The notes under the pieces: generated by a model
Seen by the model: the letters and a program-made list of their open reading frames with translations, nothing else
The model's database searches: none
Told to the model about the DNA's origin: nothing
DNA from: Margaritispora aquatica
Lineage: Eukaryota > Ascomycota > Leotiomycetes > Helotiales > Discinellaceae
Length of the DNA: 64,000 nt
Direction of reading: 5' to 3'
NCBI GenBank assembly: GCA_007644065.1
Contig: VJWN01000012.1
Span: forward strand, 981,758 to 1,045,757
Translations under genes and position numbers: made by a program
In this document: positions 1 through 64,000 of the stretch, in pieces
Layout: every line of letters begins with the position of its first letter
Numbering within the stretch: position 1 is the stretch's first letter

Positions 1-312
1 GACGGTAGCGGATGGGAGAGGCGTTTATGAGGTCTTGTGCTGCTGAGTCGGTCGCGAACATGGAGAGGAAGGCATTGGGAACTGTCTTGTCATACTGATA
101 CTGAATTCATAGTTAAATCTCAAGTCATATAGCTCAATTGAACACAAACCTACCTTCAAGGACTTGAACATAACCACTTCCCCAAACCGCTCTATAACTC
201 GGAGAACCTCTCGTCGTTCGGAGAAGGTTCGTGGCATTGGGAAGAGCTTCAAATGCACAGTTGCGGCTACGAAGGACCGTTTGATCCGCGGGGCTCTTAG
301 AGGTTGCACCAT
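1..312 (-). CDS. RRM-like conserved fungal protein, N-terminal part (runs off the window)
   Basis: Two exons are visible: 312-154 and 85-1, with a 68-nt intron (donor GTAGGT, acceptor AAG). The join reads through as ...KSLK-TVPNAFLSMF..., and only this acceptor keeps an open frame to the window edge. The start ATG at 312 follows CCCACC, a good Kozak context. The visible 81 residues show an alternating pattern of beta-strand, ERREVLRVIERFGEV helix, strand and second helix (DSAAQDLINAS), which resembles an RNA-recognition-motif fold. The basic start (RAPRIKRSF) could be a mitochondrial presequence. The C-terminal part lies outside the window, so the function stays open. I do not recognise a named gene. 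Confidence 0.6.
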
Positions 313-2012
313 GGTGGGCGTGTAGTGAGAATGTCATCGAGACATTGCTGAGTGTTCTTGAATGCTCGAAGCTTGTGAAGCTTGATACTGGTGGGACTTT
401 TTATACGGCAACCTCTAGGAACCAGGAGCGCGCGTTGAATATCATGAATATCCTTAGTCGAATTCAGACCAGACCATCATCAGTGTAAAACTTCCAGAGA
501 AATCAAAGTTTATTTGTCTGGATTTTCCATCTCATCTGTGATCAGTGTTGCAGAGGAATAGGGCCTCCTTTTACTTGCTGCGTTGTGTAGTGCCAAAGAG
601 ACACATCAAATCGAGGTTCCATCAATCCAAGTCAGTAGCATTATTACCTCTTCATTCTATGAATTTCTATTAACATTGCTCTTTGGGGGCGGTAATCGTT
701 GGAGGGATGAATATCTCAAATCCCCAGCTTCTCCCTCTGCTTTTTGGACTGCAATTCTTCGTTTGCCAAGGTGCCTTGACTATTTTATTGAATGTATCAT
801 GCCAGAGTCTGTGTATCACTTTCCAACTTCTACGCAGACTGTTGTGGAATTGAAAATCTGGAGGTTATATGATCTATGATGTCTATCAATGCTGCTGTAT
901 TATGCTATTCAACAACCCCTGTGCTTATTTCCTCGGCACAGATGTATTCTCATTCCATAGGCGTCCTTGGAAATTATCTCTCACAAATAACAACTCTTGA
1001 TTCTTCACCTCTTCGACCTTCGAACCATCCTCCTCGTTCCTGCATCGTCAAAATGGGCTGTAGTGCAGCAGGCAAGTAGACCGTACATATCGCGCGATGC
1101 CTTTCTCTCCGAGGTTCGTCCCATCGTCTCGAAATCAGACTTTCGAATATTGGGTGTGTTAAGTCTACTTCTCTCGAGAATTTTCCACATATTACTGACA
1201 TGTGTGAGATTATTGACGAAGCCCACCTCGTCCATTCTAGATACCGAAATAGTTCTTGCTGCCATCTTGGCGCAGGGATTATTAATTCGTCTGAGATTTC
1301 GAATTACCTTCGAACACTCAGGATGAGAAGGTTCTGGTGTGTATGGTTGTGGAGGCTATATAGTAGGTAGGTAGGAAAGGTCGGTTATTTCCTTGACACA
1401 TCGTCAGAGTACCGGGAATTATCTACTCTCTCAATGTTAAGTCTTGATGATGGCAAGAAAGCAGATTTTATCTTTGTTCAATGCCGTCGGTGAGGTAATT
1501 TGTATACACGTTGAAGGTCTTAATCCATTTCTTCCACATTCTCTCTTTCAGAGAGACAAGGAAAGAGAACTAATACCAACGAAGAAATGGCTGCGCTGCT
1601 TTCATTCAGACTCCGAAGACCAAGGAGAAGGACAGTCGTTATTAATGAGTGATATTTGTAAGAATCGTGATCCAAGGATAGATTGTGATATGTGGAGCTA
1701 ACCAGAATGTAAGCAATAGCAAATAAACCTCGAGGGAGTCACGGTCACAGTGAAAGCAAAGTAAGTGATTTGTTTGATTTATTTGATTTTGTAGTGCGAA
1801 CTGACAGACTATTAGGTAATTAATGTCTTCTCTCGCGCGCTCGTTCTCAACGCACTGTGGTATCATTTGACGACGCTCAAGACAAAAGGAATCGCTCAAA
1901 ACGCCATGCATCACAATTCCAAACTCGTGTTCTCGTATATTTTTCACGTGCCATCCTTCCTGCAAGCCGAAGCTCAAAGCCTAGGCAAGATACTAGAAGT
2001 CAAATGAGACAT
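313..2012. other. Intergenic, no supported gene
   Basis: About 1.7 kb between two minus-strand genes. Short open frames occur on both strands (for example 997-1326 plus and 1005-1265 minus), but they overlap each other, lack splice-site support and show no family motif. I see no RNA gene here. Confidence 0.5.
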
Positions 2013-2788
2013 CTAGTACTTGGTTCTCCTTTGCCAGAAGCGTCTTCTGTGGGTGGTAGTGGTACCAGCTCCATAGCCAGCATCCATAACCTTGCTACTG
2101 TTCTTCTGCTTGTGCATACGGCTGCTACAGCACGTCAACAACACCAAGAGCGTTGCAATGAGCAGCATGACCATGGCAGCAAGCTCAGTCCACATGCCAG
2201 CACCGAAGCGAGCGGTCGAGGCGCTGGCGTCGTTCTCGCCGTTAATGTGGTTCTTGATGATACCCCACATGGTGAAGTCGGTGGCCATCACGACGACAGT
2301 TACAACCCAAGCGCAGAGCGCGGTCGCGGCTGCGAAGATGGCACCGCAGAAACCGGCACCGGCAGCGAGGAGGAAGGCGATGAAGGCGAGGCCGCAGGCG
2401 ACAGGGTGGAGAACCATCACGCGGGTGAGAGCCTTGGAGGTGTTCTTTTGAGCCGAGTTATAGGAGGTGCCGTCTGCAGCAGCGACGATGTCGGCGGGGC
2501 GGTAGCCGATGTGCGAGCCAGTGCACCAATCCTTGCGGGAGTTGCTGGTTGGGATGTTAGTTTGGTTCTGAAGAAGGAAAGGGATGGGAGAACTTACGAG
2601 GCATCTGCGGCATCAAGCACACAATATCCGAAAGTACCAAAGGTGATGGCGGAGTTGTTGCTCAGGCTCACCTTGAGCATGGAGATGTCGTTGACGATGG
2701 GCGAGGTAATGGTGGTGATGAGGAGGAGGATGGTGGATGCGAAGAGGAGGAACGTGCCAACATGGTGGAAGATTCCTGTTTTGGCCAT
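2013..2788 (-). CDS. SUR7/PalI (Rim9)-family four-pass membrane protein
   Basis: Two exons, 2788-2598 and 2544-2013 (donor GTAAGT, acceptor CAG), give 240 residues. The first helix (about residues 8-30) is followed by an extracytoplasmic loop with the family-typical GTFGYC motif and further cysteine (DWCTGSH). Three more hydrophobic helices follow at about 108-128, 134-156 and 176-200, then a basic cytoplasmic tail (HRRRFWQRRTKY). This topology is that of the SUR7/PalI family, whose members sit in the plasma membrane at eisosomes or act as Rim9/PalI in ambient-pH signalling. The tail is short, unlike the long proline-rich tail of true PalI, so a SUR7-like role is more likely. A G-rich run lies about 270-310 bp upstream of the start. 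Confidence 0.8.
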
Positions 2789-3061
2789 CTTGATTGATGT
2801 AGAGGTGGAAGGTGGGAGGATGGAAGGATTGGAGGAGAGGGGTGACTTGGATGTTGTCGAGTTGGAATATTGGTGGTGTTGTTGTTATTGTTGATGAAGA
2901 GAAAGGCCTTGAGAGGCGGAAAGGGAGGACCTCTTATTCAAAATGCGGTATGAAGCAGATGAGCTGGGTTGAAGCACGATCTTGGTGGTGTGGTCTCGAA
3001 ATCAAGGTGACGAACGGTAAGCGAGGTATCCAAACATCCAAACCAAGGAAAAGGAAATTTT

Positions 3062-3101
3062 GGGTGTTTGGGGGACTTGGGGGACTTGGGGGAGTTGGGG
3101 G
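3062..3101 (+). other. Five-tract G-quadruplex-forming motif
   Basis: Five G tracts (one of 3, four of 5) lie at 3062-3064, 3070-3074, 3079-3083, 3088-3092 and 3097-3101, separated by loops of 4-5 nt (ACTT, ACTT, AGTT). This satisfies the usual G3+ N1-7 quadruplex rule more than once. It sits about 275 bp upstream of the SUR7-like start codon, so it is probably in that gene's promoter or leader. Confidence 0.7.
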
Positions 3102-4403
3102 ACAGCAAGTACTCATTCGTCATGGATTGGTGTTTTCCACTTGGTACCCTAGTTCGAAGGTACGGACAGATCCAAGTCTACTCCGTATTATCCAGTTTTC
3201 CCAGGGTTCCAAATCTTCCCATCTCGATATTTTCAGCCGTGTCGAACACATGGTGTCTCGAGAAAATTGTCTGGAATGTCTGGAATGTCTCAAATCCGGT
3301 ATTTTCCTCTCATTCCTCCCCCTGTTCAGCCACACACCACTCACTTACCACCTACCACTTCTCTCCCGTCCTGAAGTCTCGCCAGCGCATGCATCTCCGA
3401 CCCAACCCATTCCTTAGGTTTGATTGGTCACTCACCAAGATTGCTTTCAATTACGAGCTGGGGAAGGACCAGAAGAGCGGCACTAGCGCCTTTAGTTGCC
3501 GAGATCAAGTGGGTTCAGGGTCCTGTCATATGTCACTAGCCGGATCCGGTAAAGATCGACCATGAACTCGTGGCGCAAATGGGCGAGAATGACGTCTCGT
3601 ACCAGGGGGATCCGTGGCTGTGCGGTTATGATTTGGTTTTTATTGGATGATGCGTTTTTCTGGGGTTGGTGCCTTGATTTGATACTGTACAGTACCACGA
3701 GCACGAGTACGGTACCTCCTTCTCGTTCTTCTTTCGTTTGGGACATGACAACAGACGGGGTGTGATGAATGGAAGTTACCTATGTAGGTTGGGAAAGCAC
3801 AACTACCAAGAGAAAATGTGATATGCTCGCTCTCTAGACGACAAAAGCCCGGACTCGAGAGTTGAGAATGGAAGGGACGAAATGAAAAATGTAAAAAATG
3901 ACGGCAATGCGCAAGGGTCTCACTTCACCCTCTCACCCCCAAATGGCCTGCCGTGAGACACAAACTGCGTGTCACCTCATGTTTGGTGTTTACCACCTTT
4001 TCTTCTTCTTCTTTCTTCTTCTGCACAGGCACGAGACTTACCTTTATCCACTGGAACACGAATCATCATGAGAGAGAGAGTAAGAGAGAGTAAGACAACA
4101 CCTGATTCTCACCCATACATACCATCACACACAATCCACCACCATCGTGACTTCCCCTGCCTCCCCAGTTTTCGTAGAGTCTCATCGCTTCTCCAGTTTT
4201 ACGAGCACCGTGTCTGACAACACAGCCATACTTATGATACTCGGTACTTGTGTTCAGCGAATCAGCGTTGTAGGGTTTACGCGGGTACATGTATAGTTAT
4301 GGGTTGGTATAGGGACGTCCAGCTCAGTGTGCGGCGTTTTGTCTCGTCTTTATCATGGAGAATACGTAGGTAGGTAGGTATCAGGAAGATCGGTGAGCAG
4401 ATT

Positions 4404-4404
<1 letters not shown>

Positions 4405-4467
<63 letters not shown>
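4405..4467. repeat. (AG)n microsatellite, about 31 units
   Basis: An uninterrupted AG dinucleotide tract of about 63 nt. It creates the poly-Leu/Ser open frames on the opposite strand, which I do not count as genes. Confidence 0.95.
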
Positions 4468-4470
<3 letters not shown>

Positions 4471-5514
4471 TTGAGGAAGCAGCTGGGAGTCTGAGACTTT
4501 GCTCGTGTTTGTGGGTGTGTCTGTGTCTGTGTCCGGTCTGATTCTCTCCAAGTGAAAGCATAAAATGCCATCAGCTGGAGCGATGCAGCTGCGCATGGCT
4601 AGCGAGGAAGAAGACTTAGAAAGATATCTTGTAATCTTCACCCTGTGGACTTGATGCTACCCTCGTCATGCTAGAGTAGTCCTAAGCGCACTGACTACCT
4701 ATCTCTTCATTAAGCAGCACAATCAAACATACGGTTAGGCATTGCGAAGATACCCATGCCTTCGCATCACTTGGCTGGTTTCCTCACCCCAATCCTGCCT
4801 CTATCTCGATCCAACCTTTCTACCGAAAATATCAAGAGAGCGCTTCATGTGTCTAAAGAACACAACAACCTCAATATCTCGATTCGAATAAACTAACTTC
4901 AATGCCCTCAATCTCGCCATGGACATACTAGTCACTCTTAGTTCAAGATGGATGATACAGATTCATAAATGAGCATGGTATCATTCAAAGACTGTATTAT
5001 AAGCACAAGATTCAAGTGAGTTGCTAGCATGTCATTTAGGGGGTCGTGGTTGATCGAGGTTGTTCAAACTCATCAATGGCGCCTGTTCAAACGGAAGCTA
5101 GAGTATGGACTTTACAACCGAAGTATAAGCAATCCTTTCTCTCTGGATTCTGTAGCTTTTCATGTCATCTTCTCGGTCGTTTCGATCTGATTTCATTGAC
5201 AACCTGGGTGGCTTGAGATGTTAATCTTGCTCGCAAAAAGTGGTCTCACATAACCTCGCCATCTACCCCTTCCGTCATTTGATTCATTCACGTTTATTAG
5301 TGAAAAATGTTCTCTTCTAGGCTAGGTAGTCAAATTCGCATAGGGTAACTTACTTTGTTATCTACAGTGTCGCTCCCTTCTTGATATGGAGATGCTTGAC
5401 TGCGTGTGTAAGGCCACACTTACATTTTATTCATTCCTGAAAAGATTCGATATAAGCCCAATCATGAATCAAGCAAGAGCATCTCAGCCGAGGATGGAAT
5501 TATTTCTACTGCCT

Positions 5515-5542
5515 ATCCTTGGACATCCTTGGACATCCTTGC
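5515..5542. repeat. Short tandem decamer repeat (GGACATCCTT)
   Basis: Two full copies of GGACATCCTT preceded by a partial copy (ATCCTT) and followed by a diverged base. It lies about 300 bp upstream of the kinase start. No role is evident. Confidence 0.7.
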
Positions 5543-5841
5543 ATGGATTTTCAGTCACTATCAAGTAGGAGCGAGGCAATTAAGCGAGAATCACATGATA
5601 ATCACCTTCCAAGTTGGGCTTCTTTGTTTCTCTGTCCAGTCAGGAATCGGTCGGGAATCGCTGCGTAAATGTCTTTCATGTCCTTGGTACAACAAAGGGT
5701 ATATCTCTCTACAATGGATTGACGAAAACGGACATTGCAGATCTCTTAGCTTTCGAGTAAAACTACAGCCATGGGGTGGTCGTACATCACACATTCACAG
5801 TTCAGGTCCTGCCTACACAACAAAATCCTCACCTCTTCGCC

Positions 5842-7306
5842 ATGATCGAACAGGTCAACGGCGATGCCTGGCTCGAATCCGAGCCGGATTGGCACGTCCG
5901 CATATCCTACCAAGACGAATGGAAAGGCACCAAACTCCTCACCACCCCCTCCAGCTCACTCGAATCTGTGCTCGGTGTATGGAGCCGTACCGCGGCGGGG
6001 AACCGCAAGCTTCGTGAGGATGAAATTGCGGACGTCGTGGTGAAGCAGGTGCTTGAGCAGGGGGAGCCTGTTGAGATGGGCGGCTGGGAAGGAGGATCGC
6101 TGGGGAGTCGGCTTGAGAGAGAGGCGTTGCGGATTCTGAACAAGGCGAATAGCGATCATATTGTGAGGATGTATAGAGGTGTGTCTTGTCTTGGAAAATG
6201 TGTGGGATCTAGGTTCTGGTACGAGGTCTGGTGCTAATATCTCCTTGTGGTGTTGTAGAACACAATGGTATTACGACTGGCGTTGGTGCTTTACCAGCCG
6301 ATAGGTTTGGAGTCGTGGAGAGATTGTTCGTTGAGTGCTGTCCGGGTGGTGATATGAAGCGGTTCTTGGAAGAGTTAGCGAATAGTTCTCCGTTGGAGGA
6401 GGAGGATGTGGTACGTTGATCACGGACCCGATCAATTTCACCTGCTACCTACTGAAGTTCTCTTTCGAGCAAGCTGACTCTGCTAGTGGTTCATATTCGA
6501 TTGCCTCGCAAAAGCATGCTCGGTTTGTGATCGTGGCACAGAAAATCTTAATGCGCCCTCTTGGAAGCATAAGATAGTACATTTGGATCTAAAAACCGAA
6601 AACGGCAAGTCAAGCCAGCCCGGGAAGCAATCTCGAGGAAACGAATCTGACAAACTATAGTTTTCATCGGTGAATTCGAGGCCCCAGAATCGAGACTGCC
6701 TATCTTCAAGGTAAGTGGCAGCTTCAATAACTGAGAGAAACATGACATGTCGTGGTGATCGATACTGACACATATCAACCAGTTTGGCGATTTTGGAACA
6801 GCCAGAGACCTCTCCGCCATCCCCTCAGCATGGCAAGTTCCAGGCCATCCAAAATACTTAGAGACGCAACAGTTGTTCACAAACGGTAGAGGTTGTATTT
6901 CACCTGTAAGAAGCCAACCTTTTTTATCCTACTCCCTCTACGCCCCTCTCTTTACTCACCCCATCAACTATAATCTGATTCGTCAATTGCTCTAGGAGAT
7001 GTTGGATAGCGATAATAGAGCCAACCTCTCGAAACAAAATCCTTTGACCGATACTACGATGACGACTGCAGCCAACATATGGCAAATCGGAACACTGATG
7101 TACTGCGTTTTGACACAAGCAACATGGCTGTAAGCGAGAATTTCCTCCCTCCCCTTTTCCTCTCCACTTTCCAATCACTCCCAGCAATAAAATTCCAATC
7201 CAACACTAACACTCCACAGAAAAGACGGGATCTGCCGCCCGGCACGTCCCTCTCTATGCGCTGGACTTGCCAGATGCTGTTCGAAGCTGGGGCGTTGCTG
7301 GTGATG
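5842..7306 (+). CDS. Atypical protein kinase-like protein, C-lobe apparently truncated
   Basis: Seven exons (5842-6178, 6259-6410, 6487-6604, 6661-6710, 6783-6905, 6996-7129, 7222-7306) give 332 residues. The intron at 6605 would be a GC-AG intron (GCAAGT). Visible kinase elements are a catalytic loop HLDLKTEN (Arg of HRD replaced by Leu), FGDFGTA (DFG), an SPE at the APE position, and NIWQIG in subdomain IX. I see no glycine-rich loop and no clear VAIK lysine. The last exon is poorly supported: the frame stops 28 codons in, before subdomains X-XI would be expected, and other frames run on into the convergent lipase locus. The gene may be a pseudokinase or a decaying kinase. Start chosen at the ATG before IEQVNGD; an in-frame ATG at 5776 is possible. 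Confidence 0.6.
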
Positions 7307-7404
7307 AAATATTCGGGGGACTGGAGAGAGGTGGGGAGTTCAGAATTAGTTGTTGGCGTTCAAGTGACCGTCGATGGGTAGTGGATACATATGTGATTGT
7401 AGAA

Positions 7405-8485
7405 TCAAACCAAGGGGATAAGGAAAGGAGGGGAACCTACAAAGTGCTCCCATTTGCCATATGCATGGAGAGGAACTCGTGGCACGATGTCGATGGTATG
7501 TGTTACGCGGTAGTTTCTACCTTGTGCGGGAGATTGACTTTCGATGAACTGTGCTATATCCGAAGCGCCAATGTGTGGCTGGCCATAGGTGTACTGGATT
7601 GCATTGTCAGCAAACTCAACAAGTACGTCGTTGGCAGCGAACCATAGTCGAATATCAAACAAGAGAAAAGCGACAAGCCTACAATATCGACCACGAAACC
7701 ATAGTTCCGCAACTGTGCACTCATTAACGAAGCAATTGTACCACCGAGAGAGTGACCCGTCGTAACAATCTTGTAATCAGGGGTGGTCATTTTGAGCAGA
7801 GGTTACTTTCTCTATGATCAGATCGCGTACGTCCATGGTGCCGCGCCAAAATCCATCGTGGATCACACAACCATCGTCTTGATTGTGTTCGGGGCCGCAC
7901 ATATCGGTTTTGGCTCGGTGGAAACTCATGTCAGTCAGCACGCTCAAGATGTTGCCTTTAATGACGGTGCCTTGCAGAGCTACAACGACGAGCTTTTCTG
8001 TGTGGCCCAGGGCGACGAAGCCTAGTGTTTGCGTTAATATTAGGAAATTTACATCCTTTTTTCCTTGGATAGCTTTGAAAGAGAATATGCTCTTACCAGA
8101 TGTCGAGGAGTCGCCAACTCTGCAAACAAGACGGATCAGCAACAGATTCATCCGATTTTTGAGGTTGTAACTTACTCCGAGAAGCTCTCCAGAATCGTTG
8201 TTTCGGCAGCCTCAACAGTAGAACACGCTCCTTTTCCAGCGGAACAGGAAACATTCTTGTCATAGCCATGGGTGTTGCGGAAACAATATGCTGCACCGGC
8301 ATATTCTGCAAAGAACTTCTATTGCGATACTTCGTCTTTGGAAAGGATAGCTAGAAGATCTTATGAGACATGCTGTATTGCTGGGCATAGGAGCTGGCCA
8401 TACCTGTTGATTGTGCTTCTTCGACTGGGGCTGCACTTGCAGCAATTGCACACACAGACAAGACATACTTGATGATAGTTCACAT
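7405..8485 (-). pseudogene. Broken secreted class 3 (fungal) lipase
   Basis: Read on the minus strand, a class 3 lipase is clear. A signal-peptide-like start (about 8479-8404) is followed by an intron 8403-8351 and a mature N-terminus with KFFAEYAGAAYC. Then come the strand VVVALQGT, the nucleophile elbow GHSLGG (catalytic Ser), YTYGQPHIG, the Asp region THTIDIVPRVP and a late His (WEHF). Three lesions interrupt it. Codon 2 after the ATG at 8485 is TGA (8480-8482). An in-frame TAG at 8319-8321 precedes KFFAEY. A one-base expansion of a C run (GGGG on the plus strand, 7780-7783) shifts the frame between SAQNDHP and DYKIVTTGHSLGG. The lesions occur at separate sites, so mis-assembly of one site cannot explain them all. 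The 3' end lies about 100 bp from the kinase end. Confidence 0.75.
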
Positions 8486-9000
8486 TGTCACGACTGAGCT
8501 GTTTGGATAGTAAGAGCAATTCGCACAAGATTTTGAAAATCAATGATGACTCTGATAGTATCCATTTTTGGAAAACATCCAAGTTTACCTGGCAATGACG
8601 ACAATTCGGAAGAGGCAAGAACGGATCACAAGGAAGGGGTTGAAACCTCAAGACATTTTGAAGTCGATTAGCGAAGGAGTGACGGCTAACATGCTTATGT
8701 GGTTGTACGTAAGTATACACCATATCCTAATAGCTTTGTTGATTGACATCTCTTTATGGAACTGGAATAAATTCCAAACTTGAGGTTCGATTTGAGAGAC
8801 TGATTACATGACAGTCTCAATTCAAGTTGGAGGTACTAGTGGTTGTCCGGCAGTTCTGCAGGGCGATTCGAGCTAGTCTAAAAACGAGCTAGTCTGGACT
8901 CGATAAGCGAGCCAAAACTCCATCTGACATCAAGGGTCTATCTAATTCTATCTCTACTTCAATATTCGGATTCGAAATTATTCGCAAGCATATTCAAATC
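8486..9000. other. Intergenic; probable divergent promoter
   Basis: About 500 bp between the broken lipase (minus) and the HET gene (plus). No gene or RNA is supported. A pair of related CGAGCTAGTCT-like direct repeats occurs near 8868-8895. Confidence 0.5.
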
Positions 9001-11706
9001 ATGGAGGTTCAAACCACAAACTTGAATATTGCTGAGATTGATGATGGAGCAAAATGCCGTGTATGTGCCAGATTACTTGCATTGTGTAGGATGCCCTTCG
9101 ATGTTAATGCTACCGTTGAGCTTGGGAAGGTCTCTGACATACTGGCTTCTGAATGCCCACATTCTGCTTGGGTGGAGAATATGAGATATATGTATGGTTC
9201 AGTTCCACGCTACCGACATCGCGAGCTTACTGCTTATAAAGATTCGAGTGACACCTCCATCTACCTGGGCGTAAACTATGGTACACGAACAACGAGCACA
9301 TGGAGTACAACTCAGCGCTTTGAGCTTGTTTCTCAAGAGAGCATTGATGGCTTGATTGGGCGGTCTAAGATTCTACACCCAGAATGGGTGGATGAAGGCG
9401 TGGTTCATAAATGGTACTCTCGCTGCTTGGAAGAGCATGCCGCGAAATGCGATCAGCCTGTTTGGGTTAGAGATACAGAGCCTGTGGGTCCCGAATGGCT
9501 TATAGATGTCTTTCAAAGATATATTATCCCATCTAGTGGGGTTACCAAGAGCTACATATCCCTCTCATATACTTGGGGACAAACTCGAAACTTATGCACT
9601 ACAACACGCAACCTTGAGAAGTTGCGCCAACCTGGTGCCTTTAACTCAGACGGAGACCTGTGGAACATGATCCCCACCACCATACGCAACGCTATGGATA
9701 TCACGAGAAATTTGGGAGAGAGGTTTCTCTGGGTTGACAGCTTGTGCATTGTTCAAGATGACGAAAAGGCACTTTACCGGTCTTTGGAGAAGATGCATAT
9801 GATATATGCGAATTCTGCAGTTTGCTTAGTTGCAAAGGCGGGTGAAGATGCAAATTTTGGGCTTCGTGGATTCAAGGACCTCTCTTTACCAAGAGAAGCG
9901 TATCAGATTATCGTCAGTCTAGAAGGTTTTGAGTTATCTGGATCATCAGTGGCTAAGAACTATTACTGTGATAAATCATTACCTTCAAAGTCCGGCCGAT
10001 CTTACAGTGAGCGTGCATGGACTTTTCAAGAATTCATGTTCGCGAAGCGTCGTCTCATATTTGGCAACGGACCTTTGCGATGGCATTGTAGTTGCGCTGG
10101 TTGGCATGAAGAGCTGGATTTTCATGCAATAGCTGATTTCAACGATGCTGTTGCTCCTGAACTATGGTAAGTCTTGACTGTTCTTCAAGGCTGTCATCAA
10201 TTCAGCCAACTCTTTCCGATGATCTTTTTCTTCATTTGCAAAGAACATCGAATTAGGGGTTGTTTCGTTTTTAGTTGTACATTTCAGAATATTTAAATGG
10301 TTAACTAACCCAATTGTATTGGCTGAAGGTACGCATCGAGGTGGATGCGTAAACGAGTGCCCGATCTTTCTAGCCTCACGGATGTTGTGCGGGAATTTAA
10401 TCAGAAGGCATTAACGTATTCAGAAGATGTTTTACCAGCATTTTCCGGCATCCAGTCCATGTTACATAGGACGTATCCAGGAGGTCTGATATTTGGTCAC
10501 CCAGAATTCTTCTTCGACATAACCTTAGCCTGGGCCAATATTTCTGATGTAACGAGGAGAACTCCATCGTCCAATTTCCGAGGTAACCCATTAGAGGATA
10601 ACCTCCCGAGCTGGTCATGGATGGGATGGCATGGTGACATATGCTTTCCATTTGATCTGGAATTTCATTCAGATAGTTCGGATCCTTGTGGCTTCCTAGG
10701 ACCTGTTACAACATGGTTTACTATGGAATCACCAACATCACTTTTACGAAGGAGAATAGAATCTCGGTGGTTTGAGTGCAAAGAATCGACCAAGGACACC
10801 TCTACGATACTCCCTGAAGGATGGAACTCTAGTATTTATTTGCCTCCCAAGTGGCTCAAAAGAAGAGATCGCCATCAGGTGCCTCAGTTGCCAAGAGAGC
10901 TACCACAAGCTGCCTACGTTCATATCTCCGATCCTGATACCCAATATTGGTACCCCGTGCCAGTCTTGAACTTCAAAGACACTCCAGACCTCAAGAAACA
11001 GACTCAATATCTCTATTGCAAGACGAGCAGAGCTTATTTCTATGCAGGCCACGGCTTGATCCGTATATCATACAAGGATGATACACTGATTGAGGATAAG
11101 AATGGAGATCTTGCTGGGGTTCTGTTTCTGCACAGAGAAGAAGACAGAAGAGAATTCATCTACACTGCAGAACCAGTTCGTATCGAACTCGTCGCAATCG
11201 CTAAGGGATGGACAAAAACATTGAAAGCGAAGTCAAGTGAACAATCAACAAGCGTCATTGCGGAAGAAGGTCAATTGACTACAGACGATAGAGACGATCT
11301 TGCAGAAGTCTTTGATATTAACATCAGCATTGCTGGCGATTCCATATCATCTGTTTCCAACGAACAAGTATCATTGCCAGTAGCTCAGCTTGTCGTGGCA
11401 GACGATTTAGCGATGCAAGCTACCACAAATGCTGCATTGGACATAGATGACAGCAAAAGCATGAAGTCTCATGATGACAATTCTTCCAATGCCGAAGACT
11501 CGGTGCTAGACGATCCATGGTGGGCTCATCTCGACTCGGACGATGAGAGGCCCGAGTACTGGAAAGACGATAAAGAGAATTGCTATTTTGTGCTTTGGAT
11601 TAAGTGGAATAACGGGATCGCTTATCGGCAAGCTTCTGGCTGCGTTTTGGCAACCGCTTGGGATAAATACAAGGAGCAAGATCTCGTTGAGCTTACTCTT
11701 GGGTGA
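9001..11706 (+). CDS. HET-domain (heterokaryon incompatibility) protein
   Basis: Two exons, 9001-10166 and 10329-11706, joined across a 162-nt intron (GTAAGT to AAG) so that ...ELW-YASRW... is continuous; 847 residues. The HET domain occupies about residues 180-360. Its blocks are SYISLSYTWG, then FLWVDSLCIVQDD, then RAWTFQEFMFAKRRLIF followed by the GNGPLRWHC stretch. The N-terminus has a CRVCARLL motif. The C-terminal part (from about residue 560) holds the usual conserved LPSWSWMGW motif and ends in a Ser/Asp-rich region before FVLWIKWNNG. HET proteins trigger cell death after fusion of genetically unlike hyphae; the partner of this one is unknown. The first ATG after a stop-rich leader was used as start. 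Confidence 0.92.
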
Positions 11707-12325
11707 AGTCTCGATTTAAAACTTCAAAAAGTCAATGCTACGGCAGTCGCAAAGAATTCTAGATTTTGTATAATCACAACTTTAAGCAATCAGCTAGTTG
11801 CGCATCACAACGTTGCGCATTTACAGCTTGCTTGTCTGGTTGACATGTAACCCTCAATGGCCAGTTTGTTCCAAAATAAACCCTTGATTTGAAGCACCTG
11901 TACAGATGGTAGGGATTAAGTTTACTGTGGCACTGCTATTTTCATTTCATTTTGGGGGCTGTATGAGTGAGAGACTTTTGAGACCATGATAATTTGACAA
12001 GGACGTGCGCTTTTGTCGGGCTCTACTACCATATGAGGTAGATTCAGACCAGTTTCAGAACTGGCCAATGAGTTTGCCGGAAATATCAGCCAGTTCTTAC
12101 TGGACATCTTCATTCTTGCTCAAGTGATTGGATCTTGGCTGGAAAGGATCAATATGCAGACAAGGATAGGCCGATTGTGCCATGCACCTGCAGAGACGAC
12201 TGAGCTGCTTGCAACTCCCAGAAAATACCATGCCAAACTACTACCTTCACTCATCATTGAAGACTTCTTCCAAGCAATGAAGACATATTGTAGATCTGGG
12301 TGTTGCTTAATATTCGCCGGTAGCC
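11707..12325. other. Intergenic, nothing recognised
   Basis: About 620 bp between the HET gene and the Zn2Cys6 gene. Only short overlapping open frames on both strands; probable promoter of the downstream gene. Confidence 0.5.
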
Positions 12326-14234
12326 ATGGTTAACCACGGCATCCCAAGCAAAGCATGCAATGAATGTCGAGTGAGGAGGACTCGGGTAGGTAATTTAATC
12401 CATATCACTTCCAATTCAGTTACTGATGGCAAGGAATTAGTGCAACAAAGCAAGCCCGTCCTGTGTTCAATGCGTGAAACGAGGTCGAGTCTGTCAATAC
12501 CGTGATCCATTAACCGTGATGTTCAAAAGCCAAAATGAACAACTCCATCGCCCTCGTATTGCAACAACTTCGAAAGTATGGTCAAAACAGCCATGCAAGA
12601 ATAACGAAATCCAAATGGAGCCAAATCAACAACCACTTGAGCGAAGCCTTTCTGTAAACGTCACGGGTGATGACTATGCGATCTCACACATGTTCCATAA
12701 CTATGTTTTCAAGGACATCCACATATCCGCTTCAAGAGGTTTCTTTGATTACTTGCCAGACCTGATTATTTCTTCCCCGTCTTCTCGCTTCCCCTATTTA
12801 CACGAAGCCATTATTGCTCTTGGTTTGGCTGGAATTGCACATCAAGACACAACCGGACGAACGATGCGTAGAGCGAGAGCGAAATACAACAACGCAGTGA
12901 GTCAGATCAGTCACTTGCTAAGCGATGTCAAAGAAGCCAAGAAAAATGAGCTTCTTGTTGCTGTCACGATCCTTGGTCTTTTTGAGGTGAGCTCCTTTTA
13001 CCGTGAGGACATGTGTACATGAACTGACACACATCGCATAGTCGTGTGCGTCTTCCCTCCCACGCTCGATGGCATCTTGGATGCAGCATGCATTAGGATC
13101 ATACTCCATTCTCCGCCTTCGTGGAAATGAGATGCTACAAACATTCATTGGCCGTAGACTATTCCTCCACGTCCGAACACAATTCGTATGTCTGAAGAGT
13201 CGCTCTCAACTTGTTGTCACTATGCTAATATACGATGCAGATAAGGACATGCGTCCAACTCCGTATGGCCTTGCCACCAGAGATCGATGAACACTTCCTC
13301 CTCGATATGCCTGGCACGAGTACTAGTCCTGGGACTCGGTCTACTAGGTCTTTGTTCATTGGAATGCGCGCCTTTTGCGCGCTTCGAGCATCCATCAAGA
13401 AAGGAGAAGAACTCAAGGACCCTCATGAAATCATCGCATCATGTAGGAATATCGATGCTCTGCTTAGAGAGTGGGAAGAAAACACACCACCAGGTTATGG
13501 ATACACGGTTGCAACCGTTGCTGCTCCTTGCGAAGATGTATATGCTTCTCAATACTACATATATGGTAAGTGATTACTATTCATGAGAATTTCTGGATGT
13601 GTATTGTTCATGATACTCTCATTTATCTTATGTCGGTTAGTCGAGTGAGTAGTAATATATTCTCACTGTTCATCCAATAGGAGACGTCTTCGTCGCACAG
13701 CTTTGGAACAATTGCCAGCGCGCTCGTTGCATCACCCACAAGACCATAATCGAGCAACTCAATCGTCTCATCCTCCTCAACCCTGACGAAGTCGAGGAAT
13801 ATCACACCCAAATCGCCTCATCTCAAGCAATCATCCACAGACTCGGGCTCGACACCTGCGCTAGCGTGCCCTTTCACTTTGACTTCCACCTTCCAGTGTC
13901 AGAGAGACGACCCAAAGCCATCGGAGGCAACCTGTTGATGTGGGCACTGTATAGCGTGAGTTTGGTAGCCCAGACTGAGTCAAGAATGCTCGTGTGGCTT
14001 GTTGGGAGGCTGAGGAAGATCGCGAGAGAGTTGGGAGTTGGTCATGCTGCCGCTTTGGCGGAGATTTGTGTCAGGAGATCATTGCTGCCGTGGAAAGAGG
14101 GCATACAAGGGAAGGGCGAGTTGCAGAGAGTTAATCGTGACGGAATTGACGGATCTGCAACTAAGAGAGTGTCCAAGGACGAAGAGGATGATAGATGGGA
14201 GGCGTACTTGGCTCCTATGGGGAACCGAATATAA
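12326..14234 (+). CDS. Zn2Cys6 fungal-type transcription factor
   Basis: Five exons (12326-12385, 12441-12986, 13042-13185, 13241-13565, 13681-14234) give 542 residues. The binuclear zinc cluster starts at residue 11: CNECRVRRTR-CNKASPSCVQCVKRGRVC, fitting C-x2-C-x6-C-x5-C-x2-C-x6-C. The first intron splits the cluster just before its third cysteine, a common position in this family. The rest resembles the weakly conserved fungal Zn-cluster C-terminal region (HYMFHNYVF-like start, LGLAGIA, WMQHALGSYSILRLRG, LREWEENTPPGY, LLMWALY). It lacks the long N-terminal linker of Gal4-type factors. Targets cannot be inferred; the neighbours do not form an obvious pathway cluster. Confidence 0.9.
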
Positions 14235-14947
14235 GAATCGGAGTCAAGCGAGAGAGTGCACAAGGACATCGAAATCTAGTTATACATTGTGATACAATGA
14301 TGAATCTCTATTTCTACCACACTCGAAAAGCTTGCATTATTTGTGAAATATGGTAGAAAAGAGCTGTAAAGAGTAGTGCACATAGACTGCCAAGAAGACA
14401 CTATTGCTGTTGTCGAAGCGGGTGACATCAATATCGATGATAGGATCGGAAGGCATATGTACAGCATTGACAGCAATAAATTCTTTCGCATAACGACGGC
14501 AAACCCAAGCCGGGTCATCTAGACGTCGATTGCAATGTCTTATCAAATAGCGACCTTGAGTTAAAGTCGTGATAATTCTCGTTTGCCTGTGCCACTGTAT
14601 GTGGCGTTTTGGTGTTCGAATATTTTGAGGGACCGAGCACTCGCTCGCTTCTGAACCACAACTTCACAAAGCGCTAAATTACATTTATTCCACCAAATGG
14701 CATGATGAAGTCCATTTTAGCATTCAAATCTGTCAAAGAATTTGCAAAGAATTTGCCAACAAGATCTTGAGCTCATCAGAATCGACGAAATGTGCCTCCA
14801 TCGTTCTGAACATCACCAACTTCACCAAATTCGTTCAAATCGTCAGCATCGGACATCATGCCCATCCTAGCACAAGCTTCGGAGATCATACCGCAAGCAG
14901 CTTAAACTCAACCACACACACACACAGACACACACACCGCTCTTTGA
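14235..14947. other. Intergenic upstream of U2 copy 1; includes a CA microsatellite
   Basis: About 700 bp with no supported gene. A degenerate (CA)n tract of about 28 nt spans about 14911-14938, just before the conserved U2 promoter elements. Confidence 0.5.
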
Positions 14948-15033
14948 AGCAAACAGAAGCAAACGCAATCCCACGTGAGCATTGCATTGCTTACGGCTTC
15001 GCTCCAGGCGACAGCTTCTCTCGAGTATATATA
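14948..15033 (+). promoter_or_regulatory. U2 snRNA copy 1 promoter elements
   Basis: An AGCAAACAGAAGCAAAC element at 14948-14964 is repeated in front of copy 2 at a similar distance from the RNA start (131 versus 122 nt). A CACGTGA motif is at 14972-14978 (the other copies have CACATGA) and a TATATATA box at 15026-15033, about 53 nt upstream of the RNA. The recurrence at several copies is seen directly; calling it a promoter is inference. Confidence 0.6.
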
Positions 15034-15078
15034 CGTCGACACCTCCCCGTCCTTTCATCTTCTTTTTCTTTTCTCTTT

Positions 15079-15260
15079 AGCTCTCTTTGCCTATTGGCTT
15101 AGATCAAGTGTAGTATCTGTTCTTTTCAGTTTAATCTCTGAAAGATTCCTAAGGGAATCACATTGATTATACTTATTTTTGTTCCTCGGACTTCGGCCTC
15201 TGGGCTTGCCCATGTCGTTGTCCACTGTGTCACTGGTATTTCACTGCCTCCAGTCGATGC
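15079..15260 (+). ncRNA. U2 snRNA, copy 1 (uninterrupted)
   Basis: U2 is the spliceosomal RNA that base-pairs with the intron branch site. The sequence carries the U2 5' end AGCTCTCTTTGCC, stem-loop I (GCC-TATT-GGC), and TTAGATCAAGTGTAGTATCTG with the branch-site recognition element GTAGTA at 15110-15115. Stem IIa is TTTCAG/CTGAAA (15124-15129 with 15138-15143). Stem IIb is GATTCC-TAAG-GGAATC (15144-15159). The Sm site ATTTTTG is at 15175-15181, and stem-loop IV is CTGG-TATTTCACTGCCT-CCAG (15233-15253), the U2A'/U2B'' binding hairpin. Both ends are set by comparison with known U2 RNAs and may be off by a few bases. A TATA box lies upstream, as expected for polymerase II snRNA genes. Confidence 0.95.
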
Positions 15261-16169
15261 GAACTCTTTTTCATCGTTGGTTCTGCTAGTCAGAACTTCG
15301 AAGAAGAAAATGTATTGAAGTTGAAATATAATGTGTCTAATTAGAGAGACAACCAGCTGTTGAATATTATTCTGAGGGCAAGGGATTTGTGAGGAGAGGT
15401 CATGATCCGGGGTTTGTGGCGATTTCTAGGCACTATGTTTGAAGCTTAGATAGATTCGCAACGTGTATCTCATGTAGAGGGTTCACTAAATCAAGTCTTT
15501 CCTCTCCTTGTACAGGAGTGTTCTTAAGCTGCCGTTGGTTATGTATGATTCATTTCAATGCTGTCAGTAATTTCCAACAAATATACTTATGCAATTCTCA
15601 CGACCTCAAAGCTCTGGGATGATGTCGCACTTCCTAGGTACTCCAACCCCTTGCTAAACCTCATCACAACAACATTTTCGAGCGAACCCTGTGCTGTAAA
15701 ATGAAAAGGAGGCGTGTAGTAAAGCGAAAAGAGACACAGCAAAGAGGACTATTCATATCTACGATCAGAAAGTCTTTATGGCTGGCAGGTAGGTGCCTCT
15801 TCCTTAGCCATTCGAAGGGTAGGTATGTTTCGACTTTGAGTTGCGCAAGTTCTTCTGGATTCTGTGAGGCTCAGCCACTTGGTCTTAGATATTCCACTAC
15901 TTTGGCATCGCCAAAACCTTCAAAACTATACCAGAGTTTTGGATTGACACAGGACAGCACTGTGATCCGAGAGAAATGCGAGATGGCCGGTACAATAGAA
16001 AGATCATGTGATATTAGACCCGCCAAAAATCCCCACTAAAGCTAGCGACCTCGAAGTCTTGGCATACACACAAGAAATATTTTCACGCTTCAACGAACTT
16101 CCTTCAATCAACCATATCTCAATCGACCACGGCGCAGGATTATACTTCTTTGCGACCTCATTCATCAAA
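15261..16169. other. Intergenic between U2 copy 1 and the eL22 gene
   Basis: About 900 bp; no gene supported. The last part should contain the eL22 promoter and leader. Open frames (15701-16039, 16008-16196) run into the eL22 leader and have no family motif. Confidence 0.5.
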
Positions 16170-16780
16170 ATGGCACCATCCACCGTATGTACATGACACT
16201 GCTTTGCTGTTGGCTCGCTCCTTCGGGGGTTGCAGCGTGAAACAGTAGGCTAAGATCATTTTGACAGAAATCCAAGTCCAAGGGACCTAAGGTCACCAAG
16301 AAGGTAAGCAACCTCTCCTCCCATTGCCTGTCGATTGCCATTGCATCTGCGGTGCGCGACGTGTGATATTGTGGGCAATGTGCTGACTTGCGCAAACAGT
16401 TCATCATCAATGCTTCGCAACCCGCCTCAGACAAGATCTTCGACGTTGCCGCATTCGAGAAGTTCCTCCAGGACAAGATCAAGGTTGACGGCCGTGTCGG
16501 AAACCTTGGCGACATCGTCCAGATCTCCCAGGTTGGCGATGGAAAGATCGAGGTCATTGCACACACCGAGTTCTCTGGCAGATACCTCAAGTACCTGTAT
16601 GTTTTTCCTCCGCGGCTCTGCATAGTCCAGACCAATACTAACAATGGAAATAGGACCAAGAAGTTCCTTAAGAAGCAACAGCTCCGTGACTGGCTCCGTG
16701 TCGTCTCTACCTCCAAGGGTGTCTATGAGCTCCGCTTCTTCAACGTCGTCAACGACGATGCTGAGGAGGATGACGAGTAA
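16170..16780 (+). CDS. RPL22: 60S ribosomal protein eL22
   Basis: Four exons (16170-16184, 16268-16303, 16400-16596, 16654-16780) give 124 residues, the usual length for eL22. The first exon is only 15 nt (MAPST). The body shows KFIINASQPASDKIFDVAAFEKFL, IKVDGRVGNLG, VIAHTEFSGRYLKYLTKKFLKK and RDWLRVVSTSKGVYELRFFNV, followed by the acidic DDAEEDDE tail. eL22 is a large-subunit protein near the exit-tunnel face. The intron-rich 5' part is typical for ribosomal protein genes of filamentous fungi. Reading frame and lengths agree exactly. Confidence 0.96.
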
Positions 16781-17054
16781 ACGGTCAATCAGTGGATGTG
16801 ATATGATGGGTTGGACTGGATTATTCTAGCACAGAAGTTTTTGAATGAAAAGAAGCTTCCCCGTCACACAATATTTTTTGTATATGATTTGAACGTGAGA
16901 AATATTTCATAAGACAACAATGAAGTCTATTTGCAATCAAAACCGGTCTAGAGAATTGAGATGTCTATTCAGGTATCGTACACTATACTAACAATACCCT
17001 CGAGCAAGTGGATATACCCCAACGCCTAATCCATCTACATTCTACCCATTTCAT

Positions 17055-18190
17055 CTATGGCAACGCTCTCATAACGCCCTCAAAAGCAACCAAGGCCATC
17101 GCATTCGCCGGAAATGCTCGCAGGAAACAAGGCACAAAACCTCTCCAATATCCTTTCCACCCATTCTCCGCATAAATCGTCCTCGCCGCCGTTTTCCAGT
17201 CAGGGAACCTTCGTACACCATCATTCAGACCTCCCTCCAACGGATCCGTCATGATCCTCTGCTTGACCACATCGCTTGGATAGCTCGTCATCCAGAAGAC
17301 CTGCGCGCTCAATCCTCCCGCCCAGAAATTGACAGCTGGTGTGCTGAGCTCTGTTCGGTCGGACAGTAGACGCGTGAAGACATCGTAGCTGCCCCACCAG
17401 AAGAAGAAGAAGCTTCGAAATAGCAGCGTAGCACTCAGCCCATGATATAATCCCGGCACACCATGGAACTTATAAATCTTCTTCATGCAATCAATTGGGC
17501 CCTTGTATAACCTCTCCGATTTCTTGTTCGAGTACTGAATCTGTAACCGCGCCTTGATGTGCTCCACCGGCGCAGCGATAAAGCTCACAGTCGCTCCGGC
17601 CATAACACCCGCCATTGCATGCCCCAGTGTAGGTAACCTGTGCTTCTTTTCGTCCGGCATGGGGTAGTCAAACCCAGTGAAGCTCGCGAACCCTGAGGGC
17701 GTGGCTGCCATGCGGTTTGGGTTGAATAGCGTCTGGTGGAGAAATCGTCGATAGAATGTAAGAGAACCAAGCATAATGCTATCCATGAACATCCATCCTA
17801 CGAGAGGAGGCGTCGCCCCTTTGTATAGGCCTGGCACGCCTTCTTTGCGAATGGTAATGAGGAGGCATTGTAATGGTCCTGAAAAACGAGTTGCATCGGA
17901 TGTTTGCAGTCGGACTTTGATCGTGTCGAAAGGATGGCCGACTGTGTCCTATTAGCTTCGTTCAGGCTCTCAAATTTCCCAGACGTCTCCTCGAGCTGGC
18001 CACAAACACAGCGCAACGGAATGCCCCTCCAACCTATCTAATCGCCCTGTACCAAGGAGCTGCGAGCCAAGCTCCACCAGGACCGAGAAGTAAAGAGATA
18101 GACAACCATACCAGTTAACTTTGCAACGCCAGAGAAAACACCCGCCACAAAGCCTTTGTAGTTCTTGTGGCCCTCCTTCTGCTCCGTCAT
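17055..18190 (-). CDS. Mitochondrial carrier (SLC25 family; carnitine/amino-acid carrier-like)
   Basis: Two exons, 18190-18112 and 17941-17055, separated by a 170-nt intron, give 321 residues. All three carrier signatures are present: HPFDTIKVRLQ, APVEHIKARLQ and YPSDVVKQRI, each at the end of an odd-numbered transmembrane helix, in the tripartite six-helix arrangement. These proteins exchange metabolites across the inner mitochondrial membrane. The general look (GVAKLTVGHPFDTIKVRLQ and the long second matrix segment with a SFFFFWWGSYDVF helix) recalls the carnitine/basic amino-acid branch, but the substrate cannot be fixed from the sequence alone. No presequence is expected for this family, and none is seen. 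Confidence 0.92.
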
Positions 18191-20102
18191 CTTCGCTTCT
18201 CCATTTTCTGGTTGCGACTGGCAGGTGGAGGAGTCTGCTTATGTTTGATATTGTTGCTTGGAAATGCTGGAGCTTCGAGCCAATCGGAGGCGAGGTGGGA
18301 TATGCACTACGATTAGACATTATGTGAGGTGGGGGCATGGATTATGTTCAGCCATCGAGTAGAAAAAATAATTGAAATTCGTACTATAACAAGTATACAT
18401 ACATTTGATTTTAGCTTTCACAATCATGTGCACTGCTTTCTGTTTAGTTTAGAAAGGTAAGACCTGTCGCGAACACGGAGACCAAACTGACAACTGTTTG
18501 CTAATACATTCTTATGGTCCTAATTTCTACCTCTCTGTGCTTGGTCGTGAAGATTCTATTCTTAAATAGAGAAAAGAGATGTGATGCGGTCTCTGGAACT
18601 CCGATGATACTTCATCATTGGACGAGTAGATGTTATCCAAGCGACGTTGCTAGGGGACATGTGCTCAACCTGATTCGATTTCCCTCGTCTCGCTTACTTG
18701 AATTCATATATGCAGCTTCTTCGCCCAGTCGAGCCGACTGTTTTGCACAAATCTACTATCTGCTTCACGTCTCTCCCTGGATTTCCTCTTGCTTCAACAG
18801 TGCCAACAAGTGTTCTTCTTATTTCTACGATATTTGAGACTTGCTTTAGTCCTTGGCCGACAGCCATGTCACTTCGTACAAACTTCTCAAAGAACAACAA
18901 CTTAATGTCTCTGGTATTTAAGAATCTTATGGTTAGCCCCGCGCATGCTTTAGTTACTTTCTGTCAAATCAATATCTTACAAAGTCAACTCCCTCTTTGG
19001 CACTTTCCAATAGCTTTCAATTCTCAAGAAATACTAAATGTTCCTTATCCTCACTTGAGCTAATTCTCCTCCTTGGTAAAAGACCTTCTTGGTGTTAAAA
19101 ATCCCGAGACATCTAAACTACCGTCGTCGGAAGTGGCTGAAAGCCTCGAGGCCAAAGTGAACACTTCATGATGAATAATAAAAGGGAATGGATATATGTA
19201 TTCAGAGAAAACATCAAATTTAGAAAGATATTCAATATAATGGCTCTTTGCAACCAAAATTTAAGTAGCTAAGCATATTTGAACGTGAGTGTGCAATGCT
19301 AAAATGGTTCACTTAAGCGACGCCTTGAAAAGGGGCCAAGCGGGCATTTGCAGCACCACAGGACAAAATAGTGGACACCAGGGCACTCACTCCAAACCGT
19401 TCCAGCTGAACGCGAATCCTCAAACAAACCAATCCACATGTACGTCCTGATATGCTAAGAGATCTATAAATCTGTCACAATCCACCTCTATCCAGCCCAC
19501 AACAGTCAAACATTAGAATATGATACTGTACGGACCACGGGGGTACTGTCAAGGAAGTTGGTCAACCACAAACGCTGCGATCAGCAAAGGAGCGCCCGGT
19601 TGTCCCTGAATCGCGGATCTCTCCAGGGGCCTAACAACCCTGTGCATATTTATGCGAAGAGCACCATCGCCAATCGATCAGGATGGATATGGATATGGAT
19701 ATGGATGGTGTGTGTGTGAAAGAGCTGCCCCTCAGCGGGGTTCATCCGTCATCGTCCGTCTCAGTCTCAGTCTCCTCAGTCGAGGTTGCAACTCTTTTTC
19801 GCGGCTGATACCAAACACCTCGACGAGACCAGCCCAGCCTAGCCCAGCACACACAGCATACGGTATATGCATATATTGGACGCTTCGGTCTTCTTTTGGG
19901 CATATCGATATCTACATTATTTTCTATAAATACTTTAGCTGGCGACATACTTCTTACCTTCTTATTTTTCGAAAGCATAAACATTCCTGTCTTTGCGTAG
20001 ATATTTGCATACTATTCTTGGGAAGCTTCAGGGAAGCGTCATATATCAACAAGTTCCATTTATTGCACGCTCCGACGAAAGATACCTAACCAGTTTGCGA
20101 CA
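18191..20102. other. Intergenic, about 1.9 kb, with a small tandem hexamer
   Basis: Divergent spacer between the carrier gene (minus) and the GT8 gene (plus). A TGGATA-type hexamer tandem lies at about 19680-19707. A minus-strand stretch around 18900-18694 and an overlapping plus-strand frame at 18698-19063 are both open, but neither shows a family motif, and I cannot tell whether either is coding. Confidence 0.45.
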
Positions 20103-21185
20103 ATGGCAGAAACAAAGAGAGCTACCGAGTCGAGAAAAGGTGGACATTCCCCCATCCTCCCTTGAAGCGACAACACAGCTAATGCCTCTCTAGTCTGGAC
20201 AACCCTCATAACCAACACAGCCTACCTGTCTGGTCTGCTAACCCTCGACCACTCGCTCAAGAAATCCGGCTCCAAATACCCCCTCGTAGCACTGTACACC
20301 GATGCCTTCCCCGCCGCTGGACACGCCGCGCTCGCTGCCCGCGGCATTCCCGCGCAGCGCATCGAGTACCTGCTCCCCAAAGCAGGGAAGGACTACAGCG
20401 CCGACCCGCGTTTTTACGACTGCTGGAGCAAGTTGACGCCGTTCAGCTTGGTGGAGTACGACCGTGTCGTGCAGCTCGATAGCGATATGTTGGTTAGGAA
20501 GAACATGGATGAGTTGATGGAGATGGAGCTTGATGGCCCCGAGAAGGAGGGGAAGGGAATGAAGGTGTTTGCGGCGGGACATGCGTGTGTGTGCAATCCG
20601 CTGAAGAAGGCGCATTATCCTAAGAACTGGTATGTTTATTTCCCCTCTCTGCCCTCTTTGTGCCCCTCCCACCTATGACCTACATGAATTCTAGGCTAAA
20701 CCACGCAAAGGGTTCCCGAAAACTGCGCCTTCACCTCACAACACACTACACCTGACGTCGCGCAAACCACGGGACCCGACCCAGCAGTCGGGCCTCTGGG
20801 CTTCATGAACGGCGGCCTGCAAGTCGTGAATCCCTCAATCGCAGTCTATAACCAGATCCTCGCACACATGGAATCCGACGCTGCGATCGACATGGATTTC
20901 GCAGATCAATCCCTTCTTTCAGACTTATACAAGGGCCGCTGGGTGCCCTTGCCATATATCTACAACGCGCTCAAGACGCTGCGATGGGAGGGCGTGCATA
21001 ATGAGATCTGGAGGGACGAGTCTGTGAAGAATGTGCATTATATTTTGGCGCCTAAGCCGTGGGATGAGATGGACGCGGAGGGGAATAATATCGGGAAGGA
21101 TCCGACGCATGTCTGGTGGGTGGAGGCGAATCAAGAGAGGTTGCGAGATGAGAAAGTGAAGGGGATTGCTGCAGATGGATTTTAG
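20103..21185 (+). CDS. Glycosyltransferase family 8 (glycogenin/galactinol-synthase-like)
   Basis: Three exons (20103-20139, 20194-20629, 20711-21185) give 315 residues. The start of the Rossmann-like GT-A fold reads VWTTLITNTAYLSGLLTLDHSL. The metal-binding DxD is in YDRVVQLDSDMLV, and the acceptor-side blocks are GFMNGGLQVVNPS and DQSLLSDLYKGRW, followed by LPYIYNALK. No signal peptide or membrane helix is seen, so the protein should be cytosolic, as for glycogenin-like enzymes. Substrates could be UDP-sugars with myo-inositol, protein tyrosine or glycan acceptors; the family does not settle which. The short first exon (MAETKRATESRK) is supported by the in-frame splice to VWTT. Confidence 0.9.
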
Positions 21186-21446
21186 GATTGAATCTCTCCT
21201 AGGAAAGGTGATTATGCATGTTTGATGAAAATGATTGAACAGACGATATGGAATATAGATGGTAGACACAGGATCAGTCTCGAAAATAAAGTCATGGTTG
21301 ATGCGTTGAAGTTGAGAACACATCTTGGGTATCATCTTTTATATTCTCATCAAGGTGGCATTTTTTCTGCTGACGATGTCGCAACATCTCAGAAACCATG
21401 AACGCCGACAATGCATTGCACCACACTACATATCCCAACCATAGTT

Positions 21447-24400
21447 TTACATCTTGTTATCCGCCTCGGCTAGCCAGGCCTTTGCGAGGTCCTTTGCTAA
21501 GCCCAGTCTCAAGATCCTCAGCAGCTCATCGCCTGAGGTTCCAGCCGAGATACCACTCCGCCAATCCCAACCACGCTTTACGTTGCCTTTAACCATCACA
21601 CCGCTACTGCTCATCGATTGTTTCAGCTGTGAGGCGATCATAGAGCTGCCAACCATGGAGAAACTGCCAGTCGTTCCACTCAGACTGGAATTGGTCTTCC
21701 GCAGCATGTCAGCTGGCGTGGAACCTTTGAGACCTTGTCCAGAAGCCACTACTGTTTGCAAGAATTCGGTACATGCTGTGTACACACGAGGTCCAACGGC
21801 CTGTAGATCCTCAATGGCCTTGAGAAGGATGTTGATTTGTGATACGGATGCTGTATAATCAGGTTGGTTCACAAAAACCATTGCCTCACCCAGTAGGGCA
21901 AGCAGAAAATCGACACTAACCACAGCCTCTCGACCTTCATCATAGAGTCCACCCCGAATATTGTCATCGGAACTGATGATCACCGCCATCAAAGAATTTG
22001 CCGCCTCCAGTTTTCGAATGATAGCTCCTTTTTGAGGTCTCTGACCATTGACAGAGACTTCTTCGTCCCTTAAGTCGTAGAACCTTCGAAGGGTGGCGTA
22101 GCCGCTCAGAGATTTCTGCAAGAGCTGTGCAGCTTGCAAATCCAGATGCGACATTTCTGTAAGCGTTGCTCTAGGAGACGAGACAAGATTTTTTAAATGC
22201 TCGTCTAGGTCAGCTGTTGCAGGGTAGGCCGTAGATTGAACTAGCGAAAATGATATGAGGAGATCCAAGACGTCTTTGACCTTTTGGTGTTTGTGTGCCA
22301 AGGAGTAATACCATACAGCCTCACCGTATTTATGAGAGCCTTCAGCAAGATAATCGGCATAAGACTGCAAAGTTAGCATGTATGTTTAAGAATATAGGAA
22401 TTGATGTCTTACTTCAGCAGTGTCTTCTGCATGACGATTCATTCCAAGGTCATTGAGCAGTCTCCAAAGCTTGTCAACCGTGGCTGAGGATTCTAGAGCG
22501 AAGTTTCCCAAGAAATTGCCCACCATTTCTTCTGATCGTGTAGTTGAATCGAGTCGGCCAAGAACAGCAATAGCCAGCTCCCAGCCATCTCTGATCATGG
22601 GAGGTTTTGTTGACGATCGTAGCTGGCCATGGTCTGCCAATGCAGTGGCATACTTGATGAGTGTCACGTCTTTAACGCCATCTGATTTAGAAGGAGAAGA
22701 TTCCAGACCAAGGAGATCTAAATCGTTCTGGTCTAAGTCCATCCCAATCAAATTCTTCTCCTCAGCATGCGGTAGCCACCCCGCCAGAGACGCAACTTCT
22801 GCCACAGCAGAAGACAGAGGAGCTGACCAGCCGCGTAAGAACCCGATGACAGCCTCATTATCTCCTTCTAAAACAGAGGCTAGTGCAACTTCGATATCGC
22901 TCGCAGTATTAACCTGGAAGTCAGTTTGGACATTTGTAGCGATGCCAAAGGAACTCCGCAATTTCCGAAGATACGACTCTTCGTCGCTCTCTCTGTTAAT
23001 TCTGAAGGTTTGTGATCGTCTGGAAGCGAGTCGTCGGTCGTCTTTGCTCTCATCCCACCATACCAAAAGGCCAATAGTCGACTCCAACCAGTCTTGCGAG
23101 TTTTCAACAATGGTATTCTTCTCTCCCATCACGAGTGTGTAGAGCGTAACAAGGTTCTGGTAAATGTGCCATGGAACTTGACTCTCTGCTTTCCTAGCAG
23201 TCCGTCCGTATGCTGACTGACTCATGGTGGAATCGTTGAAGCCACTTGCACGATCTTTACTATTACCTTCCGCAAAAGTTTTCAGTGCTTCAAGCGACTG
23301 AGCGACCTTGAGACGAAACAGTTGCCAATCACTACTTCTAATATTCCAGTCTCCACGAGTAGCAGGGCATTGAGAAAGAACCTCCACAGCAGCGTTCATG
23401 ACCCTCTCAATATTGCTTAGGGCAACCCCGGAGAAACCATACTGACTCTGACTTCTGGGTTGATCAGAGCCGTTCTTCGCATGTTTCCACCCAGCATCTT
23501 TCAGTATATTGACCACAGCTATAATCTTGCCACGAATAAGGCTGGTGAAAATGATATCCCAGAAGAGTGGATGGTTTGCGGGACTCGGTCGATGTGTTTG
23601 AACTTCTTCAACTTGAGAGGCGTAGGGGCGGTGTTGGATGTCCATCCACTCGAGAAGTATCCATGGGAGGGGAGTAACCTTCCGATCGAAAGATCCTAAA
23701 GTTCTTGTTACTTTTGTTGGGTGGTGAATGTGCAAAGCAAGACCAGCGATATAGTTAGCTTTGGCAAAATCAGAGGCTTTTTCCCCTGGGCCAATAGTTG
23801 CAACGAATTCTTCAGAATCATATGGTGTGTTGTTCTTGCAGTACTCCTCCCAGAGTGCGATAAGTTCCCCTGGAATCACATTCAGGGCATCCAAAAGCAT
23901 ATCTGGGTCATCTGTAGCCCCGATACCTTCTGAGTACAGTCGTGTTATGATTGTTTCGGTATTCAGAACGAGATCATCACTCTCATCGACTGGGGGATCT
24001 CCCATTTGCCTGTAAAGACTCCTGGCGATTTCATGAAACTTGGAGACTTTGGAATCTGATGCCATTCCTTCACGACTTTGCCTGAATTCTGACGTCGACA
24101 TAAGCATATCAGATCGTCCATGGTGGAGAGCACTTGTCCTTGAATCAGCAGATTCTGACCGATCATCCATATCTTCATCATCGTAATCCCCATCCTCGTC
24201 GACCAATCCATCTGGTCTATCCTCATCATCGTAATCTTCATCTTCTTCCATCCCTTCCTGTTCTGAGTTTTCGTCCATCTCATCCTCAGGCTCTTCCTCT
24301 TCAGGTTCTTCCTCGTCTGAATAGTCTGAGGAGCGAGACGCATGGAATTCGTTGCTCAGACCGGATCGCTGTGCTGGAAAAGAAGAACGTCCGAAGGCTG

Positions 24401-24653
24401 CAGGCGGAGAAGATTTTGGCGCAAAGTTGCTCTGTTGAGAGAAGGAAAGAGGCTTTATTGGATTCGTTGCGCCAAAGCTCGAGCTGCCCAAGTATGAGGA
24501 AGGAGGCGCACCTGCAGGTGTGAATGATGCTGCAGAAGAAGGTGGAGGACCAGCTGGCGTAGTCGAAGGATTATTGGAAGCTCCAAAGGAAAAGGTATTG
24601 TACTTCCTTTCGGGCGTCGAAGGACTTGAAGAATCTGGATACTGGTAGGTCAT
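21447..24653 (-). CDS. NUP85: Nucleoporin Nup85 of the Nup84/Y complex
   Basis: Two exons, 24653-22413 and 22364-21447, give 1052 residues. The N-terminus (1-110) is low-complexity with FSFGAS, FGAT and FGRS elements, followed by a very acidic stretch (about 110-165, many DE runs). The body from KVSKFHEIARSLYRQMGD is helical with NHPLFWDIIFTSLIRGKI, the WLESTIGLLVWWDESKDD region, LADHGQL and the C-terminal SYADYLAEGSHKYGEAVWYYSLAHKH block. This matches the Nup85 scaffold nucleoporin, which builds the Y complex of the nuclear pore. The intron joins ...AEDTAE-SYADYL. It is head-to-head with the gamma-tubulin gene (293 bp between starts). Confidence 0.88.
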
Positions 24654-24946
24654 TGTGTTGGTAGTGCTCCACAGAGCGTTATGCCAAAGCGATTTTTAGC
24701 TTCGAACAGCAAGCGGAGTCGAGTAAATGCGAAAGTTCGAGGGTTTTGAGGTTGACTTGCGATTGTGTTGATTTTCAATTATTTACATCGTTGCGATGTA
24801 CTTTGAGCAGGGACTAGCGCCAACCAAACGCGTCTCTCCGCGAAACGACGCGCTGAGGGCACTCGAAGTATGTAATTGAAAATTCTAATATAATTCTTTC
24901 CTGAACCGAAATATTAGGAAACGCTTGAATTTTTCATGGTGAGATA
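24654..24946. promoter_or_regulatory. Divergent NUP85 / gamma-tubulin promoter with an ACGCGT box
   Basis: The 293-bp spacer between two divergent start codons contains ACGCGT at 24828-24833 and further CGCG-containing sequence up to about 24852. ACGCGT is the MluI cell-cycle box bound by MBF in yeasts. Function here is inferred. Confidence 0.5.
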
Positions 24947-26631
24947 ATGCCTCGGTAAGTGTTCTAGCTTTCGCAGATGTCAACTTCTCTGACAAGTCCC
25001 AGAGAAATCATCACGGTACAGGCAGGCCAGTGCGGTAATAGCAGTGAGTCTTCTCAGCTATGTATGCTACAGAATTGAGTCTGATGGTAGTTTCAAGTTG
25101 GCAGCCAGTTCTGGCAGCAGTTGTGCCAGGAACATGGAATCAGTCAAGATGGGAACCTAGAGGAGTTTGCAACAGAGGGCGGGGATCGGAAGGATGTCTT
25201 CTTCTATCAGTCTGACGACACGAGATACATACCCAGGGCTATATTGATTGATCTCGAACCAAGAGTATGTGCGAAGCAGTATTTCTATTAAACCAAAAGA
25301 TCTAATGATGTTCCAGGTTATCAACGGTATCCAAACGGGACCATACAAGAACATCTACAACCCAGAGAACTTCTTTGTAGGCAAAAATGGAGTTGGAGCG
25401 GCGAATAATTGGGGAGATGGGTACCAGACGGGTGAATTAGTTCACGAAGACATTATGGAGATGATAGACCGAGAAGCGGATGGCAGCGACTCTCTGGAAG
25501 TGAGTATAAAACGATGATTACTATAGTGCCAGACTAACTCTTGAAGGGCTTCATGATGCTTCACTCGATAGCAGGAGGAACTGGATCTGGTCTTGGCTCA
25601 TTCCTTCTAGAAAGACTGAATGATCGATTTCCCAAGAAGATCATTCAAACATATTCAGTCTTCCCCGATACAACGAATTCGGGCGATGTCGTTGTCCACC
25701 CTTACAACAGTTTGCTGTCAATGCGAAGGTTGACACAAAATGCCGACTCGGTGGTTGTCCTCGATAACGGAGCCCTTTCTCGAATTGCAGCAGACAGGTT
25801 GCATGTCCAGGAACCTTCATTTCAGCAAACAAATCAACTTGTAGGCCTTGCAGCTGTTTTTTTCTTCAAATTTTTACTAAGCTTCATCAGGTCTCGACGG
25901 TCATGTCAGCAAGTACCACCACTCTACGATATCCTGGATATATGCACAATGATCTTGTTAGTATCGTGGCATCTCTAATTCCAACTCCTCGATGCCATTT
26001 CCTCATGACAGCATATACACCATTTACTGGCAACAATGTCGAACAAGCAAAGACCGTTCGCAAAACCACAGTTCTAGATGTAATGAGACGACTACTCCAA
26101 CCCAAGAACCGCATGGTATCAACAGTGCCTGGCAAGAAGAGCTGCTACATCTCAATTTTGAATGTCATCCAAGGAGATGTCGATCCTACCGATGTCCACA
26201 AGAGTCTTTTGCGTATCCGAGAGCGTAGATTGGCGACATTTATTCCTTGGGGACCAGCCAGTATTCAGGTTGCGTTAACGAAGAAAAGCCCATACATTCC
26301 CATGAATCACCGGGTCAGCGGTCTCATGCTCGCCAACCATACTAGTATAGCTACTGTAAGTTGATCACCATTTGTAATTAACTTCATGCTGACACAAGCA
26401 TAGCTGTTCAAACGTATCGTGAAGCAATATGATGGAATGAGAAAGCGAAATGCTTTCATGGAAGGTTACAAAAAGACTGCTCCATTTGCTGACAATCTCA
26501 ACGAATTTGATGAAGCACGGGAGGTAGTCACGGATCTAATCTCAGAGTACGAAGCAGCAGAGAATGCAGATTACCTGAATCCCGAAGGCGACAAAGCGGC
26601 AGGTGAATCTGGGGACAAGCGTGTATCATGA
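24947..26631 (+). CDS. Gamma-tubulin
   Basis: Seven exons (24947-24954, 25003-25043, 25098-25264, 25317-25499, 25547-25840, 25891-26355, 26404-26631) give 461 residues. The first exon is only 8 nt and encodes MPR with the next; splicing yields [15 protein letters not shown], the canonical gamma-tubulin start. The tubulin GTP-binding signature GGTGSGLGS is at about residue 142. Gamma-specific features include [50 protein letters not shown] and [17 protein letters not shown]. The protein nucleates microtubules at the spindle pole body within the gamma-tubulin complex. The residue after CGN is Ser, where Asn is usual. Head-to-head with NUP85. Confidence 0.97.
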
Positions 26632-26837
26632 TCTGGAAGGGATTTTTCGTTCGGAGTAAAGGTGTAGGAGGAAGAGCCGTTTGTTTCCCCGGGCGGAGTA
26701 CGATTGACGGCTTACGATACCAACATGAAGATTTTTTTTTCTGAATTTGTACCTCTTTTGGCTATGCTAATATTACAGGTTTATTGTATGCATGCAACTC
26801 ACTTTGTAGCATCCTTCAGCACGCTACTCAATCCCTC

Positions 26838-27095
26838 CTATCCCTGTCGTCCAACGCCACTGAGATCTGCACCTCCTTCTTCTCTAACACCACTTCCTTT
26901 CGTTGCTGGTTCCCTCAATCCAGTACTTGACTCTTCTCCTGTTGGGATATCGGGAAGCTTCTCGCCAGGCTTGATGTTGACTGTGCTTGGGTCTGCTGAG
27001 TTCCAATCTGACTTGACAGGCGGATCCTCTGGGCGAGGGAGATTTGCAACTCGCTCGGCAATGATATCTACTTTGCTCTTGGTTTCGCCGGTCAT
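26838..27095 (-). CDS. Small disordered conserved fungal protein
   Basis: A single exon of 85 codons: hydrophilic, rich in Pro, Glu, Lys and Gly, with no hydrophobic core (VKSDWNSADPSTVNIKP, GLREPATKGSGVR). It resembles small disordered proteins common in filamentous ascomycetes, often stress- or spore-associated, but I know no assigned function. It ends GVGRQG-stop; the same frame past the stop reads EGLSSVLK, so the end may have been shortened recently. It is divergent from another disordered gene at 27708. Confidence 0.6.
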   Translation of the reverse strand: MTGETKSKVDIIAERVANLPRPEDPPVKSDWNSADPSTVNIKPGEKLPDIPTGEESSTGLREPATKGSGVREEGGADLSGVGRQG

Positions 27096-27707
27096 TTTGA
27101 TGCTTGAGGAGTATCAGCTTGTGTTGAGAAGCAAAGGAAATCGACGTACTGTGTGCTGTTGTATGGAATATTGATCGAGCTGGGCTTGGAGTGTTGATTT
27201 CGGTTGAGAAGATGACTTCGCTTCAATTAATGGGCAGCTTGCTACTAATACTGACGCCAGTAGCCACAGCACTATCAGCTATTGCATGAGACATGGGAAT
27301 TAAAAATTCGATCGACCTCAAAATCTTTCATTCCGTGTGTCAACAAAGACCCACGTGATGCAATTGCCCCTCGATCCTCCTCGGTTGGGACCCCTCACTC
27401 GCCAATCTTGACGTCGTCTTTATTTATTCGCATCCACAGGGTTCACCTTTCTTCAACTTCGAGCAGAAATATACGACGAGATGATTGGGCTACATAACTC
27501 CATGCGAGTTTGCGGCTCTAAACTTTGACAAAGAGGTGACATCATAATGTTGATCTGCATCACCTCAGCTAGAGGGGAGCTAGGAAGCTTGATTGTGATG
27601 AGGGGTTGTCTTGAACATACGAGCACAAAAAATTGACCAAAACTGACCTTCATTAATATCAATTGATTAAAGGAATCTCTACTTTCAGCAAAGTGATACC
27701 CATTAAG
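27096..27707. promoter_or_regulatory. Divergent spacer between two disordered-protein genes
   Basis: About 610 bp between two start codons pointing away from each other. It contains CCACGTGAT-like sequence near 27351 and CCCCTC (reverse GAGGGG, an STRE-like element) at about 27367 and 27391. Shared stress regulation is inference. Confidence 0.35.
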
Positions 27708-28424
27708 ATGTCTACAAGAAACCCAACTCACGGAACTAAGGTATGTCCACTTCTCTTCTCGCTTGAATCGAATGTCTCCAAATCTCAAATCCCAATCCCT
27801 GTGTCGAACCATCACTAACAGCTCGAGGTCCATGACTCCTCCGCAGCACCCAAACACGAGAACCCAGGTCCCATAACATCCGACTCCCTCGCCGCCGAAT
27901 CCAGCACCTTCCAAGATTCCAACCCCAACTCCAACCCGCTCGGCGTACGCGGAGCCTCTTCCACATTCGCCAACACCACCACCACGGGTGCAACACGCCT
28001 CGACCCGGCTCCTGACGCTGAAGCCCGCAAAGCAGAGGAAGACTGGGCCGCCGAGAAGCAATACGGCGCCAATGCCAACAAGTACCAAGCCAACCCGCCC
28101 TCTGGCGGCAAGACCGGCGAGTACGCGACTGGGCTTGGTAGCTCGGGAGCGGGCACGGGCAGGGTCGATGAGGCGCCTAGTTATGTGAATAGTCAGTTTG
28201 TGGACACGGCGGGGCCGAAGGGGAAGAATTTAAAAGAGGGCGGGTTCACCAGTGATGATAAGAAAAACGCGAGTTTTACTTCGGAGATTGGTGGGAAGAA
28301 TGACCCGGGCAGAGCGGCGGAGGATAAGATGTTTAGGGGGAATGCGGGGCCTAGGCAGCCCGCGCAGGAGGGTGGGATGGGTGAGAATGTTTATGAGGAG
28401 TTGAGGAGAGATGAGTCTGCTTAA
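27708..28424 (+). CDS. Conserved disordered fungal protein, unknown function
   Basis: Two exons, 27708-27740 (MSTRNPTHGTK) and 27822-28424, give 211 residues. It is rich in Gly, Ala, Ser and Asn and without hydrophobic segments. Recognisable stretches are LEVHDSSAAPKHENPG, SDSLAAESSTFQ, EARKAEEDWAAEKQYGAN and GPKGKNLKEGGF, ending ENVYEELRRDESA. The start and the splice are supported by an exact in-frame join. I recall similar unannotated proteins across filamentous ascomycetes but know no assigned role; the composition is like that of hydrophilins. It shares an upstream region with the small disordered gene at 26838-27095. Confidence 0.7.
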
Positions 28425-28796
28425 GCTGTATGTATGTGTATCATAGGATTGATATGAGCGGAGATCAAATCTCACTGGCTATAATTGAATGAAAATTATC
28501 TGTACAAGTAATAACAGTCATGTATCTACAGGTAATTGAGTGATGCATATTCGTATATTCATGGTTTAAACATGAGTCAACATGAGAATATAATCGAGTT
28601 CATAAGCGAACTTGAGATAAGGTTGTTGGCATAAAGTCATGCTATACGTGAGCTATTATGTGCTTCGTATGATAATACAGTGGATAAGGTAACATAAATT
28701 GGATATTCGCCAGTTCGCTGAAACGCTGCAATTTTGTCCAACCAACCCAAACACCTTGCAATGCAGCCGATTAAATAATAACGCTTATTCACATAT
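28425..28796. other. Intergenic between convergent genes
   Basis: About 370 AT-rich bases holding the 3' ends of two convergent genes. No further feature. Confidence 0.5.
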
Positions 28797-30446
28797 TCAA
28801 GGCCAAGCTCCAGGATCTATCTCCGTGCCTAAATCTCTATCCTCAAGGAACGTCCGACCCCTGAGCTGTTCAGGCAGATATTCCTGAACCACTTTCCCAT
28901 CTTTATAATTTGGATTATACTTGTACTGATCTCCATAGCCCAGCTCTTTCATCAATTTCGTCGGTGCATTTCTCAGATGAATTGGGATGGGCAGACCAGC
29001 AACACCAGGTTCTCGCAGTGCTGCATATGCATTGCTCAGTCCTCGATATGCCCTCGTGCTCTTGGGAGCTAGACATAGAGCCACGCAACAGTGTGCAAGA
29101 TTTATCCTGCACTCTGGCATGCCGATTGTCTGAGCTGCGGCATATGCTGCTGTTGCGAGAGGGAGCATGGTGTTATCTGCAAGTCCAACGTCTTCGGACG
29201 CAACTGCTACCATTCGTCTGGCGACGTAGAGGGGGTCTTCGCCTGACTGCAACATGCGAGCGAGATAGTAAAGTGCAGCATCTGGATCACTACCTCGTAT
29301 GCTCTTGTGGAAAGCGGAGATTGTGTCGTAATGCTGGTCACCGGCTCGGTCGTACACGAGAGTCTTTGTGAGTGCTGATTTGATCTCTTCCTTTGTCATG
29401 GTCGGTCGAGTCGAGAGCCCCATGGCTAATTCAAGTAGGTTGAGAGCTGTTCTTGCATCTCCATCTGAGAAGGAAGCTAAATACTTGAGCAGTTCCGAAT
29501 CCACAAGATCAGATGGTGTGTAGTTGTGTCCTTCCTTAGCGAGAGCTCGCTCTAAAATCTGAAGGATGTCTTCATCTGTTAATTTCTGCAGCGTGAAAGT
29601 CCTACACCTAGACAGAAGAGCATTCTGCACTTTGAAAGATGGATTCTCTGTCGTTGCTCCAATAAGGGTGATTTGTCCAGACTCGACAGGGCCTAGAAAT
29701 ACATCTTGCTGTGATTTTGAAAACCGATGTATTTCATCACAGAATATGATGGTCTTCCTTCCTGTCAAGCCTAGCTCGCCCTTCGCCTCTGCAAATATCT
29801 TCTTGCACTCTCCAACACCAGAGCTGGTGCTGTTGATCTCCACGAATCGACTTCCAACCATCGAGGCTATACACCGAGCAATGGTGGTTTTCCCCTGCCC
29901 AGCTCCTCCCCACAGTATCATCGATGGTACTCGGTCCTGCTCAATCAAGCTCCGCAGTACACCTTGTGGTCCAACCAATTCTTGACCGCAGACGTCGTCA
30001 AGTTTGGTAGGTCGCATTCGTTCTGCTAATGGTGCTGCCTTTTGAAAGGCATTTGTCTTTGGTTTCTTGACTACTGGTATATCTTCGACCCTGATTGCTG
30101 AATCTGACTCTTGCTTGACCGATTGAACATCTGCGATATCTTCGAAAGACCGCTTCCGACTTGGTATTGGGGTTGTGCCATTATTCTGTACTTTAGGTTG
30201 CAAATTTAGTGCTGGGCCTGGTTCCGTCTTTGGAGTTATATTTGAAGCTGCCTTTTTGGCAGCAGGTGTCTGGAAGAAACTCGATACAGATGGTTTTTGC
30301 GTCGAAGAGGGTTTCTGGGTGGATGAGCCATTCTGTTGAGTAAGTGGCGGGGTGCCATTGTCCAGATAATTCTCACATCCAGAATCAATATGTGGGTTAA
30401 TATCTCTTGATCTGACTTGTTTTCCACAGATAGGACAGTCTACCAT
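28797..30446 (-). CDS. MGS1: MGS1/WRNIP1 AAA+ ATPase (DNA replication maintenance)
   Basis: An intronless gene of 549 codons. The N-terminal UBZ4 zinc finger is CPICGKQV...HIDSGC (residues 4-24). After a disordered linker comes the AAA+ module: Walker A GGAGQGKT (about 178-185), Walker B FCDEIHRF, and sensor region ATTENPSF. The C-terminal MgsA-type tetramerisation domain follows (SIRGSDPDAALYYLARML, RRMVAVASEDVGLAD, NLAHCCVALCLAPKS). MGS1/WRNIP1 acts at stalled replication forks and binds ubiquitinated PCNA through the UBZ finger. The ATG at 30446 directly precedes VDCPICGK, and two ACGCGT boxes lie 82-115 bp upstream, in keeping with S-phase control. Confidence 0.96.
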   Translation of the reverse strand: MVDCPICGKQVRSRDINPHIDSGCENYLDNGTPPLTQQNGSSTQKPSSTQKPSVSSFFQTPAAKKAASNITPKTEPGPALNLQPKVQNNGTTPIPSRKRSFEDIADVQSVKQESDSAIRVEDIPVVKKPKTNAFQKAAPLAERMRPTKLDDVCGQELVGPQGVLRSLIEQDRVPSMILWGGAGQGKTTIARCIASMVGSRFVEINSTSSGVGECKKIFAEAKGELGLTGRKTIIFCDEIHRFSKSQQDVFLGPVESGQITLIGATTENPSFKVQNALLSRCRTFTLQKLTDEDILQILERALAKEGHNYTPSDLVDSELLKYLASFSDGDARTALNLLELAMGLSTRPTMTKEEIKSALTKTLVYDRAGDQHYDTISAFHKSIRGSDPDAALYYLARMLQSGEDPLYVARRMVAVASEDVGLADNTMLPLATAAYAAAQTIGMPECRINLAHCCVALCLAPKSTRAYRGLSNAYAALREPGVAGLPIPIHLRNAPTKLMKELGYGDQYKYNPNYKDGKVVQEYLPEQLRGRTFLEDRDLGTEIDPGAWP

Positions 30447-30527
30447 GGTGAAAGCAATGCAACAGCTGTTCGGGATATTTGGTGAAGTATCTCGTGTGCA
30501 AAATTGTAGTGGTATATTCCTGGTGTG

Positions 30528-30561
30528 ACGCGTCGTGCCATTGGAACTTTTAGAGACGCGT
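30528..30561. promoter_or_regulatory. Two MluI cell-cycle boxes (ACGCGT) upstream of MGS1
   Basis: ACGCGT at 30528-30533 and 30556-30561, both within 115 bp of the MGS1 start. In yeasts this hexamer is bound by MBF, which drives DNA-replication genes at G1/S. Confidence 0.6.
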
Positions 30562-30919
30562 TCCAGGCACCGCTACAGTGGCTCTTCCTCAATCAACAGG
30601 GGTCAATTTAGTGCCTTCGGCATTCAAGTCCTTCAAGGTTTCAACTTCCAGTGCTATCCGCTCAATGCTTAACTTGATATCTTATAAATTCTGGGTATTC
30701 TTGCGACACAGAGGTTGGAGAGAGCTTTCCTCACTCGACTTCTCAGTCGTTAGCACGAGGCGAAGAAATACTTATCTCATTGCTCTCAGCATTTAAATAC
30801 GAGAAGTGCCGGAATTGATATAAACTAACTGCACAGTGGCGTCAGCCCAGATACAGGCTTCTTTAAGGGTGTGCCGTATGTATCGAAATGTCAATTGACA
30901 ATGATACTAGATATCTGGG

Positions 30920-31700
30920 TTACTTTGGTTTTCCTTCAAAAATCAAATCTTCTCGGTTTGGGTTGCTCTTGGCGCTTTCAAACAGGATCCCGTCTGCTTC
31001 GTAGTACAGAGGTAGGATTTCGAAATTACTCTCCTTGCTGATCTGGAAGCACACTCCACGACGATGCTGTTGTTTTGCACCAACGAGGCCCTTACAACGA
31101 GAAGTAAGTATCCAAGCCAGTCAATATCTAACGTGCTTCTGAAATCTTGGTTATTTTTGTCAGTATTTTAATTTGTCCAAGTACAATTTTTCCTAAATAT
31201 CAAGAAGTCTCCTTACTGTATTTGCAATGTTGAGTCTCACATCATGGCAGCAAGCCTTTTGGACTGCCTCTTTAGCGTTGGCCAGTGTCATTGCATATTC
31301 TTGCGTGAAAGCAAGACCTTCAAGGATGCGATTGAAATGATTCAAGAGGCAGGCCTTCGTAGGTATTCCTCATCATTGAGATATCAATTCAGATGGCATT
31401 GCCGTGGGTCGGAAGTCAACCTTCTAAAGAGCACGCAAGCCTACCGAAGATACTACCATTCTCGTCCTTCATAATGGCCTTCAGCGCAATCCCAGTTACT
31501 AGGTGCGGGCTGCAGAGTGTCTCCCAGATTATTTCCTGTATCAGTTGCCAGGGGCATGGCGACCTTTCGAGTTCAGGCCAAGAAGTTGTATCGAACAGAC
31601 ACTGGCGATACTGGATTTGAAGACGACATTAGTGATGACGCCGAGGCAGTTTGACATTGTGAATGCGTACGAAGAGCCGGATAGACTAACTGGTCGGAAA
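30920..31700 (-). pseudogene. Decayed protein gene, family not recognised
   Basis: Minus-strand coding-like blocks appear in order but not as one frame. A block near 31590-31450 reads [19 protein letters not shown] and continues SNWDCAEGHYEGRE. A second block (about 31425-31205) reads DFRPTAMPSELISQ, two consecutive TGA codons, then NRILEGLAFTQEYAMTLANA with EAVQKACCHD. An intron-like gap (GTAAGG to TTGTAAG) follows, and a third block reads GLVGAKQQHRRGVCFQIS then LPLYYEADGILFES, ending with TAA at 30920-30922. The double TGA could come from CGA CGA by C-to-T change, as in repeat-induced point mutation. A living gene with other introns is possible but less likely. Confidence 0.35.
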
Positions 31701-31761
31701 GGAGAGAGAAGTGTGTAGATTGAAAGAGCATACCAGGTTTCTGCAGTAAGTGCACAAGCTT

Positions 31762-32747
31762 CGGATGGATTTCCTTGTCGTGTTAGTTTGAGAGACCAAA
31801 ATTAGGGGTGTGATAGTCTCAACTAGCATTTGTTTCCTAGTAATGATTGAAGCAAACAGGTTTTAAGTATACTTTAATGAGAATGGATTCCGCTAAATGT
31901 GTCAAAATCAAAGTACACTTGACTAGCTCTAGTTAAGATGTCAATTCTTTCTAGGGAAGTGAAGCAATGTACGAGCACAAAGCGTTGGGGGAAAACACCC
32001 CGACCATCATCTGAGCCTCAAGCATTATTACCTTACCCCCTAGCTATTGCATATATACTTAGGCAGTAGGCATGTTGAAGTGATCGACAAGGACTCTTGT
32101 CTACGTTTAGTTAACTAACTATTGTTTTTCCAGAACCTTCTTCACTTTTAAGATGGTTGCTCTTCATTTTTCGCAACATGCACCTCTCAATTCGCAATTA
32201 GCTGTCATGAAACCCCAAGATGCTCCAACATTACCTTACAAGTTACCTTCAAAAAATTTTGACTCGTGAGCAAACACTCTTTCGAAAATGTAGACCTTAT
32301 GTCGTCAAGTGTTTGTGGCCCAAAGCGTGCGGCGAGCTCGGGATACCACACTTGATCTAAGCCAATAGGCAACTGTGACGCTGTTAGCGAGAGAGAATAG
32401 TTAGGGGGTATGGTGAGTAACTAACAGAGAGCTGATTTTTGTAAAGTTGGGGGAAACGGTTGGTTAAATAGTTGAGAATTCGACGGTTGTCGCTAGTTGG
32501 AGGAGTACTTATCTCTGCTCTATATTCAAGCCAAGTGAACTGTCGTCTTGAGGTTGAGAAGATGTTTGGTGTTGAGCTCTCAATATAATAGAGGTAGGTA
32601 ATAGTCTTGCTTTGAATCTGCCTTACCTCCTTATCTGCCTGATTTCGCTATACTACAAAGCATGAAATCCCATTCATCCAGGCTGCCCAGTCCTAGGTAG
32701 GTAGTGATTCCGTCCTCTTACACCATCCCGTGACCTTACAGAGCAAA
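31762..32747. other. Intergenic, no gene seen
   Basis: About 1 kb of AT-rich DNA upstream of U2 copy 2, with scattered GTAGGTA-type short repeats. No open frame or RNA supported. Confidence 0.5.
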
Positions 32748-32846
32748 ATCACATGATCTAGAGCTAACAGAGCAAACAGAAGCAAACACCCCTCGCTAGT
32801 CTAGCTCCAACTAGCGCCACTCGTTCGAATTCTCAAGTATATATAT
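32748..32846 (+). promoter_or_regulatory. U2 snRNA copy 2 promoter elements
   Basis: ATCACATGAT at 32748-32757 (shared with copy 3), AGCAAACAGAAGCAAAC at 32771-32787 (shared with copy 1), CTAGCGCC at 32811-32818 (shared with copy 3) and a TATATATAT box at 32838-32846, about 55 nt before the RNA. Confidence 0.6.
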
Positions 32847-32892
32847 CCTCCTCTTCGTCCTCCTTCAAACCTTTCTTTTCCTTTCTCTCCTT

Positions 32893-33074
32893 AGCTCTCT
32901 TTGCCTATTGGCTTAGATCAAGTGTAGTATCTGTTCTTTTCAGTTTAATCTCTGAAAGATTCCCAAGGGAATCACATTGATTATTCCTATTTTTGTATTA
33001 CGGGAGAAGATCTCTGAGCTTGCTCATGTTTTCTTCCACTGTGACACTGGTATTTCACTGCCTCCAGTTGTCGC
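32893..33074 (+). ncRNA. U2 snRNA, copy 2 (uninterrupted)
   Basis: Nearly identical to copy 1 from the 5' end (AGCTCTCTTTGCC) through the Sm site. GTAGTA branch-site recognition element is at 32924-32929. Stem IIa is TTTCAG/CTGAAA (32938-32943 with 32952-32957). Stem IIb is GATTCC-CAAG-GGAATC (32958-32973), with a C for T change in the loop. The Sm site ATTTTTG is at 32989-32995, and the stem-loop IV sequence CTGG-TATTTCACTGCCT-CCAG at 33047-33067. The stem III region between the Sm site and stem-loop IV differs from copy 1, so this is not a very recent duplicate. Termini are approximate. Confidence 0.95.
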
Positions 33075-33114
33075 GAAGGTTCTTCCTTTCATTGCTTGAT
33101 CTGCTGGTCAGAAA

Positions 33115-33770
33115 TGCGAAGAAGGCTGTTCTGGGATTGTAATCGTGCAGTGGAAGGAAGAGTTGGACTACAAAAGCTGTTTGATCGAGTTTACGGAACA
33201 GATTCTGGCGCGAGTATCAGCAGCAGATCATAACAAGCAGATGCTACGGAGCAGTAAAGATGCAGAAATACTGATGGCAAGCTTGAAGGAGGAAGGAATT
33301 CTCACGCAGGAAAAGTAGCTAATCTGATACTCCGTTACAGAAAATACATTGAAAGAAGTTTACAGATCGAAAGGAGTCCATAGACAAATCTGTCAAGGAT
33401 CCCACTGCCTGTTTTAGGTATTTCACGTCTCCAAATAGCACCTCCACGGATCTGCGTCGACGGCCTGAAACCAATGAACCATCGCAGCAACTGCCAACAA
33501 GGCTCACATGCAAGTCAAGATCAATGACGAAATCACACGCGCCCTGAAGGTTCTGGTACAATCAGAGATACAGTGACGTAGCAGCAGGGCTGAGGAAACA
33601 TCAAGAAGCAGCTAGGCCAGACCTACAAAGAAAGAATATCTGCAGCGCAGCTGCAGAAAGGATTGGAGTGATCACATACAAGTAATGGGTGGAACCTGGA
33701 TGTTTAGACTGCGGTCTCTTGATCCGTGAGGGCTTCTTGCTGGGCTGGTACACTTCACTGGCATACTGAA
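33115..33770 (+). pseudogene. Decayed protein gene fragment, family not recognised
   Basis: Just after U2 copy 2, plus-strand coding-like blocks lie in different frames. One reads IVIVQWKEELDYKSCLIEF, continuing QILARVSAADHNKQMLRSS and LMASLKEEGILTQEK before a TAG at 33315. A second (from about 33345) reads DRKESIDKSVKDPTACFRYF through SMTKSHAP, is broken by TGA, then continues RFWYNQRYSDVAAGLRKH and SAAAERIGVITYK to TAA. Helical charged blocks, interrupted by stops and frame changes, suggest an old dead gene. I cannot name a family. Confidence 0.35.
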
Positions 33771-34718
33771 ACCAGACTATGACGGCAAAGGACTAGATAG
33801 GTCAGGTGGAATTCAAGCTACAGATGCAAGTCTTGCACTGCTCTTTAGATCGAAATCTCTAAGAAACTGTGTGCTTTCGAAATCTGCCGTGCATCTACGA
33901 GCTGTTTGATACTGGCAGGTTATAGGCTACCTGCATGACACGTCCGAGTTGCTGCCTACAATGCCACACACCGTCAAAGAGGTTGACCAAAGCATTAGGT
34001 TATATTACGACATGATGGAGATATAGAGCTGATCGATTGATTAATCACAGACACGCTAGCTGTAGTGACTAAACTTGGTGCTTAGATATAGCCTGGCTTT
34101 GACAGGCTAGCTACTACCTGACTGTCGACCTTTCATAAAAGTAGGATGTGAAAGATATATACTAATCCATGCTATAACTCTTTACGATTGATGACATGAT
34201 ATGGGAAATCGGACTCCTTGTTGATTTTCCTTCAGGTAAAAACCAAGGCAAGACCAGGCCACAGCTTCCACGCAAGATCACATCCTCAGTAAACTTGAAC
34301 AGCATTATCTATCTTCCTACAAAGAAATTTAAATAAGCAAACAGACATTTCTTTTGTCCGACAAAGGAGAGTAGCAAAGGCAAACCCAGGGTCTCGGTTT
34401 AGAGTTAAGGCAGGAGCTAGCGTCTCTTCTCACCTGTGGGATGGGATCAGAAGCACCTTTGAATGACCCAACCTTTCCCACAGCAATTCAGAGACATTTT
34501 TTGTGTGCGTGTAGAATGAAATTCCTATTTGCTTTTAGAATTTTATGCTGTGTTGATTTTGTTGTTTTCTTTGACATCCACTGCATGTGCCTCGCTTAAG
34601 CGAGCTGTCCGTCTTGCTCAACCACCACAACACTTCCAAAGAACATCCGATTCACTTTCCAGCTTTCAACAAGGCTGAGTACCCTACATACGCTTCCATT
34701 CAGGTATTCTAGAAAACC
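33771..34718. other. Intergenic, no gene seen
   Basis: About 950 bp between the decayed fragment and the U2 copy 3 promoter. No supported open frame. A single AGCAAACAGA occurs near 34337, too far upstream to be part of the U2 promoter with confidence. Confidence 0.5.
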
Positions 34719-34793
34719 ATCACATGATTCTCCTCCTCGAAAGCGAGCTAAGCCCACTAGCGCCGTTTCCTAAACCTCCCACATCTATATAAA
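34719..34793 (+). promoter_or_regulatory. U2 snRNA copy 3 promoter elements
   Basis: ATCACATGAT at 34719-34728 and CTAGCGCC at 34757-34764, both shared with copy 2 in the same order, then TATATAAA at 34786-34793. The TATA box lies 41 nt upstream of the proposed RNA start at 34827. If the RNA instead began at the uninterrupted core near 34875, the distance would be about 89 nt, unlike the other copies. This spacing supports the 8-nt first exon. Confidence 0.6.
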
Positions 34794-34834
34794 CTCCTCT
34801 TCGCCCCCTCCCTCCGAGAGAAAATCAGCTCTCT

Positions 34835-34884
34835 GTACGTCAACAATCCCGACCCCAAGAAGACATCCTCTAATAGCTTCGCAG
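34835..34884 (+). other. Putative spliceosomal intron 1 inside U2 copy 3 (50 nt)
   Basis: Begins GTACGT, ends CGCAG, with a CTAAT branch-like motif at 34870-34874 (branch A about 11 nt from the acceptor). Its removal joins AGCTCTCT to TTGCCTATTGG, exactly as in the uninterrupted copies. It lies in the U2 segment that pairs with the U6 3' region (helix II). Confidence 0.75.
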
Positions 34885-34917
34885 TTGCCTATTGGCTTAG
34901 ATCAAGTGTAGTATCTG

Positions 34918-34997
34918 GTATGTCCTCCTCCTTCTCCTTGTGCCTCCCCAACTTCAGCTTCCCTTGACAAATCTTGCTGACCTTGGTACCACCACAG
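34918..34997 (+). other. Putative spliceosomal intron 2 inside U2 copy 3 (80 nt)
   Basis: Begins GTATGT, ends CACAG, with TTGCTGAC at 34974-34981 (branch A at 34980, 17 nt before the end), matching the branch consensus of this genome's mRNA introns. It interrupts the RNA 3 nt after GTAGTA, between ATCTG and TTCT, which are contiguous in copies 1 and 2. The whole tract is absent from those copies. Confidence 0.88.
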
Positions 34998-35136
34998 TTC
35001 TATCTAGTTTAATCCCTAGATGATTCCTCCGGGAATCCTCATTGATTATACTGATTTTTGAAAATCGATCGCGGGCCGCCTGGCTTGCCAGTGTTCGTGA
35101 TCACTGTGGCGTTGGTATTTCACTGCTTCCTTCTGC

Positions 35137-35589
35137 TGCGATCCCGTGTGTTTTACTTTTCATTGCTATTGGCCTTGTGCTGGATGTGAAGAAGAGATTG
35201 TCGGTACTTCAATGGAGACTTGGGCTTGAGTCTTGGTTGGCTTTGCTACGAAATTGAAACTGAAATTGAAAGTGACTTACGTAGCTGGTTGGGAGTTAGA
35301 GTCTCTGTACTTTGCTGCAAGGCCTAGAAATGTGACGCCTAGGTATTTAGTATCTTTAAGGCTTTCATTATTGAATTGCTATGGGATAAATCATACTTCA
35401 GCAACTCAAAGTCAGCAGGGAGGGAAGAGCCTTCCCGAGGCGTACTTCTGCAAACCAAACCTCCATAGAGAATCTCAAGACGCAATCCGATATCTTGACC
35501 GACGAGTTGCTGAACCGGAAGAACAGGAGGTCTCAACGTTTTTGAGGCCAGAAATTCTTCTTCTTCCGTTTCAGCTTCAAAGACCATAG
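35137..35589. other. Intergenic downstream of U2 copy 3, with coding-like fragments
   Basis: About 450 bp. A plus-strand stretch near 35430-35550 reads SANQTSIENLKTQSDILTDE, continuing LLNRKNRR, before a stop. It may belong to the open frame at 35590-36066 through unseen introns, or be debris. Confidence 0.3.
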
Positions 35590-36066
35590 ATGTGCCAAAG
35601 ACTCCAGAACATGTCGTCGTCGAAAACAACAACTGCAGATCGCCGTTCCGAAGAATATATTCGGTTTTATCGGCATTTCGAAGTACTACATGGTACAGCG
35701 CGCGCAGAGCAGGAATTGCGCATAATTCAGGAAAGGCTTAGGAATCTGTATGCAAAAGTGGACGATCTTGGAATTTCAGCTATTCTGATGGCTACAAGCA
35801 GAGGAAGAGGACATAGAAGTCCCACATCCACATACAAAACAGAAACAGCAACAGCATATAAGCAGATCACCAATCGCGATTCCATCGCATCGCATCGCGT
35901 CAATTCATTACGAAGCTCACACGAAAAAAAAATCCAAGTTGCCAAGCGCAAATCCAACCCCCTCCATGCGACCGCCAAAATCCTCGATAATTACGAAGAA
36001 TACTGTCGCCCCACACACCACCCACCACCACACGCACAAAATCACCCCAACAGCAGAAAGCAATGA
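35590..36066 (+). CDS. Hypothetical helical protein, doubtful
   Basis: An open frame of 158 codons; a better start may be the inner ATG at 35611 (MSSSKTTTADRRSEEYIRF). The first half is strongly helical with heptad-like spacing (TARAEQELRIIQERLRNLYA, KVDDLGISAILMA). The second half is basic and low in complexity (RSSHEKKIQVAKRK, HHPPPHAQNHP) and looks like noncoding read-through. No family is recognised. It may be the last exon of a coiled-coil protein or a decaying gene. Confidence 0.3.
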   Translation: MCQRLQNMSSSKTTTADRRSEEYIRFYRHFEVLHGTARAEQELRIIQERLRNLYAKVDDLGISAILMATSRGRGHRSPTSTYKTETATAYKQITNRDSIASHRVNSLRSSHEKKIQVAKRKSNPLHATAKILDNYEEYCRPTHHPPPHAQNHPNSRKQ

Positions 36067-36883
36067 TATGATGTCAAGCCCCAGCCTTCCAAGAGCCTCC
36101 AAGCTGCTAACATAAGCGTTCGAGAAACGGTCCCAAGGAGTCTGAAGGCATTCATATACGCATGTGGCGCCCTTCTGGATTCTCTTGGTCTTGGGTATTA
36201 GTTGGATTTTAGGGCTCGGTAGTTGATGCGCCAGTTGCGACGGATCGCCTTTGGCGCTCTTGGAGGGCGGTGGCAGATTTGTTTTTGGTGGTGGGATGTG
36301 ATGGAGAGGGTACGTAGTTTAGGTTTGTGTTGTGGAGAAGGTTCGGATGTGTATGGAGGTGGGAGATTGCAAGGAAGTAGGTTTTGAAATGAAATGAGAA
36401 AAACATTCAGTTAATTAAAGTTCTTTGGGGGTGATTGAAGCTACCTTCTCGATATTTTTCTGTCAGCCAGGTATTCATGGAAACAGTGTTGAATGAAATC
36501 ACGGTCAGAAAATGGTTGAAGTTTGTAGGTCATCGCTTGCATTGCAGTTATCATAAAGTCATCAAGGGCCGCGTCCGTAGACTTCACGGCCAAAATCAAA
36601 ACGCAATCCCCCCATCTTCCATTATAGTACAAAGAAGAAGTCTAGCCGCGATATCCATGTATCCGATCCTTGGAAAGTATCCCAAGTGACAGCTGTCGGA
36701 CCCTCTTGTCTGTAGCCAAGCATGGCCACGTCAAAAGCCGAGACCTCCGATTGATATCTGCCGTGCTATGGTAGAATCCGAATACGAGGATTATTGATCA
36801 TTATTATCGTACGAAAGGTGTGTGCGGGCCTTCGTTAGAGTATGTTCATGTCGGTATTATAGGTGTGAGGTGGTGGAGTATGT
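36067..36883. other. Intergenic, nothing recognised
   Basis: About 800 bp between the doubtful helical frame and PMP3. Short overlapping frames on both strands only. Confidence 0.45.
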
Positions 36884-37190
36884 CTAGTATTTCAGGATGA
36901 TGTATCTGGGAAGTGTTAGCAAACTGCTCAAATTCTATAGCTACGATCGGGAGACCGAGCTATCCGGAGGAGAAAAACATACAGAGCGTAGACGATTCCG
37001 GGAATATAACCAAGGATGGTTAACAGGATACAGATCAGGAAATCAGCACCACATCCTCGCTCAAGGAATACACCAAGAGGTGGTAGGATGATGGCGAAGA
37101 AGATCTTGCAGATATCACTGCTGAAGTCAGCACATGTCTTTGATATTAGCTTTGTAGTAACAGTTCAACATACCTTGCGGTGAAAGGCAT
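36884..37190 (-). CDS. PMP3: PMP3/UPF0057 plasma membrane proteolipid
   Basis: Three small exons, 37190-37174, 37117-36983 and 36905-36884 (last exon 22 nt), give 57 residues. The spliced protein starts MPFTASDICKIFFAIILPPLG and has the family pattern: a first membrane helix ending LPPLGVFLERGC, a short loop GADF, and a second helix LICILLTILGYIPGIVYALYIILKY. The length of 57 is typical. PMP3-type proteolipids modulate plasma membrane potential and salt tolerance. All exon joins are exact in frame; branch sites TGCTGAC and TTGCTAAC precede the acceptors. It is too fragmented to appear as a simple open frame. Confidence 0.95.
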
Positions 37191-38886
37191 CTTGATGGAG
37201 TGTTTGAGAGAACTGATAGGTTGTTAAGTTCAGGTAGTTGTAGAAGAATGTTTTGTAGTATGGTATGAAAAAAAAGGAAGATTCTGGAGTGGAAGCGGTT
37301 CTTAAATTATTCACCAGCAGCTCAAGCAACAATGACGTGTGCACACAAAGCCATCAGCAGTTCATGATCCACCCCCAGGGCAGGCCACTAGAATGGCTCG
37401 AAACGCAGTTTGCTCGGCCTTCATGGATCAAGAAAAGCTTGGTGCTTGGAACATGAGCTACTCGGTACCCTGGAAGACGGTAGACATGCACTGTGAATCT
37501 TGGAGAACCTCGAGAGTGCTCTCAAATGCCTGGAAATAGATGCTCGCTCCTCAATGCCAATCATACCCAGCGTGGTGTGCCGCGAGTCCTTCTTGGCTTC
37601 GGAAAACGTTCCGTGGAAGTTCGGCTGCTAACAAACATTTTGATCTTTGTCCAGCGTTGTAGAGCGTGTACAAAGGTATTCAAAGACTCACTCATTCCAA
37701 GAGAAACCACAGCTGGCACCACTTGATGGCAGATTCTACGTTCTTTTAGAATCTTTAGAGTCTTTAGAATCATGAGGGTATCAGATGTTCGTTTCACCAA
37801 CAGAACAAACCAATTGTCCTTCGATATTTCCGACCACGAGGCCCATCACGCATCACGCATCACGCACAAGCCAGAAAACAACGTCATTGCCGATGGACCA
37901 TTCGAAAAGGCAGATCTTCGATCTTGCAACCTGATTGGTGCCCAGACAATGGACACCATGCGAGCTCGTATTTCGCACGTGTGTGGCACATGTGTGGCAC
38001 ATGTGTGGCTGAGCAAGCATTCGTAACCGTACCGAGCTTGGAGGCAAGTTTTGACGACGACACGATCTGTGCCAACGTCATGGTTTTTGTGATTCTTACA
38101 GTACTGGTACAGGAGGGACTTTCTCTTCGAGTTTCGCGTCGTCGCTTACCTCATCGAGTACTGGCCACGTGCTAGTCTAGCGAAAGTGTTACGAACGATG
38201 CGTCTCCACCACTTGAACAAGATTATTCATCTTCATCTTCGACTTCACGTGCAAGACTAAGTGAACTAAACCAAGCTCAGGAATAGTTTCCAAGCAATGC
38301 CAGGGCTTGGTGAAAAGCAATTGGAGCAAAGAGATCCAGGTACAATGACCATATGTTGAGTGAGATCTTCCATTAGTGCGAAGTAGTACTTGCATACTGC
38401 CTTGGAAGCTTTTGGTCGAAGATCACTTATCGATAGATATTGAAAGTTGAGGGCTGCAATTTCAGCAGCCGCTTCTCTTGCTTTTGGATTCCAATTACAG
38501 GATGAGAAGCAGTTTTACTGAGAAGATTAAACTTAGTATCATATTCAAGGATAAAGGCCATCGTTGAGGATGAATGCCAATGTCTTTTCAGGGACGTGGA
38601 TTGTCTAGGTCTCAAGAGCACATTTCACTGGGTCATTAGGACACCGAAACATCTATTTTTCAATGAGATATGGTATGGTACTGATTCTGGTTTAGTATCA
38701 ATGGTATTCTAGGTACTTCCCCGCAACAAGCTTTGCTTCCAACGCGACTAGATCCATTCAAACAACCCTGACGCTACACATCAACCAAGTCCTGAATTCC
38801 AATCAAAAACTGTAAACTCATCTCTATATGGATCAGGCGCGCCTCAAGCCTTTTAAGATGATTCTGTTTCTGGAGCCTGGCCTTTG
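37191..38886. other. Intergenic, about 1.7 kb, with short tandem repeats
   Basis: Contains a CATCACG tandem (about 37844-37866), an 11-nt GTGTGGCACAT tandem (about 37979-38010) and an imperfect CTTTAGA-containing tandem (about 37740-37770). No gene is supported. The start of the region should hold the PMP3 promoter. Confidence 0.5.
37979..38010. repeat. 11-bp tandem repeat (GTGTGGCACAT), nearly three units
   Basis: GTGTGGCACAT repeats twice plus a partial third unit. Each unit boundary contains the palindrome CACATGTG, so the tract could form small hairpins or bind a bHLH-type factor. No downstream gene is obvious. Confidence 0.7.
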
Positions 38887-40010
38887 TTAGAAGTGTATCA
38901 GTCGACCCAAAAACCTTCTTTGCTTGTTGGAATGTGCTGCACAACTAATAAAAGGACCATCAAAGTCAGCGGCCATATCATGAAGGGTGTTCAATATAGT
39001 TCGGTGACTAAGGAATTTTTTCGATGCAGAATTTGACTTCGAGCTAAACTTCTCGAATATCAGTGCGAAATCAGCTTTCTGGCCCCCACTTGCATTTGGA
39101 GCAGCGGCAAGAATGCCATCTTTGTCAATTTTCTTATACGTTTTGCCAACTTTAGTTTCACCATCAGTACCCTTAATGTTCTGGTCGATGGTCTTCATCA
39201 CGAAAGGGTGATCAAGTCACGGAACTCAATCGTTTCGCCACACAGGAATTCTCGAAATTTTAAGACTCGCCAGCTCAAAGTCTTTGGCAAGTTTCCAGTG
39301 ATTCTTTAGCCTTCGTGGTTTCGGCGTTTCCGAAGGTTGTGAGTTCTTTGAAAGTCCGCTAGTCTTGGCGAGAGCAGTTCGTGTTGTTTCAACAGACGGT
39401 CCAGTGCAATCAAGCATGAATTAAAATTTGGCTTTTTCACGACGGTCTCCTTCGTAATCGTACTGTGGTCGTTCGAATAGCTGTAGCCGCATCGTTCACC
39501 TTGTTCGTCATTCGATACTAGTCGGGCCCCATCAGAGGTATTGTGATAACTGTCCCAACCTTTGTCTGCCTGAACAACAGGTCACCAGTCGAAAATACTC
39601 TCGGGTCGACAAAGCACATAGTCCACATCTTGCAAATTTAAGGTCAAATACAAAAAGGAGAGTTCGACATACAGTATGTACCACAAACTCGTCAAAGGTA
39701 AAGATAGATGCCGAGTTTGCTATCTTCATAAAGCCTGCTGCTTTACTCTCGGCTTGAAAGCCTGCTTCCTCATCATAGGTGTGTTTTCCAACTGAACTAT
39801 TAACTAGGTCTATTTGCTAATTTAATAAGCAAAGAGCCAATTTTTTTCGGCTTGGGATTCTGAATGATCACTAATTCAAGGTGGTCTCGAAGTTCAAGGA
39901 GACAACATATGCATTACAAGTCCAACTCACTGGGTCCATCCAGGAGCTATACGCCTTGGTGTTATTTTTGGTGCAATTTCGATCTTATAACATGAGTAAA
40001 AGGCCAAAAC
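38887..40010 (-). pseudogene. Decayed protein gene, family not recognised
   Basis: Minus-strand coding-like blocks appear in order. About 40000-39890 reads YSSWMDPVSWTCNAYVVSLN. About 39810-39670, after an acceptor-like TTAG, reads QIDLVNSSVGKHTYDEEAGF, then AAGFMKIANSASIFTFDEFV. About 39630-39535 reads MWTMCFVDPRVFSTGDLLFR, then TKVGTVITIPLMGPD before TAG. About 39530-39425 reads LVSNDEQGERCGYSYSND in another frame. Finally 39417-38887 carries RLKNHWKLAKDFELASLKIS, a frame break, then NIKGTDGETKVGKTYKKIDK and LIFEKFSSKSNSASKKF. The succession of coding-like blocks with stops and shifts suggests a dead gene. A poorly understood intron pattern remains possible. Confidence 0.35.
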
Positions 40011-40134
40011 CTCCCATGGCATAGCAGATTTTGATGCATGGACTCCCTTACCAGTCGTGAGCAATAGAATGATAAGCAGGAAGATGTTCGTAGTTTCAAC
40101 TAAGATCTCGCTCTCATCTTGGAGGTCTTAGGTA

Positions 40135-40410
40135 TTGTTTTCGCGTTTCTTCCATTCCTCGATGATATCGCGCCTGCGCTGGAAATATTTGGTGGAATAT
40201 TTGACCCAGGTCTTGGCAGCAGCACCGATGGAGATATTGGGTATGTTGACGGGTGGTGGATTAAGAAGCGAGCGAAACTACGCCAAGATGGCAGAGGCTA
40301 GAAGGACAATTGCTTCAGATGAACTGTCCAAGATTGGGAAGACATTTGAGAGACTAGGCTTTGAGTTTCAACCCGTTATCAACCGTGGCGGGCGAATTTG
40401 CAAGTTATGA
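40135..40410 (+). CDS. Possible small ORF or gene fragment
   Basis: An open frame of 91 codons whose second half looks coding (RNYAKMAEARRTIASDELSK then IGKTFERLGFEFQPVINRGG), ending RICKL. There is no family match I can name and no clear promoter or splice sites. It could be the last exon of a lost gene. Confidence 0.22.
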   Translation: MFSRFFHSSMISRLRWKYLVEYLTQVLAAAPMEILGMLTGGGLRSERNYAKMAEARRTIASDELSKIGKTFERLGFEFQPVINRGGRICKL

Positions 40411-40568
40411 TGAGTAGGTATTTTATATTTACTAGGCAGCCGCACGATCTATGGGGGCAATCTACACAGATAGATATCCCATTGGTTTTCATTATTCTTT
40501 CTAGCTATAATCTGAGCAGGTCTTGCTTATCGTGACTGCGCTAGCCTCCTGCTTTGTAACTACTAAGC

Positions 40569-41618
40569 TCATGACAACTTCACGACGATCTTCTTAGCTG
40601 AAACGCCTTTCTTCTGTAAATTCAAAGCTTCCTCGATCTTTTCTAGCCCTTTCTCGATAACTACAGCCTCGGGAGCACACACGAACGTTCCTTTAGCGAG
40701 TGCGCTAGGCAAAAACTTACCATAAATGATTTCTCCAACCTCATTATCCTTCATCTTCTCAGTTGTCACAAACTTTGCCTTCACTCCCTCTGGTGCCTTC
40801 TCTGCAGGTCCCATCATTGCCATGGCCACAAATTTGTTGCCCTCACACCTCCTCACAATTTCCAAACAAGCTTCGCCAACCGCTGTGCCATTTCCTGGTG
40901 CAGTGGTAGCACCAATTGCGAGTGCGCCAGCGATTGTCTTGCCTTGAAAATAATTGACAATATCATCAATTATGGTAGGCGAGTTGTAGTCAAAAACCAT
41001 CTTTGCACCTAGTCTCTTGACAAGTTCAAAATTCTTGGGGGAGGACGTGGAGACCACATCGTAACCTGCGGCAGTGGCAAGTTGGACGGCGTTGCAGCCG
41101 ACGCTTGTGCTACCTCCCCATATCAGAATACTCTTTCCCTTAGAGACTGGTGGAGATGCCGGATGTTCCAGAGCAAGGAAATCTTCTTGAAAGAGGCCAC
41201 AGGAAGCTGTCCCGAGTGTGAGAGGCAGGACGACAGCGTTTTCGTACGCAATTGTATCGGGAAGTACGCAGGACATGCTCTGACACAACACAGTATGTTC
41301 CTGGAATCCACCCTCAGCAGAACTATTATGCTGAAATCCCAACGCCTGTCCGACGACTCGATCCCCGACCTTGAACTTGGTGACATCGGGAGCAACTTCG
41401 ACAATCTCACCAGCTACGTCCGAGCCGAGGACGGCAGGCAGTTTGAGCCATGGGAACATCTTGTCTCCTATTGCTTGCACAGCCCAGTCAACGGGATTGA
41501 TGGCAACTGCATGGTTGCGTATGACGATTTGCCCTTCTGATGGAGAGGTGTAGGGAGCTTCTCTGATTTCGAGAGCTGTACCGTATGCTGTGAGGTATGC
41601 GGCGTTGTTTTTGAACAT
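40569..41618 (-). CDS. MDR-family NAD(P)H-dependent oxidoreductase (quinone oxidoreductase / enoyl reductase-like)
   Basis: Intronless. I chose the inner ATG at 41618 (MFKNNAAYLTAYGTALEIRE), giving 349 residues; an upstream in-frame ATG at 41705 would add 29 poorly conserved residues. The GroES-like N-terminal fold has HAVAINPVDWAVQ, LPAVLGSDVAGEIVEVAPDV and FKVGDRVVGQA. The cofactor fold has ILIWGGSTSVGCNAVQLATA with GYDVVSTSSPKNFELVKRLG. The zinc ligands of alcohol dehydrogenases are absent, so it belongs to the zinc-free branch, which includes quinone reductases and the trans-acting enoyl reductases of polyketide pathways. No polyketide synthase is in the window, so a stand-alone detoxifying role is more likely. 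Confidence 0.9.
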   Translation of the reverse strand: MFKNNAAYLTAYGTALEIREAPYTSPSEGQIVIRNHAVAINPVDWAVQAIGDKMFPWLKLPAVLGSDVAGEIVEVAPDVTKFKVGDRVVGQALGFQHNSSAEGGFQEHTVLCQSMSCVLPDTIAYENAVVLPLTLGTASCGLFQEDFLALEHPASPPVSKGKSILIWGGSTSVGCNAVQLATAAGYDVVSTSSPKNFELVKRLGAKMVFDYNSPTIIDDIVNYFQGKTIAGALAIGATTAPGNGTAVGEACLEIVRRCEGNKFVAMAMMGPAEKAPEGVKAKFVTTEKMKDNEVGEIIYGKFLPSALAKGTFVCAPEAVVIEKGLEKIEEALNLQKKGVSAKKIVVKLS

Positions 41619-42521
41619 GATTTTAGGCGTTTGATATTGATGTCTCGGGAAGTTGAGGTTGTGTCTCAGGGAATGACTGAGTTTTTGATCGCTTCTGGGG
41701 GCCACAACAGGACTTTTATGTTGATGATATGGTAGTAACGGAGTTAGGTATCGGTATTAGCTTATGATCATGACTTCATGAACTCATGTTCATCATGTAT
41801 TCCGGGCTGCAAGATTGTTGGTATACGAAGTGAGGTTAGCTTGGAGTTGTGAATACGAAAGGAGGTTAGTACGAAATGCAAGGAATCTTAATTGGGTATT
41901 ACTTCGCTAAGCTTTCATTGTGCAACAGCTGGCATAGCACTTTTGGCTAAGGAGATCGGCCAAACCTCCAGCCGAATTTGTTACAGATCTACGAGCCCCA
42001 GTACCGAGTTGGCTATATTCAATGTATCATTAACAGACCCGAAAGTTTTGCTACCTGCTGTTCAAGATCCATAGAAGTAGGGGTTGTTGACTCCTTTTGA
42101 AAATTGAACCTCTAGGACTGTTCGCTGACACAATTCATAGATAGCCATTTTTATTGAGACCGTATGTACCTTAGACAGAGGGTCGACCTTATTTCGTGTG
42201 ACAATTTATCCAGGTGGTAATTACAGTGTCTTGTGCCCTCTCTAAATACCCCCATATAGGTTCTAGAGGCGAAATACATGCTCCAGAGGCGTCGTTCCTT
42301 CCATGATAATAGTTTCGTGACTACCTAGACCATCTAAGGGCCACGACTAACCTTGGGATATGATTTCCCTCCAGGCCCTTCTCTCTGAGTTCTTCCAAAT
42401 CCAACATTATCCAGCATCTTCAATTCCACCAGGCCTTGAACTTGCACCGCATAACCAAGATAACAACACGAGCCCGCTGAAGCTGCACACAAAAGACACA
42501 AGAATTCACTCAAAGCACAAG
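41619..42521. other. Intergenic, divergent promoter region
   Basis: About 900 bp between the MDR gene (minus) and the NUDIX-like gene (plus). No further gene is supported. An open frame runs in from 42360 ahead of the chosen NUDIX start but is less conserved in character. Confidence 0.5.
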
Positions 42522-43522
42522 ATGTCACCTATCGCCTTCCAACTGGGCGAAAAGAAAGATGACCATTCCTACATAGTCGACTCATATGTCACTGTTATTG
42601 TCCTAGACCACCTGAATCAAACTGCCATGTTCATTGACGAAGCCGGTAACTATGAGTTCCCTGGCGGCCGTCTTGAAATCGGAGAAGACTTCTCGGATGC
42701 CGGAGAACGTGTGATTTATGAATGGATTGGCCATGTCAGTCTCCATCTCTTATCTTCCCCTTCATTCTCGCCACACATGTTGACATATTTAAACGATATG
42801 CTCGAGGAATACAGCTCTATTTTTGGTCCTACCTACACAGGTCACCCAAAAGTGATACGTAAGACATAGCTGACTAGACTTAGGAGCGTGAAATTAAGAG
42901 TTCATGTCTCGCAACTTGCGAGTGGTTTATGGATGATCTTCAACCCCATACCCATTGCTATTGTCATCGGAATACCTACTGCTACCTCGTAACGATGGCC
43001 GAGGATAATGTCGGCACAAATATCCTAGACGAAAATACGAGTAATAACGATTTTTTCGAGGGTGAGAAGAGTCAAGGACGACGAATCGAATGGCTGAGCT
43101 TGGAAGATGCCATTGAAAAGATTAAAGGCTCCGTCCCAACTTCGGAATATGGTAGATGTAATAAGGAGATGAGTTCTAGATTCCTCGAGATATATCAAAT
43201 TAAAAAGACGAATCAAGAAATGGTAGCGATTGCAAAGACAGAGAGAGAGGTTTGGAAGGCAGAGGATGAGGCTATGGCTATAGCGGGGATGGCGGTGGCT
43301 GCAGATGCAGAGGCATCCATTACAACCTTACGGGCATCTAGAAAAGGACTAGAGGCAACCCTTGAAGAGTCAAAGGCAATCATTGCACAGTCGAGGGCAA
43401 CCCGCGAACAGCCAAATGCAACCATTGAACAGTCGGAGGCAATTGATGAAGAGGCAACGGCAAACTCTACAAAGGTAGAGGCATCCACCGAAAATGCAAA
43501 GGCAGACGCTGTTAATCCATAG
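42522..43522 (+). CDS. NUDIX hydrolase-like protein with altered NUDIX box and Ala/Glu-rich tail
   Basis: Two exons, 42522-42734 and 42899-43522, joined across a 164-nt intron (GTCAGT donor, branch GCTGAC, acceptor AAG), give 278 residues. Exon 1 has the fold start SYIVDSYVTVIVLDHLNQ and the box GGRLEIGEDFSDAGERVIYEWIG. Against G-x5-E-x7-REUxEExGU, the first Glu after Arg is Val and the second of the EE pair is Trp, so metal binding is probably weakened. Exon 2 adds strands (HCYCHRNTYCYLVTMAEDN) and the typical EWLSLEDAIEKI block. A helical tail rich in Ala and Glu follows to the TAG at 43520. The frame stays open for 44 codons after it. Catalysis is doubtful. Confidence 0.72.
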
Positions 43523-43838
43523 GCTGCAGAGGGAGCGAAGGTGAAGTATAGAATCTTTGGTTTGGCTGAGGGAATTGTTACTGCTGGGGGAAAGGCACCG
43601 GGAATGGAGAACTCTTTGAGTTCGTCTTCTGGGGGTAGGGTACCACATAATAGATGAGGTTTGCTCATCTTACTTAAGGAACCCTGTAACAGACAATCGA
43701 CAATAGTGATATGATCGGAGTAGGTAATAGGTAAACCACAAATATCATACAATCAGAATATTACATGCCATTGCTTCATACCGTATAATCACGCTCCCAT
43801 ACCAGAACACCAGAGCCAAGCCAAGCCTGGACGATAAG

Positions 43839-45384
43839 TCAGTCCTCTTTCTTGCCATCGTCTTTTCTAGGCTCGAAATTAAGCTAATTAATCAATTAGT
43901 ATGAGCTTATAAGATAAAAATATGCAGACTTACTGCGTTGCCGTTATAGAATTGTTGATCATCTCGTTTGTCTCGTTGATCCCTCAAAGTCCGCACGTTG
44001 ACCGAAGGACCAGGCACAGTAGATGGCGCAGCAGTTGTCCTCTCCTCTGCTGCCGGCACAGGAGGAGTTGCTCCTCCTCCAAATAGGCTGCCGAGAAGAC
44101 CACTCACTATGCCAGCACCTGAGGCAACAAGCCCATATCCTGCAGAGACACCCTTGGAGACATAGCCAGCATCACCTGAGTAGGCTGACGTAAACCCAGT
44201 CACAGGTAGAAGGATTAGAGTCGCACTTGGAGTCAAACCCAGGGCCTGGAGACTCTTCTCTTCCTCTGAGGTCTCGATGTTTTTGTTTGGTAGTGGCGTC
44301 AAGACTTGCTTGAATGTGTATGGGTTGTCACCCTCTTGCTTGGCATCGACCCAAGGTCTGACGTCCTTGAGAAGACTTCCTGATGATGGAAAGCGTGACC
44401 TGATTGTCGAGCCATCAAACATTCGGATCTGGATAGCACATTCCTTCGAATTCGTCGAAGCAGCCTGTTTTGAAGTATTGGTGCTAGATTCCAAAGGTGT
44501 TCCGTCAGCTAATGCCTTTGCCTGAGCTCTCCTGTTCGCCTCCCTCTCTCGCCTCTCGGCTTTGTCGTCTTCGACACGCTTGAGGATCCGAGCTCGCTCA
44601 TCGCGGGCATCCTGCTGGCGCTTTTTCTCCATTGAAGCGTACTTCAAATCAGCTGCCGACTTTTTTGGTTTGGCTTCCTCGGCGGAGGATTCAACAGCTT
44701 CTCTTCGTGCTTTGGCTTCCGCTGCACGTATGGCTTTCGCTCGTGCATCTTGCTCCTTCTTCTGTGCCTCTAGACGGGCACTTCGCTCGGCCAGGAGATT
44801 CTGAACGGCTGGAGGAGGCTGGGATGATACCGATGGAGTGGGAGCGACGGTGGTTGGGTGACTGGATGAAGTGGCTGATGCCTGTGGTGAACTAACAGCT
44901 TGCGGTGATGGACCTGGGATGACGGATTGCGGCACATGTGATCCGAGGGCAGCGTGCATGCGTCTCATAAAATCCTCTTTGGAGACTCCAGCTGCGAGAT
45001 ACTCCTTGAGCTCGCCATTCTTGATAATAACCAGAGTTGGGTTCTTTGGCAGGGGGAAGATGGCAGCGAGGTAGCCGGCTTCCTGGGATCCTGCTTTCAT
45101 ACGCAGTAGAATTGTTTGCTCAGCTATTAGAGGCAGTAACTAGCAACTCGTTAGTAGGCTCTACTACTAGTCTAAATATCAGGAAGGCTTACAGATTCGT
45201 CTTTCAGATATTCGGTCTCCCAGACTTGACTTTCATCCCCATCATCTAGACACCCTGTCAGCATTGAACATGCAAGATGGTGGCACATAAATCTGGTAAA
45301 CCAACCTGTAACAAAGCACGCCAACAATTTTCCCTCCTGTAGAGCCTTGCCAATTCCACTCTGTAAATCACCTGTGTAAAACAT
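43839..45384 (-). CDS. UBX-domain protein with N-terminal thioredoxin-like region
   Basis: Four exons (45384-45306, 45254-45193, 45139-43934, 43883-43839) give 463 residues. The N-terminal region (1-95: LQSGIGKALQEGKLLACFVTG, then LLPLIAEQTILLRMKAGSQE, then NPTLVIIKNGELKEYL) looks like a UAS/thioredoxin-like fold. A Pro/Ser linker and a long charged coiled coil (about 165-265) precede the UBX domain at about 284-360 (CAIQIRMFDGSTIRSRF to LGLTPSATLILLPV). A glycine-rich hydrophobic segment (GLVASGAGIVSGLLGSLFGG) follows, then a charged end (LNFEPRKDDGKKED). The layout resembles UBXN4/erasin-type adaptors that bring Cdc48/p97 to the ER membrane. The exact orthologue is not certain. Confidence 0.9.
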
Positions 45385-45578
45385 GTTGATTTTTGAACTC
45401 GTTATTTAAAATATTTTAAATGGTGTCGTGACAAACAAAGCAGCCCAGGGACTGTGAGGTGGATGAATGGGAGTCAAATCCAGCCAATCGCATCGACCCT
45501 GAACATTTGACCGAAGCTCAAGCTTGATGGAGCACAACCAAGAATGTAAATGTCAAGAAGTCTACGACAACATACACC

Positions 45579-46691
45579 ATGAATGTCTCGAAATCAATAC
45601 TAGGGCAGGCTAGGAGCTATAGGCTAGGAGCAAGTATTTCTAGAACAATTCGAAAACCAGTTGCGCCTACATGTCAGCAATGCCGTCACATCTCAAAGTC
45701 CCCTCGGCGGGCAAAGGCCCAACCAGCAGATGATCCAAATTTCATGTCCATCGTCGACAACCCACCAAACATTGTGCGCGCAGGGAAGAAGCATGGCCCA
45801 GGTCTAATTATACTTGGTAGGCTGTCCTCCACATATCCGTGAACACTGGTGCTAACATGGCTGGCTATACAGCTCTGATCCCGATCACAGCCTTCGCGCT
45901 AGGGACATGGCAAGTCCAGCGACTGGACTGGAAGTCAAAACTGATAGCCAAGTTCGAAGACCGGCTGGTGCGAGATCCATTGCCATTACCACCGCAGATT
46001 GACCCTGCCGCGATCCACGATTTTGACTACAGGCGGATCTATGCGACAGGCCACTTCAGACATGACCAGGAGATGCTTATTGGCCCTCGGATGCATGAAT
46101 CACACGAGGGATATTTGGTCATTACGCCTCTGGAGAGAGAGGGAGAGAATAGTACAGTCTTGGTGAACAGAGGATGGATACCGAAGAAGTTTAAGCTGCA
46201 AAAGGATCGCCCGGATGGAGTGGTGAAAGGAGAGGTCACAGTGGAAGGCCTGTTGAGAGAGCCGTGGAAGAAGAATATGTTCACGCCAGACAATAATGTT
46301 AAGAAGAGGGAATTCTATTTTCCCGACGTTCATCAGATGGCTGCTTTGACGGGTAGCCAGGCAGTGTGGATCGAAGAAACTATGGGTTGGTTGCAGGCTG
46401 ATATTGTATAGAGAAGTGCTAACAGTCTTCTAGAATCCGATTTATTACAATCATGGGATAGAGAAGCTCGAGGTATCCCAATTGCAAGAGCTGCAGAGGT
46501 CAATCTCAGGAACAACCATGCTCAGTATATCTTTACATGGTAAAAAGTCCAACATGCCAGAAGTATCATACAATGCTAATCCGTCCAGGTATGCTCTTGC
46601 AGCCGCCACGTCCATTATGTTATGGATGGTGGTCAAAAAGCCTGCTGCGGATATATCACGCCGTGTACGCCAAAATAAGGAATGGTCATAA
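45579..46691 (+). CDS. SHY1: SURF1/Shy1, cytochrome c oxidase assembly factor
   Basis: Four exons (45579-45816, 45873-46385, 46434-46539, 46589-46691) give 319 residues. A basic N-terminal presequence (SKSILGQARSYRLGASISRT) suits mitochondrial import. The first membrane helix contains LIPITAFALGTWQVQRLDWK, the SURF1 signature region, with DYRRIYATGHFRHDQEMLIG and VLVNRGWIPKKF following. After PVWIEETM-type sequence (AVWIEETM) the last exons give LRNNHAQYIFTWYALAAATS and IMLWMVVKK, the second membrane helix. Shy1 helps assemble cytochrome c oxidase in the inner membrane. The third intron could be read through for a short alternative end (WLQADIV), but splicing restores the family C-terminus. 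Confidence 0.94.
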
Positions 46692-46717
46692 GTCATCGAA
46701 TCATCATGGGTATCATA

Positions 46718-48416
46718 TCAATCCTGTTCATCACCTTCTTCGACACTTTCCAAGTGTCGTCCCTTCTTGAGCTTCGATGGCGGAACCATGCGGAGCTCCT
46801 GTAAAAGTTCTCTTGGAAGATATCGCTGGGCAAGCGAGAAAGGCGTTGTTGTTGCATTTGTCTGGCGTTGTCTGAAAATTATGTTAGATTAGATGGCACT
46901 TTGGCCTATTTGGGAAAGCTTACCTCGCCATGAGTGTAACAATATCACTCTCATCTATTGTCTTCCTCCCTGCATGGTTTGCATAAGCTCCTAGGTCTTC
47001 ACTGACTTGTTCGAAGAACCAGTCCGTAGCCTGCATAATAGCGTCCAAGGTTTCCTTGTTTATTTTTGCCTTACTGTTGCCAGCTGTTCGGGCAAAATTT
47101 ATTGCTATTTTTTTGACCACGCCTGCAGGAAGTGATGGGTACTGAATGCCATGTTTGGATACTTTGACCTTCTTCCTCTTGACTACACTCTTGTCTGTAG
47201 CAACAGCATCTAAAGCCTGAGTGGTATCTTGAAGAGAATGAATCTCTGTGTCCACATCTAGGTTCTCGTTTAAGAAACTATCAAGGATCCTCATATTTGA
47301 TTGGTCATATGCTTCCAGAGCCTCCACATCTTGGTCTTTATCATTCTCGAAAGCCATAAGTCCTACGCCCTTTACTTCGGTGACCTCATCTACAACTTCT
47401 TCGATTCCTACCTGGGAGAAATCTAGTTCTCCAACAGGGTCAGCCGGCAGATCAGCTTCTTCCTCTGATGGTTTTCGTTCAGGCACATTGAAAACAAATT
47501 CTGTTGTGGTATCATCGGCTACCAATCCAGTAGGTCGTATATCACTCACTCTACCAATTGAAAAACGCTCTCGTCCAAAATCGAAGCCTCGCAATGTTGC
47601 GGTAGTTTCGCTAACAAAGTTAGCAATCTGCATATATTAGACCTGCTCTCGTCATTACCCTGCCAATCCGATATTTTCATCCATCCCATCGTCGTCCATT
47701 CCGTAGCCCCCTTCAACTAGATAGCTTGAGTCGTACGCATTGCCTCTTAATTGCATGTCGTTCAAATCTGCGAAAGCATCGCTCAGCCGGACACTACCAA
47801 AGCTCCCTCTAGAATAGCGCCTTGGAGGCAATTCGCTTGCAGCCCTTCTCGGCAATTCAATAGAATGTCCTGTATATTCTTCATTTTCTAATCCTGCGGA
47901 TTGAGGTGGTTCAAGCAGACTGTAATCCTCGTCATCTTCTTCTTCGTCGCCCATCGGGAGAGAAAATCGCGGTCGAGGAATTTCGGGTCCATCTTCGAGA
48001 TCATCATCACGAATAGGCTTCTTGTCCTTTTTGTTTTCTGGCTGTTTGCCTTCTGGAGTAGGTATAATTCGTTGTGATATGGGTGCCAGCAGTCTACTTA
48101 ATTGACGAAGCGTATCTCTCGGCGTTGCCCTCTGTTGTACTCCGCTTCTTCTTCTGTCTCTTGGTGTAAGACCAGCTCGCCGCAGGTTTAGCTCTCGCTG
48201 AGCTGCCCTTCCATGAGGCGTAACAACAATAGGTCTTCTAGCGGATCCAATTCTCTGTGCGCCTGGTGTTCTAGCTTGTTCGGCAGGTGTTCGCCGATTT
48301 GAACGATGGCTTGATGGCAGGCCAACACTTGATGCGCGGCGCAAGGGCGTTGTAGGTTTCGAGTCCGAAAATTGATTCCTCAATTGCTTTGCAGGAACTG
48401 GCTTGCCTGAAGCCAT
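46718..48416 (-). CDS. CENP-T-like inner kinetochore protein (histone fold)
   Basis: Three exons (48416-47659, 47610-46924, 46871-46718) give 532 residues. The N-terminal half is basic, Ser/Arg/Pro-rich and disordered (RTPAEQARTPGAQRIGSARR, ATPRDTLRQLSRLL), as expected for the Ndc80-recruiting tail of CENP-T. An acidic middle follows. The C-terminal histone fold at about 400-480 reads HGIQYPSLPAGVVKKIAINF, then INKETLDAIMQATDWFFEQV and HAGRKTIDESDIVTLMARQR. The family-specific end is ATTTPFSLAQRYLPRELLQE. CENP-T pairs with CENP-W and links centromeric chromatin to the outer kinetochore. The gene is convergent with SHY1; the stop codons are about 26 bp apart, so the 3' UTRs must overlap. Confidence 0.9.
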
Positions 48417-48760
48417 GATGATGCGTTTGGTAATAGGATTTCTCGGTTGACCCAGCTTTTGAAATCCTACTTATTTCACCAAAGGATTAATCGCATACAC
48501 AGTTCAGACCAATATTCTGTAATATTTCAGATCCGTTGTCGAACTAGCTTTGTATGATGCATACCAGAGAGTTTGATGTCTTGTATGGTACAAGGTGAGG
48601 TAATTCGTCGCGTCTGGGGTGTCGCGTTAGTTTAAGCTAGTCCTAGAAAGGTAATCCGGGGAAAAGTTCGATAAGATAACAATTTTTTGAAGATTGTCGA
48701 GGCTGAATTTGCAGCAAGCCTACCTAAGCTGCGCAACTACTCACATAATCGAATCCCAAA
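48417..48760. promoter_or_regulatory. Divergent CENP-T / CMS1 promoter
   Basis: A 344-bp spacer between divergent starts, containing two TCGCGT elements (about 48608 and 48622), near matches to the ACGCGT cell-cycle box. Joint regulation is inferred only from position. Confidence 0.4.
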
Positions 48761-49676
48761 ATGACCTCAGACGAAGACCTCCAAGAGCCGCTTATAGAGC
48801 GATTGAGTGCTTCTCCAGACCCAGAGTCCACCAAATTACCTTCCAAAAAGCGGAAGCGGGGATCTACAGAAGATGCACCAAAGAAATCCAAAAGCAAGAA
48901 AGTAAAGGCTGTGGAAGAGGATGACTTGGATATTGAGGCGGGAATCAATCGTGCTTTTGCGCATATGGATAACCAGTTACTGGCCGACTATCTTGCTCAG
49001 CGGACGAGAAAGTTCGAAAGTGATTTGAGCACGATTGAGTTGGAGGATAAGTATATTCCAGGTATAGTTTCTATTGACCCCTCAAAAATGTTCTCACTGC
49101 TAATGTATTTCATAGCAAATGCTATTCAAGATACCACTGCGTTCGATAAGCCTAGGACGATCGAGAATCTACCTAGTTTTCTAGAAAAGTTTGCTGGAAA
49201 TACGACAAAACTATGGTCGGCATCGAAAATGAATGGAGCACCACATACCATAATTGTCACCAGCGCTGGACTGAGGGCCGCTGATCTCGCCAGGTAGTTA
49301 TCTTCTTCTTACAAGAGGTCTCATGCTAATTGAGCTCTCAAGAGCGGTGCGTAAATTCCAGACGAAAGATGCAACTGTTGCTAAATTATTTGCCAAACAC
49401 ATTAAAATCAAGGATGCCATCAAATTGCTGAACAAGACCAGAACTGGTATAGCTGTTGGCACACCGGCCCGTCTGAAGGATCTGATGGATGATGGTGCAT
49501 TGCGGATCGATAGACTGGAGAGGATAGTTGTGGATGCCTCGCACATTGACATAAAGAAGAGAGGACTCCTGGAAACGAAGGATGTACAGGTACCTTTAAT
49601 ACAGTGGCTTGGTCTGGATGTTTTGAGAGAGAAGTATTCCGCAAAAGCAGAGGGTATACAGTTACTATTCTACTAA
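48761..49676 (+). CDS. CMS1: CMS1 homologue, ribosome-biogenesis factor of the 90S pre-ribosome
   Basis: Three exons (48761-49061, 49116-49293, 49343-49676) give 270 residues. The N-terminus is acidic then Lys-rich, nuclear-localisation-like (PSKKRKRGS, KKSKSKKVK). The rest resembles half of a DEAD-box helicase fold: HTIIVTSAGLRAADLARAVR, then FAKHIKIKDAIKLL, VGTPARLKDLMDDGAL and RLERIVVDASHIDIKKRGLL. In place of the DEAD motif it has DASH, and no Walker A is present, so it should not hydrolyse ATP. This matches CMS1, known from yeast small-subunit processome work. It is divergent from CENP-T. Confidence 0.88.
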
Positions 49677-50327
49677 AAACTATAGACAGACTCGAATCCG
49701 AATTTCTCAATTTGTTGGTTTGTGAGTCAATTGTGCAAAATTGCAACGTTACGACCCCAGAAACTTTCTCGATTTGCTTGAAACTGAAAAAAATTAAAAG
49801 ATGAGATGGTTAGGAGACTCGGTATTGCAAGAGACATCCTTGTGGCATGGTTCATTGATTAATACAGTGTTTGCTATCCTACAAGCCCATGGACTGGCCA
49901 TCTCACTTCGTGGTGAGTTAGGCTTGGCATGGTGTTGTGTTGCAAGTTCTCTGTTACCACAAATGGAGCTATGCGCAAAGAAAGTGCACATGAAGAGTAC
50001 CTTCTTGCGGCGAACTGCCAGATCGTAATTGCAGTTCAGATCATTGGATGGCGAGGGTACATAGGAATCCAATTTTCCATCTCGTGTATTCTTATTGTTT
50101 TTCATCATTCAGTTCACGCTCGTTCACGCACACTCGTTTGCACCATTTGAAGATTGCCTTTGCAATCAGTCAGTCGCTACAGAAAAGCGAAGCTGTTCCA
50201 CAATCTTGTTGTGCCCTAGAGATTTTCATTTTGTGTCGAAAAGAAATTCCTCTTGATCCAAAGCTTCATACTCATTATCCAACATTCTTCTCCGGTTCTT
50301 GCTACTCTCAACTTCTCCTACGCCGAG
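49677..50327. other. Intergenic, about 650 bp
   Basis: 3' region of CMS1 and promoter of the CFEM gene. Overlapping short frames on both strands (49794-50150) with no motif; not called as genes. Confidence 0.5.
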
Positions 50328-51089
50328 ATGCTGGCATACAAGTTTCTATCTATTATTGCTATGTTCATCTGGGACGTTGAAGCATTTGAAAATTTACCAG
50401 GTAGGCCAAGGTATATCGATAGATGATTTTGCTAATGATGTTCTAGTCTGTGCTGTTCGTTGTTTAGAGAATACAAGATACATCAGCAAATGTTCAGGTA
50501 TTCTGGCATGCGAATGCGAGAAAACGCAGTATCAAAAAGTATGAGACTCATCCTAGTTTTATTTGCAGATAGACACCGAAAAGTATGCAGCTAACGTTAT
50601 CTCAAGTCTGTCTATCAATACATATATTCTCAGTGCGATACGCCCAAATTTCGCCCCGCGCTGGATTATATCACGTCGCAATGTCCCGGTTCCAGGAACG
50701 AGATCTTGTTCGCTAGTCCTCTGAACCCTAACCGCGATGAATTGCGAGGTCGAGAGGCCGAGGTTGTAGCAGGAGAGACAGAGCCACATGGTTATGGATC
50801 TGCCTATGGATATCCGACGGAAAGTGCCAACAGCTTCCCCACAGAGAGCGCAAACAACTACTCAACACAAAGTGCGGATATCTATCCTATTCAGAGCATT
50901 GGTCATACCAGGCGAACTGCTGAGGGGTGGACGCCGACTGCCACTCCGTTATCTGACATATCTCAAGTTGCCTCTCCAGCAACGACATTGATAAAGTCAA
51001 CTGCGCGATTTGCAGCAGTTTCCGAATCGACCTCCGCTCCGCATGTCTATTTAAGCCAAGCCACATCATTTAAGTCATCTCTTGCATAA
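50328..51089 (+). CDS. Secreted CFEM-domain protein (candidate effector)
   Basis: Three exons (50328-50400, 50447-50538, 50607-51089) give 215 residues. The introns have branch sites TTGCTAATG and AGCTAACG, and both joins are exact. A signal peptide (MLAYKFLSIIAMFIWDVEA) leads to a CFEM domain: VCAVRCLENTRYISKCSG, then ILACECEKTQYQK, then SVYQYIYSQCDTPKFRPALD and YITSQC. The spacing C-x3-C-x9-C-x5-C-x-C and the final C-x15-C fit CFEM, but the sixth cysteine is missing, leaving seven of eight. The remainder is Ser/Thr/Pro-rich with imperfect repeats of an ESAN-type unit (YPTESANSFPTESANNYSTQ). No GPI-anchor signal is evident at the end (SQATSFKSSLA). CFEM proteins bind haem or iron, or act at host surfaces; which applies here is open. 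Confidence 0.8.
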
Positions 51090-51676
51090 ACTTTCTTGGC
51101 AGTTCTTGTTTGCATGATGCACCTCCTGTAACCCGTGCTTCTGCCATATCTGCAGACGCAAGTAGGCAATTGGATCATTTTTGAGCTTCTCGAAAACTGC
51201 TTGTTGGATTGTCATGGCGCAGCAGGAGATTGATATATCATGTCTTGAATATGGTGGCCGAGGTGTAGTGGTTTTTAGGTTTGGTTGATCGGTCTTGGCT
51301 GGTCATATTCTTATTTTGGAGGTTGAGATAACTAGAGCCTATGCTTGGTCGTGGCATATCTGCCTCGGGTCATTAGCTGTCAGAGGTTTTAGCCCTTAAT
51401 ATCAACATAATTTGCCATCGAGCTCTTTCCAGATCCAAGACCCTGTATGAGAATTTCTCCAGCGGTAAACAGGGCACGAACGATTTTCCTAGATATCAAG
51501 AATGCCTTTTTGAACAACTTTCACTACCAGGTAATGAATCAGCCAACCAAGCTTCTTAACAACCACGGCGCAGACATCTTTCCGACTGCTATAGATCTTC
51601 CAGTAAGCTAAAACAGAGCGATGCCGTCGCTGCTACGACCAGACGGACGCTCACAATTCGAATCATCTTTAAATCC
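51090..51676. other. Intergenic between convergent genes
   Basis: About 590 bp holding 3' ends of the CFEM gene and the NLR gene. Nothing else recognised. Confidence 0.5.
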
Positions 51677-54600
51677 TCAAGCACATATGGCGATCGCCTC
51701 CCTTTCTTGCGGAACCGTGCTATCATAGATGTCGCGGATAGGAGGAAGGTGATTAACTGCAGGGAATTGATCTGCGCTGATTTCACTCAGGAGTTCAATC
51801 ACTTCCACGCTTGCACTGACACTGGCTTTGGTTTGTGCTCGCTTCATCTGCCAAACCGAGCTTTTAATGGATTGAGCCAAATGCATCAACTTGCTCTCAC
51901 CAGACAGTTTCGCCAGTTGAGTTACTGTCCGGCCAAATTCGTCGGGAATAGTTGCATCAGCCCCAGCATTGACTAGAAATTCCGCAGCTTTCACGTTTCG
52001 GAGCTCAATAGCCTTGAAAAGCAGCTTCTGGGCATCGATCTTTGATGATTCAATATCGGCGCCTGCCTCGACAAGCATGATCGCTATTGAATAATTCTCG
52101 TCCCTGAACGCAATGGAGAGCGGTGTCAGGCCAAAGCGATCCGGTTTGCTGATTTCTGGATCGTGCTCTAGAAGAATCTGAACAGCTTCCGCGTTCCCAA
52201 ATTGTACTGCAAGATGTAAAGGTGAGCGGCCGCAGTTGTCAAGCTCATCTAAACAACTACCGGCCACTGGAAGCAAAAGCTCAAGAAGCTTAGCGGTGAC
52301 TTCGATTTCCCAATCTTCATCCTCACTTCGCTGAATTATTGCTGAATGTAGTACAGTGTTCTCTGTCCCGTGCTCTTTCATTTCTAAAGTCTGGGGACGA
52401 GAAGAAAGAGCTGCTTCTACCAAAGCAACCTCTCGTCTCACAACCAACGACCAAAGAGGAAGATCTTCGATTTTTGGCTCTACTATCAGGCTCGATGTGA
52501 TTTGGCCACTCCGGCAGAGACTAGTGAGTTTTTCATGCCCGTACTGCCAAGCGACAGCAATTGGGGTGCGAGAATAGTTGTCCTCCAAGCATACATCCGC
52601 CCCTCTCTGGATGAGTACTTCAGCAGCTTCAAGTTTGCCTGATATACAGGCACGATGAAGTGGTGTCATTCCAGTTTTATCACGAATATCCATCTCATTG
52701 TACTGATCAGCGATAATCTCTAGCACCTTGACGTGGCCATTGCCGGATGCCAGGTGCAGAGGAGTACATCCATCCTCATCCGTTTGACCAGCATTCACAT
52801 TGTAGCTCGCTAGAAGTGACAATGCTTCGACGCAGCCCTCCTCGGCTGCTCGTAAGAATGCAAAGCCACCTCGCATATCTTTGAGATCGGGGTTTGCTCC
52901 CCGGTCTGCTAACATCTTCACTATAGCTGGGTAATTCTTTTCCGCAGCGGACGAGAGAGCTGTTCGACCAAATCGCTTCTCTTGTATATCCAAATCTATT
53001 CCGTCTACTTCTAACAGGGCCGATACTACTTCAGTATGTCCCCGTTCTGTAGCAAGATGCAAGGCTGTGTTTCCTTCCGAATCCTGGTGATTCAAGGATA
53101 TCGTTGGATGTTTTAGGAGTTTGCACACAGTATCGACTTGACCTCTGTGTGCTGCGACCATGAGTGGCGTTCGATTGAAAAGCTTCGTACTAGGGACATT
53201 GGCATCGACATTGACCCCTTCGAACTCTGGGCTCAAAAGGAGTTCAACCAATGTCTCATGCTTGTTCAGCACAGCCTCGAGTAAAGCAGTCCTATTTCTT
53301 CCTTGTCCACTAACAAGATTCACGGATGCTCCAAGCTCTAGCAGTCGACGTGCAACATCTGCATGTCCCCTTCGACACGCATACATCAATGCTGTCTGAC
53401 CATAGGTCTTTTCTCGCACATCCAGATCCATCTTCTGGTAGTCCAGTGCGGAAATAAGATGCGCCAAATTGAACCAGGCGCAAACGTGCAAGGGATCAAT
53501 TGATCTTCGGACATCCCATTTATCGTGCTCAAATGTGCTCGAAGCCCATGCTGCTTGTATGTATGCGTCAAGGCGAGGCGGGGATTGCAAATATGCCACC
53601 GCTGACTTCACGACCTCAGCATCACCTGACTCGCTTAATGTTGATTCTCGGAGATGGTCGCCCCAATACTGGACCGCATAAGAAATGAAGCAGTGACTTT
53701 GCTCTTTCATGGAAAATTCCTCTATCTCGTGGCATGGATTCGAGAATTCGTCAAACATGAGATAGCTCAGACATATTCTACTCATGTCAGTATGGGAGTT
53801 TGGGAAATATTTGGTTCGATTGCTTTCGAAAAACCGCTCGAGCGTTGAATGGTCGAATCGCACAACTCCCTCACTATCTTGGTCGATCCTGATTAGACCT
53901 TTGGTTCGATTGAGAACTGTCGTTCTTGTCAGTATCAAACCCTCATTAATTAAGACAGTTTAAGTGAAGATGACTGAATACCTTCTTGACGTTCCATTTC
54001 GAAATCTGTATCATACTCGGTGGTTTCACCTACCTCCCACGTGGCTAGGGCATGCTGTAGCTCTTTAAAAGTGAGGTTTCTACAGGCTGTGAAGACAACG
54101 GCCAGAATTTGCATCGCAGATCTCGCTTTCTCGGGCTCCTGTCCACGAATACGGATTTCCATATCCTCGGCATACAATAGGTCTATGCTCTCTGCAAGAC
54201 TATAGCGGTCCTTCGCTAGTTCTCTAAGGGATTTTTTGATGGCGCCCAAGTTCTGCTTGCTCCCAAGCGATCGGATGTATTGCTTTGCGAGTAGGAACCT
54301 TCCTTGAGAAGCCTTCACGATAGCCTTCACAATCTCAGCTAGCAAAGAAGGATTCTTTTGACATTCTCTGCCAAGCTTTGATGATGATCCATGAGATGGA
54401 CTTGGATCGTCTTCAGACAGGTCCTCTGGCATTTCTTTCCGAATCGAGAATTCAATGTAACTGGCGAGGTCGCTATCTGGTGTTTGTATCACCTTCTCAA
54501 ATACTTTCGGTATTCTCAGCTTGTGTGTTGAGCCCATAGGACACTCCTTGCTGTTTTCCCAACATTTTTGGCATATATCGGTCCGGTCCTGGTCGCCTTG

Positions 54601-55930
54601 AGGACAGTCTGTACATTGATACCAAAAAGAGGTTTCTTTCAAACAGACGTTACACAAGATTCTTTCACGCGATGACTCCACATCCCGTCTTCTGGTGAGC
54701 ATCAACTTTATCTTTTCGGGATAAAGTCGTCGCACATATCTCTCGATCAAGCTTCGCGACTCATCCGGCGCCTCGTCCAATGCGTCAACTATGATAAAGA
54801 CCTGATCATAAGTCTCTAGCTCAGCCTGTACAATGTCAGTTTCTAGAGAGATGAAAATGGGAACTAGTCTAGTCGCTAAGCGTATCGCTTACCTCGAGTA
54901 AGGTTTCCATCTCTTTTAGAGTCACCTTTGCGCGAATACGAATTGCTTTGTCATATGCAGCTTTAATGCCAGGAGAAATTCGACCATCTTTCATCTGAAC
55001 CAACTGCTTGAGTAAGCTACCCAGGATATTGGTTGGGGTTTGCGAGGATGATTTTTGCTCGAAAAATATGCTCAGTGCTGGAGTCTTAGGTTTAAGATAC
55101 TGAATCAAGTGATCGGCAACGATTGCAGACAATATTGTCTGAAAATGCAAGTCAACACAAGGCACCTCAAGACAACGAGTCCAACTAACCTTTCCTGCAC
55201 CAGTTGGCCCATAGCACCTTATGAGTTGAACCGGTCCATCCTTCCAATTCTTAAATTCTGGGCTGTCAATGAACCATTGTCCAGTGCGAGCAGCATCTTC
55301 AATCTTCTCGCTTCGGCGCGCCTGATAGTTGAATGGCGACAACCAGTTCTCAATTTCTTTCTTCTCTAACTCGCCTCGCCTTATCTCTTTTTCCAGCTGG
55401 ATCTTTTTATTTTCTATCCGATCCTCTTCGAGCTTTAAAGCTAGAGTTTTCGTGATGAGATTTGTTTCCTGCGTAAGTGTATAGTTGCTATTTGACAAAT
55501 TGATACTTGCTGCGCTTAGGATTGCTAGGATACCAGTGCAGTATCCTTCTAGCTCTGTAAAGAAGTGATCTAGTGTTTTCTTTTCAGAACGCCATTCCAG
55601 CCTCTTTAGCTGTCTTTTCCAATCTGTTTCCTTCGTCTTGAGCATAACATTCATCTTGACTACCGTGGATGCTACACCTTTCAATGGTGACTTCGAATTC
55701 ATCTCGAGATCGAGAAGTGCAGTCGAAGCTGGTCCAGGATGAACTTTTTCCGATTCTATCAGCGTATTCAGACTGGTGATGACGGTTTTCACATAGTCGA
55801 GTCTCTGGTCGAACTCCACACGTTCAACATCAGCTTTGATGACATCTCTCCCGAAGCGATATGCATTTTTTAATCCATCGAAGATGGCTACGCAACTCGA
55901 GATCAGCCCGAGGGCAGAGACTGGATCCAT
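51677..55930 (-). CDS. NLR-like STAND protein: Helo-like N-domain, NACHT with inserted zinc finger, ankyrin repeats
   Basis: Four exons (55930-55190, 55138-54893, 54825-53982, 53916-51677) give 1356 residues. The N-terminal helical domain starts MDPVSALGLISSCVAIFDGL, as in fungal STAND proteins. The NTPase has a P-loop GPTGAGKT (about 241-248) and Walker B VFIIVDALDE (about 337-346), then KLMLTRRR. A zinc-finger-like segment follows at about 375-425: CNVCLKETSFWYQCTDCP, then DICQKCWENSKECPMGSTHK. The remaining NACHT/winged-helix region ends RFDHSTLERFF. From about residue 780 to the end lie roughly 15 ankyrin repeats (for example GQTALMYACRRGHADVARRL, DGCTPLHLASGNGHVKVLEI). Such proteins act in non-self recognition and programmed cell death of hyphae. 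The ligand is unknown. Confidence 0.92.
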
Positions 55931-56907
55931 TGTCGACTGGAGCTATAGCTTTCACAGGTGCGATGTTGCTGAATGGGATTTGCACATAACTTCAAACCAG
56001 TATATACTATACATTACCCAAAACCACCAATATAATTATCGTTGTGAGGCTCATCGGCAAAGGAGGCTGAGGCCATGGGGGAGGGATGAAAATATCATGG
56101 ACTCAAACGGTTGATGACTTCGCCGCACTGAGGGGAAATTCTTCACCCTTGTAAGCGCTCATGCAGGCCCTCTTGATTGGAATCACAATCCCCGTTAAGA
56201 CCGGAATTAGATAAAGTTCCTGGGGGCGGGAGAGCGCACCGATGCTGGGTTGGGCCGGACCTAGCTTGCCATATTAGGTTGCGTTTGGGTGATCGTCCGA
56301 TATCTCTTCTCAGGGGTGTATTTCTTTCATAACTCAAATCCCGAAATCTCTTTGATTACTCTGATTATTTCTCTGATTATTTCATTGATTATCTCGTTGC
56401 TTCCAGACTTGACACAAATTTGTCATCAGTTGTCAGATCCTGTCAGATCTTGTTTGTATTACCCTCACCCATTGGATTGTTTTTGGCCCCCAATCACTTC
56501 GTCTAGTAATTCGATTTTGTCCCTGGTGGCGTGCAAACACCGTCGGATCCGTGTTACAGAAACAGCCACAACCCCCAGCAATAAACGCCCCGCAGGCTGA
56601 CTTTTGGCTTGAAGGAAGTTCTTCCAGCCTCTGAGATGCTGTCTCTCGTATCCATTCTCCTGCGTTGACACCATCAAGCATGGCTGCCAAAAATGAAGAG
56701 GCTGTGTTTAGGCTAGAAATGGAACCGACCCTGTCAGCACTACTGAGGGCCCATGTTTGACGTGAATCCTTCTATTCTTACCAATTTACCATGGATGTCT
56801 CATCACTTCTTCAACTTCAAGCCCTCATATATCCAGATGATGTCTTACTGAGGTCTCTCTGATCTTAGCTCAGTCGTTCTCTAGTCTCATACATTCATTT
56901 TGCAAAC
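55931..56907. other. Intergenic, divergent promoters
   Basis: About 980 bp between the NLR gene (minus) and the S41 gene (plus). An imperfect CTGATTATTT tandem lies at about 56352-56396. A minus-strand frame (56433-56690) is open but without support. Confidence 0.5.
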
Positions 56908-59851
56908 ATGGCGCGATTTTCGTATATTTTGCAGCTCGTATGGTTATGTTTGACCGCAGTGTCGCATGCAGTCCCTTCACCAGAAAATGATTTACATCTG
57001 TCGAAAAGAGCCTCAAATGCGTGTGGGCAGGTGGTGAACGCAAAAAGTAGTAACATCTATCCAGAATGGGTGAGGAGATTCTAATTTTTGCACAGAGACT
57101 GTGTTCACGGCAAAGTTGGTCTATGATTGTTTAGTCTCGGTGCCTTTCAACCCTGCTGTCGCTACCCGATTCATAAATTATTACAACGAGTCTATGCAAT
57201 TCCAAAGCACCTTAGCTTACCTCAAGAATCCCCCAGCGTCGTATCAGCAGCCGCCTGTCGACTTTATGCTTGAGTTGGGGCGTATACAAACAGCAATCAA
57301 TAAAGGGCTGTTCAAAAACCAGTATGAGTTTGAGGCCACACTCTTGCAACTCATCTACTCCGTGCATGATACCCATGTGGATCTTGTAGCAGGTATAATG
57401 GGAGTATTTTCTTTTGGAACCCAGTATAGCATTGTGTCTTTGTCTTCGGATGGTGTCCAACTTCCTAAGATTTACCTTTCAGGTATACTGCCCATCTCTG
57501 TTTGTTAGCGTTGGTATTAATAATATGCAGATGATGTGATCGAAAGCCAGAGCAAAAAGACAACATGGAAGGCTTCGCCAATCACAAAGATCAATGATCT
57601 CCCGGTTCTGGATTACTTGATGGACTTCGCTTCGGTTAACGCATTTGGCACTCTGGAAGCACATGCAGACTTCAATCAGTTGATGACTAGTCCTGCACAA
57701 GACATCCAAGCTGTTTTCAACACCTGGGGTGGTGGAGCCGCATTCTACCCAGGAGAAACGCTCAAAATGGTTCTCGAGAACGGTACCACAATCACTACTC
57801 CCTGGCTAGCGGTATATAACAGTCCAGGAGCCACAGGTCCACTTGAGACTGGGGGTGACTTCTACAACTTCTTCGTGCTAGGTTTCTATCCTGATTCCTA
57901 TGATCCGTATGCAAAGAGTTCAAAGAAAAATAAGAGAGCTGAAGCGCCAACTTCGGCATCCAGTAGTTCCAGCACCCACCCAAGCTCTACGCAGAAATCT
58001 AGCTCGCCATCCAAGGCTAGTACTTCCTCAGCAGCATCTAGAGTCACTTCATCAGTACTTTCAAGCGTAAGAACAACCATTACTTCCAGCGGAAAATCAG
58101 TCTCGACATCCTCTTCTAGCCGAAAGTCTGCATCAACCACCATCTCCAGGAAGCCAAGTCCATCGAGTTGGAAGAATGATGCATATCCCCTGGTACCGGA
58201 CGTCGTCCAACCCGACCTTGGTACTTTTGGCGGCGGTTTTGTTTCTGGATATTTTATTGGCAACGGCACTGCAGTCTTGAGCATCCCAAGTTTTGTGGAA
58301 ATCGGCGCAGCCGAGGGAACTTTCGCTGACACTATTGCTCTGTTCCTGAAGACTTGTGTGGAGAAGAAGATGAAGAAGCTTGTTATTGACTTACAACAGA
58401 ACTCAGGAGGAGATGTACTTCTTGCTTTCGACACATTCAAGCGTTTCTTCCCGAACTTGGAGCCGTTTGGAGGAAGCAGGATGCGAGCACATAAAGCAGC
58501 GAATGCGATGGGAGATGCTATCACGTCGTACTGGAAAACCTTGACTGAGGACGACGATGATTACTACAACCTGGTTGCAGATGAATGGATGGTTGCAGAT
58601 AGAATCAATGCTGATACTAAGAAGAACTTCACTTCCTGGGCTGAGCATTATGGTCCTCACTTACACAACGGAGATAATTTCACAACAACGGTAAGTTCTC
58701 AACTTTTGAAACGATTAGGAGATTCTAATAGCTACTAGCAACAATACAATCTTTCGAGTTACATCTTTGACATGGTGGCAACGCAAAACTTTGACGAGTA
58801 TTTTGCAGTTTACGGCTATGGTGGCAACCCTGCTCCAAAGAATGCCACTGCGCCATTTAAGGTCTCTGACATCGTCATTCTGTCTGATGGGATATGTTCC
58901 TCCACGTGTGCCATCTTCATGCACATGATGCACTCTGAAGCTGGTGTCAAGACAGTCGTCGCTGGTGGATATCCCACGAATGGACCTATGCAAGCACCAG
59001 CAGGAACTCGCGGAGCACGAGCATACAGCGTCACAGAATCACTCGATAACAACATTCTTTATGCGCAGGAAATTCTGCAAGATAACAATGATCCCCGACA
59101 GAACTTTCTACCTAGCCGAGCCGACACACTAGGAGACTACTACATCGACTTCATGGGCATCAACCTTCGTGACCAAATCAAGAAAGGTTCTGATGTCCCC
59201 TTACAATTCTTATACGAGGCTGCGAACTGTAGAATCTTCTATACACCAAGTACCTTCTACAACTACACCGCGTTGTGGAAATACGCAGCAGATGCCATTT
59301 GGACTAATCCATCTCTATGCGTCAAAGGCTCAACAGGCTACGCAACCACCAACGGCACCGCTCCCCCCACACCCATCCTTCCGTCAACCACAAACTCTGT
59401 CATCGTGGCTCTACCTTCCACTTCCGTGGGTGCTCTGATAATAAAAATGCTGGGCGCAACGACCTCGTCCCCCGAAACCGCGCCCATAACAGCAATCAAG
59501 AATGCACGCTCCAAGATCTCCTTCGAAGGTGAAGACTGCACCGACTCCGACTGCACGGAGGGCTATTACTGCACCACGTACAGCAAGACGTGTGGCACGA
59601 ACGGAAAGCCCGTCGTCTTTTGGGGCTGCGCCATCGAGTGCAAGATGTACCCTGGGTATTGCAAGAATGGCGGCACATGTCAGCCGTATGAGCCGGATAC
59701 CGATGGTATCAAGGATACGACGGCCCAGTTGAAGGTTACGCCAGGTTATTGTAGCCCCAAGGTGCCGACGTGCTTGAAGAGTACGTCGGGGAAGAAGACG
59801 AAGTATGGGAAGACCGGCGATGCGGCTGGTGGGTATAAGAAGAAGTTGTGA
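56908..59851 (+). CDS. Secreted peptidase S41-family protein with EGF-like C-terminus
   Basis: Modelled as four exons (56908-57049, 57096-57482, 57531-58690, 58739-59851), 933 residues. The first intron is the least certain; donors at 57047 or 57050 both keep the frame. A signal peptide (ARFSYILQLVWLCLTAVSHA) is followed by a Lys-Arg site (LSKR). The N-terminal part (VYDCLVSVPFNPAVA, LIYSVHDTHVDLVAG) and the core (LVIDLQQNSGGDVLLAFDTF, then VILSDGICSSTCAIFMHMMH with the presumed catalytic Ser) match CPAF-type S41 proteins of fungi. A Ser/Thr-rich linker (about residues 320-390) suggests heavy O-glycosylation. Near the end, YCKNGGTCQPYEPD and other cysteines form an EGF-like module. It probably acts outside the cell on proteins; the substrate is unknown. 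Confidence 0.88.
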
Positions 59852-61782
59852 GAGTGCTTCTGCTTTGGGTTTTATATAAAGGAATTGTTTGGGAAGGATA
59901 TCATATTGGAGCATGGGAGTGTGTCGGATAAAACTGCATGATTGAATGAGATACCAGGCATTTTTGGAACATTGGGAGTATGGATCTGCATATCGAGGAT
60001 GTAAAACAAAAAATAGCATGCATTTAAGAGATATCTTCAAATTCTACATCCGTCTAAAGTGATTAGACATTTGCCTCTACCAACACCTGTTTAAGCACTT
60101 CCACAAAAGCTAGTTCTCACTCAAAGCAGATATAGGAGAGAAAGAGTGATCTCAAAAATTCCGAAGCTCTTTACAGTGGTGTGATGCTCCATATAAACAT
60201 CTAGCAATGCTTCAATGCGTTCGTGGCACTTTAGTATAGCACTTACTGATATTCATGACCGAGATTGCTTGACGAATGTCAACCCTAATCGGCACGATGA
60301 GTCAAAATCCCATGACTATCACATACAAAAACAACAACACTCACGATACTCTCGTCATTAAGATGCGAGAAAATAAGTTTGCTAGGCTTTAGAAAGGTTC
60401 CTCCGTCTCTAAAGCACCAGGTCAGCATTTCAGATGAGTACACAAAGCTTCAATCATCATCGTGTTTGTTAGCCAGCACTTCCCATTTACCGAGAAGGAT
60501 TATAATCGAAGCCCTTCAAAACCACAAGTTCGATATAAAGATGCTTCAAGCAACTTTGGATACTCGTTTTCGAGTTTTATTGTGAAGTGAAGACTGATAG
60601 AATAATTTTCTTTGCTTGTCTGTTACCAATCGTAGAGTGGTCGCCAAGAGGCAAGTAGTCCAGAAACCTGTCCTCAGGCCTAGAATTCATTTTCAATCAT
60701 GACATGAAAATGAGATTGGCAAGAGAAGCCGTGGTCAAATCTTAACTGGCAGATCTTCTCTTCTACTATCCAAGAGACAGAAAGGAGAGGAAGCAAGCCC
60801 TAATTCTCTAGTGAGAAAAACCACACACCGATGCCAACCCGCACATCACAGCATGACTTCAACTAGTTTCCATTTCCTCTAAGTAACAGTCCAAAGCACA
60901 CGATCACAAACAGAAATCAAAGGAACGATGATCGAATTCCCAAGAACCTTCTGTCTAACTTACCGTACTTAGCTACACAAAAGCAGCAGCAGTAGCGGCA
61001 ACAACCACAAACCGGCTCCCACCCACGAAATTTTCATCAAATATCGACCACAAACATACAGCCCACAACCCGAACCTCGCGTTAAACCACCAATAAATGA
61101 AACCCACATAACCCCGTCACCTAAGCATCAAATCCATCGATCACAATTCAAGAGCACTCATTCGCGCGACCTGAATACCTTAGCCTCACTCTCACTCATC
61201 CTTCGTCTCGTCTCATCTCATCCGCCTCGCTTAGCCAGCCGCTCCTTCTGATCTATCTACCTACCTTACCTCCAAACTCTCCTCCCCGCCCTGTCTCTCC
61301 TACCACTTCCGTCGTGGCCGCCATGTTGGTTCTCCTGTCTGTCAGTCATTCGGTGTCGTTAAATGTCTCATCATCGATGCAAGCCATATCTTCCGATCGA
61401 TCTGAGGGGGAGACGTTATATAGGATTCGGTCCCTCACAGGTACGCTTCCTTCGCCTGATTATTCCCGTTCTCGTGCGTTTTCTAGCTCTTACTCTTCCT
61501 TGTACTCGCACTTATTCAGTCACTCTCAGCTCGAGGTAGCTAGGAAGCGGAACGAGAACTTATCAGATAGTTGAGTCTAGGAAAGAAGAGGTACAAATGA
61601 AAACACAGAATAGGCGTGTACGTAAAGATTGACCTAGCCTTGAAAATTGGAGATTGAAGTGCAAATTTTTGATTCGCGGTCTTGCTATGTAGTATACACG
61701 TACACCCAAAATGTGGAAATCCCGCTCCTGCCATGCTAATTCAAATACTAAATCTTCTTTTCCTTCAACCTAGTACGTCTTC
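59852..61782. other. Intergenic, about 1.9 kb, no gene seen
   Basis: Between the convergent ends of the S41 gene and the AYG1-like gene. A C/T-rich stretch at about 61190-61330 recalls a promoter leader, but the frame at 61314-61574 has no motif. I found no tRNA- or snRNA-like sequence. Confidence 0.5.
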
Positions 61783-63414
61783 TCAAAACTTGTCAGCCTT
61801 AAGGTATGGATTCACCATTCCATTTGAGCCATTCACCCCATTAGTCTTAGCATGTCCATTGACACCATTCGCCTTCACCACCTCCGTTCCACTCGCCACC
61901 TCCTCAATCCTGTCAACATCACTCTCTCCCCTGATCCCGGCAAAAAGATCCTTCACCCATTGAATAGCCATTGGCATCGCGTACGGCTCACCCATGTGCT
62001 TTATTCCCGCGAAAAACCTCGCTTCCTTGATACTCCCATGCTGCATCATAAGCATCGAGTCCTCGATCGGGAACAGCTCATCCAGCATGCCATTGATCAG
62101 CAACAATCGACAGGAAGGTTGGTCAATGATACCGTTATCCAGTAAGGAGAAGCGAGCCTGCGAGTCGATTTTCATTTTCTCAACGTCATCGTAGCCGAAT
62201 TTCAAGGCGAGAACTTGGGTTAGACTAAAAGTTTGGTAAGCGAGAAAATAGGATGATAGGAAAGGGGCACCAACTCGAATGGGTATTCCATCTGCGAAGC
62301 GACTTCGAGCCATTCAGGATCGAACATATGATGGCATCCACCTCCATGAGCCACAACGCCTGAAAGACGCTCTCGATGTGTATGCGCAATGCGCATGGCA
62401 TAATATCCACCACAGCTCACACCCCATGCCACGATTTTCTTTGTGTCGACCCAGCTCTGGCTGTGCAGCCAGTCCAACACCGAGCTCCACAGGCGGTCAG
62501 GTGAATTGGGATCATTGGCGTCAGCGGGACAGTCGCCTGTCCCTGGAATTTCGATGCCGACGGAAGCAAAGCCGTTGGTAATATGGTATGTTGATGATCG
62601 CGTGTGTTCTGTACGATAGCCATCCAGGCCATAGATGGTCATCACAACAGGGAACTTCTGGCCTGGTGCTGCGTTCAGAGGCAGGCGCACGGAAATTGGT
62701 ATGCTTGTGTACATTTCCTTTGTTCCTGGCTTGGCATGGTAGTGCGGGATGAGGTATTCCCTGAGTGGAGCCTCGTGAAGTCTGATTTTTGCTTGGTTAG
62801 CGCATGGTTTTATGTTTTTAGAGTCAAAGGAGACATACTTGGAGCCATTGTAGAACGCTACCTTCTGTCGAGACCAGGCAACGTGCTGGGATGGTGCCAT
62901 TGGGCAAGGCTGTCTGGCCGTTCGCCAGACGCAGGCAGCACGCAACCATAACTCGCGGGCCTTCTCAATGTTACCTGAATCCTCAGCTTCTTTGGCCTGG
63001 GCCTCTAGCTTCTCGGCGACTGGAAAGAAGGGCTTGCTGTATTCTTCAAAGTTGTAAGGTGGCTTCAGATCGTGCTGCAGAAGAGGGAAGGATTAGTCTC
63101 TGAGGTTTGGAGTGTCTATTTTTGGCTCGGGAGGAAGGTGTGACGGGTTCCCGCCAAGGAAGGAGAAAAGACGTACCTTTGCAAAATGGGCAAATACTTC
63201 TTCGAGGTCCTCTAACTTCCCTTCTGTGAATGGGTAGATTCCAAGTCCGGCCTAAGGAGGAGATGTGTCAGTCTGATGCGATCTTGGACCCTCCCTGTTG
63301 AACGGATCAACCACTTACCCGCTTCTTCCATTTCAGATTCCAGAGTGCATTGATCGATTCGTGATGTTCTCCCTGCTTTGGAGTGGGTGTACCAACAATA
63401 TATGGTGGAGGCAT
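61783..63414 (-). CDS. AYG1-like alpha/beta hydrolase (polyketide-shortening, DHN-melanin type)
   Basis: Five exons (63414-63319, 63251-63177, 63074-62839, 62781-62275, 62224-61783) give 451 residues. Joins are exact; the fourth intron yields YPFD-LTQVLALKFGYDD. The N-terminal helical part reads MPPPYIVGTPTPKQGEHHES, INALWNLKWKKR and LWLRAACVWRTARQPCPMAP. The hydrolase fold has FPVVMTIYGLDGYRTE and EIPGTGDCPADANDPNSPDR. The nucleophile elbow is GVSCGG (catalytic Ser), the Asp region NGMLDELFPIEDS and the His in IKHMGEP. AYG1 of Aspergillus fumigatus shortens the heptaketide to 1,3,6,8-tetrahydroxynaphthalene in melanin synthesis. No polyketide synthase or reductase is nearby, so the pathway role is inferred from family only. 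The C-terminal tail has NGVNG repeats. Confidence 0.93.
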
Positions 63415-64000
63415 TTTGACTATGTTATGCTGCTAAAACGAGGAGGAACTGGTACTTGGACTGGGTCGAAGTGCAAATTGAAGATCTAGTCGATGGAGTT
63501 GACTACTGACTGAATGTCTTTGATCTTATTACTCTTCTTCATGTTCAGCGATCGATAAAGTGTATATGTACTATTATCTCGAGACTTCGAGCTCTATTCC
63601 AACTCTGTGTCCTCGCTTCCCGATCACAGGATTTCTTGCCCGTCGATGAACGACACAACACAGCGATTTATTTTTAGAGGCACATGTCCTGGAACACCAA
63701 TCACAGCTGAACCTCTATCACATATTCGAGAGGCTATCCAATGATATTTTGATGAAAGGGATTGGTATGTGCTATTTCAAATGAGTCGCGGTTCAGCCTT
63801 CTCTTTCGGTTCCCGAAGGTTTGCTGCTGTCAAAATGAGGCTATGAACAGGAAGCAAAAACGTGACTGCACAACAAAAGAAGAAGAACCGGACCTTAATG
63901 ATTCCTTCTTCGTATCCGCTCACCTGAGATGAATGTAGTAGATGAAAAATAAAATAAAGCTCATTTGGTCTTCGAATTTTGGACAATTGTCACGCTGTAG
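63415..64000. other. Upstream region of the AYG1-like gene, no gene seen
   Basis: About 590 bp to the window edge. Presumed promoter of the AYG1-like gene; a 69-codon minus-strand frame near the edge has no motif. Confidence 0.45.

Follow-up and report, generated by a model that had tools for sequence, protein, structure and literature searches.

A U2 snRNA gene with two probable spliceosomal introns, among other interrupted snRNA genes, in the ascomycete Margaritispora aquatica

Could a U2 snRNA gene of an ascomycete be interrupted by two ordinary introns and still supply a U2 RNA that the spliceosome can use? This question is raised by the third U2 gene of the window, i.e. the whole stretch of 64,000 nucleotides that was analysed. 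This gene, which we call U2f (locus L006), lies on the plus strand from position 34824 to about 35142, and two probable introns separate its three exons. Exon 1 (ATCAGCTCTCT, 34824..34834), the start of which was deduced from the paralogs, is followed by the 50-nt intron 1 (34835..34884), which splits the 5' arm of stem I and reads GTACGT...TCTAAT...CAG. Exon 2 (34885..34917) contains the U6-pairing and the branch-site-binding sequences and is identical in sequence to that of the continuous copy U2a. The 80-nt intron 2 (34918..34997), which reads GTATGT...GCTGAC...CAG, is located between GTAGTATCTG and TTCT, directly 5' of stem IIa, and exon 3 (34998..35142, with an approximate 3' end) carries stems IIa, IIb, III and IV and the Sm site ATTTTTG. 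The branch A is found 11 nt from the 3' end of intron 1 and 17 nt from that of intron 2.

With its introns left in, U2f matches the Rfam U2 model (RF00004) with 83.5 bits, the cut-off (gathering score) being 46, and the match extends as far as 35147. The two other U2 genes of the window that are recognised by RF00004, U2a (32891..33082) and U2c (15077..15268), both on the plus strand, reach 158.4 and 156.1 bits. The original prediction had placed insertions of 50 and 80 nt in the third U2 gene and had described the other two as continuous: its coordinates are exact, both insertions show the GT...CTRAY...AG arrangement, and U2a and U2c are continuous. Compared by eye with these copies, insertion 1 has a single possible placement, and insertion 2 has two that are one base apart, one of which is GT-AG. 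The joining of the exons gives an RNA that possesses the branch-site-binding GTAGTA, the Sm site and stems I to IV, with two U-U pairs in upper stem IV. For comparison, a simple spliced aligner inferred 12 introns of 47-126 nt in two tubulin genes of the genome; 11 of them contain CTRAY, with the branch A 9-23 nt from the end, and the remaining one (51 nt, GTATCC...AAG), which is devoid of branch motif, may be a misplacement by the aligner. The U2 insertions fit this inferred tubulin set.

The search of the genome (42.4 Mb, 49 contigs) with RF00004 gave seven matches, six of them above the cut-off (46 of 881 candidates scored); the copy numbers given here for this and the other RNA families are lower bounds, only the best candidates having been scored, and additional copies of these genes, with or without introns, may have escaped detection. 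Exact matches to the core GATCAAGTGTAGTATCTG number six in the genome and fall at the six above-cut-off loci, and three places with two mismatches were discarded as not U2-like by eye. Four of the six genes are continuous, namely L001, L002, L003 and the divergent L005. The latter (G000:C48:107623-107826, 97.6 bits) is altered in stem IIa and in its middle part.

Three U2 copies share exactly the site of intron 1. Besides U2f, the full-length gene L004 (C4:694913-695107, minus strand) has a 52-nt intron at this site (GTCAGT...GCTAAC...CAG), and the third copy is a truncated one on the minus strand of the window (32342..32436), found by blast of the neighbourhood, which is composed of exon 1 (32436-32426), a 53-nt intron 1 (32425-32373) and exon 2 (32372-32342). 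The upstream region of this truncated copy is U2a-like, its exon 2 runs to GTGTGGTATC inside the branch-site-binding region, and no U2 was recognised beyond that point. A continuous U2 gene begins about 0.5 kb away from it on the opposite strand. The alignment of the three introns reveals that GT..GT, CTAAY and CAG are kept and that the interior has drifted; indeed, the resemblance between the interiors of U2f and L004 was reached by 113 of 2000 shuffles and is suggestive only, so that the homology of intron 1 is deduced from the identical position and the third copy. Most simply, intron 1 would predate the split of the three copies. Intron 2 was seen in U2f only among the U2 copies, and it would have been either gained by U2f or lost by the others. 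The original prediction is supported for the introns of U2f; it had overlooked L004, the truncated copy and the interrupted U6 and U4 genes described below.

The seventh match, L007 (G000:C48:1609295-1609449), remains under the cut-off with 34.4 bits and consists of a U2 3' half, with the Sm site, stems III and IV and the 3' element, behind a foreign 5' part, which includes a separate TATA box and a stretch reading GTAAGT...GCTAAC. It could be either a chimeric gene or a pseudogene. The joining of this 3' half to the truncated 5' copy by trans-splicing was considered and dropped, since no GT donor is present at the end of the 5' half.

The presence of introns is not confined to U2. The genome search for U6 gave two matches, and the U6 core pattern hits exactly the same two; one place with two mismatches was rejected by eye as unrelated. 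The first U6 gene (L008, G000:C48:1672708-1672815) contains a 53-nt intron (GTAAGT...GCTGAC...TAG) after GGTC, and the second (L009, G000:C23:2147951-2148056) a 50-nt intron (GTAAGT...GCTAAC...TAG) after GGTCAATTTG. The two sites are 6 nt apart and the joined genes give identical RNAs of 102 nt. The covariance matches had taken part of each intron as the 5' stem, which illustrates that such searches can misplace interrupted snRNA genes. Because no continuous gene was found among the U6 matches of the genome, the removal of snRNA introns would be a necessity in this fungus, which should have to splice snRNA precursors if the assembly and the search are complete. The U4 search also gave two matches: L018 is continuous, and L017 (G000:C9:238124-238258) has a 59-nt intron (GTAAGC...GCTAAC...CAG) after ATCTTAGTGCATGG. 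On the other hand, the six U1 matches, all under the Rfam cut-off and all starting with ATACTTACCTTG, and the single U5 match look continuous by eye. The interrupted U2 gene most likely belongs to a wider pattern of snRNA introns in this genome. The two U3 snoRNA genes that were found (L041, L042) both seem, by reading, to be interrupted after ATGTCGATTAATAC; U3 introns are usual in Pezizomycotina, according to PMC5832005.

The flanks of U2f carry elements that are common to other snRNA genes. Upstream of exon 1, CTAGCGCC, for which the name promoter element was given in this analysis, is located at 34757..34764 on the plus strand, at a distance of 67 nt, and a TATA box (TATATA) at 34786..34791 on the same strand, at 38 nt; an exact TATA match is absent upstream of the interrupted paralog L004. 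The element CTAGCGCC is found within 160 nt upstream of four of the six U2, five of the six U1 and one of the two U4 genes, i.e. of 10 of the 14 U1, U2 and U4 genes found in the genome; the sixth U1 gene carries CTAGCGTC in its place, and within the same distance CTAGCGCC was not found at the U5 gene (n=1), the U3 genes (n=2) or the U6 genes (n=2). Two of its four occurrences in the window are away from U2 genes (3483 and 24814), and the one at 3483 was rejected as an snRNA promoter, no snRNA being visible behind it. Downstream of U2f, the 3' element TTTTCATTG ... GAAGAAG occupies 35157..35194 on the plus strand. The spacing from TTCATT to GAAGA is 29 nt in U2f, as it is in L001, L002, L004, L005 and L007; the exact TTCATT is absent from the 3' flank of L003.

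The joined U2f RNA shares 138 of 191 aligned positions with U2a, the lowest value among the five aligned copies. The base pairs were counted in five of the six full-length copies; L005, the middle part of which aligns poorly, was left out, as were L007 and the truncated copy. In these five copies, 93.3% of 225 cells are paired, and the pairing drops to 40-50% when the partners are slid by 1-3 columns. Changes on both sides affect 13 of the 45 pairs, with a shuffled mean of 4.9 and none of 500 shuffles as high, in a test where relatedness alone can exceed the shuffles without structure; for two of the 45 model pairs, none of the five copies shows pairing. Between U2a and U2f, 13 pairs are changed on both sides and yet stay paired, three are changed on one side, and two have become U-U in stem IV. 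No change affects the branch-site-binding region or the Sm site; there is a one-base difference in each of loops IIa and IV, and the two bases that separate the arms of stem IIb are different. The claim that exon joining restores the U2 architecture is accordingly borne out by an RNA of about 190 nt with 13 compensated pairs and two broken ones. In the lowest-energy fold of the joined U2f, stems I, IIa, IIb and III form and stem IV does not take its usual shape, unlike in the single-sequence fold of U2a. Since the stems other than stem I sit in exon 3, this pairing points to a constraint on the U2 RNA and not on splicing as such.

The explanation we propose, deduced from the anatomy of the gene, its paralogs, the conserved signals, the pairings and the flanking elements, is that U2f is very probably a real ascomycete U2 snRNA gene with two ordinary spliceosomal introns (GT-AG, CTRAY), the transcript of which would be spliced and used by the spliceosome. 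Transcription by RNA polymerase II from the snRNA-type promoter would yield a precursor of about 320 nt, from which spliceosomes built from the existing snRNAs would excise both introns. Stem I would thereby be restored, and the branch-site-binding sequence would be joined to stem IIa. The resulting RNA, of about 190 nt, would fold and acquire an Sm core, and its 3' end would be formed or trimmed near the shared 3' element. The unspliced RNA would hardly be workable: stem I is split by intron 1, and intron 2 stands between the branch-site-binding sequence and stem IIa. The presence of two mRNA-type introns in U2, as originally proposed, is supported by the splice signals, the compensatory changes and the intron 1 common to the paralogs, and also by the shared promoter and 3' elements and by the U6 genes, which give U6 only when their introns are removed.

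The divergence of U2f from the other copies, the two U-U pairs and the failure of stem IV to form in the lowest-energy fold would also be understandable if the introns were true ones and U2f a decaying or silent paralog giving no working U2. Several continuous copies exist and could make U2f dispensable, and the partial copies, i.e. the truncated one of the minus strand and L007, attest that U2 genes do decay in this genome. We nevertheless judge this reading unlikely: the pairs that are compensated outnumber by far the two that are broken, the Sm site and the branch-site-binding region have stayed the same, and the promoter and 3' elements have been kept. It is far less probable still that the two segments are ordinary insertions in a pseudogene which look like introns by chance. 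On both strands of the window, a GT start, an AG end and a CTRAY near the 3' end are combined in 44 of 127,900 segments of 50 nt and in 45 of 127,840 segments of 80 nt, so that the intron-like look of any given segment of either length arises at about 3-4 in 10,000; such segments do occur, but two separate sites of one gene both fit here, intron 1 is kept with conserved signals in three copies (which are related and do not represent independent trials), and the interrupted U6 and U4 genes share the same anatomy.

How might the introns have entered these genes? One origin, compatible with U2f being a spliced and working gene, is that introns already excised were reverse-spliced into U2 within the spliceosome, which we regard as possible rather than probable. 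It is proposed because both sites fall within or beside stretches that base-pair with U6 or with the branch site, the pairing partners of the snRNA regions being general knowledge: intron 1 interrupts stem I, close to the 5' end of U2, and intron 2 directly follows the branch-site-binding sequence. Furthermore, ACAGAG lies 13 and 7 nt downstream of the ends of the U6 introns, and the U4 intron is in the 5' part of U4. The U6 intron of the fission yeast Schizosaccharomyces pombe is itself thought to stem from reverse splicing, as stated in PMC10484740. On the other hand, no donor intron was found, the search of the genome with intron 2 and its flanks (34900-35010), which skips common words and can miss repeats, having matched only itself. 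In addition, the introns of U3, which is not spliceosomal, lie almost exclusively in the 5' half of the first stem-loop (PMC5832005); because U3 introns also lie 5', a general 5' bias would explain most of the intron sites as well.

Other sequence collections were also searched. The exact scan of viral_contigs gave a single locus for GATCAAGTGTAGTATCTG (L019) and no match for CAAGTGTAGTATCTGTTCT. This locus, which resembles ordinary coding DNA by eye, was rejected as a U2: no Rfam match was obtained over 11,952 bases at the gathering score, nor in the vicinity of the hit up to E 1. In genome_contigs, the scan returned 10 loci, six without Rfam match and four with a U2 match (L046, L048, L050 and L051, the last two on the same contig), which are probably eukaryotic contaminants. 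L046, which also matches U1, 5S and the histone stem-loop, is the only full-length U2 of the four and is continuous; L048 and L050 are without 5' end, the intron-1 site being outside, and L051 is without its 3' part. Neither collection led to a fungus. As to the relatives of this fungus, the best named match of a DNA-dependent ATPase open reading frame of the window (28797-30572, minus strand) is Hyaloscypha variabilis, with 84% identity over 93% of the query; within the best 120 of 8000 matches, five rank above it, with up to 90% identity, and the other high named ones are from Phlyctema, Cadophora and Rhynchosporium, which are likewise Helotiales.

If our explanation is true, the spliceosome would splice the precursors of its own RNAs, thereby forming a closed loop. 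The feedback on splicing that was originally suggested is weak for U2, where it would be diluted by three ordinary and one divergent continuous genes, and stronger for U6, where no continuous gene was found and the feedback would be direct. Could all these introns be parts of a single phenomenon? Tentatively, and with less confidence than we have in U2f itself, U2, U4 and U6, i.e. three of the five spliceosomal RNAs, may derive at least partly from intron-bearing genes, U6 wholly and one U2 from a doubly interrupted gene; in that case the spliceosome could not be supplied with its RNAs unless it catalysed their maturation itself. The introns, which this joint reading places in or close to the stretches that base-pair with U6, U2, U4 or the branch site, would be traces left by reverse splicing into functional snRNAs. 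The existence of paralogs with none, one and two introns makes intron gain by reverse splicing testable within one genome.

In the open literature, i.e. in titles and abstract starts outside subscription journals and preprints, we did not find U2 or U4 introns in an ascomycete, and passages of PMC5569088 and PMC10581693 make no mention of snRNA introns; this faintly suggests that a doubly interrupted U2 together with an interrupted U4 could be new for an ascomycete. As of 2017, frequent interruption by an intron was known for no small structured RNA other than U3 and U6, and four U3 genes had two introns each, according to PMC5832005. As described there, the fungal U3 snoRNA genes resemble the genes described here by their GT-AG boundaries, their RCTRAC branch, the location of the introns in the 5' part of a structured RNA and the coexistence of paralogs with and without introns. 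U3, unlike U2, is not a component of the spliceosome. The fungal U6 introns, as in Schizosaccharomyces pombe, are closer in this respect, being spliceosomal introns in a core spliceosomal RNA, and both U6 genes of this genome belong to this class; U6 is, however, a polymerase III transcript, whereas U2 and U4 are interrupted here too. Introns are reportedly inserted repeatedly into the U6 genes of fungi (Canzler et al. 2016). Fungal U6 genes often have multiple introns, as stated in PMC7827515, which cites the latter work. Since fungal U6 already has them, an snRNA gene with more than one intron is not in itself a novelty. Among the closest known systems is also U2 itself: an intron in the U2 snRNA gene of Rhodotorula hasegawae is said to have been described by Takahashi et al. 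in 1993, a single one that reportedly lies just downstream of the branch-site recognition sequence. The two cases are alike in the mRNA type of the intron and in the position of intron 2 of U2f, likewise after the branch-site-binding sequence; they differ in that Rhodotorula hasegawae is a basidiomycete yeast, whereas the present fungus is an ascomycete with two introns in one U2 gene and with paralogs that have none or one.
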